Source: Desulfovibrionales bacterium (GTDB taxonomy: Bacteria; Desulfobacterota; QYQD01). From it: a DNA stretch of 45,910 bases. Numbering within the stretch: position 1 is the stretch's first letter; the number at the start of each line of letters is the position of its first letter. This document shows positions 1-45,910 of the stretch, in pieces. The stretch is from contig JAQURM010000014.1 in assembly GCA_028715605.1 (NCBI GenBank), positions 1 through 45,910 on the forward strand. The letters run 5' to 3'. The translations under genes and the position numbers were made by a program. The notes beneath the pieces were generated by a model, which worked only from the letters and a program-made list of their open reading frames with translations, was not told where the DNA came from and did not search any database.

Positions 1-524
1 AGAGGTCTGGGGTGCTGATATTACCTATATCTCAACCGATGAGGGCTGGCTGTATCTGGCTTCAGTAAAAGACTTTCACACAAAGGAGGCCGTTGGGCAG
101 GCCATGGGCCCCAGGATGACAAAAGGCCTGGTTCTGGATGCGCTTAGAAAGGCCCTCAAATATCGTCGACCTCTCCCAGGATGTATTATGCATACTGACC
201 GGGGAAGCCAGTATTGCTCGGCAGATTACCAGGAAATGGTAAAGGCTGCCGGAATGCGTCCTTCTATGTCACGTCGCGGCAACTGCTATGACAATGCCCC
301 GACTGAAAGTCTATGGAGTACCTTAAAAATGGAGTTGGTGTATCAGCGCAAGTTTGCAACACGAATGGAGGCTGAAGCAGCGATCAAAGAATACATTGAA
401 ATATTTTACAACCGTATCCGGAGACACTCAGCTATAGGCAACGTTGCTCCGGCTGTATTCGCACAGAAATATTTTATTAAAAGGAGAGCTGCCTAAAGTG
501 GCCCTGTCCACTATTGACAGTACA
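1..524 (+). mobile_element. IS3-family insertion sequence, 3' part only
   Basis: The window opens inside an IS3-family element. The transposase reading frame runs from the window edge to 496 and is followed by a probable right terminal inverted repeat at about 498-524. Read on the reverse strand that repeat begins TGTACTGTCAATAGTGGACA, typical of IS3-group ends with terminal TG/CA. The left end and orfA lie outside the window, so target-site duplication cannot be judged. The element borders the accessory island. Confidence 0.8.
2..496 (+). CDS. IS3-family transposase OrfB, 5' truncated by window edge
   Basis: This is the C-terminal part of an rve/DDE integrase-fold transposase that cuts and joins IS ends. 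In the open frame from base 2 the first catalytic Asp is in GADITYI, the second in HTDRGSQY, and the catalytic Glu in APTESLWSTLK, with the usual C-terminal motif YNRIRRHSAIG after it. The frame is open to the window edge, so the ATG at 104 is internal and not the real start. No frameshift is seen in the visible part, so the protein may be functional if orfA upstream is intact. The identification is secure; the IS subgroup is not resolved. Confidence 0.93.
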   Translation, partial: EVWGADITYISTDEGWLYLASVKDFHTKEAVGQAMGPRMTKGLVLDALRKALKYRRPLPGCIMHTDRGSQYCSADYQEMVKAAGMRPSMSRRGNCYDNAPTESLWSTLKMELVYQRKFATRMEAEAAIKEYIEIFYNRIRRHSAIGNVAPAVFAQKYFIKRRAA

Positions 525-555
525 CCCCAAAGAGTTATGGGGTTAAGAAGTGCTC

Positions 556-675
556 CGGGACGCCCTTAAGTAATGCAATAACTCAACATCGACAGGCGGG
601 AAGAGGGGAGATGAATAAAATTCTTCTATTAAAACTTTCGTGGAAGGGATGGATTTTAAGACGATATGAACGAAA
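556..675 (+). repeat. Leader repeat, copy A (ends across the start of the AlbA-type gene)
   Basis: A segment of two blocks is repeated at 2506-2687. Block 1 starts CGGGACGCCCTTAAGTAA (556) and runs through AGAGGGGAGATGA; I count 3 differences in 59 bases. Block 2 starts TATTAAAAC and runs through ACGATATGAACGA; I count 3 differences in 47 bases. Copy A lacks about 65-70 bases that separate the blocks in copy B. The homology stops just after the downstream ATG, so both cargo genes start inside the repeat. Confidence 0.85.
625..669 (+). pseudogene. HepT-like (DUF86) N-terminal remnant, copy A
   Basis: In the frame ending with TGA at 667-669 the codons read SIKTFVEGMDFKTI and then stop. This resembles part of the N-terminal helix region of HepT/DUF86 proteins (pattern xEDILEAIxxIxxYxEGMDFExF). 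Only the last dozen codons survive in this copy. The TGA overlaps the ATG of the AlbA-type gene (ATGA), so a ribosome finishing this frame could re-initiate there. The HepT assignment is inference from a short stretch and leans on the longer copy at 2602-2681. Confidence 0.45.
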
Positions 676-2324
676 AGGAATTGCAAGATAAACTGAACGA
701 ACTCCGCAGGCTGCCCTCTGAAACAGAGGTGTTTGAATTTAAAGAGGCGAAGAATGATTTTGGCTTCGGCAAACTGGGCAAATATTTTTCGGCCTTGTCA
801 AATGAGGCAAATCTTAAGGGCAAACCATACGCATGGCTGATTTTCGGTATCAAAGACAAGGGCAGGACGATAGTCGGCAGCCGATTCCGCTCAAACCGCA
901 AAGACCTCGACAGCCTTAAAGGCGAGGTAGCCAATAAAACTACTAATCGTATCACTTTTATCGAAATCTATGAACTGCATTTGCCGGAAGGCCGGGTACT
1001 TATGTTACAAGTACCGGCGGCTCCCAAAGGAATACCCATTACATTTGACGGGCATTATTACGGGCGTGACGGAGAAGAATTGTCACCCTTGAATCTGGAG
1101 GAGATCGAACGAATCAGGGCGCAGGCAGTTACAGAAGATTGGAGCGCAGCCATTGTGCATGGCGCGACCATAGAAGACCTTGACCCGGAGGCCATTGCAA
1201 CAGCACGGGAAAACTTCAAGAATAAGTTTCCTGAGCAAGCAAAGGATGTAGATCAGTGGGACGACATCACTTCCCTGAATAAAGCCAAATTAACCATTAA
1301 AGGCAAGATTACCCGTGCAGCGATAATCCTGTTAGGGAAATCGGAATCGGAGCATTTTGTCAGTCCGGCTGAAGCAAAAATACGCTGGCTGCTTAAAGAT
1401 GCTAAAGGAAATGATAAGGACTATCACATTGAAAGCTGTCCGCTGTTGCTGGCGGTTGACAAGATATATACAAAAATCCGCAATCTGAAATACCGCTATA
1501 TCAAAGACGGCACACTTTTCCCTGATGAAGTTGACCAGTATGAACCATTTGTAATCCGCGAGGCTATAAACAATTGTATCGCACATCAGGACTACACCAA
1601 GGGAGGCCGTATTAATGTGGTCGAAATGGAAGACCAGTTGATATTTACAAATCTCGGCAGTTTTATCCCAGGCTCTGTAGAAAAAGTGGTCAAAGAAAAT
1701 GCGCCGGAAGAGCACTACCGCAACAAATTTCTTGCAACGGCCATGTTCAATTTGAAGATGGTTGACACGGCAGGCGGTGGCATAAGAAAAATGTTTAATT
1801 ACCAGCGGGAACGTTTTTTCCCAATGCCTGAATATGACTTGTCCGGCGGGAGAGTAAAGGTAACAGTAATCGGCAAGGTTTTGGATATGGACTTTGCGAG
1901 GGTATTGGCCCGAAATCCTAAACTTTCGTTAGAACAAATTATTGAATTGGACAAAGTACAGAAGAAAAAAAAGCTGACAAACGAAGAACTTAAGAACCTT
2001 AAAGACCTTGGATTGATAGAAGGGAGAAAACCCAATTATTTTATTTCCGCCAAAGTAACTGCCTCTGTTTCCAACGAGGAGCTAAAGGCCCACTACATCA
2101 AGCAGCGGGGACTGGATGATGAATACTACAAAAAATTAATTATCGAGTATTTAAATAAATTTGGAAAATCTCCCAGAAAAAATATTGAGAAGCTACTCTG
2201 GGACAAATTGCCTGATGTTTTAACTGAGGCTCAAAAGAAAAATAAGATTGGCAATTTGCTGTCAATTTTAAGAATGAATGGAACGATTCGGAACAACGGT
2301 TATTCTGACTGGTCTCTTATTTAA
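666..2324 (+). CDS. AlbA_2 (Schlafen-type) domain ATP-binding protein, RecG-like
   Basis: A 552-aa protein. Residues about 10-140 match the AlbA_2/divergent AAA_4 domain: E-F-K-E near residue 25, the glycine-bearing strand AWLIFGIKDKGRTIVG, and YYGRDGEE. Residues about 290-400 match the C-terminal HATPase_c_4 domain found in RecG-like or AlbA_2 regulators (REAINNCIAHQDY, then ADTAGGGIRKMF-like glycine motif). The last 100 residues look like winged-helix DNA-binding segments. Such proteins are common in defence islands and are annotated as putative transcriptional regulators or ATP-dependent helicase-like proteins; their biochemistry is mostly unknown. The ATG lies in the duplicated leader and overlaps the TGA of a HepT-like remnant. 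The stop codon lies in an 11-bp tandem repeat. Family call firm, function open. Confidence 0.85.
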   Translation: MNEKELQDKLNELRRLPSETEVFEFKEAKNDFGFGKLGKYFSALSNEANLKGKPYAWLIFGIKDKGRTIVGSRFRSNRKDLDSLKGEVANKTTNRITFIEIYELHLPEGRVLMLQVPAAPKGIPITFDGHYYGRDGEELSPLNLEEIERIRAQAVTEDWSAAIVHGATIEDLDPEAIATARENFKNKFPEQAKDVDQWDDITSLNKAKLTIKGKITRAAIILLGKSESEHFVSPAEAKIRWLLKDAKGNDKDYHIESCPLLLAVDKIYTKIRNLKYRYIKDGTLFPDEVDQYEPFVIREAINNCIAHQDYTKGGRINVVEMEDQLIFTNLGSFIPGSVEKVVKENAPEEHYRNKFLATAMFNLKMVDTAGGGIRKMFNYQRERFFPMPEYDLSGGRVKVTVIGKVLDMDFARVLARNPKLSLEQIIELDKVQKKKKLTNEELKNLKDLGLIEGRKPNYFISAKVTASVSNEELKAHYIKQRGLDDEYYKKLIIEYLNKFGKSPRKNIEKLLWDKLPDVLTEAQKKNKIGNLLSILRMNGTIRNNGYSDWSLI

Positions 2325-2362
2325 GAGAGTTTTAAGAGAGTTTTAAGAGAGTTTTAAGAGAG
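2320..2362 (+). repeat. Four-copy 11-bp tandem repeat overlapping the stop codon
   Basis: The unit TTTTAAGAGAG occurs four times head to tail (first copy lacks one T), identical otherwise. The TAA stop of the AlbA-type gene is in the first copy, and later copies repeat the same stop triplet in shifting frames. Slippage here would change the 3' untranslated region but not the protein. Confidence 0.95.
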
Positions 2363-2428
2363 TTTACTGAAATATTATTTAAAATCAAATAGATAAAGAC
2401 TCTTACAAAAAGGCTGAAGATATAATTT

Positions 2429-2605
2429 ATGAAACTCCACTTCGACAGCAACCAGGAATACCAGATAGAGGCCATTAGGGCCATCACGGATATATCAGGG
2501 GAAAGCGGGACGCGCTTAAGTAACGCAATAACTCAACATCGACAGGTGGGAAGAGGGGAGATGACCATAAAATTCTTTCCGGCTAAGGAGGATAATTTAA
2601 AATGA
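2429..2605 (+). pseudogene. Type III restriction subunit (Res) N-terminal remnant, copy 1, fused to leader
   Basis: An ORF of 58 codons begins MKLHFDSNQEYQIEAIRA, the N-terminus typical of type III restriction endonuclease Res subunits or related DEAD-box helicases, where it lies just before helicase motif I. After TDISGES the helicase homology ends and the frame runs through the leader repeat to TGA at 2603-2605. The first 77 bases recur at 3429-3505 with only 3 differences. No helicase motif is present, so this is debris. Its TGA overlaps the ATG at 2602 of the HepT-like remnant. Confidence 0.75.
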
Positions 2606-2687
2606 AAACCAAAAAGATATCCTGGAAGCAATGACCAGTATTGAAACGTTCGTGGAAGGGATGGATTTTAAGACGATATGAGCGATA
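2506..2687 (+). repeat. Leader repeat, copy B (ends across the start of the first nucleotidyltransferase)
   Basis: This copy corresponds to 556-675. It begins CGGGACGCGCTTAAGTAA and ends GACGATATGAGCGA, through the ATG of the nucleotidyltransferase gene. It keeps the central 65-70 bases missing from copy A, which contain an AAGGAGG Shine-Dalgarno-like site (2585-2591) and the start of the HepT-like frame. Confidence 0.85.
2602..2681 (+). pseudogene. HepT-like (DUF86) N-terminal remnant, copy B, frameshifted
   Basis: ATG at 2602 follows AAGGAGG by a normal distance. One extra A in the following A-run would give MKNQKDILEAMTSIETFVEG and then MDFKTI-stop. That matches the start of HepT/DUF86 proteins, the HEPN partner of MNT nucleotidyltransferases. 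As written, the ATG frame and the homologous frame differ by one base. The frame ends at TGA 2679-2681, overlapping the ATG of the nucleotidyltransferase (ATGA). The HEPN catalytic region (RxxxxH) is absent, so the protein is dead, but the leader and coupling may persist. Confidence 0.55.
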
Positions 2688-3187
2688 AATTAAACTTCCT
2701 TAAACTGTTTTCAACCCTGAACAATAAGAAGATTCGCTATCTCGTCGCCGGTGGAGTGGCTGTCAATCTTTATGGGATTGAGCGTGCCACAGGCGATATA
2801 GATATCGTTGTTCATCTGGAGCGACATAATCTTGAAAAGTTTGTGGAGGTCATGAAGGGGTTAGGCTTCAAGCCCAAAATTCCGGTGAAACTTGAAGATC
2901 TGTGCAGTAAGGAGATGAGGGACAAATGGGTTCGTGAAAAGGGGATGAAGGTTTTCAGCGTTTATGACCCTCAGAATCCTTATTTCCTATTGGATGTATT
3001 TGTAGAGGAGCCGTTTGACTTTGATAAGGTCTATGAAGAACGGAAAAATATCAAGGCCGGAAATGTAAGGATTCCACTTGTGCCTATAAAACGGCTTATT
3101 GAGATGAAGAAGAAAGTCGGCAGACCACAGGATATTGCCGATGTCTATTATCTTAGAAAAATAGAAAAGGAGTGGGGCGATGAATAA
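2678..3187 (+). CDS. Nucleotidyltransferase-fold protein (AbiEii/DUF6036-like)
   Basis: A 169-aa protein with a nucleotidyltransferase core: the GG motif in YLVAGGVAVNLYGIERATGD near residue 25-45 and the metal-binding D-x-D in GDIDIVV. A third acidic position is plausible in FLLDVFVEE near residue 110. The C-terminal KRLIEMKKKVGRPQDIADV is the helical tail seen in AbiEii-like or DUF6036 proteins, where K and D-x-x-D contact substrate. Family members are often toxins that modify tRNA or proteins with NTPs, but this member's substrate is unknown. The last 8 bases overlap the start of a 61-aa gene, so the two are probably translated together. The start codon lies in the duplicated leader. Confidence 0.82.
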   Translation: MSDKLNFLKLFSTLNNKKIRYLVAGGVAVNLYGIERATGDIDIVVHLERHNLEKFVEVMKGLGFKPKIPVKLEDLCSKEMRDKWVREKGMKVFSVYDPQNPYFLLDVFVEEPFDFDKVYEERKNIKAGNVRIPLVPIKRLIEMKKKVGRPQDIADVYYLRKIEKEWGDE

Positions 3188-3365
3188 AAAGCCACTGTTA
3201 TATTATAGGACGATAGAGCAGATAGAAGAGTACCGGAAACGGCCGGCTCTTCAAAAGATTAAGTGGCTTGAGACACAGATGGAGTTCTTCTATTATGCCA
3301 TGCCTGATAAGGCCAAGAAGATCAGGGAACGTATGCGCGCAGAAAAAAAGACCGCAACCCTTTAA
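3180..3365 (+). CDS. Small basic partner protein of the upstream nucleotidyltransferase
   Basis: A 61-aa protein rich in Lys/Arg, predicted helical (EQIEEYRKRPALQKIKWLE, then KAKKIRERMRAEKK). It begins at ATG 3180 inside the end of the nucleotidyltransferase gene; AAGGAG lies about 8 bases upstream. I recognise no named domain. The overlap and repeated co-occurrence pattern (see also 5198-5422) suggest an accessory or antitoxin role. That role is inference. Confidence 0.7.
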   Translation: MNKKPLLYYRTIEQIEEYRKRPALQKIKWLETQMEFFYYAMPDKAKKIRERMRAEKKTATL

Positions 3366-3428
3366 TAGATAGACTCACTCGTGGATAGCAGGAATATGTC
3401 CTCATAGAAAAAGGGTAGGGGTATTTAC

Positions 3429-3566
3429 ATGAAACTCCACTTCGAGGGCAACCAGGAATACCAGATAGAGGCCATTAGGGCCGTCACGGATATATCAGGG
3501 GAAAGGGACGGGACATTCTTGAAAATTATCACTTTTAGAACAATGGGCATTTCATGTCTGCCGTGA
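3429..3566 (+). pseudogene. Type III restriction subunit (Res) N-terminal remnant, copy 2
   Basis: The same start as at 2429: MKLHFEGNQEYQIEAIRA, then TDISGER, after which homology stops and a random tail reaches TGA at 3564-3566 (45 codons). The break comes at the same base as in copy 1 (after GGGGAAAG) and is again followed within a few bases by CGGGAC. No helicase motifs follow. This is a decayed gene start, not a functional restriction enzyme. Confidence 0.72.
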
Positions 3567-3599
3567 TTTACAGATGTTGGGAACAGAATCGATAGCGTC

Positions 3600-3628
3600 T
3601 TGACGTTATATCACCATAGCGTTATAAT
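3600..3628 (+). promoter_or_regulatory. Sigma70-type promoter of the toxin-antitoxin pair, with possible operator repeats
   Basis: TTGACG (3600-3605), a 17-base spacer and TATAAT (3623-3628) form a near-consensus promoter. CGTTATA occurs twice, at 3604-3610 and 3620-3626, spaced 16 bases, overlapping the spacer and the -10. Such repeats are plausible binding sites for the ribbon-helix-helix antitoxin, giving autorepression. Operator function is inference. Confidence 0.7.
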
Positions 3629-3654
3629 GTTGCTCAAAAACATGGAGGGGCATG

Positions 3655-3888
3655 ATGTCTGCATTGACAAAAAGGGCGACGATTTATTTGGACCCTATGT
3701 TGCACAAGGCCTTGCGTCTGAAGGCGGCGGAGACATCCCGGTCTATGTCCGAGCTGGTCAACCGTGCCGTGCGCCTTTCCCTGGCAGAGGATGCAGAAGA
3801 CCTCGCTGCCTTTGAAGAGCGGGCAGGCGAGCCGCTGGTTGCCTTCGAAGACCTGCTGAAAGACCTTAAGAAGCATGGCCGGATATAA
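3655..3888 (+). CDS. Ribbon-helix-helix antitoxin (CopG/RelB/ParD-like)
   Basis: A 77-aa antitoxin. Residues 4-45 form the DNA-binding RHH unit: beta strand KRATIYLDPMLHKALRLKA, then helices through TSRSMSELVNRAVRLSL. The acidic tail (AEDLAAFEERAGEPLVAFEDLLKDL) is the usual toxin-binding part. I prefer ATG 3655 over ATG 3652 because GGAGG (3644-3648) is 6 bases before it. The stop overlaps the toxin start by 14 bases, the usual order antitoxin-toxin. It probably represses the promoter at 3600-3628. Confidence 0.87.
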   Translation: MSALTKRATIYLDPMLHKALRLKAAETSRSMSELVNRAVRLSLAEDAEDLAAFEERAGEPLVAFEDLLKDLKKHGRI

Positions 3889-4108
3889 CATTTTTCTGCG
3901 GCATTCCGTCGCGAAAGACCTTGACGGCATTCCAAAGAAAGACCTCAGGCGCATAATTGACCGTATCCGGTCACTTGTTCATGACCCAAGGCCCTCCGGC
4001 TGCGAGAAGCTTTCCGGGCAGGAACGATACCGGATTCGGCAAGGAAGATATCGTATTGTTTACTCCATCCAGGACAATAATCTTACTATTTGGATTGTGA
4101 AAGTGTGA
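3875..4108 (+). CDS. RelE/ParE-family toxin, C-terminal tail lost to an in-frame TGA
   Basis: A 77-aa protein of the RelE/ParE fold: SVAKDLDGIPKKDLRRI, then EKLSGQERYRIRQGRYRIVY and IWIVKV. Family members end VKVGHRR-(E/D)-VYR, where the Arg and Tyr of the tail take part in mRNA cleavage in RelE. Here the frame reads VKV, TGA (4106-4108), then HRRDVYRCLG and TAG at 4139-4141. The TGA sits exactly where Gly (GGA) is expected, a single-base change. The product therefore probably lacks its catalytic tail, unless the stop is read through. Base-level checking of the frame confirms the tail is in phase. Either an inactivated toxin or an assembly error. Confidence 0.85.
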   Translation: MAGYNIFLRHSVAKDLDGIPKKDLRRIIDRIRSLVHDPRPSGCEKLSGQERYRIRQGRYRIVYSIQDNNLTIWIVKV

Positions 4109-4223
4109 CACAGACGGGATGTATATCGATGCCTGGGATAGACTTCAGGGACGTCAGTAGTAAGAGGATACTGTGGGTGATATCGCGGGGATTGATAACG
4201 AGCATAGTATCAGGAGGTTTGAT

Positions 4224-4571
4224 ATGCCGCTGCCGGTCTTGGTAAGAAACCTTGTCGACAAAAAAGTAGATGGGTTCTGCAAAAAAACGGTTCCACCCCA
4301 TGTGCTGCACCAGGTAAATCTTTCCTTCAGAATAAGGGGCAACAGTGTCACTATCTTTGAAAATCGGGCGCCGTGGCACGAAGGTATTAAGGAATGGACA
4401 TCCATGAAGATCGCGCAATTCCGGTATGATGAAAAGAGCGACAAGTGGAGGCTTTATTATCCTGACCGGAATGAAAGATGGCGGGAATATCGGGGTATGG
4501 AACCAACAAAAAATATAGACAAAATATTAGCTAAAATAGATGAGGACCCTACAGGGATTTTCTGGGGTTAG
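4224..4571 (+). CDS. DUF3024 family protein
   Basis: A 115-aa protein that matches DUF3024 along its length: NLVDKKVDGFCKKTVPPHV, RIRGNSVTIFE, the WHEGIKEWTSMKIAQFRYD segment, WRLYYPDRNERW, and the conserved end DEDPTGIFWG. Function of the family is unknown; it is often found in mobile or defence-rich regions. I start at ATG 4224 because AGGAGG (4212-4217) lies 6 bases before it; an upstream ATG at 4173 has no such site. It stands alone between the toxin-antitoxin remnant and the second nucleotidyltransferase pair. Confidence 0.8.
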   Translation: MPLPVLVRNLVDKKVDGFCKKTVPPHVLHQVNLSFRIRGNSVTIFENRAPWHEGIKEWTSMKIAQFRYDEKSDKWRLYYPDRNERWREYRGMEPTKNIDKILAKIDEDPTGIFWG

Positions 4572-4659
4572 AGAAGAATGCAAAGACGGAGAGGCGGGAC
4601 ATTCCAGTGCACGTTTTAAATAAAAATGTTGCAGGAGTTACAGAGGCTGTAAGGGGTAT

Positions 4660-5208
4660 ATGGATTTTGAAACGGTTTTAGAAAAGGTTTTGACGGCATT
4701 TGAAAAAGCCGGTATTCGCTATGCCTTGATGGGTGGGTTTGCCCTCGGTATCTGGGGCGTTCACCGCGCCACAGTGGATGTGGATTTCTTAATCGACAGG
4801 GATGACCTGGAGAAGGCCCACAGGATTATGTCTGACTTGACGTATCAACGTCTCCATCACACAGAAAACGTCTCTCAATATGCATCACCCCTAAATATCT
4901 TTGGCGAGGTGGACTTCCTTCATGCCTTCCGTTCGGCATCGCGGCGGATGCTCGAACGGTCTGAAGAGAAAAAGATATGCGGCGGAAAGCTGACTATAAG
5001 GGTCTTAATACCCGAAGATTTGGTTGGATTAAAAGTACAGGCCATGGTAAATGACAATTCAAGATGGACGAGCGATCTTGCTGATATTGAGGGAATAATG
5101 GCTTTACACAAGGCGGAGTTAGACTGGTCAATTATTGAGGAGTATTTTGCCTTGTTTGGTCTGGAGGAGATGGGACAAGAGTTAAGGAGAAGATACTGTG
5201 GCACTTGA
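4660..5208 (+). CDS. Nucleotidyltransferase-fold protein (second locus)
   Basis: A 182-aa protein with the nucleotidyltransferase GG motif in YALMGGFALGIWGVHRATVD (residues about 21-40) and D-x-D in DVDFLID. A third acidic residue is likely in GEVDFLHAF near residue 87. The C-terminal part (IPEDLVGLKVQAMVND, then DLADIEGIMA) resembles AbiEii/DUF6036-type tails. It is only distantly like the protein at 2678 and ends overlapping a 74-aa gene by 11 bases, so the two-gene architecture is repeated with different sequences. Substrate and function unknown. Confidence 0.82.
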   Translation: MDFETVLEKVLTAFEKAGIRYALMGGFALGIWGVHRATVDVDFLIDRDDLEKAHRIMSDLTYQRLHHTENVSQYASPLNIFGEVDFLHAFRSASRRMLERSEEKKICGGKLTIRVLIPEDLVGLKVQAMVNDNSRWTSDLADIEGIMALHKAELDWSIIEEYFALFGLEEMGQELRRRYCGT

Positions 5209-5422
5209 GCAAGAAGAGAGACAGGAGTTGCTAAAGCTCGCCAAGTCGTCCACGCTAAGGGAAGATATGCATCGGTTGGCTTCCAGCCGACGTAATCCCT
5301 TATTGATCGATGGCCGGGTTGACCTAGATAGGTGGTTAGCATTTCTTAACAATTACAACGAGTTTGTCAACCATACTCCTAAGCCCTTCCGCCCCATGTC
5401 AGACCGGGTTATGAAGTTATAG
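5198..5422 (+). CDS. Small partner protein of the second nucleotidyltransferase
   Basis: A 74-aa protein starting with GTG at 5198, preceded by AAGGAGA (5184-5190), inside the end of the nucleotidyltransferase gene. The N-terminal half is helical (EQEERQELLKLAKSSTLRED) and the C-terminal half has VDLDRWLAFLNNYNEFVNH. I know no named domain. It shows no clear similarity to the 61-aa partner at 3180. Translational coupling and pairing suggest an accessory or antitoxin role, by inference. Confidence 0.7.
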   Translation: MALEQEERQELLKLAKSSTLREDMHRLASSRRNPLLIDGRVDLDRWLAFLNNYNEFVNHTPKPFRPMSDRVMKL

Positions 5423-5459
5423 GGGGCAGGGGACGTATGGGATTCGGCGGAGGTCGGAG

Positions 5460-6236
5460 GTGATCCGATTTTGTGTACTGGCCAGTGGCAGTAAGGGAAA
5501 TTGTACGTATCTGGAATCTCAGGGGGCGCGCTTCCTGGTCGATGCGGGATTAAGCGCAACGGAAATCACGAGGCGCTTAAATGCTATCGGGGTTTCTCCG
5601 GATTCTCTGAGCGGTGTCATAGTCACCCATGAACATAATGATCATATCCGCGGGGTCGGTGTTATCTCGCGCCGTTTTGCCCTGCCCGTTTATATGACAT
5701 CTGCTACCTATCGGGCGGCGGCCAGATATCTGGGCCGTATAAAAGAGGTATGCACTGTCGAAAGCGGCCGCTCTTTCACTATCGATAGTATTACCGTTCA
5801 CCCCTTTTCTATCCCTCATGATGCCGCTGATCCGATCGGCCTTTGCGTCAGTAACGCCCGGGTTAAGCTGGGCATCTCCACGGACATGGGGATGGTTACA
5901 CACCTTGCTTCTAATGAACTAAAGGGATGCCATGCTTTGATTATGGAGGCCAATCATGACCCGGAGATGCTGGAATACGGTCCTTATCCGTGGCATCTGA
6001 AACAGAGAATAAAGGGACGATTAGGCCATTTATCAAATTATCAGACCTGCCAGTTACTGGAAGAGATACTCCATCCCGGATTGCAGCACATAGTACTGGC
6101 CCATTTGAGCCAGGTGAATAATCACCCGGAGAAGGCCTATCAAACCGTCAAAAATTTCCTTAAACAGTCTTCGGCTACCACCGGTCTTTCGCTATCCTGG
6201 CAGGATCGGATAGGGAAGTTGGTGGAGATAAGCTAA
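5460..6236 (+). CDS. MBL-fold metallo-hydrolase, YycJ/WalJ type
   Basis: A 258-aa metallo-beta-lactamase-fold protein. The metal motif HEHNDHIRG (H-x-H-x-D-H) is near residue 58, further ligands are likely in EANHDPEML and in the final LAHLSQVNNHPE. The N-terminus FCVLASGSKGNCTYLE is the hallmark of the YycJ/WalJ and related subfamily, thought to be exonucleases acting in DNA repair. It starts at GTG 5460, with a purine-rich GGAGG about 8 bases upstream. It is 11 bases upstream of nadC on the same strand and marks the return from island to core genome. Confidence 0.86.
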   Translation: MIRFCVLASGSKGNCTYLESQGARFLVDAGLSATEITRRLNAIGVSPDSLSGVIVTHEHNDHIRGVGVISRRFALPVYMTSATYRAAARYLGRIKEVCTVESGRSFTIDSITVHPFSIPHDAADPIGLCVSNARVKLGISTDMGMVTHLASNELKGCHALIMEANHDPEMLEYGPYPWHLKQRIKGRLGHLSNYQTCQLLEEILHPGLQHIVLAHLSQVNNHPEKAYQTVKNFLKQSSATTGLSLSWQDRIGKLVEIS

Positions 6237-6247
6237 CCGTTATAAGG

Positions 6248-7132
6248 ATGATGTCTATGGATATATCTACATCGGTAAAATTTCTTATCGAACAGGCCCT
6301 GGCTGAGGATATTGGGACGGGGGATCTGACCACGGAGGCCCTGATCGATCCTGAACTCCAGGGACAGGCCACCATCGTAGCCAAACAGGACTTCCTGGTC
6401 GCCGGGCTTGAAGTCGCCGGGCAGGTCTTTCGTACGCTGAATCCCGTTATTGAATTTAAAGCCCTCCTCAAAGACGGGGGGCGCGTTGCGTCCGGGGAAG
6501 TACTGGCCGAGGTTTACGGGCCGGTCGCTGATTTACTCAGAGGCGAGAGGGTAGCCCTTAATTTCTTGCAGCATCTTTCGGGTATCGCCACCCACACCCA
6601 TAAATTCGTTGAGGCCGTGGCCGGGTTGCCGGTTAAGATATTAGACACCCGGAAGACCACCCCCGGCCTGCGCCTTCTGGAAAAGTACGCCGTCCGGATG
6701 GGAGGCGGCCATAATCACCGTTTTGGCCTCTATGACGCCATTTTAATCAAAGATAATCATCTATCCGCCGTTAACTCACTGGCCGGGGCAATCCGGCGGG
6801 CCAAGGACTATGCCCCGCATGTAGCAAAAGTTGAGATAGAAGTCAGCAGCATAGACCAGCTTAAGGAGGCCCTGAAAGCCGAGGCCGGGGCTATTCTCCT
6901 GGACAACATGGACATCCCGACCCTGAAAGAGGCCGTGGCCCTGGCCGGAGGAAAGGCCATCCTTGAAGCCTCCGGCGGGGTAAATTTAAAGAACGTGCGG
7001 GAAATAGCAGAGACCGGTGTGGACTTAATCTCCATCGGGGCACTTACCCACTCGGCTCCGGCCTGCGATATAAGCATGAGGCTGTCTATTCTCTTACCTC
7101 ATACTCCAGGTAAACAGTCACCGTCCGGTTGA
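6248..7132 (+). CDS. nadC: Quinolinate phosphoribosyltransferase (nicotinate-nucleotide pyrophosphorylase)
   Basis: Converts quinolinate and PRPP to nicotinate mononucleotide, CO2 and pyrophosphate in de novo NAD synthesis. The N-terminal domain (LAEDIGTGDLTTEAL) and the active-site barrel are clear: GERVALNFLQHLSGIAT, ILDTRKTTPGLR, KYAVRMGGGHNHR, LIKDNH, EIEV, LLDNM and ASGGV. Length 294 aa is normal. ATG 6248 is used; ATG 6257 (MDIST...) is an alternative. The last 47 bases overlap the 3' end of the convergent VWA/OmpA gene. No nadA or nadB is present nearby. Confidence 0.95.
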   Translation: MMSMDISTSVKFLIEQALAEDIGTGDLTTEALIDPELQGQATIVAKQDFLVAGLEVAGQVFRTLNPVIEFKALLKDGGRVASGEVLAEVYGPVADLLRGERVALNFLQHLSGIATHTHKFVEAVAGLPVKILDTRKTTPGLRLLEKYAVRMGGGHNHRFGLYDAILIKDNHLSAVNSLAGAIRRAKDYAPHVAKVEIEVSSIDQLKEALKAEAGAILLDNMDIPTLKEAVALAGGKAILEASGGVNLKNVREIAETGVDLISIGALTHSAPACDISMRLSILLPHTPGKQSPSG

Positions 7133-9956
7133 GGGCCCGGCCCTCCGGCCGGCCGTTATCATAAAGGGGATCATGGGGGCCTACGCCCGCATAGGTGATT
7201 CTATCATCTGCCGTAATCCCTCCGGCCAGTATCTGATCGTAAACAGCCCTGGCCCGCCTCTCTGACAGCCTCAGGTTGTAATCTTCTTTGCCTATAATAT
7301 CCGTATGGCCGACGATCTTCACCCCGGCAGCCGGGAGTTGTTTTATCCTTCCGATTATCTGATTCAGGACGGCCTTATTCTGTTCCTTTATATCCGCGCG
7401 ATCAAAGTCAAAGAGTATAAGCGCATATTTTTCCAGCACCTTATGGCCCGTCTTCTGGGCAACCTGTTCCTCGCGCCTTATGAACGTAACAGAAGAAGGC
7501 GCGGAAACGGTCTTGTAGCTCTGCCCTTTTTCGTCTATGACCTCCATGCGAACGCTGAGATTTTTGTAGGCGCCGATCTTGCGGAGATCAAGGTCTTTCA
7601 GATCGAAGGCGTAGGCCGGCGCAGGTTCTCCCTCGCCATCTACAGACCGGATTACGGCGTCATCACCCATTATCTCTATATCCCAATGCGCTACGCCATA
7701 CCCGGCCTGGATCTGTGGTAAGAGTCGGATATCTTTGGCGTCGCTCACCGCCTCCATATATGTGCTTTTTATGGTGTCAGCTATGGCCGGGGAATCAGAA
7801 TATATCTCTGCGCGCTGGTTTTCGGCCCTCCCCTCGTTTACCCGGTTGGTACTGGCCATGGCCGGCAGACTGCGGGTCTCAATATCCATCCGGGTTGGGT
7901 CTATGCCCCATATATCCTTTAAATAAGACTGTACGGCCCCGGCCCTCTGCCGGGAGAGGTTAAGTTTACCCCGCTCCACGCCATAATGCGCGTTACAGCC
8001 GACAATTTTTATACGGGCCTCCGGATGCCCGGTCATGCGTTTCCCTATGACATTCAGGATATGATGATACTTATCCATCGTGCCTTCCAATTCACTCTCT
8101 TTAAAGGCCCCGGTCCCTGCCTTATCTGTGAAAAGGACATACCGCCCGGGGATTACACCTTCGCCTGTCTCAAAATATACATAATTAAGCAATGGAGAGC
8201 TGTCGACCGTGGTTACTTCCTCGATGGTTATCTTATCCGGCTCCGTGTTCAGCGATCCATAAGGCGGGGGCACAAGCTCATGTATCACTTTTTCCCTGGA
8301 AACCCGGACCGGACAAGGACCCGCGGTGGTTTCATGGGTATCACCATAGACGTCGGTTACTTTGATACGGGACTCAAGGTTACCGAAAGCAGCCAGCTTT
8401 GCCCGGCCCAGTTCGTCCAGAGGAAACGTATATAACGGTTTTAGGTCACCTGTGCCCCTTATGGTCTTTATAGGTTCATTATCGCCGAGGAGGGTGAGTT
8501 CCCAATCGGCAATGCCATATTCGGCCGCTATCTGCGGCCGGATTTTTATCTCATCTATGCCCCTCGTCCTGACTATAAATTCATTTACCGCGTCCGCCTG
8601 CATAGTCGGCAGATCGTATATAATTTCTACCCGCTGATTTTCCGCCCGTCCGCCTAATACATCCATAGCCGTGGCCTGCGCCGGCAGATTGCGGGTCTCC
8701 ACCTTCATGCGCAGGGGATCCACCCCCCAGACATTATAAAGATAGGTCCTTACCGCCTCGGCCCGGCGGCTCGAAAGATCAAGGTTATTCTTCTCTACAC
8801 CGGTGTCTGAGTTACAGCCTACGATACGTACCCGGGCCATAGGAGTTTGGGTCAGGCGTCTGCCCACGATATTGAGCAGGTGGTAATACCGCTCCGGCGC
8901 AGATTTCAGGGTCTTTTCATCGAAGGTCTGCGTCTGCGTCCTGTCCTTCAGCAGGACATACTTTCCGGGAATCTCACTTTTGCCGGCCTCAAAGAATACA
9001 TGATTCAATACCGGCGAGCCGTCGGTCATGGTAAACATGTCAAAATTTAAATCCGCAGGCTCCAGGGACAAGGTTCCCTGCGGAGGATTGAGAAAACGAT
9101 ACGTAACTACGTAGCGATGAAACAGGGTCGTAGAAAAGGACTGGAAAATGGGCAGAAGTTCAGTGGCGGAAACAGCCTTCCATATCTTGCCTCCGTGGGC
9201 CTCGGCAAACGATTTAAGGAAGGGGTCCGGAGCCGTCACCGGCATATAGTCTATGGAATAGGCCGCGAGATTCACTACCCCCCTGGCCGCGGCCTCCACC
9301 GCCTTACGGTCCAGGATGCTGTTGAGATCCTCGCCATCCGAGAAGACCACGAGAAACTTATTGCCCTTTTCCGGCATCTTTTGGATTAAATCCAGCCCGG
9401 CCGCCATGCCTTCGTAGAGGAAGGTCTGATTGGTTAATCCGCGATCAAAGCTTTCCCGGAAAAAGTTCCTGAGCCTTGAGACATCGTTGGAACGAAAGGT
9501 CTTGACGTGCAGGTTGCGTTCTTTGACCCTTATGGTATGCGCGTCATCAAAGACCACCACCTGAATATCGTCGATGGGCCGCGCTATCCTGAGGAATTCT
9601 TCCAGGGCCGAGAGGAGCGGCTGCACGGCATGGCGCTCTTTCATGGAAAAGGAATTATCTACAACCAGAACCACGTTCAGTCCTACATCCTTTCTGGTTT
9701 CAAGGGGCTCCGCCGATAATATCCTGGCTTTTTTTCGCCCCCTTTGCACTACAAAATCTTCGGCATTCAGTCCCTCAACAGGATTATCTTCAGCATCCAG
9801 GGCCGAAACCAGCACCTTGTTTTCGCCTATAACCTGATAAGACAGCTTAACGGCGCGGGCCGGGGCCAGGACCTGAAAGCCTTCCTCAGCATAACAGTTA
9901 CAAAAATAAAAAATGCCGATGACTATTGAGCAAAAGAAGATCATTACCTTTTTCAT
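7086..9956 (-). CDS. VWA domain protein with two tandem OmpA-containing repeats and a C-terminal OmpA domain
   Basis: A 956-aa exported protein. I start at ATG 9956, which has a GGGGGGA site upstream and is followed by a signal peptide (MKKVMIFFCSIVIGIFYF). Residues about 91-290 are a von Willebrand A domain with the MIDAS motif DNSFS at 100-104. Two related units follow, about 311-555 and 580-825. Each has an OmpA-like part (RIVGCNSDTGVEKNNLDLSS and IVGCNAHYGVERGKLNLS, then GRAENQR) and a beta-rich part (RPQIAAEYGIADWEL and LPQIQAGYGVAHWDI). A canonical OmpA peptidoglycan-binding domain ends the protein (IVGHTDIIGKEDYNLRLSER, about 840-956). It probably links the outer membrane or a periplasmic partner to the wall. 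Function unknown. Confidence 0.85.
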   Translation of the reverse strand: MKKVMIFFCSIVIGIFYFCNCYAEEGFQVLAPARAVKLSYQVIGENKVLVSALDAEDNPVEGLNAEDFVVQRGRKKARILSAEPLETRKDVGLNVVLVVDNSFSMKERHAVQPLLSALEEFLRIARPIDDIQVVVFDDAHTIRVKERNLHVKTFRSNDVSRLRNFFRESFDRGLTNQTFLYEGMAAGLDLIQKMPEKGNKFLVVFSDGEDLNSILDRKAVEAAARGVVNLAAYSIDYMPVTAPDPFLKSFAEAHGGKIWKAVSATELLPIFQSFSTTLFHRYVVTYRFLNPPQGTLSLEPADLNFDMFTMTDGSPVLNHVFFEAGKSEIPGKYVLLKDRTQTQTFDEKTLKSAPERYYHLLNIVGRRLTQTPMARVRIVGCNSDTGVEKNNLDLSSRRAEAVRTYLYNVWGVDPLRMKVETRNLPAQATAMDVLGGRAENQRVEIIYDLPTMQADAVNEFIVRTRGIDEIKIRPQIAAEYGIADWELTLLGDNEPIKTIRGTGDLKPLYTFPLDELGRAKLAAFGNLESRIKVTDVYGDTHETTAGPCPVRVSREKVIHELVPPPYGSLNTEPDKITIEEVTTVDSSPLLNYVYFETGEGVIPGRYVLFTDKAGTGAFKESELEGTMDKYHHILNVIGKRMTGHPEARIKIVGCNAHYGVERGKLNLSRQRAGAVQSYLKDIWGIDPTRMDIETRSLPAMASTNRVNEGRAENQRAEIYSDSPAIADTIKSTYMEAVSDAKDIRLLPQIQAGYGVAHWDIEIMGDDAVIRSVDGEGEPAPAYAFDLKDLDLRKIGAYKNLSVRMEVIDEKGQSYKTVSAPSSVTFIRREEQVAQKTGHKVLEKYALILFDFDRADIKEQNKAVLNQIIGRIKQLPAAGVKIVGHTDIIGKEDYNLRLSERRARAVYDQILAGGITADDRITYAGVGPHDPLYDNGRPEGRALNRTVTVYLEYEVRE

Positions 9957-10004
9957 CGTGTCCCCCCCATGAATTATATTTAGTTTCCATCCGGAAATCC
10001 CGGT

Positions 10005-10173
10005 CTTGCGGATGGAGCAGTCAGCATGAAGCCGGTTCACCGTTCACTGTTGACCGTTTACCGAAAGAAAATGTCGGACAACGGTTGACGGTTAACGTAT
10101 AACAAACATGCTGATAGCTGATAGCGTGAATCCGGCCTTAGGCCGACCGTGGGCCGGAAACGGTAGTTCCCGG
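10005..10173 (-). repeat. Dispersed intergenic repeat, copy 1
   Basis: This segment matches the reverse complement of 33478-33620 over its length. Shared blocks include GGATGGAGCA, CATGAAGCCGGTTCACCG, GTTGACCGTTTACCGAAAG, CGGACAACGGTT and GGTAGTT-CCGGA. A related copy is at 24803-24892. It also carries GCTGATAGCTGATAG at about 10110-10124, a short motif seen again at 19007-19029 and 38774-38796. It lies between the VWA gene and the membrane protease gene. Confidence 0.8.
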
Positions 10174-10175
10174 AC

Positions 10176-11054
10176 TTAAAACCCGCTGAACGGTGTCGGA
10201 GTAAAGGTCACCACAAAAAGGATCAAGGCCAGTACCCCAAGCCACTTTCGTTTTGTGTCCAGTGGAATGGCGGGATTAAGCGGCGGGGGATGCTGCCAGC
10301 CCATAACGTAGAGCAGCCCCGCCCATATAAACCAGCCGGACCAGCCCACCAGGCCAAGAATTATAAGGGCAATAAAACAGCCAATGGCGAGCCTCTTTGA
10401 TTTTTCTCCCAGGATGGCGTAGGCGATATGTCCGCCGTCGAGTTGGCCGACGGGGATGAGGTTAAGAGAGGTCACCAAGAGCCCGATCCAGCCGGCAAAG
10501 GCTACCGGGTGGAGAACGACCTGATAATAGTCAGGCAGCTTGCCCAGCGCGAGCCGGACCATCTGGTCAAGGAGGATGGAAGAACCAAGTTCCACGCCGG
10601 TGGGTTTAGGCATTACCTGGATAGTGGACATCTTAAGCCCGATATAGAGCACCGGGATGGCTACGACGGCTCCTCCCAGTGGTCCGGAGAGGCCGATATC
10701 CAGGAGCGCCCTTCGGTTTTCCATGGGTGATTTTATCCGGATAAAGGCCCCGAAGGTGCCGATTACCGATGGGGCAGGGATGAAAAAAGGCAGGGTAACC
10801 TGTACGCCGTGGTATCGGGAGACGAAATAGTGACTCATCTCGTGGGTTATGAGTATGGCCAGGAGGGTAAAGGAAAAGGGAATTCCTTTGGTTAACAGGG
10901 TCCAGTCTTTAAGCAGGGCGGCTAAGGAGACTCCCTGCTGGAGGGCCCCGGCCACCGTGGTTGAAATGACCGTCAGCAAAAAGAGAAGTATGTTGACTGC
11001 GATGGATGAACCCTTAGGCTTAAGCTTTAGCGTCACGCCAGGATAACAATGCAA
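10176..11054 (-). CDS. Site-2 protease family (M50) membrane metalloprotease
   Basis: An integral membrane zinc protease. The zinc site HEMSH is at about residue 72, and the partner motif QLDGGH is at about 213, between hydrophobic segments that give about six membrane spans. FFIPAPSVIGTFGAFI is typical of the group related to plant EGY-type proteases. Substrate unknown; family members release membrane-bound regulators. The frame starts at TTG 11054, without a clear Shine-Dalgarno site; GTG at 11036 is an alternative. It follows the HU gene by 4 bases and may be translated with it. Confidence 0.87.
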   Translation of the reverse strand: MHCYPGVTLKLKPKGSSIAVNILLFLLTVISTTVAGALQQGVSLAALLKDWTLLTKGIPFSFTLLAILITHEMSHYFVSRYHGVQVTLPFFIPAPSVIGTFGAFIRIKSPMENRRALLDIGLSGPLGGAVVAIPVLYIGLKMSTIQVMPKPTGVELGSSILLDQMVRLALGKLPDYYQVVLHPVAFAGWIGLLVTSLNLIPVGQLDGGHIAYAILGEKSKRLAIGCFIALIILGLVGWSGWFIWAGLLYVMGWQHPPPLNPAIPLDTKRKWLGVLALILFVVTFTPTPFSGF

Positions 11055-11058
11055 TGAT

Positions 11059-11343
11059 TTATGGCTTTTTGGAATTGACCCGTTCTTTTAATTCCTTACC
11101 CGCCTTAAAGAATGGAAGTTTTTTGGCAGATACGTCGATATTCCGGCCTGTTTTGGGGTTACGGCCTGTGTAGGGTTTGTAGTCCTTTACTACAAAACTA
11201 CCCAGTCCCCTTATCTCAATACCCTCGCCGGCCACCAACGCCTGACTCATGGCCTCAAAGACAGTGTCAATTACTTCTTCGGCTACCTGCTTGGTCAGGG
11301 CAGTCTCTTTGCTCAGGGCCGCTACTAAATCTGACTTGTTCAT
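11059..11343 (-). CDS. HU-family DNA-binding protein
   Basis: A 94-aa histone-like protein: MNKSDLVAALSKETALTKQ, dimer helices, then the beta-arm region GLGSFVVKDYKPYTGRNPKTG with the Pro that intercalates in DNA, and KKLPFFKAGKELKE. Length and motifs fit HU better than IHF. GAGGA sits about 8 bases upstream of ATG. A promoter is visible upstream (11381-11410). It is followed by the M50 protease gene. A second HU/IHF gene is at 27989. Confidence 0.93.
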   Translation of the reverse strand: MNKSDLVAALSKETALTKQVAEEVIDTVFEAMSQALVAGEGIEIRGLGSFVVKDYKPYTGRNPKTGRNIDVSAKKLPFFKAGKELKERVNSKKP

Positions 11344-11380
11344 GGCACTATCCTCACTACCTGTCTTAGCTTAGGTAATA

Positions 11381-11410
11381 CATATACCAAAGCTTGTATA
11401 AGCTTGTAAA
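11381..11410 (-). promoter_or_regulatory. Probable sigma70 promoter of the HU gene with AAGCTTG direct repeats
   Basis: On the reverse strand TTTACA (11410-11405), an 18-base spacer and TATATG (11386-11381) lie about 40 bases upstream of the ATG. AAGCTTG occurs at 11390-11396 and 11400-11406 on the forward strand, 10 bases apart, within the spacer. One-turn spacing suits a regulator site, but no regulator is identified. Confidence 0.55.
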
Positions 11411-11433
11411 GAATAATTTGGCGGTTTCGTGAA

Positions 11434-11466
11434 AAACCATCGCCACAAAGACGCTAAGGCATTAAG
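11434..11466 (+). repeat. CACAAAGACGC-type dispersed repeat, copy 1
   Basis: GCCACAAAGACGCTAAGG resembles GCCACAAAGGCGCCAAGACG, found on the reverse strand at about 18250-18270 inside the end of the rluB-type gene. Such CACAAAGRCGC elements recur between genes in many bacterial genomes. The rest of the 340-base gap 11344-11683 holds the two promoters given separately and no gene that I can see. Confidence 0.5.
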
Positions 11467-11625
11467 ATATGTAACATTTCTACATGACTTCTAATTTTGG
11501 CCAAGAGTTAATGACATATAAAGATGTGACCTGACCGTATGTCCTTCCTGCGCCCCCCTTCCGCCATTCTCCTGTATTCACGGAAGCAGGAGAGTAGTGC
11601 AGTTTCCTGGGCACCAAATAATCTC

Positions 11626-11666
11626 TTGACACAATCCAACAACTATTTTAAACATCTGTTTTAAAA
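11626..11666 (+). promoter_or_regulatory. Promoter and likely operator of the tetR-RND operon
   Basis: TTGACA (11626-11631), a 17-base spacer and TAAACA (11649-11654) form a promoter about 30 bases before the regulator gene. An imperfect inverted repeat, TTTTAAAC (11646-11653) - ATCT - GTTTTAAAA (11658-11666), covers the -10. This position suits autorepression by the TetR-family protein. Operator assignment is inference. Confidence 0.6.
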
Positions 11667-11683
11667 ATGAGTATAAAAGATAG

Positions 11684-12316
11684 ATGAACAAAATAGCGGA
11701 AAGAAGCCTGGACACTCGGAGCCGGTTGCTCCAAGCTGCCGGTGAGGTATTTGCTAGTCATGGATTTCGGGCCGCCACCGTACGTGAAATTTCTCGCCGT
11801 GCAGATGCAAACATTGCCGCAGTCAATTATCATTTCGGGAATAAAAAAAGGCTCTATTCCGCAGTCTTACATCATACGCTCAGGTCTGCCATCGAAAAAT
11901 ACCCCCCTGATTTTGGCTTGGATGAGAATTCTACGCCCGAGCAGCGTCTCCATGCTTTCATCCGCTCATTACTCTTCCGGCTCCTGGACAAGGGCCGTCC
12001 CGCCTGGCACGGAAGATTGATGGCTCGAGAAATAGCCGAGCCGACAAGCGCACTTGATCAATTAGTAGTAGAAGTGATGAGGCCCCTTTACGAACGACTC
12101 ACTTCCATAGTGCTGGACCTTACCGGTAAGCATGCCGATGAGGAATCAGTAAAGCTTTGCGTAATGAGTGTTATGGGGCAGTGTCTGTTTTATCACCATG
12201 CCCGGTCCGTTGTGTTAAGACTTTATCCTCAAGAGTTTGGCCCTGCAGAAATAGAGCGGCTGGCAGATCATATCTGCCGCTTTTCAGTGCAGGCCATAAG
12301 AGGCTTCCAGGAATGA
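11684..12316 (+). CDS. TetR/AcrR-family repressor, CecR (YbiH)/DUF1956 type
   Basis: A 210-aa regulator. The N-terminal helix-turn-helix is clear: RLLQAAGEVFASHGFRAATV, REISRRADANIAAVNYHFG, KKRLYSAVL. The C-terminal ligand domain (FIRSLLFRLLDKG, RLMAREIAEPTSALDQLV, MGQCLFYHHAR) matches the DUF1956 domain of CecR/YbiH regulators of efflux genes. It is the first gene of an operon with an outer-membrane factor, an adaptor and an RND pump, and likely represses it. The next gene begins 1 base after its stop. Confidence 0.92.
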   Translation: MNKIAERSLDTRSRLLQAAGEVFASHGFRAATVREISRRADANIAAVNYHFGNKKRLYSAVLHHTLRSAIEKYPPDFGLDENSTPEQRLHAFIRSLLFRLLDKGRPAWHGRLMAREIAEPTSALDQLVVEVMRPLYERLTSIVLDLTGKHADEESVKLCVMSVMGQCLFYHHARSVVLRLYPQEFGPAEIERLADHICRFSVQAIRGFQE

Positions 12317-12317
12317 A

Positions 12318-13781
12318 ATGAATTTTCCGTCCTGCTCCATTGCCGGTAAGGCCAAAAAGATGTCCATCTTGGGAATAGGTCATGTCTTAATTGGCCTGGT
12401 ATTCATGATAAGTCTCGTGAGCTGCATGGTCGGTCCAAATTATCGCCCTCCAGAGCCTGAAATGCCCGCCAATTGGAGTGAGTCGGATAAAACCCGGGTT
12501 TCTGACTCGCTCATGGAAGCTACACAGTGGTGGACCATATTCAATGACCCCGAACTTAATTCCCTTATTGACCGGGCAATTCGGTCGAATACGGATTTGC
12601 GGCTCGCTGAGGCCCGGATCCAGGGGGCGCGTGCTGCTCGCAGAGTCGTAGCCGGCGCGGAATACCCCGGAGTCGATGCCACTGCGGATTATTCACACAG
12701 TCGGCAGAGTCAGAATACTGGAAATTCTACCAGTGCACCGGTTGAGCACGACCTTTACCAGGCGGGCTTCGATGCCGGTTGGGAGATCGATATTTTTGGC
12801 GGCGTGCGGCGCGCAGTCGAAGCGGCAGATGCCGAAGTCGGCGCTTCAGAGGAAAACCGCCGTGACGTGCTGGTTACGTTGCTTGCCGAAGTCGCCAGAA
12901 ACTATCTGGAGGTGCGTGGCAATCAGCACCGTCTGGCTATAGCCAGGCAAAATATCCAGGCACAACGTCAGGTAGTCGAGCTGACGCATGGACGCTTTGA
13001 AGCCGGTATAGGAAGTGCTCTGGATATTGCGCAGGCCGAAGGGCAACTGGCAAATACGGAGGCGCGTGAACCGGCCTTAGAAAGCTCTATAAGGCAAGCC
13101 ATCCACCGTCTGGGAGTGCTGCTTGGGCAGGAACCCGGTGCGCTGTTGGCAGAGCTTTTAAAAGAGGCTCCCATTCCAACGACTCCACCAGAGGTGCCAG
13201 TCGGTCTGCCTTCGCAGCTGCTTCTCCGCCGCCCTGATATTAGGCGGGCGGAGCGGGAATTGGCGTCTGCAACTGCCCGTATCGGAGTTGCCACTGCCGA
13301 TCTCTTCCCGCGATTCTCTCTTACGGGCCTGGCGGGCTTCCAAAGCACAAATCTTACTGATCTCTTCGGTTCTGGAAGCGGCTACTGGGTTTTGGGACCG
13401 ACTGTAAGGTGGCCTATCTTTAATGCCGGCCGGATACGCGCCAACATCGAGGTCCAGAATGCACTTCAAGAACAGGCTCTAATTCGATATGAGAAGACCA
13501 TCCTCAACTCGCTTGAGGAGGTAGAGAACGCACTTGTGGCATACTCAAAAGAGCAATTGAGCCGCCGTGCCCTGGCCGAAGCAGTTGATTCTAGCCGCAA
13601 AGCTGCCGATATTGCCAACGAGCTTTACACAAAGGGTCTGGTAAATTTCCTGAACGTACTCGATAGCGAACGATCATTGTACCAGTCGGAAGATCAGCTT
13701 GCACAAAGTGATCAACGAATTGCAACAGACCTGATAGCACTCTTTAAGTCTCTCGGCGGGGGATGGGAAATACCAAGGTGA
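12318..13781 (+). CDS. RND efflux outer-membrane lipoprotein, NodT/OprM family
   Basis: A 487-aa TolC-like channel. The lipobox LVSC puts the acylated Cys at residue 36, followed by MVGPNYRPPEPEMPANW, the usual start of NodT-type proteins. Two OEP repeats follow: LIDRAIRSNTDLRLAEARI and, in the second half, LLLRRPDIRRAERELASATA, with the final ELYTKGLVNFLNVLDSERSL. It forms the trimeric exit duct across the outer membrane. I keep ATG 12318 because the positive residues (GKAKK) it adds suit a signal peptide; ATG 12360 would lack them. Its end overlaps the open frame before the adaptor. Confidence 0.93.
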   Translation: MNFPSCSIAGKAKKMSILGIGHVLIGLVFMISLVSCMVGPNYRPPEPEMPANWSESDKTRVSDSLMEATQWWTIFNDPELNSLIDRAIRSNTDLRLAEARIQGARAARRVVAGAEYPGVDATADYSHSRQSQNTGNSTSAPVEHDLYQAGFDAGWEIDIFGGVRRAVEAADAEVGASEENRRDVLVTLLAEVARNYLEVRGNQHRLAIARQNIQAQRQVVELTHGRFEAGIGSALDIAQAEGQLANTEAREPALESSIRQAIHRLGVLLGQEPGALLAELLKEAPIPTTPPEVPVGLPSQLLLRRPDIRRAERELASATARIGVATADLFPRFSLTGLAGFQSTNLTDLFGSGSGYWVLGPTVRWPIFNAGRIRANIEVQNALQEQALIRYEKTILNSLEEVENALVAYSKEQLSRRALAEAVDSSRKAADIANELYTKGLVNFLNVLDSERSLYQSEDQLAQSDQRIATDLIALFKSLGGGWEIPR

Positions 13782-13819
13782 TGGCTGAAAATGAAGGATT
13801 ACTCAAAAGAGGAACTAAG

Positions 13820-14965
13820 ATGAGGTCAATTATAAAACAACAAAAACTCGGGACTCCTCTTATTTTTATGGCCGTGATCATTTTTGCCATTCTTACAGGC
13901 TGCTCCCGGGATGGATCGAAAGAGGCACGGGCTGAGGATCCGAGGAAAGCCCCAGTGCCTGTAACCATTGCCGCTGCGGAAGAAAAATCCGTCCCCATAG
14001 AGCTGCGTGCGGTAGGGAATGTAAGGGCATTCTCGACGGTCTCAGTAAAGGCCCAGGTAGGCGGAGAATTGATAGCCGTACATTTCAAAGAGGGTCAAGA
14101 AGTAAAGTGTGGAGATCTGCTTTTTACAATCGATCCCGCCCCCTTTGAGGCTCATCTCAAGCAGGCCGAAGCCAATCTGGCCAAACACCAGGCTGAATTG
14201 CAGAATGCCCAAAAGCAGGTGGAACGGTACGGGTCTGTTGTCAAAAAGGGTTATGTATCGAAAGAAAATTATGACCAGGTAAGTACCGATGCTATAGCTC
14301 TTGAGGCCGGTGTGCTCGCGGACAAGGCCGCAGTTGAAAACGCCAAGCTCGATCTTAGGTATTGCTATATCCGGTCTCCGATTACCGGTTATACCGGAGA
14401 GCTTAAGGTGCATCGAGGGAACCTGATCAAGGCTAATGATAACGATCGTCCCATGGTAACGATAAACCAGACCAGTCCAATATACCTTGCTTTTTCCATC
14501 CCGGAAAGAAATCTCCCGGAGGTGAAACGGCACATGAAAACTCGAAAGCTTGACGTTCTGGCGGAAGTTCCCGGCATGGAGGCCCGGCCTCTCCGTGGTG
14601 AGCTGGCCTCTATTGATAACACGGTGGACTCTGGAACAGGTACCATCCAGCTCAAGGCCATCTTCCCCAATCGGGATACGAGCTTATGGCCGGGACAGTT
14701 TGTTAATGTGACCTTGACGCTCGGAAAGCAGGATGCGGCAGTGATAGTTCCTTCCCATGCCGTTCAGGCCGGGCAGCAAGGGCAATATGTCTTCGTAGTC
14801 AGGCCTGACCTTATTGCAGAGGTTCGGTCCGTAGTCGTGGAAAGGACGCTTGGAGATAAGGCGGTGATAGATAAGGGAATCAGGCCAGACGATCGGGTAG
14901 TGACCGATGGCCACGTGAAACTCTTCCCGGGTGCAAAGGTTAAACTTGTAAAGGGTGTTGAATAG
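13820..14965 (+). CDS. RND efflux periplasmic adaptor (membrane fusion protein)
   Basis: A 381-aa adaptor that joins the inner-membrane pump to the outer-membrane duct. I start at ATG 13820, which follows AGAGGA; an ATG at 13763 would overlap the upstream gene without a signal-peptide-like start. The signal has a lipobox LTGC (Cys about 28). Barrel-sandwich/lipoyl halves are RAVGNVRAFSTVSVKAQVGG and YIRSPITGYTGELKVHRGNL; a helical hairpin separates them. The beta-barrel and membrane-proximal parts follow (SLWPGQFVNVTLTL, VVPSHAVQAG-like). Family MdtA/AcrA. Confidence 0.93.
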   Translation: MRSIIKQQKLGTPLIFMAVIIFAILTGCSRDGSKEARAEDPRKAPVPVTIAAAEEKSVPIELRAVGNVRAFSTVSVKAQVGGELIAVHFKEGQEVKCGDLLFTIDPAPFEAHLKQAEANLAKHQAELQNAQKQVERYGSVVKKGYVSKENYDQVSTDAIALEAGVLADKAAVENAKLDLRYCYIRSPITGYTGELKVHRGNLIKANDNDRPMVTINQTSPIYLAFSIPERNLPEVKRHMKTRKLDVLAEVPGMEARPLRGELASIDNTVDSGTGTIQLKAIFPNRDTSLWPGQFVNVTLTLGKQDAAVIVPSHAVQAGQQGQYVFVVRPDLIAEVRSVVVERTLGDKAVIDKGIRPDDRVVTDGHVKLFPGAKVKLVKGVE

Positions 14966-15010
14966 AACCCTAAGGATAGTGACTTCGAAAGAGGTCAAGG
15001 ATAATCCCTG

Positions 15011-18000
15011 ATGAATATCCCCGAACTATTCATAAGACGTCCGGTCATGACCACGCTTGTCATGTTTGGTGTCTTATTATTCGGTATTGTTGCTTACCGG
15101 CTTCTCCCGGTAAGTGAGCTGCCGAATGTGGATTTTCCCACGATTCAGGTCTCAGCAACTCTTCCTGGATCCAACCCCGAAACCATGGCCTCTTCCATTG
15201 CGACTCCTCTCGAGCGCGAATTTTCCACAATCGCCGGACTCGATTCCATGACCTCGACCAGCGCCCTGGGAAATACCCAGATCACGCTTCAATTTTCTCT
15301 GGATCGGGACCTTGATGCCGCGGCCCAGGATGTCCAGACTGCCATATCCAAGGCCCAGCGACTTCTTCCGGCCGATTTGCCAAACCCCCCCTCGTTCCGG
15401 AAAGTCAATCCCGCGGACGAGCCGATCCTCTACCTCGCATTGAGCTCGCCCGTTCTGCCGCTTTCTACTGTAGACGAGTATGCCCAAACATTAATGGCCC
15501 AGCGTATATCCATGATAAGCGGTGTGGCTCAGGTCCAGGTTTATGGATCGCAGAAGTACGCGGTTCGTATTCAGGTGGACCCGAACGCTCTATCTTCCAA
15601 AGGAATCGGGCTCGATGAAGTGGAAAAGGCCGTCATGAGGGGCAACGTTAACCTCCCTACCGGAACACTGTACGGGAAGCATCAGGCCCTTACTATACAA
15701 GCGACGGGACAACTCACAGATGCAGCATCCTACCGCACGCTTATAGTAGCTTATCGCAATGGGGCTCCGGTCCGGCTGCAGGAACTGGGCAAGGTCGTTG
15801 ACAGCGTTGAAAACGATAAAGTGGCCAACTGGTTCAATACCGCATCCGAGAGCCGCCGCGCCATAGTCCTGGCCATTCAGCGCCAGCCTGGGACCAACAC
15901 GGTTGAGGTAGTAAACGCCATCAAGAAGCTCATACCCACTTTCCGGCTTCAGATACCTGCTTCCATCGACCTCAATATCCTGTATGACCGTTCCGAATCC
16001 ATCGGTGAATCGATTGCGGATGTCAAATTTACGCTTTATCTAAGTATCTGTCTTGTGGTTTTGGTGATCTTCCTTTTCCTCAGGAACCTCTCAGCTACGA
16101 TCATACCGAGCCTGGCGCTCCCCATGTCGATCATCGGCACCTTCTCGGTCATGTACCTTCTGGGTTACAGCCTGGATAACCTGTCTCTAATGGCGCTGAC
16201 TCTTTGTGTAGGTTTCGTGGTAGATGATGCCATTGTAATGCTCGAGAATATAGTGCGGCATATGGAGATGGGCAAGGGGAAACTTCAGGCCGCTCTTGAT
16301 GGATCCAGAGAGATTGCTTTTACCATTGTGTCCATGACCATCTCACTTGCCGCGGTATTTATCCCGCTTCTCTTTATGGGAGGCGTTCTGGGACGATTGC
16401 TCCACGAATTTGCTGTGACTATTGGAGTAGCCATCTTGGTGTCAGGAGTGGTTTCGCTTACTCTTTCTCCGATGCTTTGCAGCCGCTTTCTAAAGCCCCA
16501 TGGCGCGGAACAGCATGGCAAGTTCTATGCTGTTTCCGAACGCTTTTTTAATGGCATGCTCAACGCCTACGATGTTACTCTTAAATGGGTGCTAAAACAT
16601 GGTCTGGCCACTCTGATCCTATCCATTCTCCTTATCTTTGCCACGGGATATCTCTTCATGATAGTCCCCAAAGGATTCGTGCCGGATGTGGATACCGGCC
16701 AGATACGGGGGTTTACCGAAGCTGCTCAGGATATCTCTTTTGATTCCATGGTTCGGCATCAGAAAGCGGTTGCTGACGTGATCCGGCAAGAGCCTGCAGT
16801 GGACGGCTTTATGTCTAGTGTTGGAGCGAGCAGTATGAGTCCGACCGGCAATTCCGGACGATTCTTCCTTCGTCTAAAACCGATGTCCGAGCGAAAAGTG
16901 GATGCCAACGAAATAATCCAACGGCTTCGGGCAAAATTGGCAAGGATTCCGGGGATCAGGGCCTTTCTCCAGAATCCCCCTTCGATCCGCATCGGGGGAC
17001 GTACGACCAAGAGCCTCTACCAGTATACTATTCAGGGCCCGGATATGAAGGAACTATATCAGTGGGCCCCCTTACTTGAAAATAAATTGCGTGAGCTTCC
17101 GGAACTGCAGGATGTGAATAGTGACTTACAGATCGCAAGTCCCCAGGTGTTTGTGGATATCGATCGTGATAAGGCACAAGCTTGCAGTATTACGGCAGAT
17201 CAGATTGAAAACACACTTTATAACGCCTACGGCTCCAGACAAATCTCTACTATCTATACACCAACCAACCAGTATCAGGTTATTATGGAGGTACAGCCAC
17301 AATTCCAGCTTTCGCCAGACTCCCTTTCCATGCTTTATATCCGTTCGGCATCCGGCCAACTTGTGCCATGTGATACGGTGGCCAGATTGAAGCGGACTAT
17401 TAGCCCGCTAACCATCAACCACACGGGCCAGCTACCTTCTGTGACCATTTCCTTTAATCTTAAACCGGGGGTTGCTCTTGGTGACGGCGTGAGCCGGATA
17501 CAGAAGCTGGTCCGGGACCTTCGCCTGCCCGCTACCCTCAGCACCAGTTTCCAGGGAACCGCGCAGGAATTTCAATCGTCCTTAAGAGGTATGTGGATCC
17601 TCTTAGTTATGGCCATCCTGGTCATTTACATAATCCTTGGGATACTATATGAAAGTTTTATTCATCCGTTGACGATCCTTTCAGGGATTCCTTCAGCTGG
17701 TGTAGGGGCTCTTGTCACGCTCCTTATCTTCCGAATAGATTTGAGTATTTATGCCTGGGTTGGGATCATAATGCTCATAGGAATCGTGAAGAAAAACGCC
17801 ATCATGATGATCGATTTCGCCTTAGCTGTTCAGCGACGCGAGGGAAAGCCACCGGCCCAGGCTATCTACGAAGGTTGCATCCTTCGTTTCCGGCCAATCA
17901 TGATGACCACCATGGCTGCGCTTATGGGAACTCTTCCAATAGCGCTTGGCTTTGGCGCCGGAGCCGAAGCAAGGCGGCCTTTAGGTCTGGCCGTGGTCGG

Positions 18001-18139
18001 CGGGCTGCTGCTCTCTCAGCTATTGACGCTCTATATCACACCGGTTGTTTATATCTATATGGAAAAGCTTCAGGAAAGAACGAGAAGATTATTCCGGATT
18101 GGGAAAAACCACAAAAATAGTGTAATCCCGGATTCCTAG
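15011..18139 (+). CDS. RND multidrug efflux permease, HAE-1 family (AcrB/MdtBC-like)
   Basis: A 1042-aa proton-driven inner-membrane pump with 12 membrane spans and two large periplasmic loops. MNIPELFIRRPVMTTLVMFG and LLPVSELPNVDFPTIQV are the standard start. Proton-relay acids are D405-D406 in TM4 (GFVVDDAIVMLENIV), and the Lys relay partner is in TM10 (GIVKKNAIMMIDFA). The second loop and the LTLYITPVVYIYMEKLQ end are intact. Similarity in style is closest to the MdtB/MdtC branch. Substrates cannot be read from the sequence. It is the last gene of the tetR-omf-adaptor-pump operon. Confidence 0.95.
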   Translation: MNIPELFIRRPVMTTLVMFGVLLFGIVAYRLLPVSELPNVDFPTIQVSATLPGSNPETMASSIATPLEREFSTIAGLDSMTSTSALGNTQITLQFSLDRDLDAAAQDVQTAISKAQRLLPADLPNPPSFRKVNPADEPILYLALSSPVLPLSTVDEYAQTLMAQRISMISGVAQVQVYGSQKYAVRIQVDPNALSSKGIGLDEVEKAVMRGNVNLPTGTLYGKHQALTIQATGQLTDAASYRTLIVAYRNGAPVRLQELGKVVDSVENDKVANWFNTASESRRAIVLAIQRQPGTNTVEVVNAIKKLIPTFRLQIPASIDLNILYDRSESIGESIADVKFTLYLSICLVVLVIFLFLRNLSATIIPSLALPMSIIGTFSVMYLLGYSLDNLSLMALTLCVGFVVDDAIVMLENIVRHMEMGKGKLQAALDGSREIAFTIVSMTISLAAVFIPLLFMGGVLGRLLHEFAVTIGVAILVSGVVSLTLSPMLCSRFLKPHGAEQHGKFYAVSERFFNGMLNAYDVTLKWVLKHGLATLILSILLIFATGYLFMIVPKGFVPDVDTGQIRGFTEAAQDISFDSMVRHQKAVADVIRQEPAVDGFMSSVGASSMSPTGNSGRFFLRLKPMSERKVDANEIIQRLRAKLARIPGIRAFLQNPPSIRIGGRTTKSLYQYTIQGPDMKELYQWAPLLENKLRELPELQDVNSDLQIASPQVFVDIDRDKAQACSITADQIENTLYNAYGSRQISTIYTPTNQYQVIMEVQPQFQLSPDSLSMLYIRSASGQLVPCDTVARLKRTISPLTINHTGQLPSVTISFNLKPGVALGDGVSRIQKLVRDLRLPATLSTSFQGTAQEFQSSLRGMWILLVMAILVIYIILGILYESFIHPLTILSGIPSAGVGALVTLLIFRIDLSIYAWVGIIMLIGIVKKNAIMMIDFALAVQRREGKPPAQAIYEGCILRFRPIMMTTMAALMGTLPIALGFGAGAEARRPLGLAVVGGLLLSQLLTLYITPVVYIYMEKLQERTRRLFRIGKNHKNSVIPDS

Positions 18140-18232
18140 ATCTTCTAGAAAGTCAATTTTACCAGTCATGGGCTTCTTGTGTGACACTGCTTCTGTTCAT
18201 CAAACTGAGAGCATTATTTTTTAGTTTTATTC

Positions 18233-18988
18233 TTATCCATTCTTTGCGTCTTGGCGCCTTTGTGGCTGCATCATTACGTAATTTTTGAGTTTTCTGACCT
18301 CTCCCGTATTGAGAAGCCGGTACTGACCAAGGGCCAGATGACCCAATTTGAGATCGGCAAAGGCTGTACGGCGCAGATTAAGCACGGGATGCCCGATGGT
18401 CGCGCACATCTTTTTTATCTGCCTTTTCCGGCCTTCCCGAATGGTTATCTCCAAAAGAGATGAATCTTCTCCTTTCCGGAGGCACTTAACCAGGGCAGGC
18501 TGCGTCTTACGGCCTTCTATAATAACTCCGTTTCTCAGGCGATCAATAGCCTGCTTCGCGGGTCTCCCTTTTACCTCTGCTTCGTAGGTCTTGTACGCCT
18601 TAAAACGCGGATGCTGGAGTTTAAAGGACAAGTCCCCGTCGTTGGTAAGCAATAGAAGGCCCTCGGTGTCGTAATCCAGCCTTCCCACCGGACAGACACG
18701 GACGGATATATCTTTCAAGAGGTCGGTAACTATCGGCCTTTTTTGGGGATCCCGCAGCGTGGTCACAAATCCTTTGGGTTTATTTAAAAGGGCATAGATA
18801 AGAGGCGCCGGAGGCGGTAATGGCCGGTCATCGATGAGGATCATATCCTTTTCGGTGTCCACCTTTATACCCATGGCAGTAACTATGCGGCCATTTACTG
18901 TAACTCTGCCCTGGCGGATGAGATCTTCGGCGTGTCTTCGCGAGGCGATCCCGATCCGGGCCAATGCCTTGTGCAGTCTTTCTTCCAT
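18233..18988 (-). CDS. rluB: 23S rRNA pseudouridine synthase, RluB/RsuA family
   Basis: A 251-aa enzyme. The S4 RNA-binding domain is at residues about 3-50 (RLHKALARIGIASRRHAEDL), and the catalytic domain has the Asp in VGRLDYDTEGLLLLTNDGDL. KKTY-like AYKTYEAEVKG, IREGRKRQIKKM and RTAFADLKLGHLALGQYRLL complete the RluB pattern. It probably modifies a uridine near the peptidyltransferase centre (RluB type, inferred). The last residues (PQRRQDAKNG) are encoded by a CACAAAGGCGCCAAGACGC repeat, so the native C-terminus has been replaced or extended by an intergenic repeat. Next upstream gene is scpB. Confidence 0.9.
   Translation of the reverse strand: MEERLHKALARIGIASRRHAEDLIRQGRVTVNGRIVTAMGIKVDTEKDMILIDDRPLPPPAPLIYALLNKPKGFVTTLRDPQKRPIVTDLLKDISVRVCPVGRLDYDTEGLLLLTNDGDLSFKLQHPRFKAYKTYEAEVKGRPAKQAIDRLRNGVIIEGRKTQPALVKCLRKGEDSSLLEITIREGRKRQIKKMCATIGHPVLNLRRTAFADLKLGHLALGQYRLLNTGEVRKLKNYVMMQPQRRQDAKNG
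18236..18272 (-). repeat. CACAAAGGCGC-type dispersed repeat, copy 2, inside the end of the rluB gene
   Basis: Read on the reverse strand, GCAGCCACAAAGGCGCCAAG followed by ACGCAAAGAATGG matches the same family as 11434-11466. It encodes the last ten residues and runs to the stop codon of the pseudouridine synthase gene. Confidence 0.55.
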
Positions 18989-18999
18989 AAAACATTCCA

Positions 19000-19030
19000 G
19001 CTATCAGCGTTTGGCCGTCAGCTATCAGCG
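19000..19030 (-). repeat. GCTGATAGCTG motif pair at the end of scpB
   Basis: On the reverse strand GCGCTGATAGCTGACGG and AACGCTGATAGCTGG lie side by side. The first provides the last codons and the stop of scpB (GCT GAT AGC TGA). The same motif occurs at 10110-10124 and 38774-38796. Confidence 0.65.
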
Positions 19031-19611
19031 CCGGTTCCCTCAGACCGGTCAAAGAGGTCCGGAGTCCTTTCTTTGCCCTCGACAGTATCGGGGGTAAGGG
19101 CCTTGATTTCTTTAAGATTGGGAAGGGAGGACAGATCCCTTAGATCAAATACCTCTAAAAATCTTTGGGTGGTCCCGTAGATAAGGGGTTTCCCGGCTAA
19201 TTCCTTGTTGCGTCCTACGATGCGAATAAGTTTTTTCTCCAGAAGCGATTTCAGGACGCCGCTTACATCTACCCCGCGGATCCTTTCTATTTCAGACCGC
19301 AATATGGGTTGCTTGTAGGCAATAATGGCCAGCGTTTCCATGGCCTCGCGGCTGAGCCGCGCCGGAGCGGATTTTTTCAGGCGGGCAATCCAATCCCTGT
19401 ATTCAGGCCTTGTCCTGAACTGGAAGCCTTCGGCTACCTCATAAAGGGCGAAACTGCGGCCTTCGGCATCGTATTCGTCCTTGAGTTGAATCAGGGTCGC
19501 CCCTATCTCCTCCTTTTTGTATTCCGGGAGGACATCGATAATCTTATCCCGGCGGAGCGGTGTTTCGGAGACGAATATCAAGGCCTCCAGAATTTGCTTT
19601 AGTTCAGACAT
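19018..19611 (-). CDS. scpB: SMC-Scp complex subunit ScpB
   Basis: A 197-aa winged-helix protein of the condensin complex with SMC and ScpA, acting in chromosome compaction and segregation. Seen: MSELKQILEALIFVSETPLR, SREAMETLAIIAYKQPI, RSEIERIRGVDVSGVLKSLL, IRIVGRNKELAGKPLIYGTT and FLEVFDLRDLSSLPNL, all diagnostic. scpA is not in the window. The tail after KERTPDLFDRSEG ends in a GCTGATAGCTGA repeat that supplies the stop. It sits 3 bases after dnaE on the same strand. Confidence 0.94.
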   Translation of the reverse strand: MSELKQILEALIFVSETPLRRDKIIDVLPEYKKEEIGATLIQLKDEYDAEGRSFALYEVAEGFQFRTRPEYRDWIARLKKSAPARLSREAMETLAIIAYKQPILRSEIERIRGVDVSGVLKSLLEKKLIRIVGRNKELAGKPLIYGTTQRFLEVFDLRDLSSLPNLKEIKALTPDTVEGKERTPDLFDRSEGTGADS

Positions 19612-19613
19612 AA

Positions 19614-22600
19614 CTAGCTGGATGCACCGTTAATCTGGGAGTTTTGAACGGCTGGATAGCCCAAAAAGGCCTCGATCTCCTTTATAAACCCGGCAGAAGG
19701 AGCGACCTTAAGCGCGGATGGGAGACTTATGGTCACTTCGCCCTTGCCGGGGAGATTAAAATGGAGAAACAATGGGCAATGGCCCTTGTGCCCCTCGACT
19801 ATATTCTTTAAGCCTATGATCTTTTCCGGCGTTAATCCCACCAGGGAAAGCCGCACATCCAATGCGGCGACACTTTTTTCCAGCGCCTGGCTGAGACCGA
19901 GAATCTCAGACGCTATTATCTTAGACCCTCTTTCATCACCGGCGATCTTACCTTTTACCAGTAAGGGCTTATCGCTTTTAAGCAGATCCCGGCAGTCGCG
20001 GTAACTATCCGCAAAAACTACTATTTCAACCACCCCCTGGAGGTCTTCCAGAGAAAGGAAGGCCATCCGTTCACCATTTCTGGTGCTTATCTCTTTTATG
20101 CTCCTGACCAGGCCCGCCAGGGTAACTTCCTTACCCTCCGGGAGGGCAGCGACCTGAACAGTATTGGCCGTAACCAACTTTTCCATCTCATGGGTATATC
20201 CGTTGAGGGGGTGCTCACTTATGTAGAGACCCAGCGCCTCCTTCTCAAAATTTAGCAACTGATCTCGAGGCCACTCTTCCATGATAGGCAGGGTGATGGA
20301 TGAACCGGTATCCGAAAGGGTCTTTTCGCTAAATATAGACATTTGACTGGATTCCTTTTGACGCTGCCTGCTTTGGGCCAAGCCTATCGCGTCATCCAGG
20401 GCAGCAAAAAGCTGGGCACGCCTGGCGCCCATATAATCAAAGGCCCCGGCCTTTATCAGGCTTTCCGTCACCCGGCGGTTGACCCGCCGCAGGTCAACCC
20501 TGAGGCAGAAGTTTTCCAGAGAGGTAAACGGGCCTTCCTGGGTCCGGGCGGCGATTATGGAGTCAATGGCTCCCATCCCCACATTCTTTACGGCGGCCAG
20601 ACCAAAGCGAATCTTTCCTTTAACTACACTGAAGTCGCTGTCGCTTTCATTGATGTCCGGCGGCAGGATCTCAATCCCATGTTCACGACACTCTGCTATA
20701 TGTTTAACCACGTTATCCGTGGAGTCCATGTCGCTGGTAAGCAGGGCGGCCATAAAGGGCAGGGGATAATGGGCCTTGAGATAGGCGGTCTGGTAAGCGA
20801 TAAGGGCGTAAGCCGTGCTGTGGGATTTATTGAAGCCATAACCGCCGAATTTTTCCATGAGGTCAAACAGCTTTTCCGCCTTTTTCCTGGGGACGCTGTT
20901 TTTTACGGCGCCGGTGACGAACTTTTCCCTTTGTGCGGCCATTATTTCGGGTATCTTCTTCCCCATAGCCGCCCGCAGGACATCGGCGTCACCCATGGAG
21001 TAATTGGCCAGGGCGCCGGCGATCTGCATGACCTGTTCCTGATAGACGATCACCCCGTAAGTCTCTTTGAGTATCTCTTCCAACTGGGGTACGGGATAGC
21101 TTACCTCAATCTGGCCGTGTTTGCCCTTTACGAAGTCATCGACCATGCCGCTTTCCAGCGGGCCCGGGCGGTAGAGGGCCACGGAGGCGATGAGGTCTGT
21201 GAAGGTCTGGGGTTTCATCTTGATAAGCAATTCTTTCATCCCCGCGCTTTCAAGCTGGAAGACGCCGGTTGTGTCTCCGCGGGAAAGTAGTTCATAGGCC
21301 TTTTGATCATCCAGGGGTATTTGCTCGAAATCCAACGCCTCGTTATATTCTTTTCGAATCAATTCCTGGGCATGACGGATGATAGTCAGGTTTTTCAGAC
21401 CCAGGAGATCAAATTTAACCAGGCCGATCTTGTCCACGGCCTTCATGTGATATTGGGTAAGGACTTCACCCTTGGGACCCCGATACAGCGGCAGATATTC
21501 CACTATGGGTCTGTCTGAAATGACCACGCCCGCCGCGTGGGTAGAGGCGTGCCGCGGCAATCCTTCCAGGGCCATGGAGACCGTAATCAAGTCTTTCACC
21601 CTGGGGTCCTGTTCCGCCAATTCCCTGAGCCGAGGCTCTTTTCCCAGGGCCTCTTCCAGTCTTATATTCAGTTGATTGGGAATCAGCTTGGCTATCCGGT
21701 CCACCTCGCCGTAAGGTATGCTCATGGCCCGCCCCACATCCCGTATCACGGCCCGGGCCTGCATCTTGCCAAAGGTTATAATCTGGGCCGTATAGTCCTT
21801 ACCTCCATATTTTTGCGATATGTATTCCAGGACTTCTTCCCTTCTATCCTTGCAGAAATCGACATCAATATCCGGCATGCTGCGCCTTTCGAGGTTCAGA
21901 AAGCGCTCAAAGAGGAGGTCATAAGGCAACGGGTCAATGTCCGTAATACGCAAGGCATAGGCCACCAGGCTGCCGGCGGCCGAACCGCGTCCCGGCCCGA
22001 CCGGGACGCCCTTCTTTTTGGCGTAGTTGATAAAATCGGATACGATGAGAAAATAACCGGAAAAACCCATCTGCCGGATAACGTCCAGTTCGTAGGCCAG
22101 TCTCTCCCGGTAAACCCCTTCTTTTTTTTCATCCGGCCCTTCCTTCCGGGTTATAGCATCAAGCCGTTCTTTAAGCCCCTCCTTGGCTTCCTCTGCCAGT
22201 TTACTGTCGAGCGTTTCTCCCTCCGGCACAGGATAGACGGGGAAATGATATTCCCCCAGTTCGAGCTCCAGATTACAACGCCGGGCGATTTCTACGGTAT
22301 TTTGTAAGGCCTCCGGGGTATCGGAAAAGAGCGACTCCATCTCGGCCGGTGAACGCAGGTAAAGCTGGTCGGTAGAGAATCTCATCCTGTTCTGATCTCC
22401 CACGGTCTTTCCGGTCTGCACACAGAGGAGGACATCATGGACGCGGGCGTCTTCCCGGCGCAGGTAGTGGCAGTCATTGGTAGCTACCAGGGGCAGGGAG
22501 AGGCGATCGGCGATCACTTTGAGGCCGCTGTTAACCGTCTTCTGTTCGGCTATGCCGTTTTCCTGGAGTTCCAGGTAAAAGCGATCCGGAAAGATGCGGG

Positions 22601-23096
22601 CGTATGCAGCGGTTTTTTCCATGGCGGCCTTTTCGCCTTCGTGGAGGAGGGCAAAAGGGATCTCGCCATGCAGGCAGGAGCTAAGGGCGATAAGCCCGGC
22701 ATTATATCTTTCCAGGAGTTCTTTATCGACGCGCGGCTTGTAGTAAAAGCCCTCGAAGTATGCGGCGGTTACCAGCCGGCAGAGGTTTTTGTATCCCTCC
22801 TGGTTCTGGGTGAGGAGGACCAGGTGAAAGGCGGTCTCTTCGTTTCCCCGCGCGGTTTTATCCGAACGGTTTTTGGGCGCTACATAGACCTCGCAGCCGA
22901 TGATGGGTTTTATATCGTTTTGCCGGGCCATCTGATAAAAATCCACGGCGCCGAACATATTGCCGTGGTCGGTCATGGCTATGGCCGGCATGCGGTATTC
23001 TTTGGCCGTGCGGAATAGATCCCTGAGGCGGATGGCACCGTCCAGGAGGCTGTATTCGGTATGGACATGCAGATGGATAAAATTGGCACGTTCCAT
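19614..23096 (-). CDS. dnaE: DNA polymerase III alpha subunit
   Basis: The 1160-aa replicative polymerase of the DnaE1 type. The N-terminal PHP domain is seen in FIHLHVHTEYSLLDGA and AMTDHGNMFGAVDFY. The polymerase active-site acids are in MPDIDVDFCKDRREEVL, with FGKMQARAVIRDVGRA and HASTHAAGVVISD behind it. The helix-hairpin-helix and finger regions (FNKSHSTAYALIAYQTAYLK) and the C-terminal OB domain (VTLAGLVRSIKEISTRNGER) are intact. Length is as usual. It lies in a reverse-strand run with guaA upstream (17 bases) and scpB downstream. Long open frames on the opposite strand are shadows. Confidence 0.97.
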   Translation of the reverse strand: MERANFIHLHVHTEYSLLDGAIRLRDLFRTAKEYRMPAIAMTDHGNMFGAVDFYQMARQNDIKPIIGCEVYVAPKNRSDKTARGNEETAFHLVLLTQNQEGYKNLCRLVTAAYFEGFYYKPRVDKELLERYNAGLIALSSCLHGEIPFALLHEGEKAAMEKTAAYARIFPDRFYLELQENGIAEQKTVNSGLKVIADRLSLPLVATNDCHYLRREDARVHDVLLCVQTGKTVGDQNRMRFSTDQLYLRSPAEMESLFSDTPEALQNTVEIARRCNLELELGEYHFPVYPVPEGETLDSKLAEEAKEGLKERLDAITRKEGPDEKKEGVYRERLAYELDVIRQMGFSGYFLIVSDFINYAKKKGVPVGPGRGSAAGSLVAYALRITDIDPLPYDLLFERFLNLERRSMPDIDVDFCKDRREEVLEYISQKYGGKDYTAQIITFGKMQARAVIRDVGRAMSIPYGEVDRIAKLIPNQLNIRLEEALGKEPRLRELAEQDPRVKDLITVSMALEGLPRHASTHAAGVVISDRPIVEYLPLYRGPKGEVLTQYHMKAVDKIGLVKFDLLGLKNLTIIRHAQELIRKEYNEALDFEQIPLDDQKAYELLSRGDTTGVFQLESAGMKELLIKMKPQTFTDLIASVALYRPGPLESGMVDDFVKGKHGQIEVSYPVPQLEEILKETYGVIVYQEQVMQIAGALANYSMGDADVLRAAMGKKIPEIMAAQREKFVTGAVKNSVPRKKAEKLFDLMEKFGGYGFNKSHSTAYALIAYQTAYLKAHYPLPFMAALLTSDMDSTDNVVKHIAECREHGIEILPPDINESDSDFSVVKGKIRFGLAAVKNVGMGAIDSIIAARTQEGPFTSLENFCLRVDLRRVNRRVTESLIKAGAFDYMGARRAQLFAALDDAIGLAQSRQRQKESSQMSIFSEKTLSDTGSSITLPIMEEWPRDQLLNFEKEALGLYISEHPLNGYTHEMEKLVTANTVQVAALPEGKEVTLAGLVRSIKEISTRNGERMAFLSLEDLQGVVEIVVFADSYRDCRDLLKSDKPLLVKGKIAGDERGSKIIASEILGLSQALEKSVAALDVRLSLVGLTPEKIIGLKNIVEGHKGHCPLFLHFNLPGKGEVTISLPSALKVAPSAGFIKEIEAFLGYPAVQNSQINGASS

Positions 23097-23113
23097 GATA
23101 CGGTAGTATTATC

Positions 23114-24676
23114 CTATTCCCATTCTATAGTGCTGGGCGGCTTGGAAGAGATGTCATAAACTACGCGGTTTACGCCCGTTACCTCATTAATGATGCGATT
23201 GGATATGGCGCTGAGCAGGTTATAGGGTATCTTGCTCCAATCAGCAGTCATGGCATCGAGGCTGTCCACCACCCGAAGGGCTATGACATGCTCATACGTC
23301 CTCTGGTCGCCCATAACTCCCACCGTCTTGATAGGTAAGAGGACAGCAAAGGACTGCCATACCTTTCGGTATAGACCAGCCTTTTTCACCTCTCCGAGGA
23401 CGATGGCATCGGCCTCCCGCAGGATAGCCAGCCTTTCTGCGGTTACCTCCCCAAGGATACGGATGGCCAGCCCCGGTCCGGGAAACGGCTGTCGATAGAC
23501 GATATCTTTGGGCATGCCCAGCTCCAGGCCGACCTTGCGCACTTCATCCTTGAATAGTTCCCGGAGGGGTTCAATGAGTTCAAGCTTCATGATTTCCGGC
23601 AGGCCGCCCACATTATGGTGGGTCTTGATTACGGCGGAAGGGCCTTTAAAGGAGACGCTTTCAATAACATCCGGGTACAGGGTGCCCTGGGCCAGGTACT
23701 TGACCTTACCTATGCGCCGGGCCTCCTTCTCGAAGATATGTATAAAGCCGTGACCTATGATACGCCTCTTGACCTCAGGATCAACGACCCCTTTCAGTTG
23801 TTTAAGGAAATACCCTGAGGCGTCCACATCGGCGAGTTTAATATTATAATGCCGCGTGAAGAGATTGCGGACGCTTTCCGGCTCGCCCTTCCGGAGCATC
23901 CCGTTATTTACGAAGATACAGGTAAGCTGCGGGCCGATGGCCTTATGTATGAGCACGGCTACCACTGAAGAGTCCACACCGCCGCTGAGGCCGCAAATAA
24001 CCCGATCCGGGCCGACCTTTTCTCTAATGGCCTCCACCGTGTTCTCAATGAAGGATTTCATGGTCCAGCGCGGCCTGATCTTACAGATGCGGATTATGAA
24101 GTTTTTCAGGACATGATTTCCGATGGAGGTGTGCGCCACCTCGGGATGGAATTGCACCCCAAATAGAGGCCTTTCCCTGTGCCGCAGGGCGGCAATAGAG
24201 GAGTGCGCCGTGTGGGCGACAGGCGCGAATCCGGCCGGGAGGCGGTTAACCTTATCCCCGTGGCTCATCCACACCGGGTGGGTCTTCTCCCGGCCCGGTT
24301 CCAGGCCGTAAAACAGGTCTCCGGCGTCGTCGATGAAGAGATCGGCATGGCCATATTCCCGCTTTGCGGCATGCGCCACCTTTCCGCCGAATTGATGGGC
24401 CATAAGCTGCATACCATAACAGATGCCCAGTACCGGTACGCCAAGATTATAGATTTCCGGTGTGCTTATGGGGGCGCCTTTATCATAGACCGAGGACGGT
24501 CCTCCGGAAAGTATAATACCCTTCGGCTGGAAGGCGCGGATTGCGGCTAAGGACAGGTTAAAGGGGTGAATCTCGCAATAAACCTTGTTTTCGCGGATGC
24601 GCCTGGCAATAAGCTGGGTATATTGCGAACCAAAATCCAGGATCAGTATTTTTTCGGCGTGAATATTATTTTTCAT
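23114..24676 (-). CDS. guaA: GMP synthase (glutamine-hydrolysing)
   Basis: A 520-aa enzyme that converts XMP, ATP and glutamine to GMP. The N-terminal class I amidotransferase has the Cys nucleophile in [15 protein letters not shown] and His-Glu in [11 protein letters not shown]. The ATP pyrophosphatase P-loop is [15 protein letters not shown]. The dimerisation domain ends KPPSTIEWE, as usual. guaB is 221 bases upstream; a dispersed repeat lies between. Together they convert IMP to GMP. Confidence 0.97.
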
Positions 24677-24802
24677 GCTCGCGTAAACCTTACTTTACTT
24701 TTGCATTTTTCCTTGTAAAACAGCATCCGTCTCCGGCCGACCTGTTTACGATCCGCCGCAGGAGGAGAGACTTGCTGAGACTTCTGGTCGCACCCGGAAG
24801 TA

Positions 24803-24892
24803 TCCGTTTGCCGTTATCAGTTAACCGTTGTCCGTAAAAACCCGAATATCTTTTTTCGGTGAACGGTGAACGAACAACGGTGAACGGTTACG
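24803..24892 (+). repeat. Dispersed intergenic repeat, copy 3 (partial)
   Basis: GTTAACCGTTGTCCG, then an A/T-rich loop flanked by CCGAA and TTCGG, then CGGTGAACGGTGAACG, matches the core of 33500-33560 in the same orientation and the core of copy 1 in reverse. It lies in the 221-base gap between guaA and guaB, which otherwise holds no gene. The possible hairpin (CCGAA...TTCGG) is kept despite changed loop bases. Confidence 0.7.
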
Positions 24893-24897
24893 CATTT

Positions 24898-27344
<2,447 letters not shown>

Positions 27345-27388
27345 ATATTACTATATTCACAGACAAAAGGAAAGGGAGGCGATACCTT

Positions 27389-28000
27389 TTGATTATTACC
27401 GTTAATACTGTCAATCCCCAACCCAGATTGATTAATCGAACAGTAGAGGTACTTCGTTCCGGCGGGATTATTGCTTATCCGACTGATACTGTATATGGGA
27501 TAGGCTGTGATATTTTTAATAAAAAGGCTATAGAGAAGATTTACCAGATAAAACATAGGCCAAGGCATAAGCCCTTTAGTTTTATCTGCGCCGACCTTAA
27601 AAATATCAGCGAATATGCCCACGTTTCCAACTTTGCCTATAAGATTATGAGAAAGTTGCTGCCCGGGCCCTATACATTTATCCTGGAGGGGTCCAGCCTG
27701 GTGCCAAAATTAATGCTTACCCGCCGCAGAACGGTTGGGATCAGAGTTCCTGACCATACCGTTTGTCTGGCTATAGTACGGGCATTGGGGCATCCTATTG
27801 TCAGCACCAGCGCTGCTGTAGGAGATTCTCAGATAATGACCGGGGACCCCGAAGAGATAGAAGAGAAATTAGGGCCTTCTTTGAATCTGGTTGTTGATGG
27901 GGGAATACTGTATCCCGAGCCTTCTACAGTAGTTTCGCTTATTGATGACAGCCCGGAAATAATACGCGCAGGAAAGGGAGGTATCAGTCTATTTAGCTAA
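27389..28000 (+). CDS. Sua5/YrdC/YciO family protein (threonylcarbamoyl-AMP synthase family)
   Basis: A 203-aa protein of the YrdC fold. SGGIIAYPTDTVYGIGCD, KHRPRHKPFSFIC, LLPGPYTFILEG, RTVGIRVPDH and HPIVSTSAA are shared with this family, and the wording fits YciO more than TsaC. TsaC proteins make threonylcarbamoyl-AMP for tRNA t6A; YciO proteins have a debated role. Starts at TTG 27389, 8 bases after GGGAGG. It is divergent from ppx (44 bases apart) and its last 12 bases overlap the convergent HU/IHF gene. Confidence 0.88.
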   Translation: MIITVNTVNPQPRLINRTVEVLRSGGIIAYPTDTVYGIGCDIFNKKAIEKIYQIKHRPRHKPFSFICADLKNISEYAHVSNFAYKIMRKLLPGPYTFILEGSSLVPKLMLTRRRTVGIRVPDHTVCLAIVRALGHPIVSTSAAVGDSQIMTGDPEEIEEKLGPSLNLVVDGGILYPEPSTVVSLIDDSPEIIRAGKGGISLFS

Positions 28001-28267
28001 GGACTTTTTAAGTTCTCTACCCATCTTGAATAGGACTGTTCTCCTTGCCTTTAATTCCATTGCCGCCCCGGTCTTTGGATTTTTACTTAGGCGTGATTTC
28101 CTCATCCGGGGATTAAAAGTGCCAAAACCTCTTATTTCTACACGCCTACCTTGAGATAGAGATTTTTGCATGGTTTCAAAGATGGTATCCACTATGACCT
28201 GTATATCTTTTTTGTAATATTTAGGAAACCGTTCGCTTAGTTGATTTATTAGATCGCTTTTAACCAT
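27989..28267 (-). CDS. HU/IHF-family DNA-binding protein (IHF-beta-like)
   Basis: A 92-aa histone-like protein: MVKSDLINQLSERFPKYYKK, helices to SLSQGRRVEIRGFGTFNPRM, arm SRLSKNPKTGAAMELKARRT, then LFKMGRELKKSL. The RGFGTF and PKTG features resemble IHF-beta. I use ATG 28267, preceded by GAGGTG, instead of the longer frame from 28297. It sits downstream of sppA and rpsA, the usual place of ihfB. Its partner could be the HU protein at 11059 or one outside the window. Confidence 0.9.
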   Translation of the reverse strand: MVKSDLINQLSERFPKYYKKDIQVIVDTIFETMQKSLSQGRRVEIRGFGTFNPRMRKSRLSKNPKTGAAMELKARRTVLFKMGRELKKSLAK

Positions 28268-28318
28268 AAGATGCACCTCGTCATTCCAATATTTCATTAT
28301 TCCAATGGGGGAGAACCC

Positions 28319-29209
28319 CTAACTTCCTAATCCGGCTTCGAAAGAAAGTTTGTAGGGAATGTAGAAAAGCCCCTCTAGAACGCCCTCCCTAAAGGTGGTG
28401 TCCAGGATAAGTTCCCAGAAGGATACTCCTTTTTTCTTGGGGTATATCACTTCGGGCTCTTCTTTGAGGCCCGCCATCTGTCCGGCCGCGGCTATGGCCT
28501 CTTCCATATTCCCGAGTTTGTCAATCAGGCCCATCTCCATGGCCTGTTTACCGGAGAAGATCCGGCCATCGGCTATTCCCCGGATTTTTTCTTGAGGCAT
28601 TTTGCGTCCGCTGGCCACAACTTCTACAAATTGGGATTGTACATCATCTATGACTCCCTGAACCATGGCCTTTTCTTTGGCCGTCATTTCCCGAGTTGGG
28701 GAGCCTGCGTCCTTTAATTCGCCGCTTTTTAAAGAGCTTACTTTCAGGCCGATTTTACGTAATAGTTCCTCTGCGTTGGCAAACTTCATAATAACACCGA
28801 TGCTGCCGGTTATCGTCCCGGGATTGGCTATGATCTTATTTGCCCCTACCGCTATATAGTAGCCGCCGGAGGCAGCTATGGAGCCGCAGGAGGCGACCAC
28901 CGGTTTTACCTGGCCGGCCCTCTTTACCTCAGTATATATTTCCTGAGCAGCGCCCACTATGCCGCCCGGACTGTCGATACGGACAACAATGGCCTTAATC
29001 TGCGGGTTTTTACGTAAGGCCGAAAGGTCCTGGATGGTTTCTTTAGAGTCTGTGATTAACCCGTTTATTTCAACTATGCCAATTTTTTCGCCCGGCGCTA
29101 ATAGCCGCCCTTGGTCGCCGACCCAGGCAAATATAAAGACAATAACAATGAGTCCGAAAAAAATAGAGGCCAGAATGGCTAACCCGAATAAAATCGGATG
29201 CTTTTTCAT
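28319..29209 (-). CDS. sppA: Signal peptide peptidase SppA (short form)
   Basis: A 296-aa membrane-anchored serine protease of the S49 family that degrades cleaved signal peptides. An N-terminal membrane segment (FGLAILASIFFGLIVIVFIF) is followed by the catalytic part: VVRIDSPGGIVGAAQEIY, the Ser in GSIAASGGYYIAVGANKI, and the Lys in KSGELKDAGSPTREM. FYIPYKLSFEAGLGS ends the protein. Length is that of the short single-domain form. Located between rpsA and the IHF-like gene. Confidence 0.93.
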   Translation of the reverse strand: MKKHPILFGLAILASIFFGLIVIVFIFAWVGDQGRLLAPGEKIGIVEINGLITDSKETIQDLSALRKNPQIKAIVVRIDSPGGIVGAAQEIYTEVKRAGQVKPVVASCGSIAASGGYYIAVGANKIIANPGTITGSIGVIMKFANAEELLRKIGLKVSSLKSGELKDAGSPTREMTAKEKAMVQGVIDDVQSQFVEVVASGRKMPQEKIRGIADGRIFSGKQAMEMGLIDKLGNMEEAIAAAGQMAGLKEEPEVIYPKKKGVSFWELILDTTFREGVLEGLFYIPYKLSFEAGLGS

Positions 29210-29225
29210 GTCTTATGGCGTTTTA

Positions 29226-31001
29226 TTAATGGTTATTGGCGAGTTCTCTTTTTAAAAGATCTCCCAGAGTAGATGTGGCGTTTTCATCCTTGGCGAGATA
29301 GCCATTAGCTGAAGATTTCTCTTCTTCTGTTTCCAGCCTCTTTATGGATAAACCGATCTTCTTTTTTTCCGGTGAGATATTTATCACCTGGGCAGTAACC
29401 ATATCACCCGTCTTGTAAAGTTCACGTATATCCTTCGATTTATCCCGGCTGACTTCCGATGCATGCACCAACCCTTCAATGCCTTCTTCCAACTGGATAA
29501 AGATACCGAAGTCCGTGATGTTTGTTATAGCGCCGGTTACCCTGGTTCCTGCGGGATAGACGCTGGAGACCTTGCTCCAGGGATCGGGCTGCAATTGCTT
29601 GACTCCGAGGGAGAATTTTTTATGTTCGCTGTCTATACCCAGGACAATGGCCTTAATAAGCTGCCCCTTTTTGTAGAGTTCGGCCGGATGTTTAATCTTT
29701 TTCGTCCAGGAAAGGTCAGAGATATGTATCAGGCCGTCAATCTCTTCCTCTATACCGATAAATATCCCGAAGTCCGTAATGTTCTTGATCTTCCCTTCAA
29801 TTACCGTTCCTACCGGATATTTTTCTGCTATAACGTCCCATGGGTTAGGTTTCACCTGCTTTAACCCCAGAGAAATGCGTTTGGCCTTGGCATCCGTATT
29901 CAGGACCATTACCTCGACAGTGTCGCCCATGGACAGCACTTGATGCGGATGGCGAATCTTTTTGTTCCACGACATCTCTGAAATGTGTACCAAACCCTCC
30001 ACACCTTCTTCCAACTCCACGAAGGCGCCGTATTCGGCGAGGCTGACCACCCTTCCCTGAACCCGTGCACCGGGCGGATATTTATCTGTAACTGATTCCC
30101 ATGGATCAGAGATTAGCTGTTTTAATCCCAGCGAAATCTTTTCGTTACCCCGGTCAACGCTCAAGATTTTTGCCTTTATGGCGTCGCCGGGCCTATACAC
30201 ACTGGAGGGATGCTCTACTCTCCCCCAGGACATATCGGTTATATGTAAAAGGCCATCAATGCCTCCCAGATCGACAAATATACCGTAGTCAGTGATATTT
30301 TTGACCTTTCCTTCTACTGTTTGTCCTTCCGCAATTGTAGAAAGCGTTTTGTTTTTCAATGCCTTTCTTTCTTCGTTTAAAAGGGCCCGCCGTGAGAGAA
30401 TGACGTTAGAGCGGTCTCTGTTTATTTTTAATATTCTGAAACGATATTTATTGCCGATGAGACTCTCCGCGTCCTTGATCGGCCGTAAATCGGCTTGAGA
30501 TGCGGGCAAAAATGCATTGATGCCGATATCTACATTAAAGCCGCCCTTAACCTTCCCTACTATCTTGCCTTCTATACTGGAACCCTCGCTGAAGTTTTGC
30601 TCGATGGTATCCCAGGACTTGATTCTATCGGCCCGTTTTTTAGACAGTAAGGATAAGCCATCCTCCCGGCCTCGCCTTTCCAGGTAAACATCTATTGTTT
30701 CTCCGACAGAGGCCCGCACCTGACCATCTTCGCCTGTGAATTCTTCAATAGGCACCTGACCCTCTGACTTACAGCCTACGTCAACCACCACATAGTCTCT
30801 GTTAATACTTATAATCTTGCCCTGAAGAATCTCACCTTTCTGGATCGTCTTCAGGCTCTCTTCATAAAGTTTATTAAATTCCAGCGATTCGGCGGCCTCC
30901 TGGCTGCGGTGGGCCGTGTCCTGTTTATTCTCTTCGCTGTCGGACTTAAGCAGGTCTGTTTTCGATATTTCTTCCGTTGTGGTGTGATCTTTTATATCCA
31001 T
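29226..31001 (-). CDS. rpsA: 30S ribosomal protein S1
   Basis: A 591-aa protein with six S1 (OB-fold) domains at about residues 50-115, 135-205, 222-290, 307-377, 394-464 and 481-550. Repeated signatures are NITDYGIFVDLGGIDGLLHI, SLAEYGAFVELEEGVEGLVH, NITDFGIFIGIEEEIDGLIH and NITDFGIFIQLEEGIEGLVH. It unfolds mRNA on the small subunit. It is downstream of cmk, with its own promoter-like sequence at 31042-31070. Six domains match the typical proteobacterial form. Confidence 0.97.
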   Translation of the reverse strand: MDIKDHTTTEEISKTDLLKSDSEENKQDTAHRSQEAAESLEFNKLYEESLKTIQKGEILQGKIISINRDYVVVDVGCKSEGQVPIEEFTGEDGQVRASVGETIDVYLERRGREDGLSLLSKKRADRIKSWDTIEQNFSEGSSIEGKIVGKVKGGFNVDIGINAFLPASQADLRPIKDAESLIGNKYRFRILKINRDRSNVILSRRALLNEERKALKNKTLSTIAEGQTVEGKVKNITDYGIFVDLGGIDGLLHITDMSWGRVEHPSSVYRPGDAIKAKILSVDRGNEKISLGLKQLISDPWESVTDKYPPGARVQGRVVSLAEYGAFVELEEGVEGLVHISEMSWNKKIRHPHQVLSMGDTVEVMVLNTDAKAKRISLGLKQVKPNPWDVIAEKYPVGTVIEGKIKNITDFGIFIGIEEEIDGLIHISDLSWTKKIKHPAELYKKGQLIKAIVLGIDSEHKKFSLGVKQLQPDPWSKVSSVYPAGTRVTGAITNITDFGIFIQLEEGIEGLVHASEVSRDKSKDIRELYKTGDMVTAQVINISPEKKKIGLSIKRLETEEEKSSANGYLAKDENATSTLGDLLKRELANNH

Positions 31002-31041
31002 TAATCAACAATTCTCCCTATTTTCAATAACTATTGTGTAG

Positions 31042-31070
31042 TATATAACAAACTGAGGCGGAAAGTTCAA
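31042..31070 (-). promoter_or_regulatory. Probable promoter of rpsA
   Basis: On the reverse strand TTGAAC (31070-31065), a 17-base spacer and TATATA (31047-31042) lie about 40 bases upstream of the rpsA ATG, in the 108-base gap after cmk. It would allow S1 to be made independently of hisC-cmk. Confidence 0.6.
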
Positions 31071-31109
31071 CCTGTTTCACGGATTTTATATCTAAAAAGC
31101 GGAGAGAAG

Positions 31110-31835
31110 CTATACCTGTTTGCGCGCAGCGCGCAGGCAAGCCTTGAGAGAGGCCTTTTCTTCTGTTTTGGCCAGCATGAAGGCAATTACCTCATCTATG
31201 CTTTTGTCTGTACTATCTACAAAAATAGCATCCGGGGCGGGTATTAACGGGGCTACGGCCCGGCTGCTGTCGTCAGCATCTCTTTTTAACATCTCTTTAC
31301 GGACCTGTTCATAATCCGGGTTATTGCCTTTTTGCAGTAGTTCTTTGTGCCTTCTTGAGGCCCTTTCTTCCGGTGAAGCGTCCAGATAAAATTTGACATC
31401 AGCATCGGGAAAGACCACGGTTCCCATGTCTCTTCCTTCCGCCACTACGCCGCCCCTTTTACCGATGTCCCTTTGCATTTCCAACAAGGATTGTCTGACC
31501 ATCGGCTTGGCCGAGATATATGATGAAAGCATGCTGATCTCCGGGGCGCGGATTTCTTCACTGACATCCTCTCCGGCCAGGATAACCGTTAGTTTGCCGC
31601 CGTTATGGGTCAGGGCGATGGCGGGCTTACGGCACAGCTTTTCCAGGTCTTTTCCCTTATCGGGGTTAAGATTATTTTTTTGGGCAGCAAGTGCTAAGGC
31701 CCTATATAAGGCGCCGGTGTCCAGATAGACATACCCCAGAATATCGGCTAATTTCTTACTCACAGTGCTTTTACCCGCACCGGCCGGCCCGTCTATAGTT
31801 ATGAGCAACCCCTTCGGGATTCTATCATCAGCCAC
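31110..31835 (-). CDS. cmk: Cytidylate kinase
   Basis: A 241-aa kinase that phosphorylates CMP and dCMP with ATP. P-loop IDGPAGAGKSTVSKKLA, LDTGALYRALAL, RDMGTVVFPDADVKFYLDAS and the LID region ASPEERASRRHKEL are clear. DRADD-like KRDADDSSRAVAPLIPAPDA is diagnostic. It overlaps the end of hisC by 8 bases and is followed by rpsA. The last 20 residues (ASLKACLRAARKQV) extend beyond the usual end. Confidence 0.96.
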   Translation of the reverse strand: MADDRIPKGLLITIDGPAGAGKSTVSKKLADILGYVYLDTGALYRALALAAQKNNLNPDKGKDLEKLCRKPAIALTHNGGKLTVILAGEDVSEEIRAPEISMLSSYISAKPMVRQSLLEMQRDIGKRGGVVAEGRDMGTVVFPDADVKFYLDASPEERASRRHKELLQKGNNPDYEQVRKEMLKRDADDSSRAVAPLIPAPDAIFVDSTDKSIDEVIAFMLAKTEEKASLKACLRAARKQV

Positions 31836-32928
31836 GGGGTTCCATGACCTCTTTAAATGCGCTCAGAAATCGCTTATTTTCCGCCGGGAGGCCGACGGTT
31901 ATGCGGATGTAATCGGGTAATTTGTAGGCATGCATGGGCCTTACAATAACCCCTTTGCGAAGGAGCTTTTCGTAAACCGCCTTGCCGCCCGTTTTTATGT
32001 CTATAAGAAAAAAATTGGTCTGGGTGGGAAGACAGCGGTAACCAAGGCGTCCGACTTCACTCGTTAGATAATTAAGACCTTCCCTGACCATTTCCTTTGT
32101 TCCGGCCAGGTGCTCTTCATCACTCAGCGCCGCCAGGGCGCCCACCTGGGCCAGGGAATTGACATTAAAAGGCTGTCTGATGCGGTTTATATATTCGGAG
32201 AGTTCTTTTTTCATCACCCCGTAGCCGATACGAAGTCCGGCCAGACCATAGGCCTTGGAGAAGGTCCTTAAGGTTATGACCAGATAGGGGGAATCAAGGT
32301 AATCCAGCCCGCAGAAGGTGCTATCCGTGGTAACAAAGTCATAATAGGCCTCGTCGGCCACCACAATCACACCCGGCGGGATGTCTCTTAAAAATTGTTC
32401 AAAGGCCTTTTTTGCAACTACAGTCCCCATGGGATTATTGGGGTTGTCTAGAAATATTACCTTTGTCCCGGCGGCGACTGCTTTCGCTATCCCAGCCAAG
32501 TCATGGCTGCCTTTCTTCAGCGGCACGACTATATTTCGGCCGCCTACGGCCTGCACCATTTTTCTATAGACCAGGAAGGTGGGATCGCTGCTGATGGCCT
32601 CGTCGCCGGGGTTAAGAAAGGTGCGCACAATCAGCTCGATCAGTTCGTTAGAGCCGTTGCCGAGGACGATGTTTTCTGTACTAAGACCGAGTTTTTCGCT
32701 TAAGCCTTGTTTCAGATAATAGCCGCTGCCGTCCGGGTAACGGTGTAACTTACCTAGGGCTGCCTTAATAGCCTCTACGGCCTTTGGCGAAGGGCCCAGG
32801 GCATTTTCGTTTGAGGCCAGTTTTATAGAGTTTTTTACACCATATTCCCTTTCCAATTCTTCGATTGGTTTGCCGGGCGGGTAGGGGGTCAGATTTTGGA
32901 TATAATCTGCGACCAGGGGCTTGGCCAT
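31828..32928 (-). CDS. hisC: Histidinol-phosphate aminotransferase
   Basis: A 366-aa PLP enzyme of aminotransferase fold type I that makes histidinol phosphate in histidine synthesis. Seen: KLASNENALGPSPKAVEAI, HRYPDGSGYYLKQGL, NGSNELIELIVRTFLNPGDE, NPNNPMGTVV, VVADEAYYDF, and the PLP Lys in RTFSKAYGLAGLRIGY. I choose ATG 32928 because AAGGAG lies 9 bases before it; ATG 32937 is flush against that site. Placement before cmk is typical of Deltaproteobacteria, where aromatic or histidine genes often precede cmk. Confidence 0.95.
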   Translation of the reverse strand: MAKPLVADYIQNLTPYPPGKPIEELEREYGVKNSIKLASNENALGPSPKAVEAIKAALGKLHRYPDGSGYYLKQGLSEKLGLSTENIVLGNGSNELIELIVRTFLNPGDEAISSDPTFLVYRKMVQAVGGRNIVVPLKKGSHDLAGIAKAVAAGTKVIFLDNPNNPMGTVVAKKAFEQFLRDIPPGVIVVADEAYYDFVTTDSTFCGLDYLDSPYLVITLRTFSKAYGLAGLRIGYGVMKKELSEYINRIRQPFNVNSLAQVGALAALSDEEHLAGTKEMVREGLNYLTSEVGRLGYRCLPTQTNFFLIDIKTGGKAVYEKLLRKGVIVRPMHAYKLPDYIRITVGLPAENKRFLSAFKEVMEPRG

Positions 32929-32961
32929 GATCTCCATCTCCTTCGTTCGTCTGAGGCAGGT

Positions 32962-33073
32962 GGCTACCGGTTACGTAGCAATTTTGGTAGCCGCAGGCTT
33001 TGGCCTGCGTTTAAGTCCTTTACATAAGACGCATATTCATACTCCACCTCACCTTAAAAAGCAACCTGCTTTT
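32962..33073 (-). promoter_or_regulatory. Cluster of hairpins upstream of hisC
   Basis: Three perfect inverted repeats lie 35-145 bases upstream of hisC: GGCTACC/GGTAGCC (32962-32968 with 32986-32992), CGCAGGC/GCCTGCG (32992-32998 with 33003-33009, loop TTTG), and AAAAGCA/TGCTTTT (33057-33063 with 33067-33073, loop ACC). GCTAC/GTAGC (32964-32968 with 32975-32979) would compete with the first. This may be a structured hisC leader; no His-rich leader peptide is seen. The rest of the gap 32938-33315 has no gene I can support. Confidence 0.4.
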
Positions 33074-33315
33074 GCCATGTTGCAGCCACATGATGCCGTC
33101 ATAAAAACGGCGCGGAAAATGTCGCCTGACAGGTATTTTAAGAAAGGAGATAATAGACTTTTGGGGCGGTCTAAATGCAGGAAGAGTACTTATGAAGGAA
33201 AAGGGGGATACAGGGGGATTTTCAGGTGAAAATAGGGGCTTATAACCTCTATAGGCCGGGTAACATGGTCATTTATTTAAGTTTTTCCGGGATGTGCCGA
33301 TAAGCATATAACATT

Positions 33316-33462
33316 ATGAAGGACTTAGGTTATGTTCAGATTCTGACCCTGGTTACCTTTACCTTCCTTGGTGTCTGTTGGGTCGGAGTGGTTATCTATG
33401 GACTGGCTTCGCCCGTTTATGATTTTCTTAAGAGGATCGTAGAAAAATCCAGAGAATCATAA
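33316..33462 (+). CDS. Small single-span membrane protein, 48 aa
   Basis: ATG at 33316 opens a 48-codon frame ending TAA 33460-33462. It begins MKDLGYVQILTLVTFTFLG, continues hydrophobic through VCWVGVVIYGLA, and ends with a charged tail FLKRIVEKSRES. That is a short N-terminal stretch, one membrane span of about 22 residues, and a basic cytoplasmic-type tail. TATAAC lies 6 bases upstream, but no Shine-Dalgarno site is obvious. I recognise no family. Codon choice and hydrophobic pattern favour a real gene. Confidence 0.5.
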   Translation: MKDLGYVQILTLVTFTFLGVCWVGVVIYGLASPVYDFLKRIVEKSRES

Positions 33463-33477
33463 CGAATAATTGTTCAT

Positions 33478-33625
33478 CCGGAAACTACCGTTCCGCATTC
33501 TCCGTTAACCGTTGTCCGAAATTTTCTTTCGGTAAACGGTCAACAGTAAACGGTGAACCGGCTTCATGCTGATAGTTGAGCGCTGATTGCTCCATCCAGA
33601 CTTTTTGCGTTTTCGGATGGGAACA
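33478..33625 (+). repeat. Dispersed intergenic repeat, copy 2
   Basis: Inverted relative to copy 1 (10005-10173). It carries TCCGGAAACTACCGTTCC, CCGTTAACCGTTGTCCGAAA, TTTCGGTAAACGGTCAAC, CGGTGAACCGGCTTCATG and TGCTCCATCC. CCGAAA/TTTCGG can form a stem. It fills the space between the small membrane ORF and the end of the histidine kinase gene. Confidence 0.8.
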
Positions 33626-33640
33626 AGTCAATTTCGGTTT

Positions 33641-35473
33641 TCATCCTTTATCCCTGTCTAACACCTCTCGAGCCTTTTTTAATAACTCGGCGGTCTTATA
33701 TGGCTTATGGATAAAGGCGCATATCTCGCCTTCCAATCCCTTCAGTTCCTTGGTTTCAGCGTATCCGCTGGAGATGACGACTTTTGCCTGTGGGTTGATC
33801 TTTTTGAGGGCAGCCAGCGTTTCTTTCCCGTCCATGACCGGCATGAAGAGATCCAAGATAACCAGGTCAATCTTCCCCGGAGATGCGGCATAAATTTCTA
33901 GTGCCTCCCGGCCGTTCCGGCAGGCTATGACCTGATATCCATGCGCGGACAGGATTTCAGTGGCAAATCCCCTTATCACTTCTTCGTCATCAACAAGCAA
34001 AAGGGTTTCATGGCCCTGTGGATGGTCAGCTTTATCTTCTAAAGGTTCTAAGGGGCTGACCGTCGTCTTTTGCGCAGAAGAATGGGGCAGGTAGATATTA
34101 AAAGTGGCACCTTTTCCTATTTCACTGGTTACCTCTATGGCTCCCCGATGCTTTTTTATTATATTATAGACCATGGAAAGGCCGAGTCCGGTGCCCTTTC
34201 CCTTTTCTTTGGTGGTAAAGAAGGGATCGAAGATCTTTGCCACGGTCTCCTTGTCCATTCCCTGGCCGTTGTCGGCTATGGAAACGAGCACGTAGTTTCC
34301 AGGGACGAGGCCCTGCAAAGACGGGGAAGAGGTGTCCTCTACATAGATATTGCCGGAGGTTATGGTTATCTTGCCGTTTTCAGATACGGCATCTCGGGCA
34401 TTAATGACGATATTTAACAGGGCCTGATGCATCTGGCCGCTGTCACAATCCACCATGCCTATATCCGGGGCCAGGTTTTTCTCTATGGTTATTTTTTTAT
34501 CCACGCCTGTGGAGAAAAGGGCCAAGATCTCCCTGATGACGGTATTGAGGTTCGCAGGCTCAAGGGCGGTCTTTTTAGACCGGGCAAAGAGCAGCAGTTG
34601 CTGGGTCAGTTGTGCGCCGCGCGACGCTGAAGTCTCAATGGTGTCAACGTATTTATGGAGTTTGGCGTCCTGTGCCACCAAGTTCTTGAGGAGAGAGGCA
34701 TAGCCCAGGATCCCTACCAATATGTTGTTAAAGTCGTGGGCGATGCCGCCCGCCATTATGCCCAGACTTTCCATTTTCTGGGCCTGGAGGAGTTCAGCTT
34801 GAGCCGCAGAGAGTTCTTCCAGTGTCTTTTCCAGGTAGTTATTTTTTAGAGATAATTCATTATGCAGCAGGGCATTGTTGATTACTGCGGCGGTAAAATT
34901 AGCCACCATCTGCATGATTCTGACGTCGTTGTCTGTGAAGGCATTTATATCGGGGTGGCTTAGGTTAATGACTCCCATAGCCTTTTCGTTGACGACCAGG
35001 GGGATAGCCAGGAGTGACCGAACTTTGATGCGGCTTGAATCTACCTCCGTAAAGAATCCCGATGCGGCGGTGTCAGGGACATAGATGGCTTTGCCTTCTT
35101 TAAGGGCCGTGCCGGCCACACCTTCACCCACGCTGAAGGAGTAGAGTCGCTTTTCCTTGTCCCCGATAGCATTACTGTCCAGAAGGTACCTTTTGTCCAT
35201 CTGGTCATTGGCAGCCAGGAGATAAAGCCGGGACTGTTCGTTATCCAATAGCATAATAGAGCAGTTTTCAGCCACAGTCTCTTCTGCGATAATGGTTACA
35301 ACCTTTGCAGAGAGCGACTGGAGGGCGTGGATATGTTCCAGGCAGGCGCTTATCCGGGTGATTACGGACAGTTCGATGATCTTCTCCTGGAGGGTTATGG
35401 TAGTCTCCTGGAGGGCCCGCTGGAGGTGTGCGTTTTGTAACCTGAGAGATTCTACTTCCTGCATCTTTTTCAT
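33641..35473 (-). CDS. GAF-domain hybrid sensor histidine kinase with receiver domain
   Basis: A 610-aa cytoplasmic kinase. Order: coiled coil 1-35; GAF about 45-200 ([50 protein letters not shown]); coiled coil 205-235; HisKA with His246 in [20 protein letters not shown]; HATPase with N358 region [33 protein letters not shown]; receiver 490-605 with acid pair DDEE and phospho-Asp541 in [13 protein letters not shown]. The sensory ligand is unknown; no membrane span is seen. It is translated with an HDOD protein: the HDOD stop and its ATG share one base (TAATG). Confidence 0.94.
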
Positions 35474-36330
35474 TATTTCATGGACTGCACAAAACCGTTG
35501 ATTTTTTCCCGCATCTCTTCTAATTTTTCGCCCAGTTGAACCAGGCGATCCGGTTTAATCTGCAATGACTTAAAGGCTGTTTCGTTTAAGTTTATTTCCG
35601 GGACCAGAGATAATCCTATATCTTTCAGATGACACAGATAGTTAGCCGTTACGATTACCGCTGTCTCTATGGCATATTCGGCCGGGCACGATTCCAGGTT
35701 GTGGTGATATTTCAAGCGGTTAATTATAGACGACGGGATTTTCCAGCGGGTAAGAAGCATGCTGCCCACCTCCGCATGGTTAAGGCCGAATGCCTCTTTT
35801 TCCAGACTATGGAGCGGCTTCTCTTCTTCTTTGGCCTGCCTTACGACGGGTATATACATGTCGTTTAGATAGCGGTCAAAAATTATCTTGCCCAGGTCAT
35901 GGAAGAGGCCGGAGACGAAGAAAGATGGGTCATTGGACTTCAGGATTTCTTTGGAGATTATATTTGCGGCCGTGCCCACTCCGATGGCATGTATCCAGAA
36001 CCCCTCCCGATCGAAGACGCTCTCCTCATCGGATTTTAAGTTGGAAAAGACACTGGTCCCGAGCGCGAGATTTTTGACGGTTTCGAAGCCGAGGACCACC
36101 ACCGCCCGGTCTATGGCCTCGACCTTGCCTGAAAGATTGTAGTAGGCCGAGTTGGCAATCCTTAAAACAGCCGAAGATATGGCCTGATCCTGGGATATAT
36201 AGGCGGCCACATCCCGGGCCGAGGAGGAATTTTTTTGCACCAGGGTCAAGATATTGGCGACAACGGTGGGCAGCGTAGGCAACGACATTATCCGGTTATT
36301 TATTATGTAGCGAATGTCTTTGTTTTCCAT
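35473..36330 (-). CDS. HDOD domain protein
   Basis: A 285-aa protein of the HDOD group, HD-fold proteins that mostly act in signalling. SLPTLPTVVANILTLVQ, RDVAAYISQDQAISSAVLRI, ANSAYYNLSGKV, AVVVLGFETVKNLALGTSVF and GLFHDLGKIIFDRY are typical. The HDLGK part retains an HD pair, and HAEVGSMLLTRWKIP follows; a hydrolase activity cannot be excluded. It overlaps the hybrid kinase gene by 1 base, so both are one signalling unit. Confidence 0.92.
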   Translation of the reverse strand: MENKDIRYIINNRIMSLPTLPTVVANILTLVQKNSSSARDVAAYISQDQAISSAVLRIANSAYYNLSGKVEAIDRAVVVLGFETVKNLALGTSVFSNLKSDEESVFDREGFWIHAIGVGTAANIISKEILKSNDPSFFVSGLFHDLGKIIFDRYLNDMYIPVVRQAKEEEKPLHSLEKEAFGLNHAEVGSMLLTRWKIPSSIINRLKYHHNLESCPAEYAIETAVIVTANYLCHLKDIGLSLVPEINLNETAFKSLQIKPDRLVQLGEKLEEMREKINGFVQSMK

Positions 36331-36480
36331 AAGTAATCAAAATGACTAATACGATTGTTGCGAGCTAAGCGATATTTACCGTATCGGAACTAATCCCGGA
36401 ATTGTTAAGCTCTTATCTCCTATTTTATTACTCCGGCAATTAAGAAGCCTAAATCCCCCCTTTTGTAACACATAACCCCC

Positions 36481-36532
36481 TGGATTCCCTCTGGAGTTTA
36501 TCCGTCGCAGGTGGGCGGGAATGACAAGACCG
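36481..36532 (+). repeat. Degenerate REP-like palindrome
   Basis: GGATTCCC and GGGAATGAC flank about 30 bases with partial pairing, resembling the GGATTCCC...GGGAATGACA palindromes common between bacterial genes. The 262-base gap 36331-36592 otherwise holds only the upstream regions of two divergent genes. Confidence 0.35.
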
Positions 36533-36592
36533 ATGCCAAGAAGTAATTGTCAGATATATAGTTTTATGTTACTTAATGTCGTATAGGAGAGC

Positions 36593-37762
36593 ATGGGAGA
36601 GACTCTTTTTGACTGTGTAGTAGTAGGTTTGGGGCCGGCGGGGGCCATCACTGCCCATACCCTGGCCCGGGCCGGGTGGTCTGTTCTGGCCCTGGATAAG
36701 CGGGTACATCCACGATCCAAGATCTGCGGTGGTTGTCTGTCCCGAAAGGTAGATGCTATCCTGCCTTTTTCTATATCTCCGGTGATTGAGCATACTATAA
36801 ATGAAGCGGCCTTTACCTTCAAAGGGCAGGGCGAGATCGCATATAGGTTAAAAGAGCCCTTTGCCTATATTGTCCGCCGGGAAAGGTTCGATCAATTCCT
36901 GGCGGCAAAGGCGGTCGAGGCCGGCGCTATTGTACGCCAGGGAGAGGGGGCTATTTCATTAACCGGGAGCGAGAACGGCGTATCGGTTGAGACCAAAACG
37001 GGTTGTTACCGCGGCCGGGTTCTGGTCGGGGCGGATGGGATACAGGGCATCGTGGCCAGAAGATTGGGAGAGGAATATGGACATTCAAGCTCTCTTGCGC
37101 TGGAGGCGGAAACAGATATAAGCAGGATGTCCTATGCCCCGGCGCATCCTCGACCGAAAGATCGTATCTGGATTGATGTGGGATGGGTTGATTTTGGGTA
37201 TGGCTGGATATTTCCCAGGCGCCCTTCATATTCGGTGGGGATAGCTGATTCCGGGGCCGGGGGGCACAGACTGAAGCAGGCGTTTTTCAACCTGTTTGCC
37301 AGTCACGGACTTTTAACCGGAGAGAAGCCGGCGGCTATTAAGGGCTACCGGGTTCCCCTTTCTACAGCCGAGAATCGCGGGAAGAAAGTGGTCAGTAATC
37401 GCGTGGCGCTGATCGGTGATGCGGCCGGGCTGGTTAATCCATTAACCGGAGAAGGGATTTATTATGCCCTGTGGAGCGGAATGACCCTGGCCGCCTGTCT
37501 TATTGAGCACAGTAAAGATTATTCCCGGGCCTTAAGCAATTATGAGCGCCGGATAAGGACAGAACTCCATCCCCAGTTTGCGGTGGCCGAGCGCGTAGCC
37601 AGGCTGCTCTACAGCCATCCCCGGGCAAACTTTCGTCTCATTGGAAAGTACCGGGAATTGATAGGCCTTTTTATTGAGGGGTTGACAGGCAAAGAAGGCT
37701 TCTCAAATCTGCTGTCTATGCTAAAGTGCAAAATGGGTCTGAAGGATAAGATAGCGGGTTAA
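36593..37762 (+). CDS. FAD-dependent geranylgeranyl reductase family oxidoreductase
   Basis: A 389-aa flavoprotein. The FAD dinucleotide fold is DCVVVGLGPAGAITAHTLA; the family motif RSKICGGCLSRKV follows; the second FAD site is VALIGDAAGLVNPLTGEGIY. The C-terminal part is the usual substrate domain. Relatives saturate isoprenoid chains, or act on quinones or other lipids; the actual substrate is unknown here. AGGAGA lies only 2 bases before the ATG, which is short. It heads a run with ftsB-like, efp, yihY and pgsA genes. Confidence 0.87.
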   Translation: MGETLFDCVVVGLGPAGAITAHTLARAGWSVLALDKRVHPRSKICGGCLSRKVDAILPFSISPVIEHTINEAAFTFKGQGEIAYRLKEPFAYIVRRERFDQFLAAKAVEAGAIVRQGEGAISLTGSENGVSVETKTGCYRGRVLVGADGIQGIVARRLGEEYGHSSSLALEAETDISRMSYAPAHPRPKDRIWIDVGWVDFGYGWIFPRRPSYSVGIADSGAGGHRLKQAFFNLFASHGLLTGEKPAAIKGYRVPLSTAENRGKKVVSNRVALIGDAAGLVNPLTGEGIYYALWSGMTLAACLIEHSKDYSRALSNYERRIRTELHPQFAVAERVARLLYSHPRANFRLIGKYRELIGLFIEGLTGKEGFSNLLSMLKCKMGLKDKIAG

Positions 37763-37764
37763 CT

Positions 37765-38097
37765 ATGCGGAAGAGATCCTACCAGAAGTGGATCACGGGT
37801 AATAAGCTCTGTTGGTTCCTGGCGGTATTCTGCCTGGTGCTTTTTTTCGCCTATATTTTATTTTCCGCCAGGGGGATTTTTTATCTCCGGAAGCTGGAGG
37901 AGAACAATAAGAAATTGCAAAAAGTAAACGAGGAATTGTTAAAACGAAACAAAGAGCTAAGTGAAAAAATAGGGCGCATCAAGACAGACCGCAGCTATAG
38001 GGAAGAGATCGCCCGCAGGGATTTAGGGCTTGTCAGACCGAATGAGGTTATTTATAGTTTCGAGGAAAAGAAAAGAAAATCGGAAGGAAAGAGGTAG
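37765..38097 (+). CDS. ftsB: FtsB/DivIC-family septum formation initiator
   Basis: A 110-aa bitopic membrane protein: a cytoplasmic basic start (MRKRSYQKWITGNK), one membrane span (LCWFLAVFCLVLFFAYILF), a coiled coil (LRKLEENNKKLQKVNEELLK) and the DivIC-type end YREEIARRDLGLVRPNEVIY. It would join FtsL and FtsQ in the divisome. Starts 2 bases after the flavoprotein gene. The symbol is given by family; DivIC naming is equally possible. Confidence 0.85.
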   Translation: MRKRSYQKWITGNKLCWFLAVFCLVLFFAYILFSARGIFYLRKLEENNKKLQKVNEELLKRNKELSEKIGRIKTDRSYREEIARRDLGLVRPNEVIYSFEEKKRKSEGKR

Positions 38098-38105
38098 AGG
38101 GGATA

Positions 38106-38669
38106 ATGTATTCGACATCGGACTTTCGAAAGGGCTTGAGAATCGAATGGGAAGGCAAACCTTATGAGATTGTAGATTTTTTGCATGTCAAACCGGGCAA
38201 AGGCGGCGCATTCGTTCGGACTAAGTTGCGAAACATGCTGACCGGAGGGGTCGTTGACCAGAATTTCCGATCGGGAGAGCGGGTAGGGCGTCCGGACCTG
38301 CAGGAACGGGAGATGCAGTTCTTATATAAGGATGAGGAAAATAATTATCACATGATGGACAATGAGACCTATGAGCAGCCCTTTTTAACGGCAGAGCAGT
38401 TAGGCGAGACCAGGGATTTTTTCCATGACGGGATTGTAGTCAAGGTGCTTTACTATAAGGACCGACCTATTGGTGTGGATCTCCCGACCTTTGTAGCATT
38501 GACCGTGACCAACACCGAACCGGGCCTAAGGGGTGATACGGCCAGCGGCGGCAGTAAGCCGGCTGTTTTAGAGAGCGGCGCGATCATACAGGTGCCGCTT
38601 TTTATCAATGTAGGTGATAAGGTGAGGGTCGATACGCGCAGCCATAGCTATATAGAACGGGTGAAGTAA
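38106..38669 (+). CDS. efp: Elongation factor P
   Basis: A 187-aa three-domain factor that rescues ribosomes stalled at polyproline. The tip Lys is K32 in KPGKGGAFVRTKLRNMLTG. The EF-P signatures MDNETYEQPFL, VALTVTNTEPGLRGDT and the end INVGDKVRVDTRSHSYIERV are present. No epmA or epmB gene is in the window, so modification of K32 cannot be judged. It follows the ftsB-like gene by 8 bases. Confidence 0.97.
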   Translation: MYSTSDFRKGLRIEWEGKPYEIVDFLHVKPGKGGAFVRTKLRNMLTGGVVDQNFRSGERVGRPDLQEREMQFLYKDEENNYHMMDNETYEQPFLTAEQLGETRDFFHDGIVVKVLYYKDRPIGVDLPTFVALTVTNTEPGLRGDTASGGSKPAVLESGAIIQVPLFINVGDKVRVDTRSHSYIERVK

Positions 38670-38692
38670 GAAGGGCGATTGGAAGACAGAAG

Positions 38693-38797
38693 ACGTCAGA
38701 ATGTTCGACGTTCGAAACGTTCGAACGACTAAACGACTCGAACATCTCGAACAATTCGAACGCCAGATGATGGCTCATAGCTGATAGCTGACAGCTT
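38693..38797 (+). repeat. GTTCGAACG short-period array followed by CTGATAGCTGA motif
   Basis: From 38700 to 38762 imperfect units of GTTCGAACG recur every 9-10 bases (GTTCGACGTTCGAAACGTTC, CGACTCGAACATCTCGAAC). ATAGCTGATAGCTGACAGC follows at 38777-38795. Both lie in the 143-base gap between efp and the yihY-type gene, which has no other content. Confidence 0.7.
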
Positions 38798-38815
38798 GGA
38801 AAAAAGGCCGATTTG

Positions 38816-39649
38816 ATGGGCATAATTCGTACGGGATGGCATGTATTGTGTGGTGCGGTTAAGACTTTCCTCAGGAAGGACGGCTTTGATCTTGCCGCAT
38901 CTGTTTCATTTTATTCTGTATTATCTGCTTTTCCGTTTCTTTTTTTAGCGATTTATATAGTTGGCGTGGTTCTGGGCGCCTCTGAGGAATTCGTTCGCGG
39001 CGTAACCATGCTCTTAAAGCAGATTCGGCCGTATCTGGCAGACTTTTTCCTTGAAGAACTGAGAAACATTACCATTCATAGCAGTTCGCTGGGCTGGCTC
39101 GGATTCGGCTTTCTCCTATGGACAGCCACCCTGATCTTTCATTCACTGGAGAGGGCCTTTGGTGAGATATTTGAGACTCACAAGGGGCGTCATTTTATCC
39201 ATTCGGTTTTTTGTTCTCTGATTATGATCCCCGTTATGGGAGCCCTCCTTTTTGGGGCTGTAGTTATTATTACTATCTTGAAGGCCATGAGCCAGTTTCA
39301 GGTAGAAATTGTCGGAGGATCTTTCGTGACTCCGTCGGTGGTAGAGATGGGCATAGGGCGCATGGTGCCCGTTTTACTGGTGATTGTCTCATTTACCGCC
39401 CTTTATAAATTCGTTCCGGCGGCCAAGGTGCCGTTTAAATATGCCTTATTAGGCGGTGTGCTTGGCACTGTCCTGTGGGAGACGGCCATGCGCATCTTTA
39501 TCTCCTACGCCCTGACCGCCGAGACATACGGCACTGTATTCGGTTCATTTAAGACGGCCATCGTAATACTGTTCGCCTTTTACTATTCGGCGTGTGTGCT
39601 TCTGTTCTGTGGCGCGATTGTCGCCCAATGCAGCCAAATACGAAGATAA
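38816..39649 (+). CDS. YihY/BrkB-family inner-membrane protein
   Basis: A 277-aa protein with about six membrane spans. DGFDLAASVSFYSVLSAFPF is the family start; GSFKTAIVILFAFYYSACVL and the GGVLGTVLWE loop are typical. The family was once called RNase BN by mistake, and its role is unclear. I use ATG 38816; TTG 38813 is an alternative. pgsA follows after 6 bases. Confidence 0.88.
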   Translation: MGIIRTGWHVLCGAVKTFLRKDGFDLAASVSFYSVLSAFPFLFLAIYIVGVVLGASEEFVRGVTMLLKQIRPYLADFFLEELRNITIHSSSLGWLGFGFLLWTATLIFHSLERAFGEIFETHKGRHFIHSVFCSLIMIPVMGALLFGAVVIITILKAMSQFQVEIVGGSFVTPSVVEMGIGRMVPVLLVIVSFTALYKFVPAAKVPFKYALLGGVLGTVLWETAMRIFISYALTAETYGTVFGSFKTAIVILFAFYYSACVLLFCGAIVAQCSQIRR

Positions 39650-39655
39650 GGCCCC

Positions 39656-40195
39656 ATGAATCTGCCCAACCTGATAACGGTCATACGTATATTACTAACG
39701 CCCGTATTAATCATACTTCTTTTAAACGCCTCTTTTAATAAGGCGTTGGCTGTCTTTGCGCTGGCCGGTTTGAGCGATGGCCTGGATGGCTTTCTGGCGC
39801 GTTACCTGAGACAGAAAACCGCTCTGGGCGCTTACCTGGACCCCATAGCAGACAAATTGCTCCTGTCCGCTACTTTTATAGCCCTGGCTACCTTGGAACT
39901 TGTACCGAGCTGGCTGACTGTAATAATTGTCAGCCGGGACGTAATTATAGTCCTGGGTATAGCTATGTTATTTGTCAGTGGTTCCGAGGTGCCTATAAGA
40001 CCGAGCATAATAAGCAAGCTCACTACCCTTTTACAGATAATGACTGTTTTTGTTATCTTGAGCAGGGATCTCTGGGCGGTTATATGGCAGATGCGGGATA
40101 CCTTGGTATGGTTGACCACGGTGTTTACCGTGTTGTCCGGATTACATTATATCTATTTTGGGGTAAAGATTTTCAGTCGTGCGAATGGGAAATGA
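39656..40195 (+). CDS. pgsA: CDP-diacylglycerol--glycerol-3-phosphate 3-phosphatidyltransferase
   Basis: A 179-aa membrane enzyme making phosphatidylglycerol phosphate. The CDP-alcohol phosphotransferase motif D-G-x2-A-R-x8-G-x3-D-x3-D is seen in DGLDGFLARYLRQKTALGAY followed by LDPIADK. MNLPNLITVIRILLTPVLII starts it. The convergent manC gene ends 9 bases after it, and no terminator hairpin is seen between. Confidence 0.94.
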   Translation: MNLPNLITVIRILLTPVLIILLLNASFNKALAVFALAGLSDGLDGFLARYLRQKTALGAYLDPIADKLLLSATFIALATLELVPSWLTVIIVSRDVIIVLGIAMLFVSGSEVPIRPSIISKLTTLLQIMTVFVILSRDLWAVIWQMRDTLVWLTTVFTVLSGLHYIYFGVKIFSRANGK

Positions 40196-40204
40196 GATAT
40201 GGTA

Positions 40205-41638
40205 TCAGCTTTTGGCCAGCCGGCCATACTGGTCGTCGAACCGAATGATATCGTCTTCGCCCAGATAAGAGCCGTTTTGCACTTCTATTAGTTCGAGGGT
40301 TATGATGCCGGGGTTTTCCAGCCTGTGTTTTTCTCCGGCCGGGATATAGGTTGATTCGTTTTCCCTCAGCAGAAAGACCTCCTCGCCTCTGGTCACCCGG
40401 GCTGTGCCCCGGACTGCAATCCAGTGTTCGGAGCGGTGATGGTGCATCTGGAGCGAGAGCTGTGCCCCGGGCTTTACAGTAATACGTTTGATTTTAAATC
40501 CGGGATGTTCCTCAAGCACCGTATAAGTCCCCCAGGGACGGTGGGCGGTCTGGTGCAGGAGATATTCCTGGCGATTTGCGGCCTTTAGGTCCGGGACTAT
40601 TTTCCTGACCTCCTGCGAGCGGTCCAGGGGCGCTACCAGGACTGCATCGTGGGTCTCAACCACAAGCATGTTTTCCAGGCCTACGGCGGCTACCAGCCTT
40701 CCTTCGGAATGAATGAGACTGTTAGCCACGCCTTTCAGGATCACATCACCATGGATGGCGTTTCCCTGGGCGTCCTTATTCAAGACCTCATACAGGGCTG
40801 CCCAGGAGCCTACGTCGCTCCAACCCAGGTCCGCCGGTACGACGGCAACGCAGTCTGACCTTTCCATCAGGGCGTAGTCAATGGATTCAGAGCGGCAGTC
40901 ATTAAATGCCTCCATGTCCAGATGGATAAACCCGTCGTCATTCTTGAACCGGGCCACGGATAATTCTGCCTGGCGCAGGATTTCAGGGGCATGTTCTTCC
41001 ATTTCTTCCAGGAAGCGACTGATTAAAAAGGCGAACATGCCGCTGTTCCAGTAGTAATTACCTTCTCTTACATAGCGCCCGGCCGTAGCCATATCCGGCT
41101 TTTCGACAAAGGCACTCACTTTAAAGCCTTCTCCCTTTTTGATATAACCGTAGCCGGTCTCCGGCCGGTCGGCCATGATGCCAAAGGTGACTAAATCCCC
41201 CTTCAAGGCCAGATCCATGGCCTGCGCCACTGCCTCATGAAATGCCGGTATATTTTTGATAAGATGATCGGCGGGAAGGATGAGCAATACGGCGTCATCG
41301 CCGGAGATGTTTCGGGAGAGCAGGGCGGCCGCAGCTATGGCCGGCGCTGTGCTGCGGGGAAGGGGTTCCAGGATAATATAGGGGCTGATCGGGAGGTTTA
41401 GTTCGGCGCACTGATCTTTAACCAGGAAGTTTTGTTCCTTGCCCACCACGACCATAGGCGTTACCGCTCCGGGGATATTTACTGCCCGCAGGATCGTATC
41501 CTGCAGCATGGTGCGGTTGCCCACGAGATTTAAGAGTTGTTTGGGATACATCTGGCGGGATAAGGGCCAGAGCCGCGATCCGCTCCCGCCGGCCAGGATT
41601 ACCGGTTGCAATATTTTCTGAACGGTCTCATCAGACAT
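40205..41638 (-). CDS. manC: Mannose-1-phosphate guanylyltransferase / mannose-6-phosphate isomerase
   Basis: A 477-aa bifunctional sugar-nucleotide enzyme for GDP-mannose. The guanylyltransferase motif is ILAGGSGSRLWPLSRQMYPK, then FVEKPD and NYYWNSGMF. The C-terminal cupin has RPWGTYTVLEEHPGFKIKRI and LSLQMHHHRSEHWIAVRG. I use ATG 41638; the longer frame starts at TTG 41659. The product feeds lipopolysaccharide or exopolysaccharide. It stands alone here, divergent from the fabL-type gene. Confidence 0.94.
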   Translation of the reverse strand: MSDETVQKILQPVILAGGSGSRLWPLSRQMYPKQLLNLVGNRTMLQDTILRAVNIPGAVTPMVVVGKEQNFLVKDQCAELNLPISPYIILEPLPRSTAPAIAAAALLSRNISGDDAVLLILPADHLIKNIPAFHEAVAQAMDLALKGDLVTFGIMADRPETGYGYIKKGEGFKVSAFVEKPDMATAGRYVREGNYYWNSGMFAFLISRFLEEMEEHAPEILRQAELSVARFKNDDGFIHLDMEAFNDCRSESIDYALMERSDCVAVVPADLGWSDVGSWAALYEVLNKDAQGNAIHGDVILKGVANSLIHSEGRLVAAVGLENMLVVETHDAVLVAPLDRSQEVRKIVPDLKAANRQEYLLHQTAHRPWGTYTVLEEHPGFKIKRITVKPGAQLSLQMHHHRSEHWIAVRGTARVTRGEEVFLLRENESTYIPAGEKHRLENPGIITLELIEVQNGSYLGEDDIIRFDDQYGRLAKS

Positions 41639-41833
41639 AGTTGTTTTTATGTGATTCAAATTCGTAAGGAATGGCTAAGATATACAGGTTTTTAGAATTT
41701 ATGTCAATTTACCGGCTTTATTATCTTCTCCTTCCTATGTGCGCAGGGTCAAGGATTAGGACCTTCCAGAGAGTCTGTTTTTCTCTTCGGCGTTGTCCTG
41801 AAAAAAACAAATCGTGTGAACTTTTTCATTAAA

Positions 41834-41862
41834 TTGCTGCGCGGCACATGATGGTGTATAGT
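41834..41862 (+). promoter_or_regulatory. Sigma70 promoter of the fabL-type gene
   Basis: TTGCTG (41834-41839), a 17-base spacer and TATAGT (41857-41862) lie about 38 bases before the ATG, in the gap between manC and the reductase gene. The spacing is ideal. Confidence 0.7.
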
Positions 41863-41899
41863 AGTTGAACCTTTAATCTGTACGATAGCGGGGTAGGAT

Positions 41900-42652
41900 A
41901 TGCTGGATCTTCAAGGTAAGGTTGCACTGGTTACAGGCAGTTCCCGGGGTATTGGCAAGGCTATTGCGCTTAGCCTGGCGGAAAATGGCGCTAATCTGGT
42001 GGTCAACTATTTTCGCCATCGCCAGGAGGCGGAAAATACCGCCAACTCTATCCGCTCCAGAGGGGTGCGATGTTTAACCGTAAAGGCTAATGTGGCTGAC
42101 GATGAAGATATCAAAAATATATTCGAGCAGGTTAAAAATGAATATGGAAGGTTGGATGTACTGATAAGCAATGCGGCCTCAGGAGTGCTCAAGCCGGCCC
42201 TTGAACTTACGGAAAAACACTGGCAGTGGACGATGAATATCAACGCCCGTGCCCTCCTCCCACTGGTACAACATGCGGTGCCGTTAATGCAAAGCGGGGG
42301 GCGCATTATTGCCGTTTCCAGCTTGGGGTCCGTGCGGGCTATCGAGAATTACGCTGCGGTGGGGTCCTCCAAGGCCGCTCTGGAATCTCTGGTACGCCAT
42401 CTGGCTGTAGAGCTGGCCCCGCGAGGGATTAATGCCAACGTGGTCTCTGCCGGCGCCGTGGATACCGAGGCCTTAAAACACTTTCCTACCCGGGAAATTA
42501 TCCTCGAGAATACCCGGCAGCGCACACCTGCCGGCCGGCTGACGACGCCGGAAGATGTGGCCAACGTAGTGCTTTTGCTTTGCAGTAATCTGGCCTCCAT
42601 GATCCACGGCCAGACGATAGTGGTTGATGGCGGCTACTCTATCCTGGCGTGA
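41900..42652 (+). CDS. fabL: Enoyl-ACP reductase, FabL type (SDR family)
   Basis: A 250-aa short-chain dehydrogenase. The NADP fold is VTGSSRGIGKAIALSLAENG. It has SNAASGVLKPALELTEKHW and ISNLGS-like SSLGSVRAIENYAAVGSSKA, where the catalytic Tyr and Lys are separated by six residues (Y-x6-K). That spacing marks enoyl reductases, and FabG-type ketoreductases have Y-x3-K. GAVDTEALKHFPTRE and GQTIVVDGG match Bacillus subtilis FabL closely. It would complete fatty-acid elongation. It is not near other fab genes here. Confidence 0.88.
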   Translation: MLDLQGKVALVTGSSRGIGKAIALSLAENGANLVVNYFRHRQEAENTANSIRSRGVRCLTVKANVADDEDIKNIFEQVKNEYGRLDVLISNAASGVLKPALELTEKHWQWTMNINARALLPLVQHAVPLMQSGGRIIAVSSLGSVRAIENYAAVGSSKAALESLVRHLAVELAPRGINANVVSAGAVDTEALKHFPTREIILENTRQRTPAGRLTTPEDVANVVLLLCSNLASMIHGQTIVVDGGYSILA

Positions 42653-42683
42653 GCAAAGAAAAAGAGAAAAGAGACCGATAAGA

Positions 42684-42714
42684 TATAAGTGGGGCAGTAA
42701 ACCATGCCCTTATA
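42684..42714 (+). other. Hairpin between the fabL-type and DUF3108 genes
   Basis: TATAA (42684-42688) pairs with TTATA (42710-42714) and GGGCA (42692-42696) with TGCCC (42705-42709), with a 3-base bulge GTG and an 8-base loop. It is not followed by a T run, so it is not a standard terminator. It may be an RNA processing or end-protection structure. Confidence 0.4.
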
Positions 42715-42778
42715 TGTTGGTTACGCTGTTGATATCGGGACTTGATGCCGTCTCGAATATTGAGAAGAGGGCTTTATA

Positions 42779-43564
42779 ATGGCCGGCCAAAAATTTTTAT
42801 ATGTCCTTCTCGCAGCGATTCTATCTGTATTTGTTGTTGATTTCGTAGCCCATACAGCAATTGAGCCTCATGTTACTTCTCCTGATCTGACATTGCTCAA
42901 GACAGCCTTCCCCAAAAACGAAAGAATCGTCTATGACCTTACATGGTTTGGGATAAAGGCCGGGGACATAACCCTCACAGTCAATAACATTGGTGGCGAT
43001 AAACGGCGTATAGTTGCTGAGGCTAAATCATCCCCGCTTTTTTCATTATTTTATCCGGTGGAGGACAGATTTGTGACCGAGGTTTCGGGCCCGCAGATGC
43101 TTCCACGCTGGATAGTAATACGGCAGAGAGAAGGTAATTATAGAAGCCTTAAACGTGTAATTTTTGATCAGGCCGGTCTGAAGGTTCTATATGAAAAGGA
43201 TGACGAGGCACCGGTGAGTTATGATCTCCCCAGACCCGCGCATAACGAGATATCGTCTTTTTATATAATGAGGGCGCTGCCGATGTCTATTGGACAGTCG
43301 GTTTTTGTGGAGACTTTTGCCTCTAAAAAGAGCTATACAGTCCAGGTGCAGGTACTCCAAAAGGAACGCTTCCAGACAAAGCTGGGAGAGGTAGACACTA
43401 TCAAAGTAAAGCCAGAGCTGCTCTTCGAAGGGGTGTATCAAAGGAAGGGGGATGTCTATGTCTGGCTTACCAACGATGAACGCCGCATCCCGGTCAAGGT
43501 AAAAGGGGCCATCCGTATAGGATCATTGGTGGCCACATTGGCAGATTGGCAAATACTGGAATAA
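42779..43564 (+). CDS. DUF3108 domain protein, exported
   Basis: A 261-aa protein with an N-terminal hydrophobic signal or anchor (FLYVLLAAILSVFVVDFVA). The remainder fits DUF3108: PKNERIVYDLTWFGIKAGDI, LFYPVEDRFVTEV, EISSFYIMRALP and KPELLFEGVYQRKGDVYVWL, then RRIPVKVKGAIRIGSL. The family is periplasmic and of unknown function, with a predicted beta-rich fold. It has a purine-rich GAGAAGAGGG 6 bases upstream. It ends 12 bases before a convergent gene. Confidence 0.85.
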   Translation: MAGQKFLYVLLAAILSVFVVDFVAHTAIEPHVTSPDLTLLKTAFPKNERIVYDLTWFGIKAGDITLTVNNIGGDKRRIVAEAKSSPLFSLFYPVEDRFVTEVSGPQMLPRWIVIRQREGNYRSLKRVIFDQAGLKVLYEKDDEAPVSYDLPRPAHNEISSFYIMRALPMSIGQSVFVETFASKKSYTVQVQVLQKERFQTKLGEVDTIKVKPELLFEGVYQRKGDVYVWLTNDERRIPVKVKGAIRIGSLVATLADWQILE

Positions 43565-43575
43565 AAGAGCAGTTA

Positions 43576-44202
43576 TTAATGGATTGTTTTGAGGTCAGCA
43601 TTATGATTCGGTATAATTCCCTGAGCCCTTAACAGGCCCTCATCCCGGTGACTTTGAGTTTTTATCCATCTTTCGTACAATCTTAGGAGCCCGCCATTAT
43701 TCTCTATCTCAGTAGTGTCCCTTACTTCCGCAAAGATATCAATAAATGTTTTGAACTTGTCGGTCAACTCCGCGAACAATGCACTCTTATTTTTATCCCA
43801 GTATTCATAGTCATAGATGTGGGAGAGCGCATTGTAAGATTTTATGCCAAAGGCTATATAGTAGTCTATATCAAATAGCTTACGCATTAAGCTGTCTGAA
43901 AAAAAACCGGATGTAAACAGCGTAAAGTCACCGATGGCCTTGTAACCTTTTATCCTTTGGGGCAGGGACTGTTTTATTAGCTCATGATAAACGATACAGA
44001 CCGGCGTTTTTTCCAAGTCAAGCTCGCTGGCATTGATGTCTGAGTCGTAAGCGATGGCGTACCGGGAGAGGAGATTTACGGCGTACCATTCAGAGATTTC
44101 AGACAGAGAAACTTTCTGTTTCTGAATGGCATTTTTGACCTGCTCATAGAAAAATTCAGTTACAGTTGACGTTACCTCGATATCTTTCTGCTGGCCTTCC
44201 AT
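43576..44202 (-). CDS. Hypothetical protein, 208 aa, no recognised domain
   Basis: I do not recognise this protein. It is mainly helical and soluble, with no signal peptide. Conserved-looking stretches are SLSEISEWYAVNLLSRYAIA, TPVCIVYHELIKQSLPQRIK and GDFTLFTSGFFSDSLMRKLF, then DIDYYIAFGIKSYNALSH. The good Shine-Dalgarno site (GGAGGT, 5 bases before the ATG) and intact frame argue for a real gene. It is single, between DUF3108 and rph. The YIAFG and HELI motifs might suit a heme- or metal-binding helix bundle, but that is guesswork. Confidence 0.75.
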   Translation of the reverse strand: MEGQQKDIEVTSTVTEFFYEQVKNAIQKQKVSLSEISEWYAVNLLSRYAIAYDSDINASELDLEKTPVCIVYHELIKQSLPQRIKGYKAIGDFTLFTSGFFSDSLMRKLFDIDYYIAFGIKSYNALSHIYDYEYWDKNKSALFAELTDKFKTFIDIFAEVRDTTEIENNGGLLRLYERWIKTQSHRDEGLLRAQGIIPNHNADLKTIH

Positions 44203-44309
44203 GCTACACCTCCGTGTGCATCAAGGTGGGGTTGCCGGGTTCTCAGCATGTTATTATAACTTATCGGCCAGGTTCATTCAGAGGATTACAAATTAAGGCT
44301 CTATCCCTA

Positions 44310-44392
44310 AAAAGAAACCACAGAGTACACCGGAAAGAGACGGTTTCAACCGGTTGAACGGTTTAAGCCGCTTGAACTGTTATTAGTGAAAG
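44310..44392 (+). repeat. Degenerate CACAGAG and CGGTTGAAC short-period repeats
   Basis: ACCACAGAGTACACCGG (44319-44335) is a form of the CACAGAGxACAC intergenic repeats. It is followed by units CGGTTTCAAC, CGGTTGAAC, GGTTTAAGC and CGCTTGAAC with a 9-10 base period. They lie in the 225-base gap 44203-44427, which holds no gene. Confidence 0.55.
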
Positions 44393-44427
44393 GGCAGGGC
44401 TTACGGAAGGATTGAAAAATTTTGGTG

Positions 44428-45156
44428 TTATCTCAGGCGTGGTTGGGCGATTATTTCTTTCTGCATCTCTATAATCTTTTTTATTCCCTGACCGGCCATT
44501 CGTTCCATTTTTCCGAATTCTTCGGCGGAAAAGGGCCTTTTCTCCGCAGAGACCTGGATCTCGACGAACCTTTCATCGTCGGTCATAATAAAATTGGCGT
44601 CCACTTCGGCCTGGGAATCCTCGTCGTAGTTCAGATCAAGAAGGACTTCTCCCTTTACTATGCCCACGCTTATGGCGGCTATGTGGTTCTGCACCGGTAT
44701 GTCCATAATCTCACCGCGGTTATACAGGAGGGTAAGGGCGTCATAGAGGGCGATGTATGCGCCGCTGATGGCGGCCGTGCGTGTTCCGCCGTCAGCCTGG
44801 ATGACGTCGCAGTCCACCCAGAAGGTTCGTTCCCCCAGGGCCGGAAGAGCAACCACTGAACGCAGGCAGCGGCCGATAAGGCGCTGGATTTCATGAGTCC
44901 GGCCGCCTACACGTCCTTGAGTTGACTCCCGCAAATTGCGTGTAAGGGTGGCCCGGGGGAGCATGGCATATTCGGCTGTGACCCATCCTGTGCCGCTTCC
45001 CTTAAGGAAATTCGGCACCTTATCGTCCACCGATACCGCGCAGATTATCCGGGTATTTCCCATTTCAATAAGGACTGATCCTTCTGCGTGGGAGATATAA
45101 TTACGGGTAAGTGAGATATCCCTGATTTCGTGCGCGGCCCGGCCATTAAAACGCAT
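44428..45156 (-). CDS. rph: Ribonuclease PH
   Basis: A 242-aa phosphorolytic 3'-5' exonuclease that trims tRNA 3' ends. MRFNGRAAHEIRDISLTRNY, GSVLIEMGNTRIICAVSV, RESTQGRVGGRTHEIQRLIG and CDVIQADGGTRTAAISGAYI are diagnostic. The ending GQGIKKIIEMQKEI is normal. It uses ATG 45156. The next gene, a response regulator, is divergent. Confidence 0.97.
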   Translation of the reverse strand: MRFNGRAAHEIRDISLTRNYISHAEGSVLIEMGNTRIICAVSVDDKVPNFLKGSGTGWVTAEYAMLPRATLTRNLRESTQGRVGGRTHEIQRLIGRCLRSVVALPALGERTFWVDCDVIQADGGTRTAAISGAYIALYDALTLLYNRGEIMDIPVQNHIAAISVGIVKGEVLLDLNYDEDSQAEVDANFIMTDDERFVEIQVSAEKRPFSAEEFGKMERMAGQGIKKIIEMQKEIIAQPRLR

Positions 45157-45306
45157 AAAAAATCTCTCTTATTGACAGAATGCATCCTAACTAACTAAAA
45201 TTAGCCTGAGTTGTCAATGAGAATAAGCCGCTATGAAGAAGATTTAGTTTTGTCACCTGGTTGACACATAGATGGAAAATAATGACTGCGATCGGTGGTT
45301 ATAATT

Positions 45307-45910
45307 ATGGCTGATAAAAAGGCGTTTATACTTGTCGTTGAAGATGAGACTGATATCTCCGGCCTGATTTCCTATAACCTGGAAAAAGCAGGTTTCGAAA
45401 CGGCCGGGGCCCAGGACGGACGCACAGCGCATTCTCTTATCCAAAAGAGAGCGCCGGATCTCATCCTTCTGGACCTTATGCTTCCGGATGCCGACGGCAC
45501 GGATATCTGTAAGGGTCTTAAGAGTAATGAGAAAACACGCCATATTCCGGTAATAATGGTAACCGCAAAGGGTGAAGAGATAGACCGGGTGGTAGGTTTT
45601 GAATTAGGGGCGGATGATTATATCGTAAAACCTTTTAGCCCGCGTGAACTGGTCTTGCGTGTAAAGGCGGTCTTGCAGCGAATCAGCCCCCCGGAGCCGC
45701 TTCCCAAAATACTTGATGCCGCCGGGATTAAAGTCGATCCGGAACGTCACCTGGTAACGGTTGACGGGGTTCCGGTATCGCTTACTGTAACCGAATTCAA
45801 TCTCCTGCACACCCTTTTGAAGGGCCGTGGACGGGTGCTGACACGTGAGATTTTGCTTGACCAGGTGTGGGGATACCACTTTGACGGTTATGCCCGCACT
45901 GTGGATACCC
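45307..45910 (+). CDS. PhoB-type response regulator, 3' end cut by window
   Basis: An OmpR/PhoB-family regulator. ATG 45307 opens MADKKAFILVVEDETDISGL, with the acid pair ED (residues 11-12) and phospho-Asp in LILLDLMLPDADGTD. Lys is in DDYIVKPFSPRELVLRV. The winged-helix DNA-binding part starts at about 135 (LTVTEFNLLHTLLKGRGRVL, then LLDQVWGYHFDGYARTVDT) and runs off the end. This suits phosphate control with a PhoR kinase downstream, by inference. The frame has no stop in the window. Confidence 0.93.
   Translation, partial: MADKKAFILVVEDETDISGLISYNLEKAGFETAGAQDGRTAHSLIQKRAPDLILLDLMLPDADGTDICKGLKSNEKTRHIPVIMVTAKGEEIDRVVGFELGADDYIVKPFSPRELVLRVKAVLQRISPPEPLPKILDAAGIKVDPERHLVTVDGVPVSLTVTEFNLLHTLLKGRGRVLTREILLDQVWGYHFDGYARTVDT

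Follow-up and report, generated by a model that had tools for sequence, protein, structure and literature searches.

Unrelated cargo genes between shared flanks in two tandem units of a Desulfovibrionales contig: probable relics of type III restriction-modification loci

In a stretch of 45,910 nucleotides from a Desulfovibrionales bacterium (hereafter the window), two tandem units have nearly identical flanks and enclose unrelated genes, an AlbA-type ATPase gene in the first and a nucleotidyltransferase gene with a small partner in the second (Table 1). What are these flanks, and how did different genes come to stand between them, start codon to start codon? An earlier note on this DNA had proposed that a decayed defence locus was duplicated and the gene between its flanks then replaced, an interpretation that our analysis supports in part. 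We consider it quite probable that the two units are relics of one family of type III restriction-modification loci, of whose mod and res genes only stubs are left, and in which the cargo between the two genes was retained and exchanged via the flanks. Since the left flank corresponds to a mod end and the right flank to a res start, each unit can be read as a type III relic that keeps the mod-to-res interval.

Table 1. Features of the two units (window coordinates; G, C and L numbers denote genomes, contigs and loci, and G000 is the source genome)
Feature	Position	Strand	Basis
End of dispersed REP-like element (GGGACGCCCTTAAG)	556-569	+	scattered copies in own genome and genus
Leader A: upstream region of MntA-HepT-like module, internal deletion at ~626/627	576-626	+	94% to G000:C2; deletion common to G001 and G004
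HepT-like (HEPN) gene fragment, leader A	627-657	+	627-660 is 88% to the L002 HepT-like gene, typed by Pfam
mod 3' end TGGATTTTAAGACGATATGA (..DFKTI*), stop overlaps next start	650-669	+	identical to mod ends of G172:C10 and G124:C66
Cargo 1, AlbA1: SLFN_AlbA_2 + HATPase_c_4 protein, 552 aa	666-2324	+	Pfam; relative in G124 mod-res slot
11-nt tandem repeats spanning the AlbA1 stop codon	2320-2374	+	repeat search; also in G124
res 5' stub 1, native res ends at GATATAT (2489-2495)	2429-2495	+	67-nt match, 88%, with the res starts of G172 and G124 (a stub in the latter)
REP-like element abutting res stub 1 (CAGGGGAAAGCGGGACGCGCTTAAG)	2496-2520	+	sequence comparison
Leader B: MntA-HepT upstream region up to MNT start (ATGAAAACC)	2526-2612	+	93% to G000:C2
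HepT-like gene fragment, leader B; MNT body deleted at 2612/2613	2613-2672	+	97% to full-length HepT-like gene
mod 3' end, unit 2, same as 650-669	2662-2681	+	comparison with relatives' mod ends
Cargo 2a: nucleotidyltransferase, 169 aa	2678-3187	+	AbiEii and DUF6036 similarity below Pfam cut-offs; 89% relative in G172:C4
Cargo 2b: 61-aa partner	3180-3365	+	no family match (Pfam, PADLOC, NCBIfam)
res 5' stub 2, cut at same point as stub 1 (GATATAT 3489-3495, then CAGGGGAAAG)	3429-3495	+	comparison of stubs

Identity of the repeated flanks

A repeat search of the window returned three pairs, namely, 2429-2505/3429-3505 (77 nt, 96%), 556-614/2506-2564 (59 nt, 95%) and 627-676/2639-2688 (50 nt, 92%). 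These repeats are far beyond chance, since the best other ungapped matches in the window are much lower: 37/77 on the plus and 38/77 on the minus strand for the res start, 31/59 on either strand for the 59-nt leader block, and 27/47 (plus) and 25/47 (minus) for a 47-nt leader block. Exact counting reproduces the three mismatches previously reported for the 77-nt res starts and for the 59-nt blocks, and gives four rather than three for the 47-nt block at 629-675, a figure that depends on the ends chosen. The right-hand homology begins at the res ATG, as had been noted, and the left-hand homology extends a few bases beyond the cargo ATG (ATGAnCGAnAA), which agrees with breakpoints at the start codons. 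That nothing outside the flanks matches is true of the window but not of the genome, as a longer, third leader copy is present at G000:C2. It is extremely improbable that one decayed locus was merely duplicated, in assembly or by a recent tandem event, and diverged later: although the window is a whole contig that starts in what appears by eye to be the end of a transposase gene, the cargo of the units is unrelated, three to four bases differ per flank block, and G001 carries an independent tandem with its own SNPs.

MntA-HepT systems are type VII toxin-antitoxin systems. The third leader copy belongs to a full-length module of this kind (NTP_transf_2 and HepT-like), whose NCBIfam MntA/HepT matches fall below their cut-offs. 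Comparison with this copy shows the leader to be the start of an MntA-HepT-like toxin-antitoxin module joined at an 8-nt microhomology to the last mod codons, as the first 8 nt of the mod 3' end (650-669) are common to the HEPN gene, and the mod genes of G172:C10 and G124:C66 end in ..GTGGATTTTAAGACGATATGAGCGA. Thus, the leader described by the earlier note as shared by both units is a real repeat, but its identity is that of a HepT-gene fragment joined to a mod stop codon; its reading as a regulatory leader was dropped, the third copy being the upstream region of the toxin-antitoxin module. The units resemble MntA-HepT systems in that their leaders derive from the beginning of such a module, with a full-length relative on G000:C2, and differ from them in that MNT has been deleted and HepT breaks off after ~31 codons; with both genes truncated here, the module is complete only at G000:C2. 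The Mod methyltransferase gene is likewise missing from both units, where its final 6-7 codons are left (650-669 and 2662-2681), and the mod stop overlaps the cargo start as ATGA.

According to Pfam and sequence comparison, the right flank is the beginning of res genes for ResIII/RE_endonuc proteins, in agreement with the type III res start suggested earlier. About 67 nt of the Res helicase-nuclease gene are left in each unit, and the truncation, GATATAT followed directly by CAGGGGAAAG, is common to both stubs. Against the exchange reading, the stub linked to AlbA1 differs in its SNPs from the nucleotidyltransferase-linked stubs (GAC vs GAG), and AlbA1 has its own native 3' flank; therefore, a right-hand crossover would have to fall inside the res stub. 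A further point against it is that res stubs are absent 3' of both cargo genes in G001:C2. Repeated flanks around unrelated genes, with REP-like words at the outer ends, might also suggest a dedicated integron-like or transposon-like cassette system that moves the cargo and uses the repeats as recombination sites. However, the flanks consist of coding sequence from mod, HepT-like and res genes, the stub ends differ from locus to locus, and searches of plasmid and phage collections with the DNA at 556-3520 gave no match at E 1e-5, so we regard such a system as very unlikely.

Genes between mod and res in relatives

The flanks of the window units are homologous to loci with mod and res genes, and the window cargo lies directly between mod stop and res start. 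We fetched 20 neighbourhoods across the phylum, and excluded G155, G293 and G092, which have no mod gene in view. Extra genes stand between mod and res in 13 of the 17 loci viewed, several of which are damaged, and the best PADLOC match is a type III methyltransferase model for all 17 mod genes; the res genes were tested with Pfam in two of the 17 loci, the others resting on the res-family search. These 17 include G236, where an 86-aa ORF without a Pfam match fills the slot, G080, whose mod gene is partly masked (the tested piece is 100 aa), the damaged loci of G163 and G077 described below, and four loci in which the mod or res gene is split, or truncated by the contig (G172:C10, G009, G118 and G124:C66). 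The slot occupants comprise AlbA/Schlafen, RhuM, Bro-N, Fic (identified in the G118 slot by inspection, with Pfam confirmation), Ppl-like, Dcm + Vsr and other genes, several of which match known or candidate defence genes in PADLOC. Ppl, PDC-S13 and other PADLOC models are here matched by passengers of type III loci. Like type I passengers, the slot genes of the relatives lie between restriction subunit genes and vary among related genomes. A possible mod-end copy in the G133 slot (a 28-nt minus-strand hint, E 0.004) was set aside. On plasmids, the slot is empty in 10 of the 16 loci viewed.

Both cargo types of the window have relatives in such slots. AlbA1, its 3' flank and the res start together match G124:C66 with 83% identity over 1853 nt; the AlbA1 copy there, which has one stop codon, occupies the slot 3' of a 650-aa mod gene. 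The order in G172:C4 is mod stub, nucleotidyltransferase, partner and res stub, and the 61-aa partner also follows the nucleotidyltransferase in G004, G001, G124:C4 and G008. Slot copies of the nucleotidyltransferase begin with ATGAGCGATAAA (MSDK), which three non-slot relatives lack, and RhuM genes directly 3' of mod begin with ATGAGCGACAAA. Among decayed copies, dN/dS values of 0.09-0.13 (0.125 for G000-G004 and 0.089 for G000-G001) show purifying selection on the nucleotidyltransferase; all copies compared stand behind the decayed leader. That this gene and its partner form a toxin-antitoxin pair is conceivable, the one pointer being a weak AbiEii match. The gene is not always tied to restriction loci, as its neighbours in G124:C4, G008, G022 and G099 are not restriction-like by eye. 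None of the eight viewed relatives of AlbA2, the cargo of a unit in G001, is in a type III slot, and the two that were tested are both in type I loci; one of eight AlbA1 relatives viewed adjoins a type I specificity gene. Five viral stretches matched the nucleotidyltransferase peptide pattern, none of which encoded a relative. The flanks themselves occur with other contents in G001, G004, G172 and G124; the earlier note had named flanks confined to this locus as a refutation of exchange, and that outcome was not found. Its reading of a decayed defence locus with different cargo between common flanks is supported.

Cargo replacement and the order of decay

Direct evidence that cargo between mod and res is replaced comes from another genus, in which the mod-res loci of G109, G163 and G077 occupy one and the same chromosomal site. 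In comparison with G109, homology stops 8-9 nt before the mod end and sets in again with the second base of the res start codon, and the cargo differs; the comparison of G163 with G077 is less clean, with ~30 nt kept before res and traces of Bro-N. The G163 and G077 loci are themselves damaged: mod is without its first half in G163 and G077, and res ends after ~99 codons in G077 and contains a stop in G163. Stacking occurs as well: in G124, AlbA1 (G124:C66) and a third AlbA gene (G124:C220) are each preceded by a res stub and mod-end-like sequence, and in G163 a second mod-end stub precedes the new cargo. The exchange proposed by the earlier note thus has a direct parallel, but its duplication followed by replacement is only one of two possible orders, because AlbA1 (in G124) and the nucleotidyltransferase (in G172) each have a separate relative in a type III slot.

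Within the genus, the leader-cargo junction of the window recurs in two other genomes, giving five such junctions with three cargo genes in three of the five genus genomes; in G001 it precedes AlbA2. A junction-pattern search of named genomes returned a single matching contig, DSAQ01000073.1, in a set from which records of or near the source genome were possibly omitted. The res family of the window stubs has no match in G000 (at E <= 0.001), G003 or G004, and weak matches in G001 and G002. As the search of the genus genomes G000-G004 with this family brought up no intact ancestral locus, the order of decay and exchange had to be inferred. It is conceivable, though rather unlikely, that two tandem type III loci decayed in parallel and that gene conversion of the leaders made the flanks alike, with no cargo exchange after decay. 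A tandem state exists at G124:C66, in a locus whose mod gene encodes 650 aa, and the two leaders of each genome share genome-specific bases (GTGGAAGG in G000 and GGTATGGAC in G001), which fits conversion. On the other hand, the left (HEPN-mod) and right (res-REP-like) junctions are the same in both G000 units, so that conversion would be needed on both sides of non-homologous cargo, and the same left junction precedes the third cargo, AlbA2, in G001. Since the decayed left and right junctions are common to both units, and the left one precedes three cargo genes in three genomes, exchange after decay in the window locus is likely but unproven.

The exchange of cargo between relics of type III loci could have proceeded as follows. 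The ancestral loci would have carried accessory cargo in the interval from the mod stop codon to the res start codon; the two genes mod and res would then have shrunk to stubs, with the AlbA-type ATPase gene and the nucleotidyltransferase and partner genes staying open reading frames, presumably because this cargo functions without the restriction system. The mod remnant would have joined the MntA-HepT-like fragment, and the simplest route to this is recombination at the 8-nt word that they have in common, TGGATTTT. Recombination in both flanks would replace the cargo from start codon to start codon; if it took place in one flank, with illegitimate joining at the other end, a second cargo would be added and res/mod stubs would be left between the two. 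The cargo would change because the mod and res flanks are homologous between loci and the cargo is not, and ordinary recombination in the flanks would suffice. At least one exchange probably took place here after the loss of mod and res, via tens of bases of flank.

Relation to known systems

Passenger genes are already known from type I loci. According to PMC5183652 (citing Miller et al. 2005), the type I hsd loci of Campylobacter jejuni contain intervening ORFs, the rlo/mlo genes; these loci, as described there, are like the relics in having unrelated accessory genes between restriction subunit genes, but they are type I with the restriction system present, whereas the relics are type III, with stubs and cargo left. 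Similarly, the prrC gene is embedded in the EcoprrI type IC locus, and PrrC acts upon inhibition of its restriction enzyme, as stated in PMC12707154. The relics share with that locus an accessory gene within a restriction locus; in contrast to PrrC, their cargo is retained in G000, where the search for a res gene of this family gave no match. Among the literature matches listed, we recognised no description of a type III mod-res slot.

More generally, we tentatively suggest, at somewhat less than even confidence, that type III mod and res may serve as the conserved arms of a general exchange slot for defence and toxin-antitoxin genes, with start-to-start replacement, stacking, cargo that outlives its restriction system, and stubs of a few dozen bases that still act as exchange sites after decay. 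Such a slot would offer unrelated defence genes a concrete route for changing places within an operon, and the exchange would be marked by short stubs of res starts and mod ends on either side of orphan genes. Genome scans for these stubs would list former travellers of restriction loci, many of which are likely to be defence genes, and would test whether passengers need their carrier or function independently of it.

Composition of the repeated flanks

The flank repeats around both units (see the table) are present as the earlier note described and far exceed the best matches arising by chance in the window; the window spans all of contig C14 in a genome of 2.56 Mb in 25 contigs (G000). When window 2429-2690 was searched against this genome, the leader turned up a third time, on contig C2, as two segments separated by about 300 nt. 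This copy is a complete two-gene module encoding a 97-aa nucleotidyltransferase (NTP_transf_2) and a 112-aa HepT-like protein, whose sole NCBIfam matches are the MntA and HepT models, both below the curated cut-offs. Leader B corresponds to this module after loss of most of its first gene and the beginning of its second; in leader A the internal deletion is larger. The match of the leader's HepT-like fragment ends at GGATTTT, and the following bases, AAGACGATATGA, are the 3' end of a type III mod gene; the mod genes of two relatives, G172:C10 and G124:C66, terminate in ..GTGGATTTTAAGACGATATGAGCGA. The 8-nt word TGGATTTT, common to the HepT-like gene and the mod end, is likely to be the join between them.

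The 77-nt repeats open with the 5' start of a type III res gene. Similarity to native res stops at GATATAT in both window stubs (2495, 3495), beyond which the res genes of G124 and G172 read TTTGAAGG and both stubs read CAGGGGAAAG; in G004, of the window's genus, AGGGGAAAG adjoins the dispersed word GGGATGCTCTTAAG. Two REP-like words, GGGACGCCCTTAAGATTCTAAGTTGACAATG and GCTCGCTATGCATGTTCAA, are dispersed at several places in genomes of the genus (window 556-569 and 2496-2520). Separately, 11-nt tandem repeats (TTTTAAGAGAG) span the AlbA1 stop codon (window 2320-2374); the AlbA1 relative in G124 has fewer copies of them, though the region is 83% identical.

Features of the window units and of remnants in relatives
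Feature	Location	Strand	Remarks
Leader A	window 556-675		unit 1
AlbA1	window 666-2324	+	unit 1
res stub 1	window 2429-2495	+	unit 1
Leader B	window 2506-2687		unit 2
Mini-ORFs in leader B	window 2561-2605, 2602-2634, 2631-2681	+	chained by ATGA overlaps, the last into the nucleotidyltransferase start at 2678
Nucleotidyltransferase	window 2678-3187	+	unit 2
61-aa partner	window 3180-3365	+	unit 2
res stub 2	window 3429-3495	+	unit 2
NTP_transf_2 + HEPN pair	G293, L145 6370-7662		directly 5' of res stub of about 150 codons; no mod in view
RhuM + HNH_2	G092		before res stub; no mod in view
DUF1016/YhcG	G140:C33		before res stub; no mod in view
DUF2442	G149		then degenerate res stub; no mod in view

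Junctions and selection in the genus

At up to 3 mismatches, the HEPN::mod::cargo junction has five copies in three of the five genomes of the genus and is absent from the other two, G002 and G003. It lies ahead of AlbA1 and of the nucleotidyltransferase in G000, ahead of AlbA2 (whose aligned part has 23% identity to AlbA1) and of the nucleotidyltransferase in G001, and ahead of the nucleotidyltransferase alone in G004; the leader A deletion was found ahead of all three cargo genes. The state in G004 fits loss of the first cargo via recombination between the two leaders. The right-hand truncation common to both G000 units points to one decayed locus as ancestor, or to exchange of both flanks. 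AlbA1 retains the 3' flank native to it, which is also present in G124, and its res stub differs from the nucleotidyltransferase stubs of G000 and G001:C12 in having GAC for GAG; any right crossover thus falls inside the stub. Both features, together with the lack of a res stub 3' of either cargo at G001:C2, count against a simple story.

Nei-Gojobori dN/dS for the nucleotidyltransferase was 0.125 (G000-G004), 0.089 (G000-G001) and 0.117 (G000-G172), and for its partner 0.225 in two pairs. As the leader is decayed in G000, G001 and G004, the nucleotidyltransferase is constrained without adjacent mod and res. AlbA1 gave 0.073 against the G124 copy, which has one stop; with the copy in G042, dS was saturated and no value resulted. 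Slot copies of the nucleotidyltransferase, i.e., those between mod stop and res start, begin with ATGAGCGATAAA (MSDK), which is missing at the start of non-slot relatives in G124:C4, G008 and G099; RhuM genes adjoining mod in G124 and G172:C10 start ATGAGCGACAAA. That MSRKLN precedes the usual start of AlbA2 is suggestive only.

A stretch outside the window (L058 2300-2700) holds a nucleotidyltransferase 3' fragment and partner gene without a res stub, adjoining an ORF that by eye resembles a phage antirepressor-type protein. Window 3652-5422 carries more defence-like genes, namely, an RHH_1 and ParE pair, a DUF3024 protein (PADLOC PDC-S43) and a second nucleotidyltransferase with a 74-aa neighbour. 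Content left of the gene at 5460 varies among G000, G001 and G004; G003 retains the DUF3024 end and the second nucleotidyltransferase pair.

The slot between mod and res

The res protein of G042 matched 49 of 297 phylum genomes. We fetched 20 neighbourhoods, 17 of which, several of them damaged, have mod upstream of res; at least one gene lies between them in 13, and the slot is empty in four (G249, G220, G207 and G209). One type III methyltransferase model was the best PADLOC match for all 17 mod genes or visible pieces, and both res proteins tested carry ResIII and RE_endonuc domains. By Pfam, the slot occupants are AAA_21 (Ppl-like in PADLOC), SLFN_AlbA_2 with HATPase_c_4, HATPase_c_3 with Hypoth_Ymh, DNA_methylase, Vsr, Bro-N, DUF1016_N, RhuM, Fic and DUF6155. 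The res-start pattern (up to 3 mismatches) gave 18 hits, spread over 14 of 395 genomes, and its reversed control gave none; the hits include remnants of cargo and res stub (see the table), and G063 has a res stub without evident cargo.

The earlier note had proposed that cargo is exchanged between the flanks. This is right in kind and ordinary in mechanism. Direct evidence comes from G109, G163 and G077, all of one genus, in which one chromosomal site holds the locus with different cargo in each. Between G109 and either of the others, similarity on the left reaches 8-9 nt short of the mod end, is absent from the slot except for G163's mod-end stub, and restarts at base 2 of the res start codon (G109 10255; G163 7660; G077 9347). 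Mod and res are full-length in G109. In G163 and G077 the first half of mod is missing; res carries a stop codon in G163, and in G077 it breaks off after about 99 codons. Therefore, cargo differs between loci already in decay (L130 3584-4381 and L144 7602-8378), as if the slot went on changing after mod loss. G163 and G077 share about 30 nt before res plus traces of Bro-N; against G042, G163 has a similar right edge, but about 58 nt are kept past the mod stop. A second mod-end stub in G163 (43 nt, 91%) lies directly 5' of the new cargo and 3' of the Bro-N traces. Cargo is stacked in G124:C66, in the order 650-aa mod gene, RhuM fragment, DUF6155 gene, res stub, mod-end-like ATAAATTTTAAGGCAACATGA, AlbA1 relative and a further res start, truncated where the contig stops; G124:C220 again has a res stub and mod-end-like sequence, then a third AlbA gene. 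One-sided homologous joining would leave the stub pattern seen in G163 and G124.

Occurrence beyond the phylum and significance

The res protein has matches in 133 plasmid records, of which 40 were listed and 16 loci viewed. Mod and res overlap or lie at most about 20 nt apart in 10 of these 16; three have a clear slot gene (a Chryseobacterium PDDEXK nuclease, a Rhizobium DUF262 protein and a Sulfitobacter RNA-binding domain protein), and the other three are unclear, with further methyltransferase pieces, a 56-aa ORF and a 1.7-kb gap without a listed gene. A filled slot therefore seems to be characteristic of some branches. AlbA2 relatives sit between hsdM-type and Methylase_S genes, within type I loci, in G098 and G050, which suggests movement of passengers between types of restriction system. 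Intervening ORFs in type I loci (PMC5183652; PMC4687069) and embedded prrC (PMC12707154) are already known. Among titles and abstract openings, with subscription journals thinly covered, we recognised no account of varying gene content between the mod and res genes of type III systems, which does not imply absence. Exchange after decay, via stubs of a few dozen bases, is likely but unproven, and is the most interesting part of the exchange idea. The window locus itself is a real, well-formed relic, and it reveals that type III restriction loci have an accessory slot of variable content.
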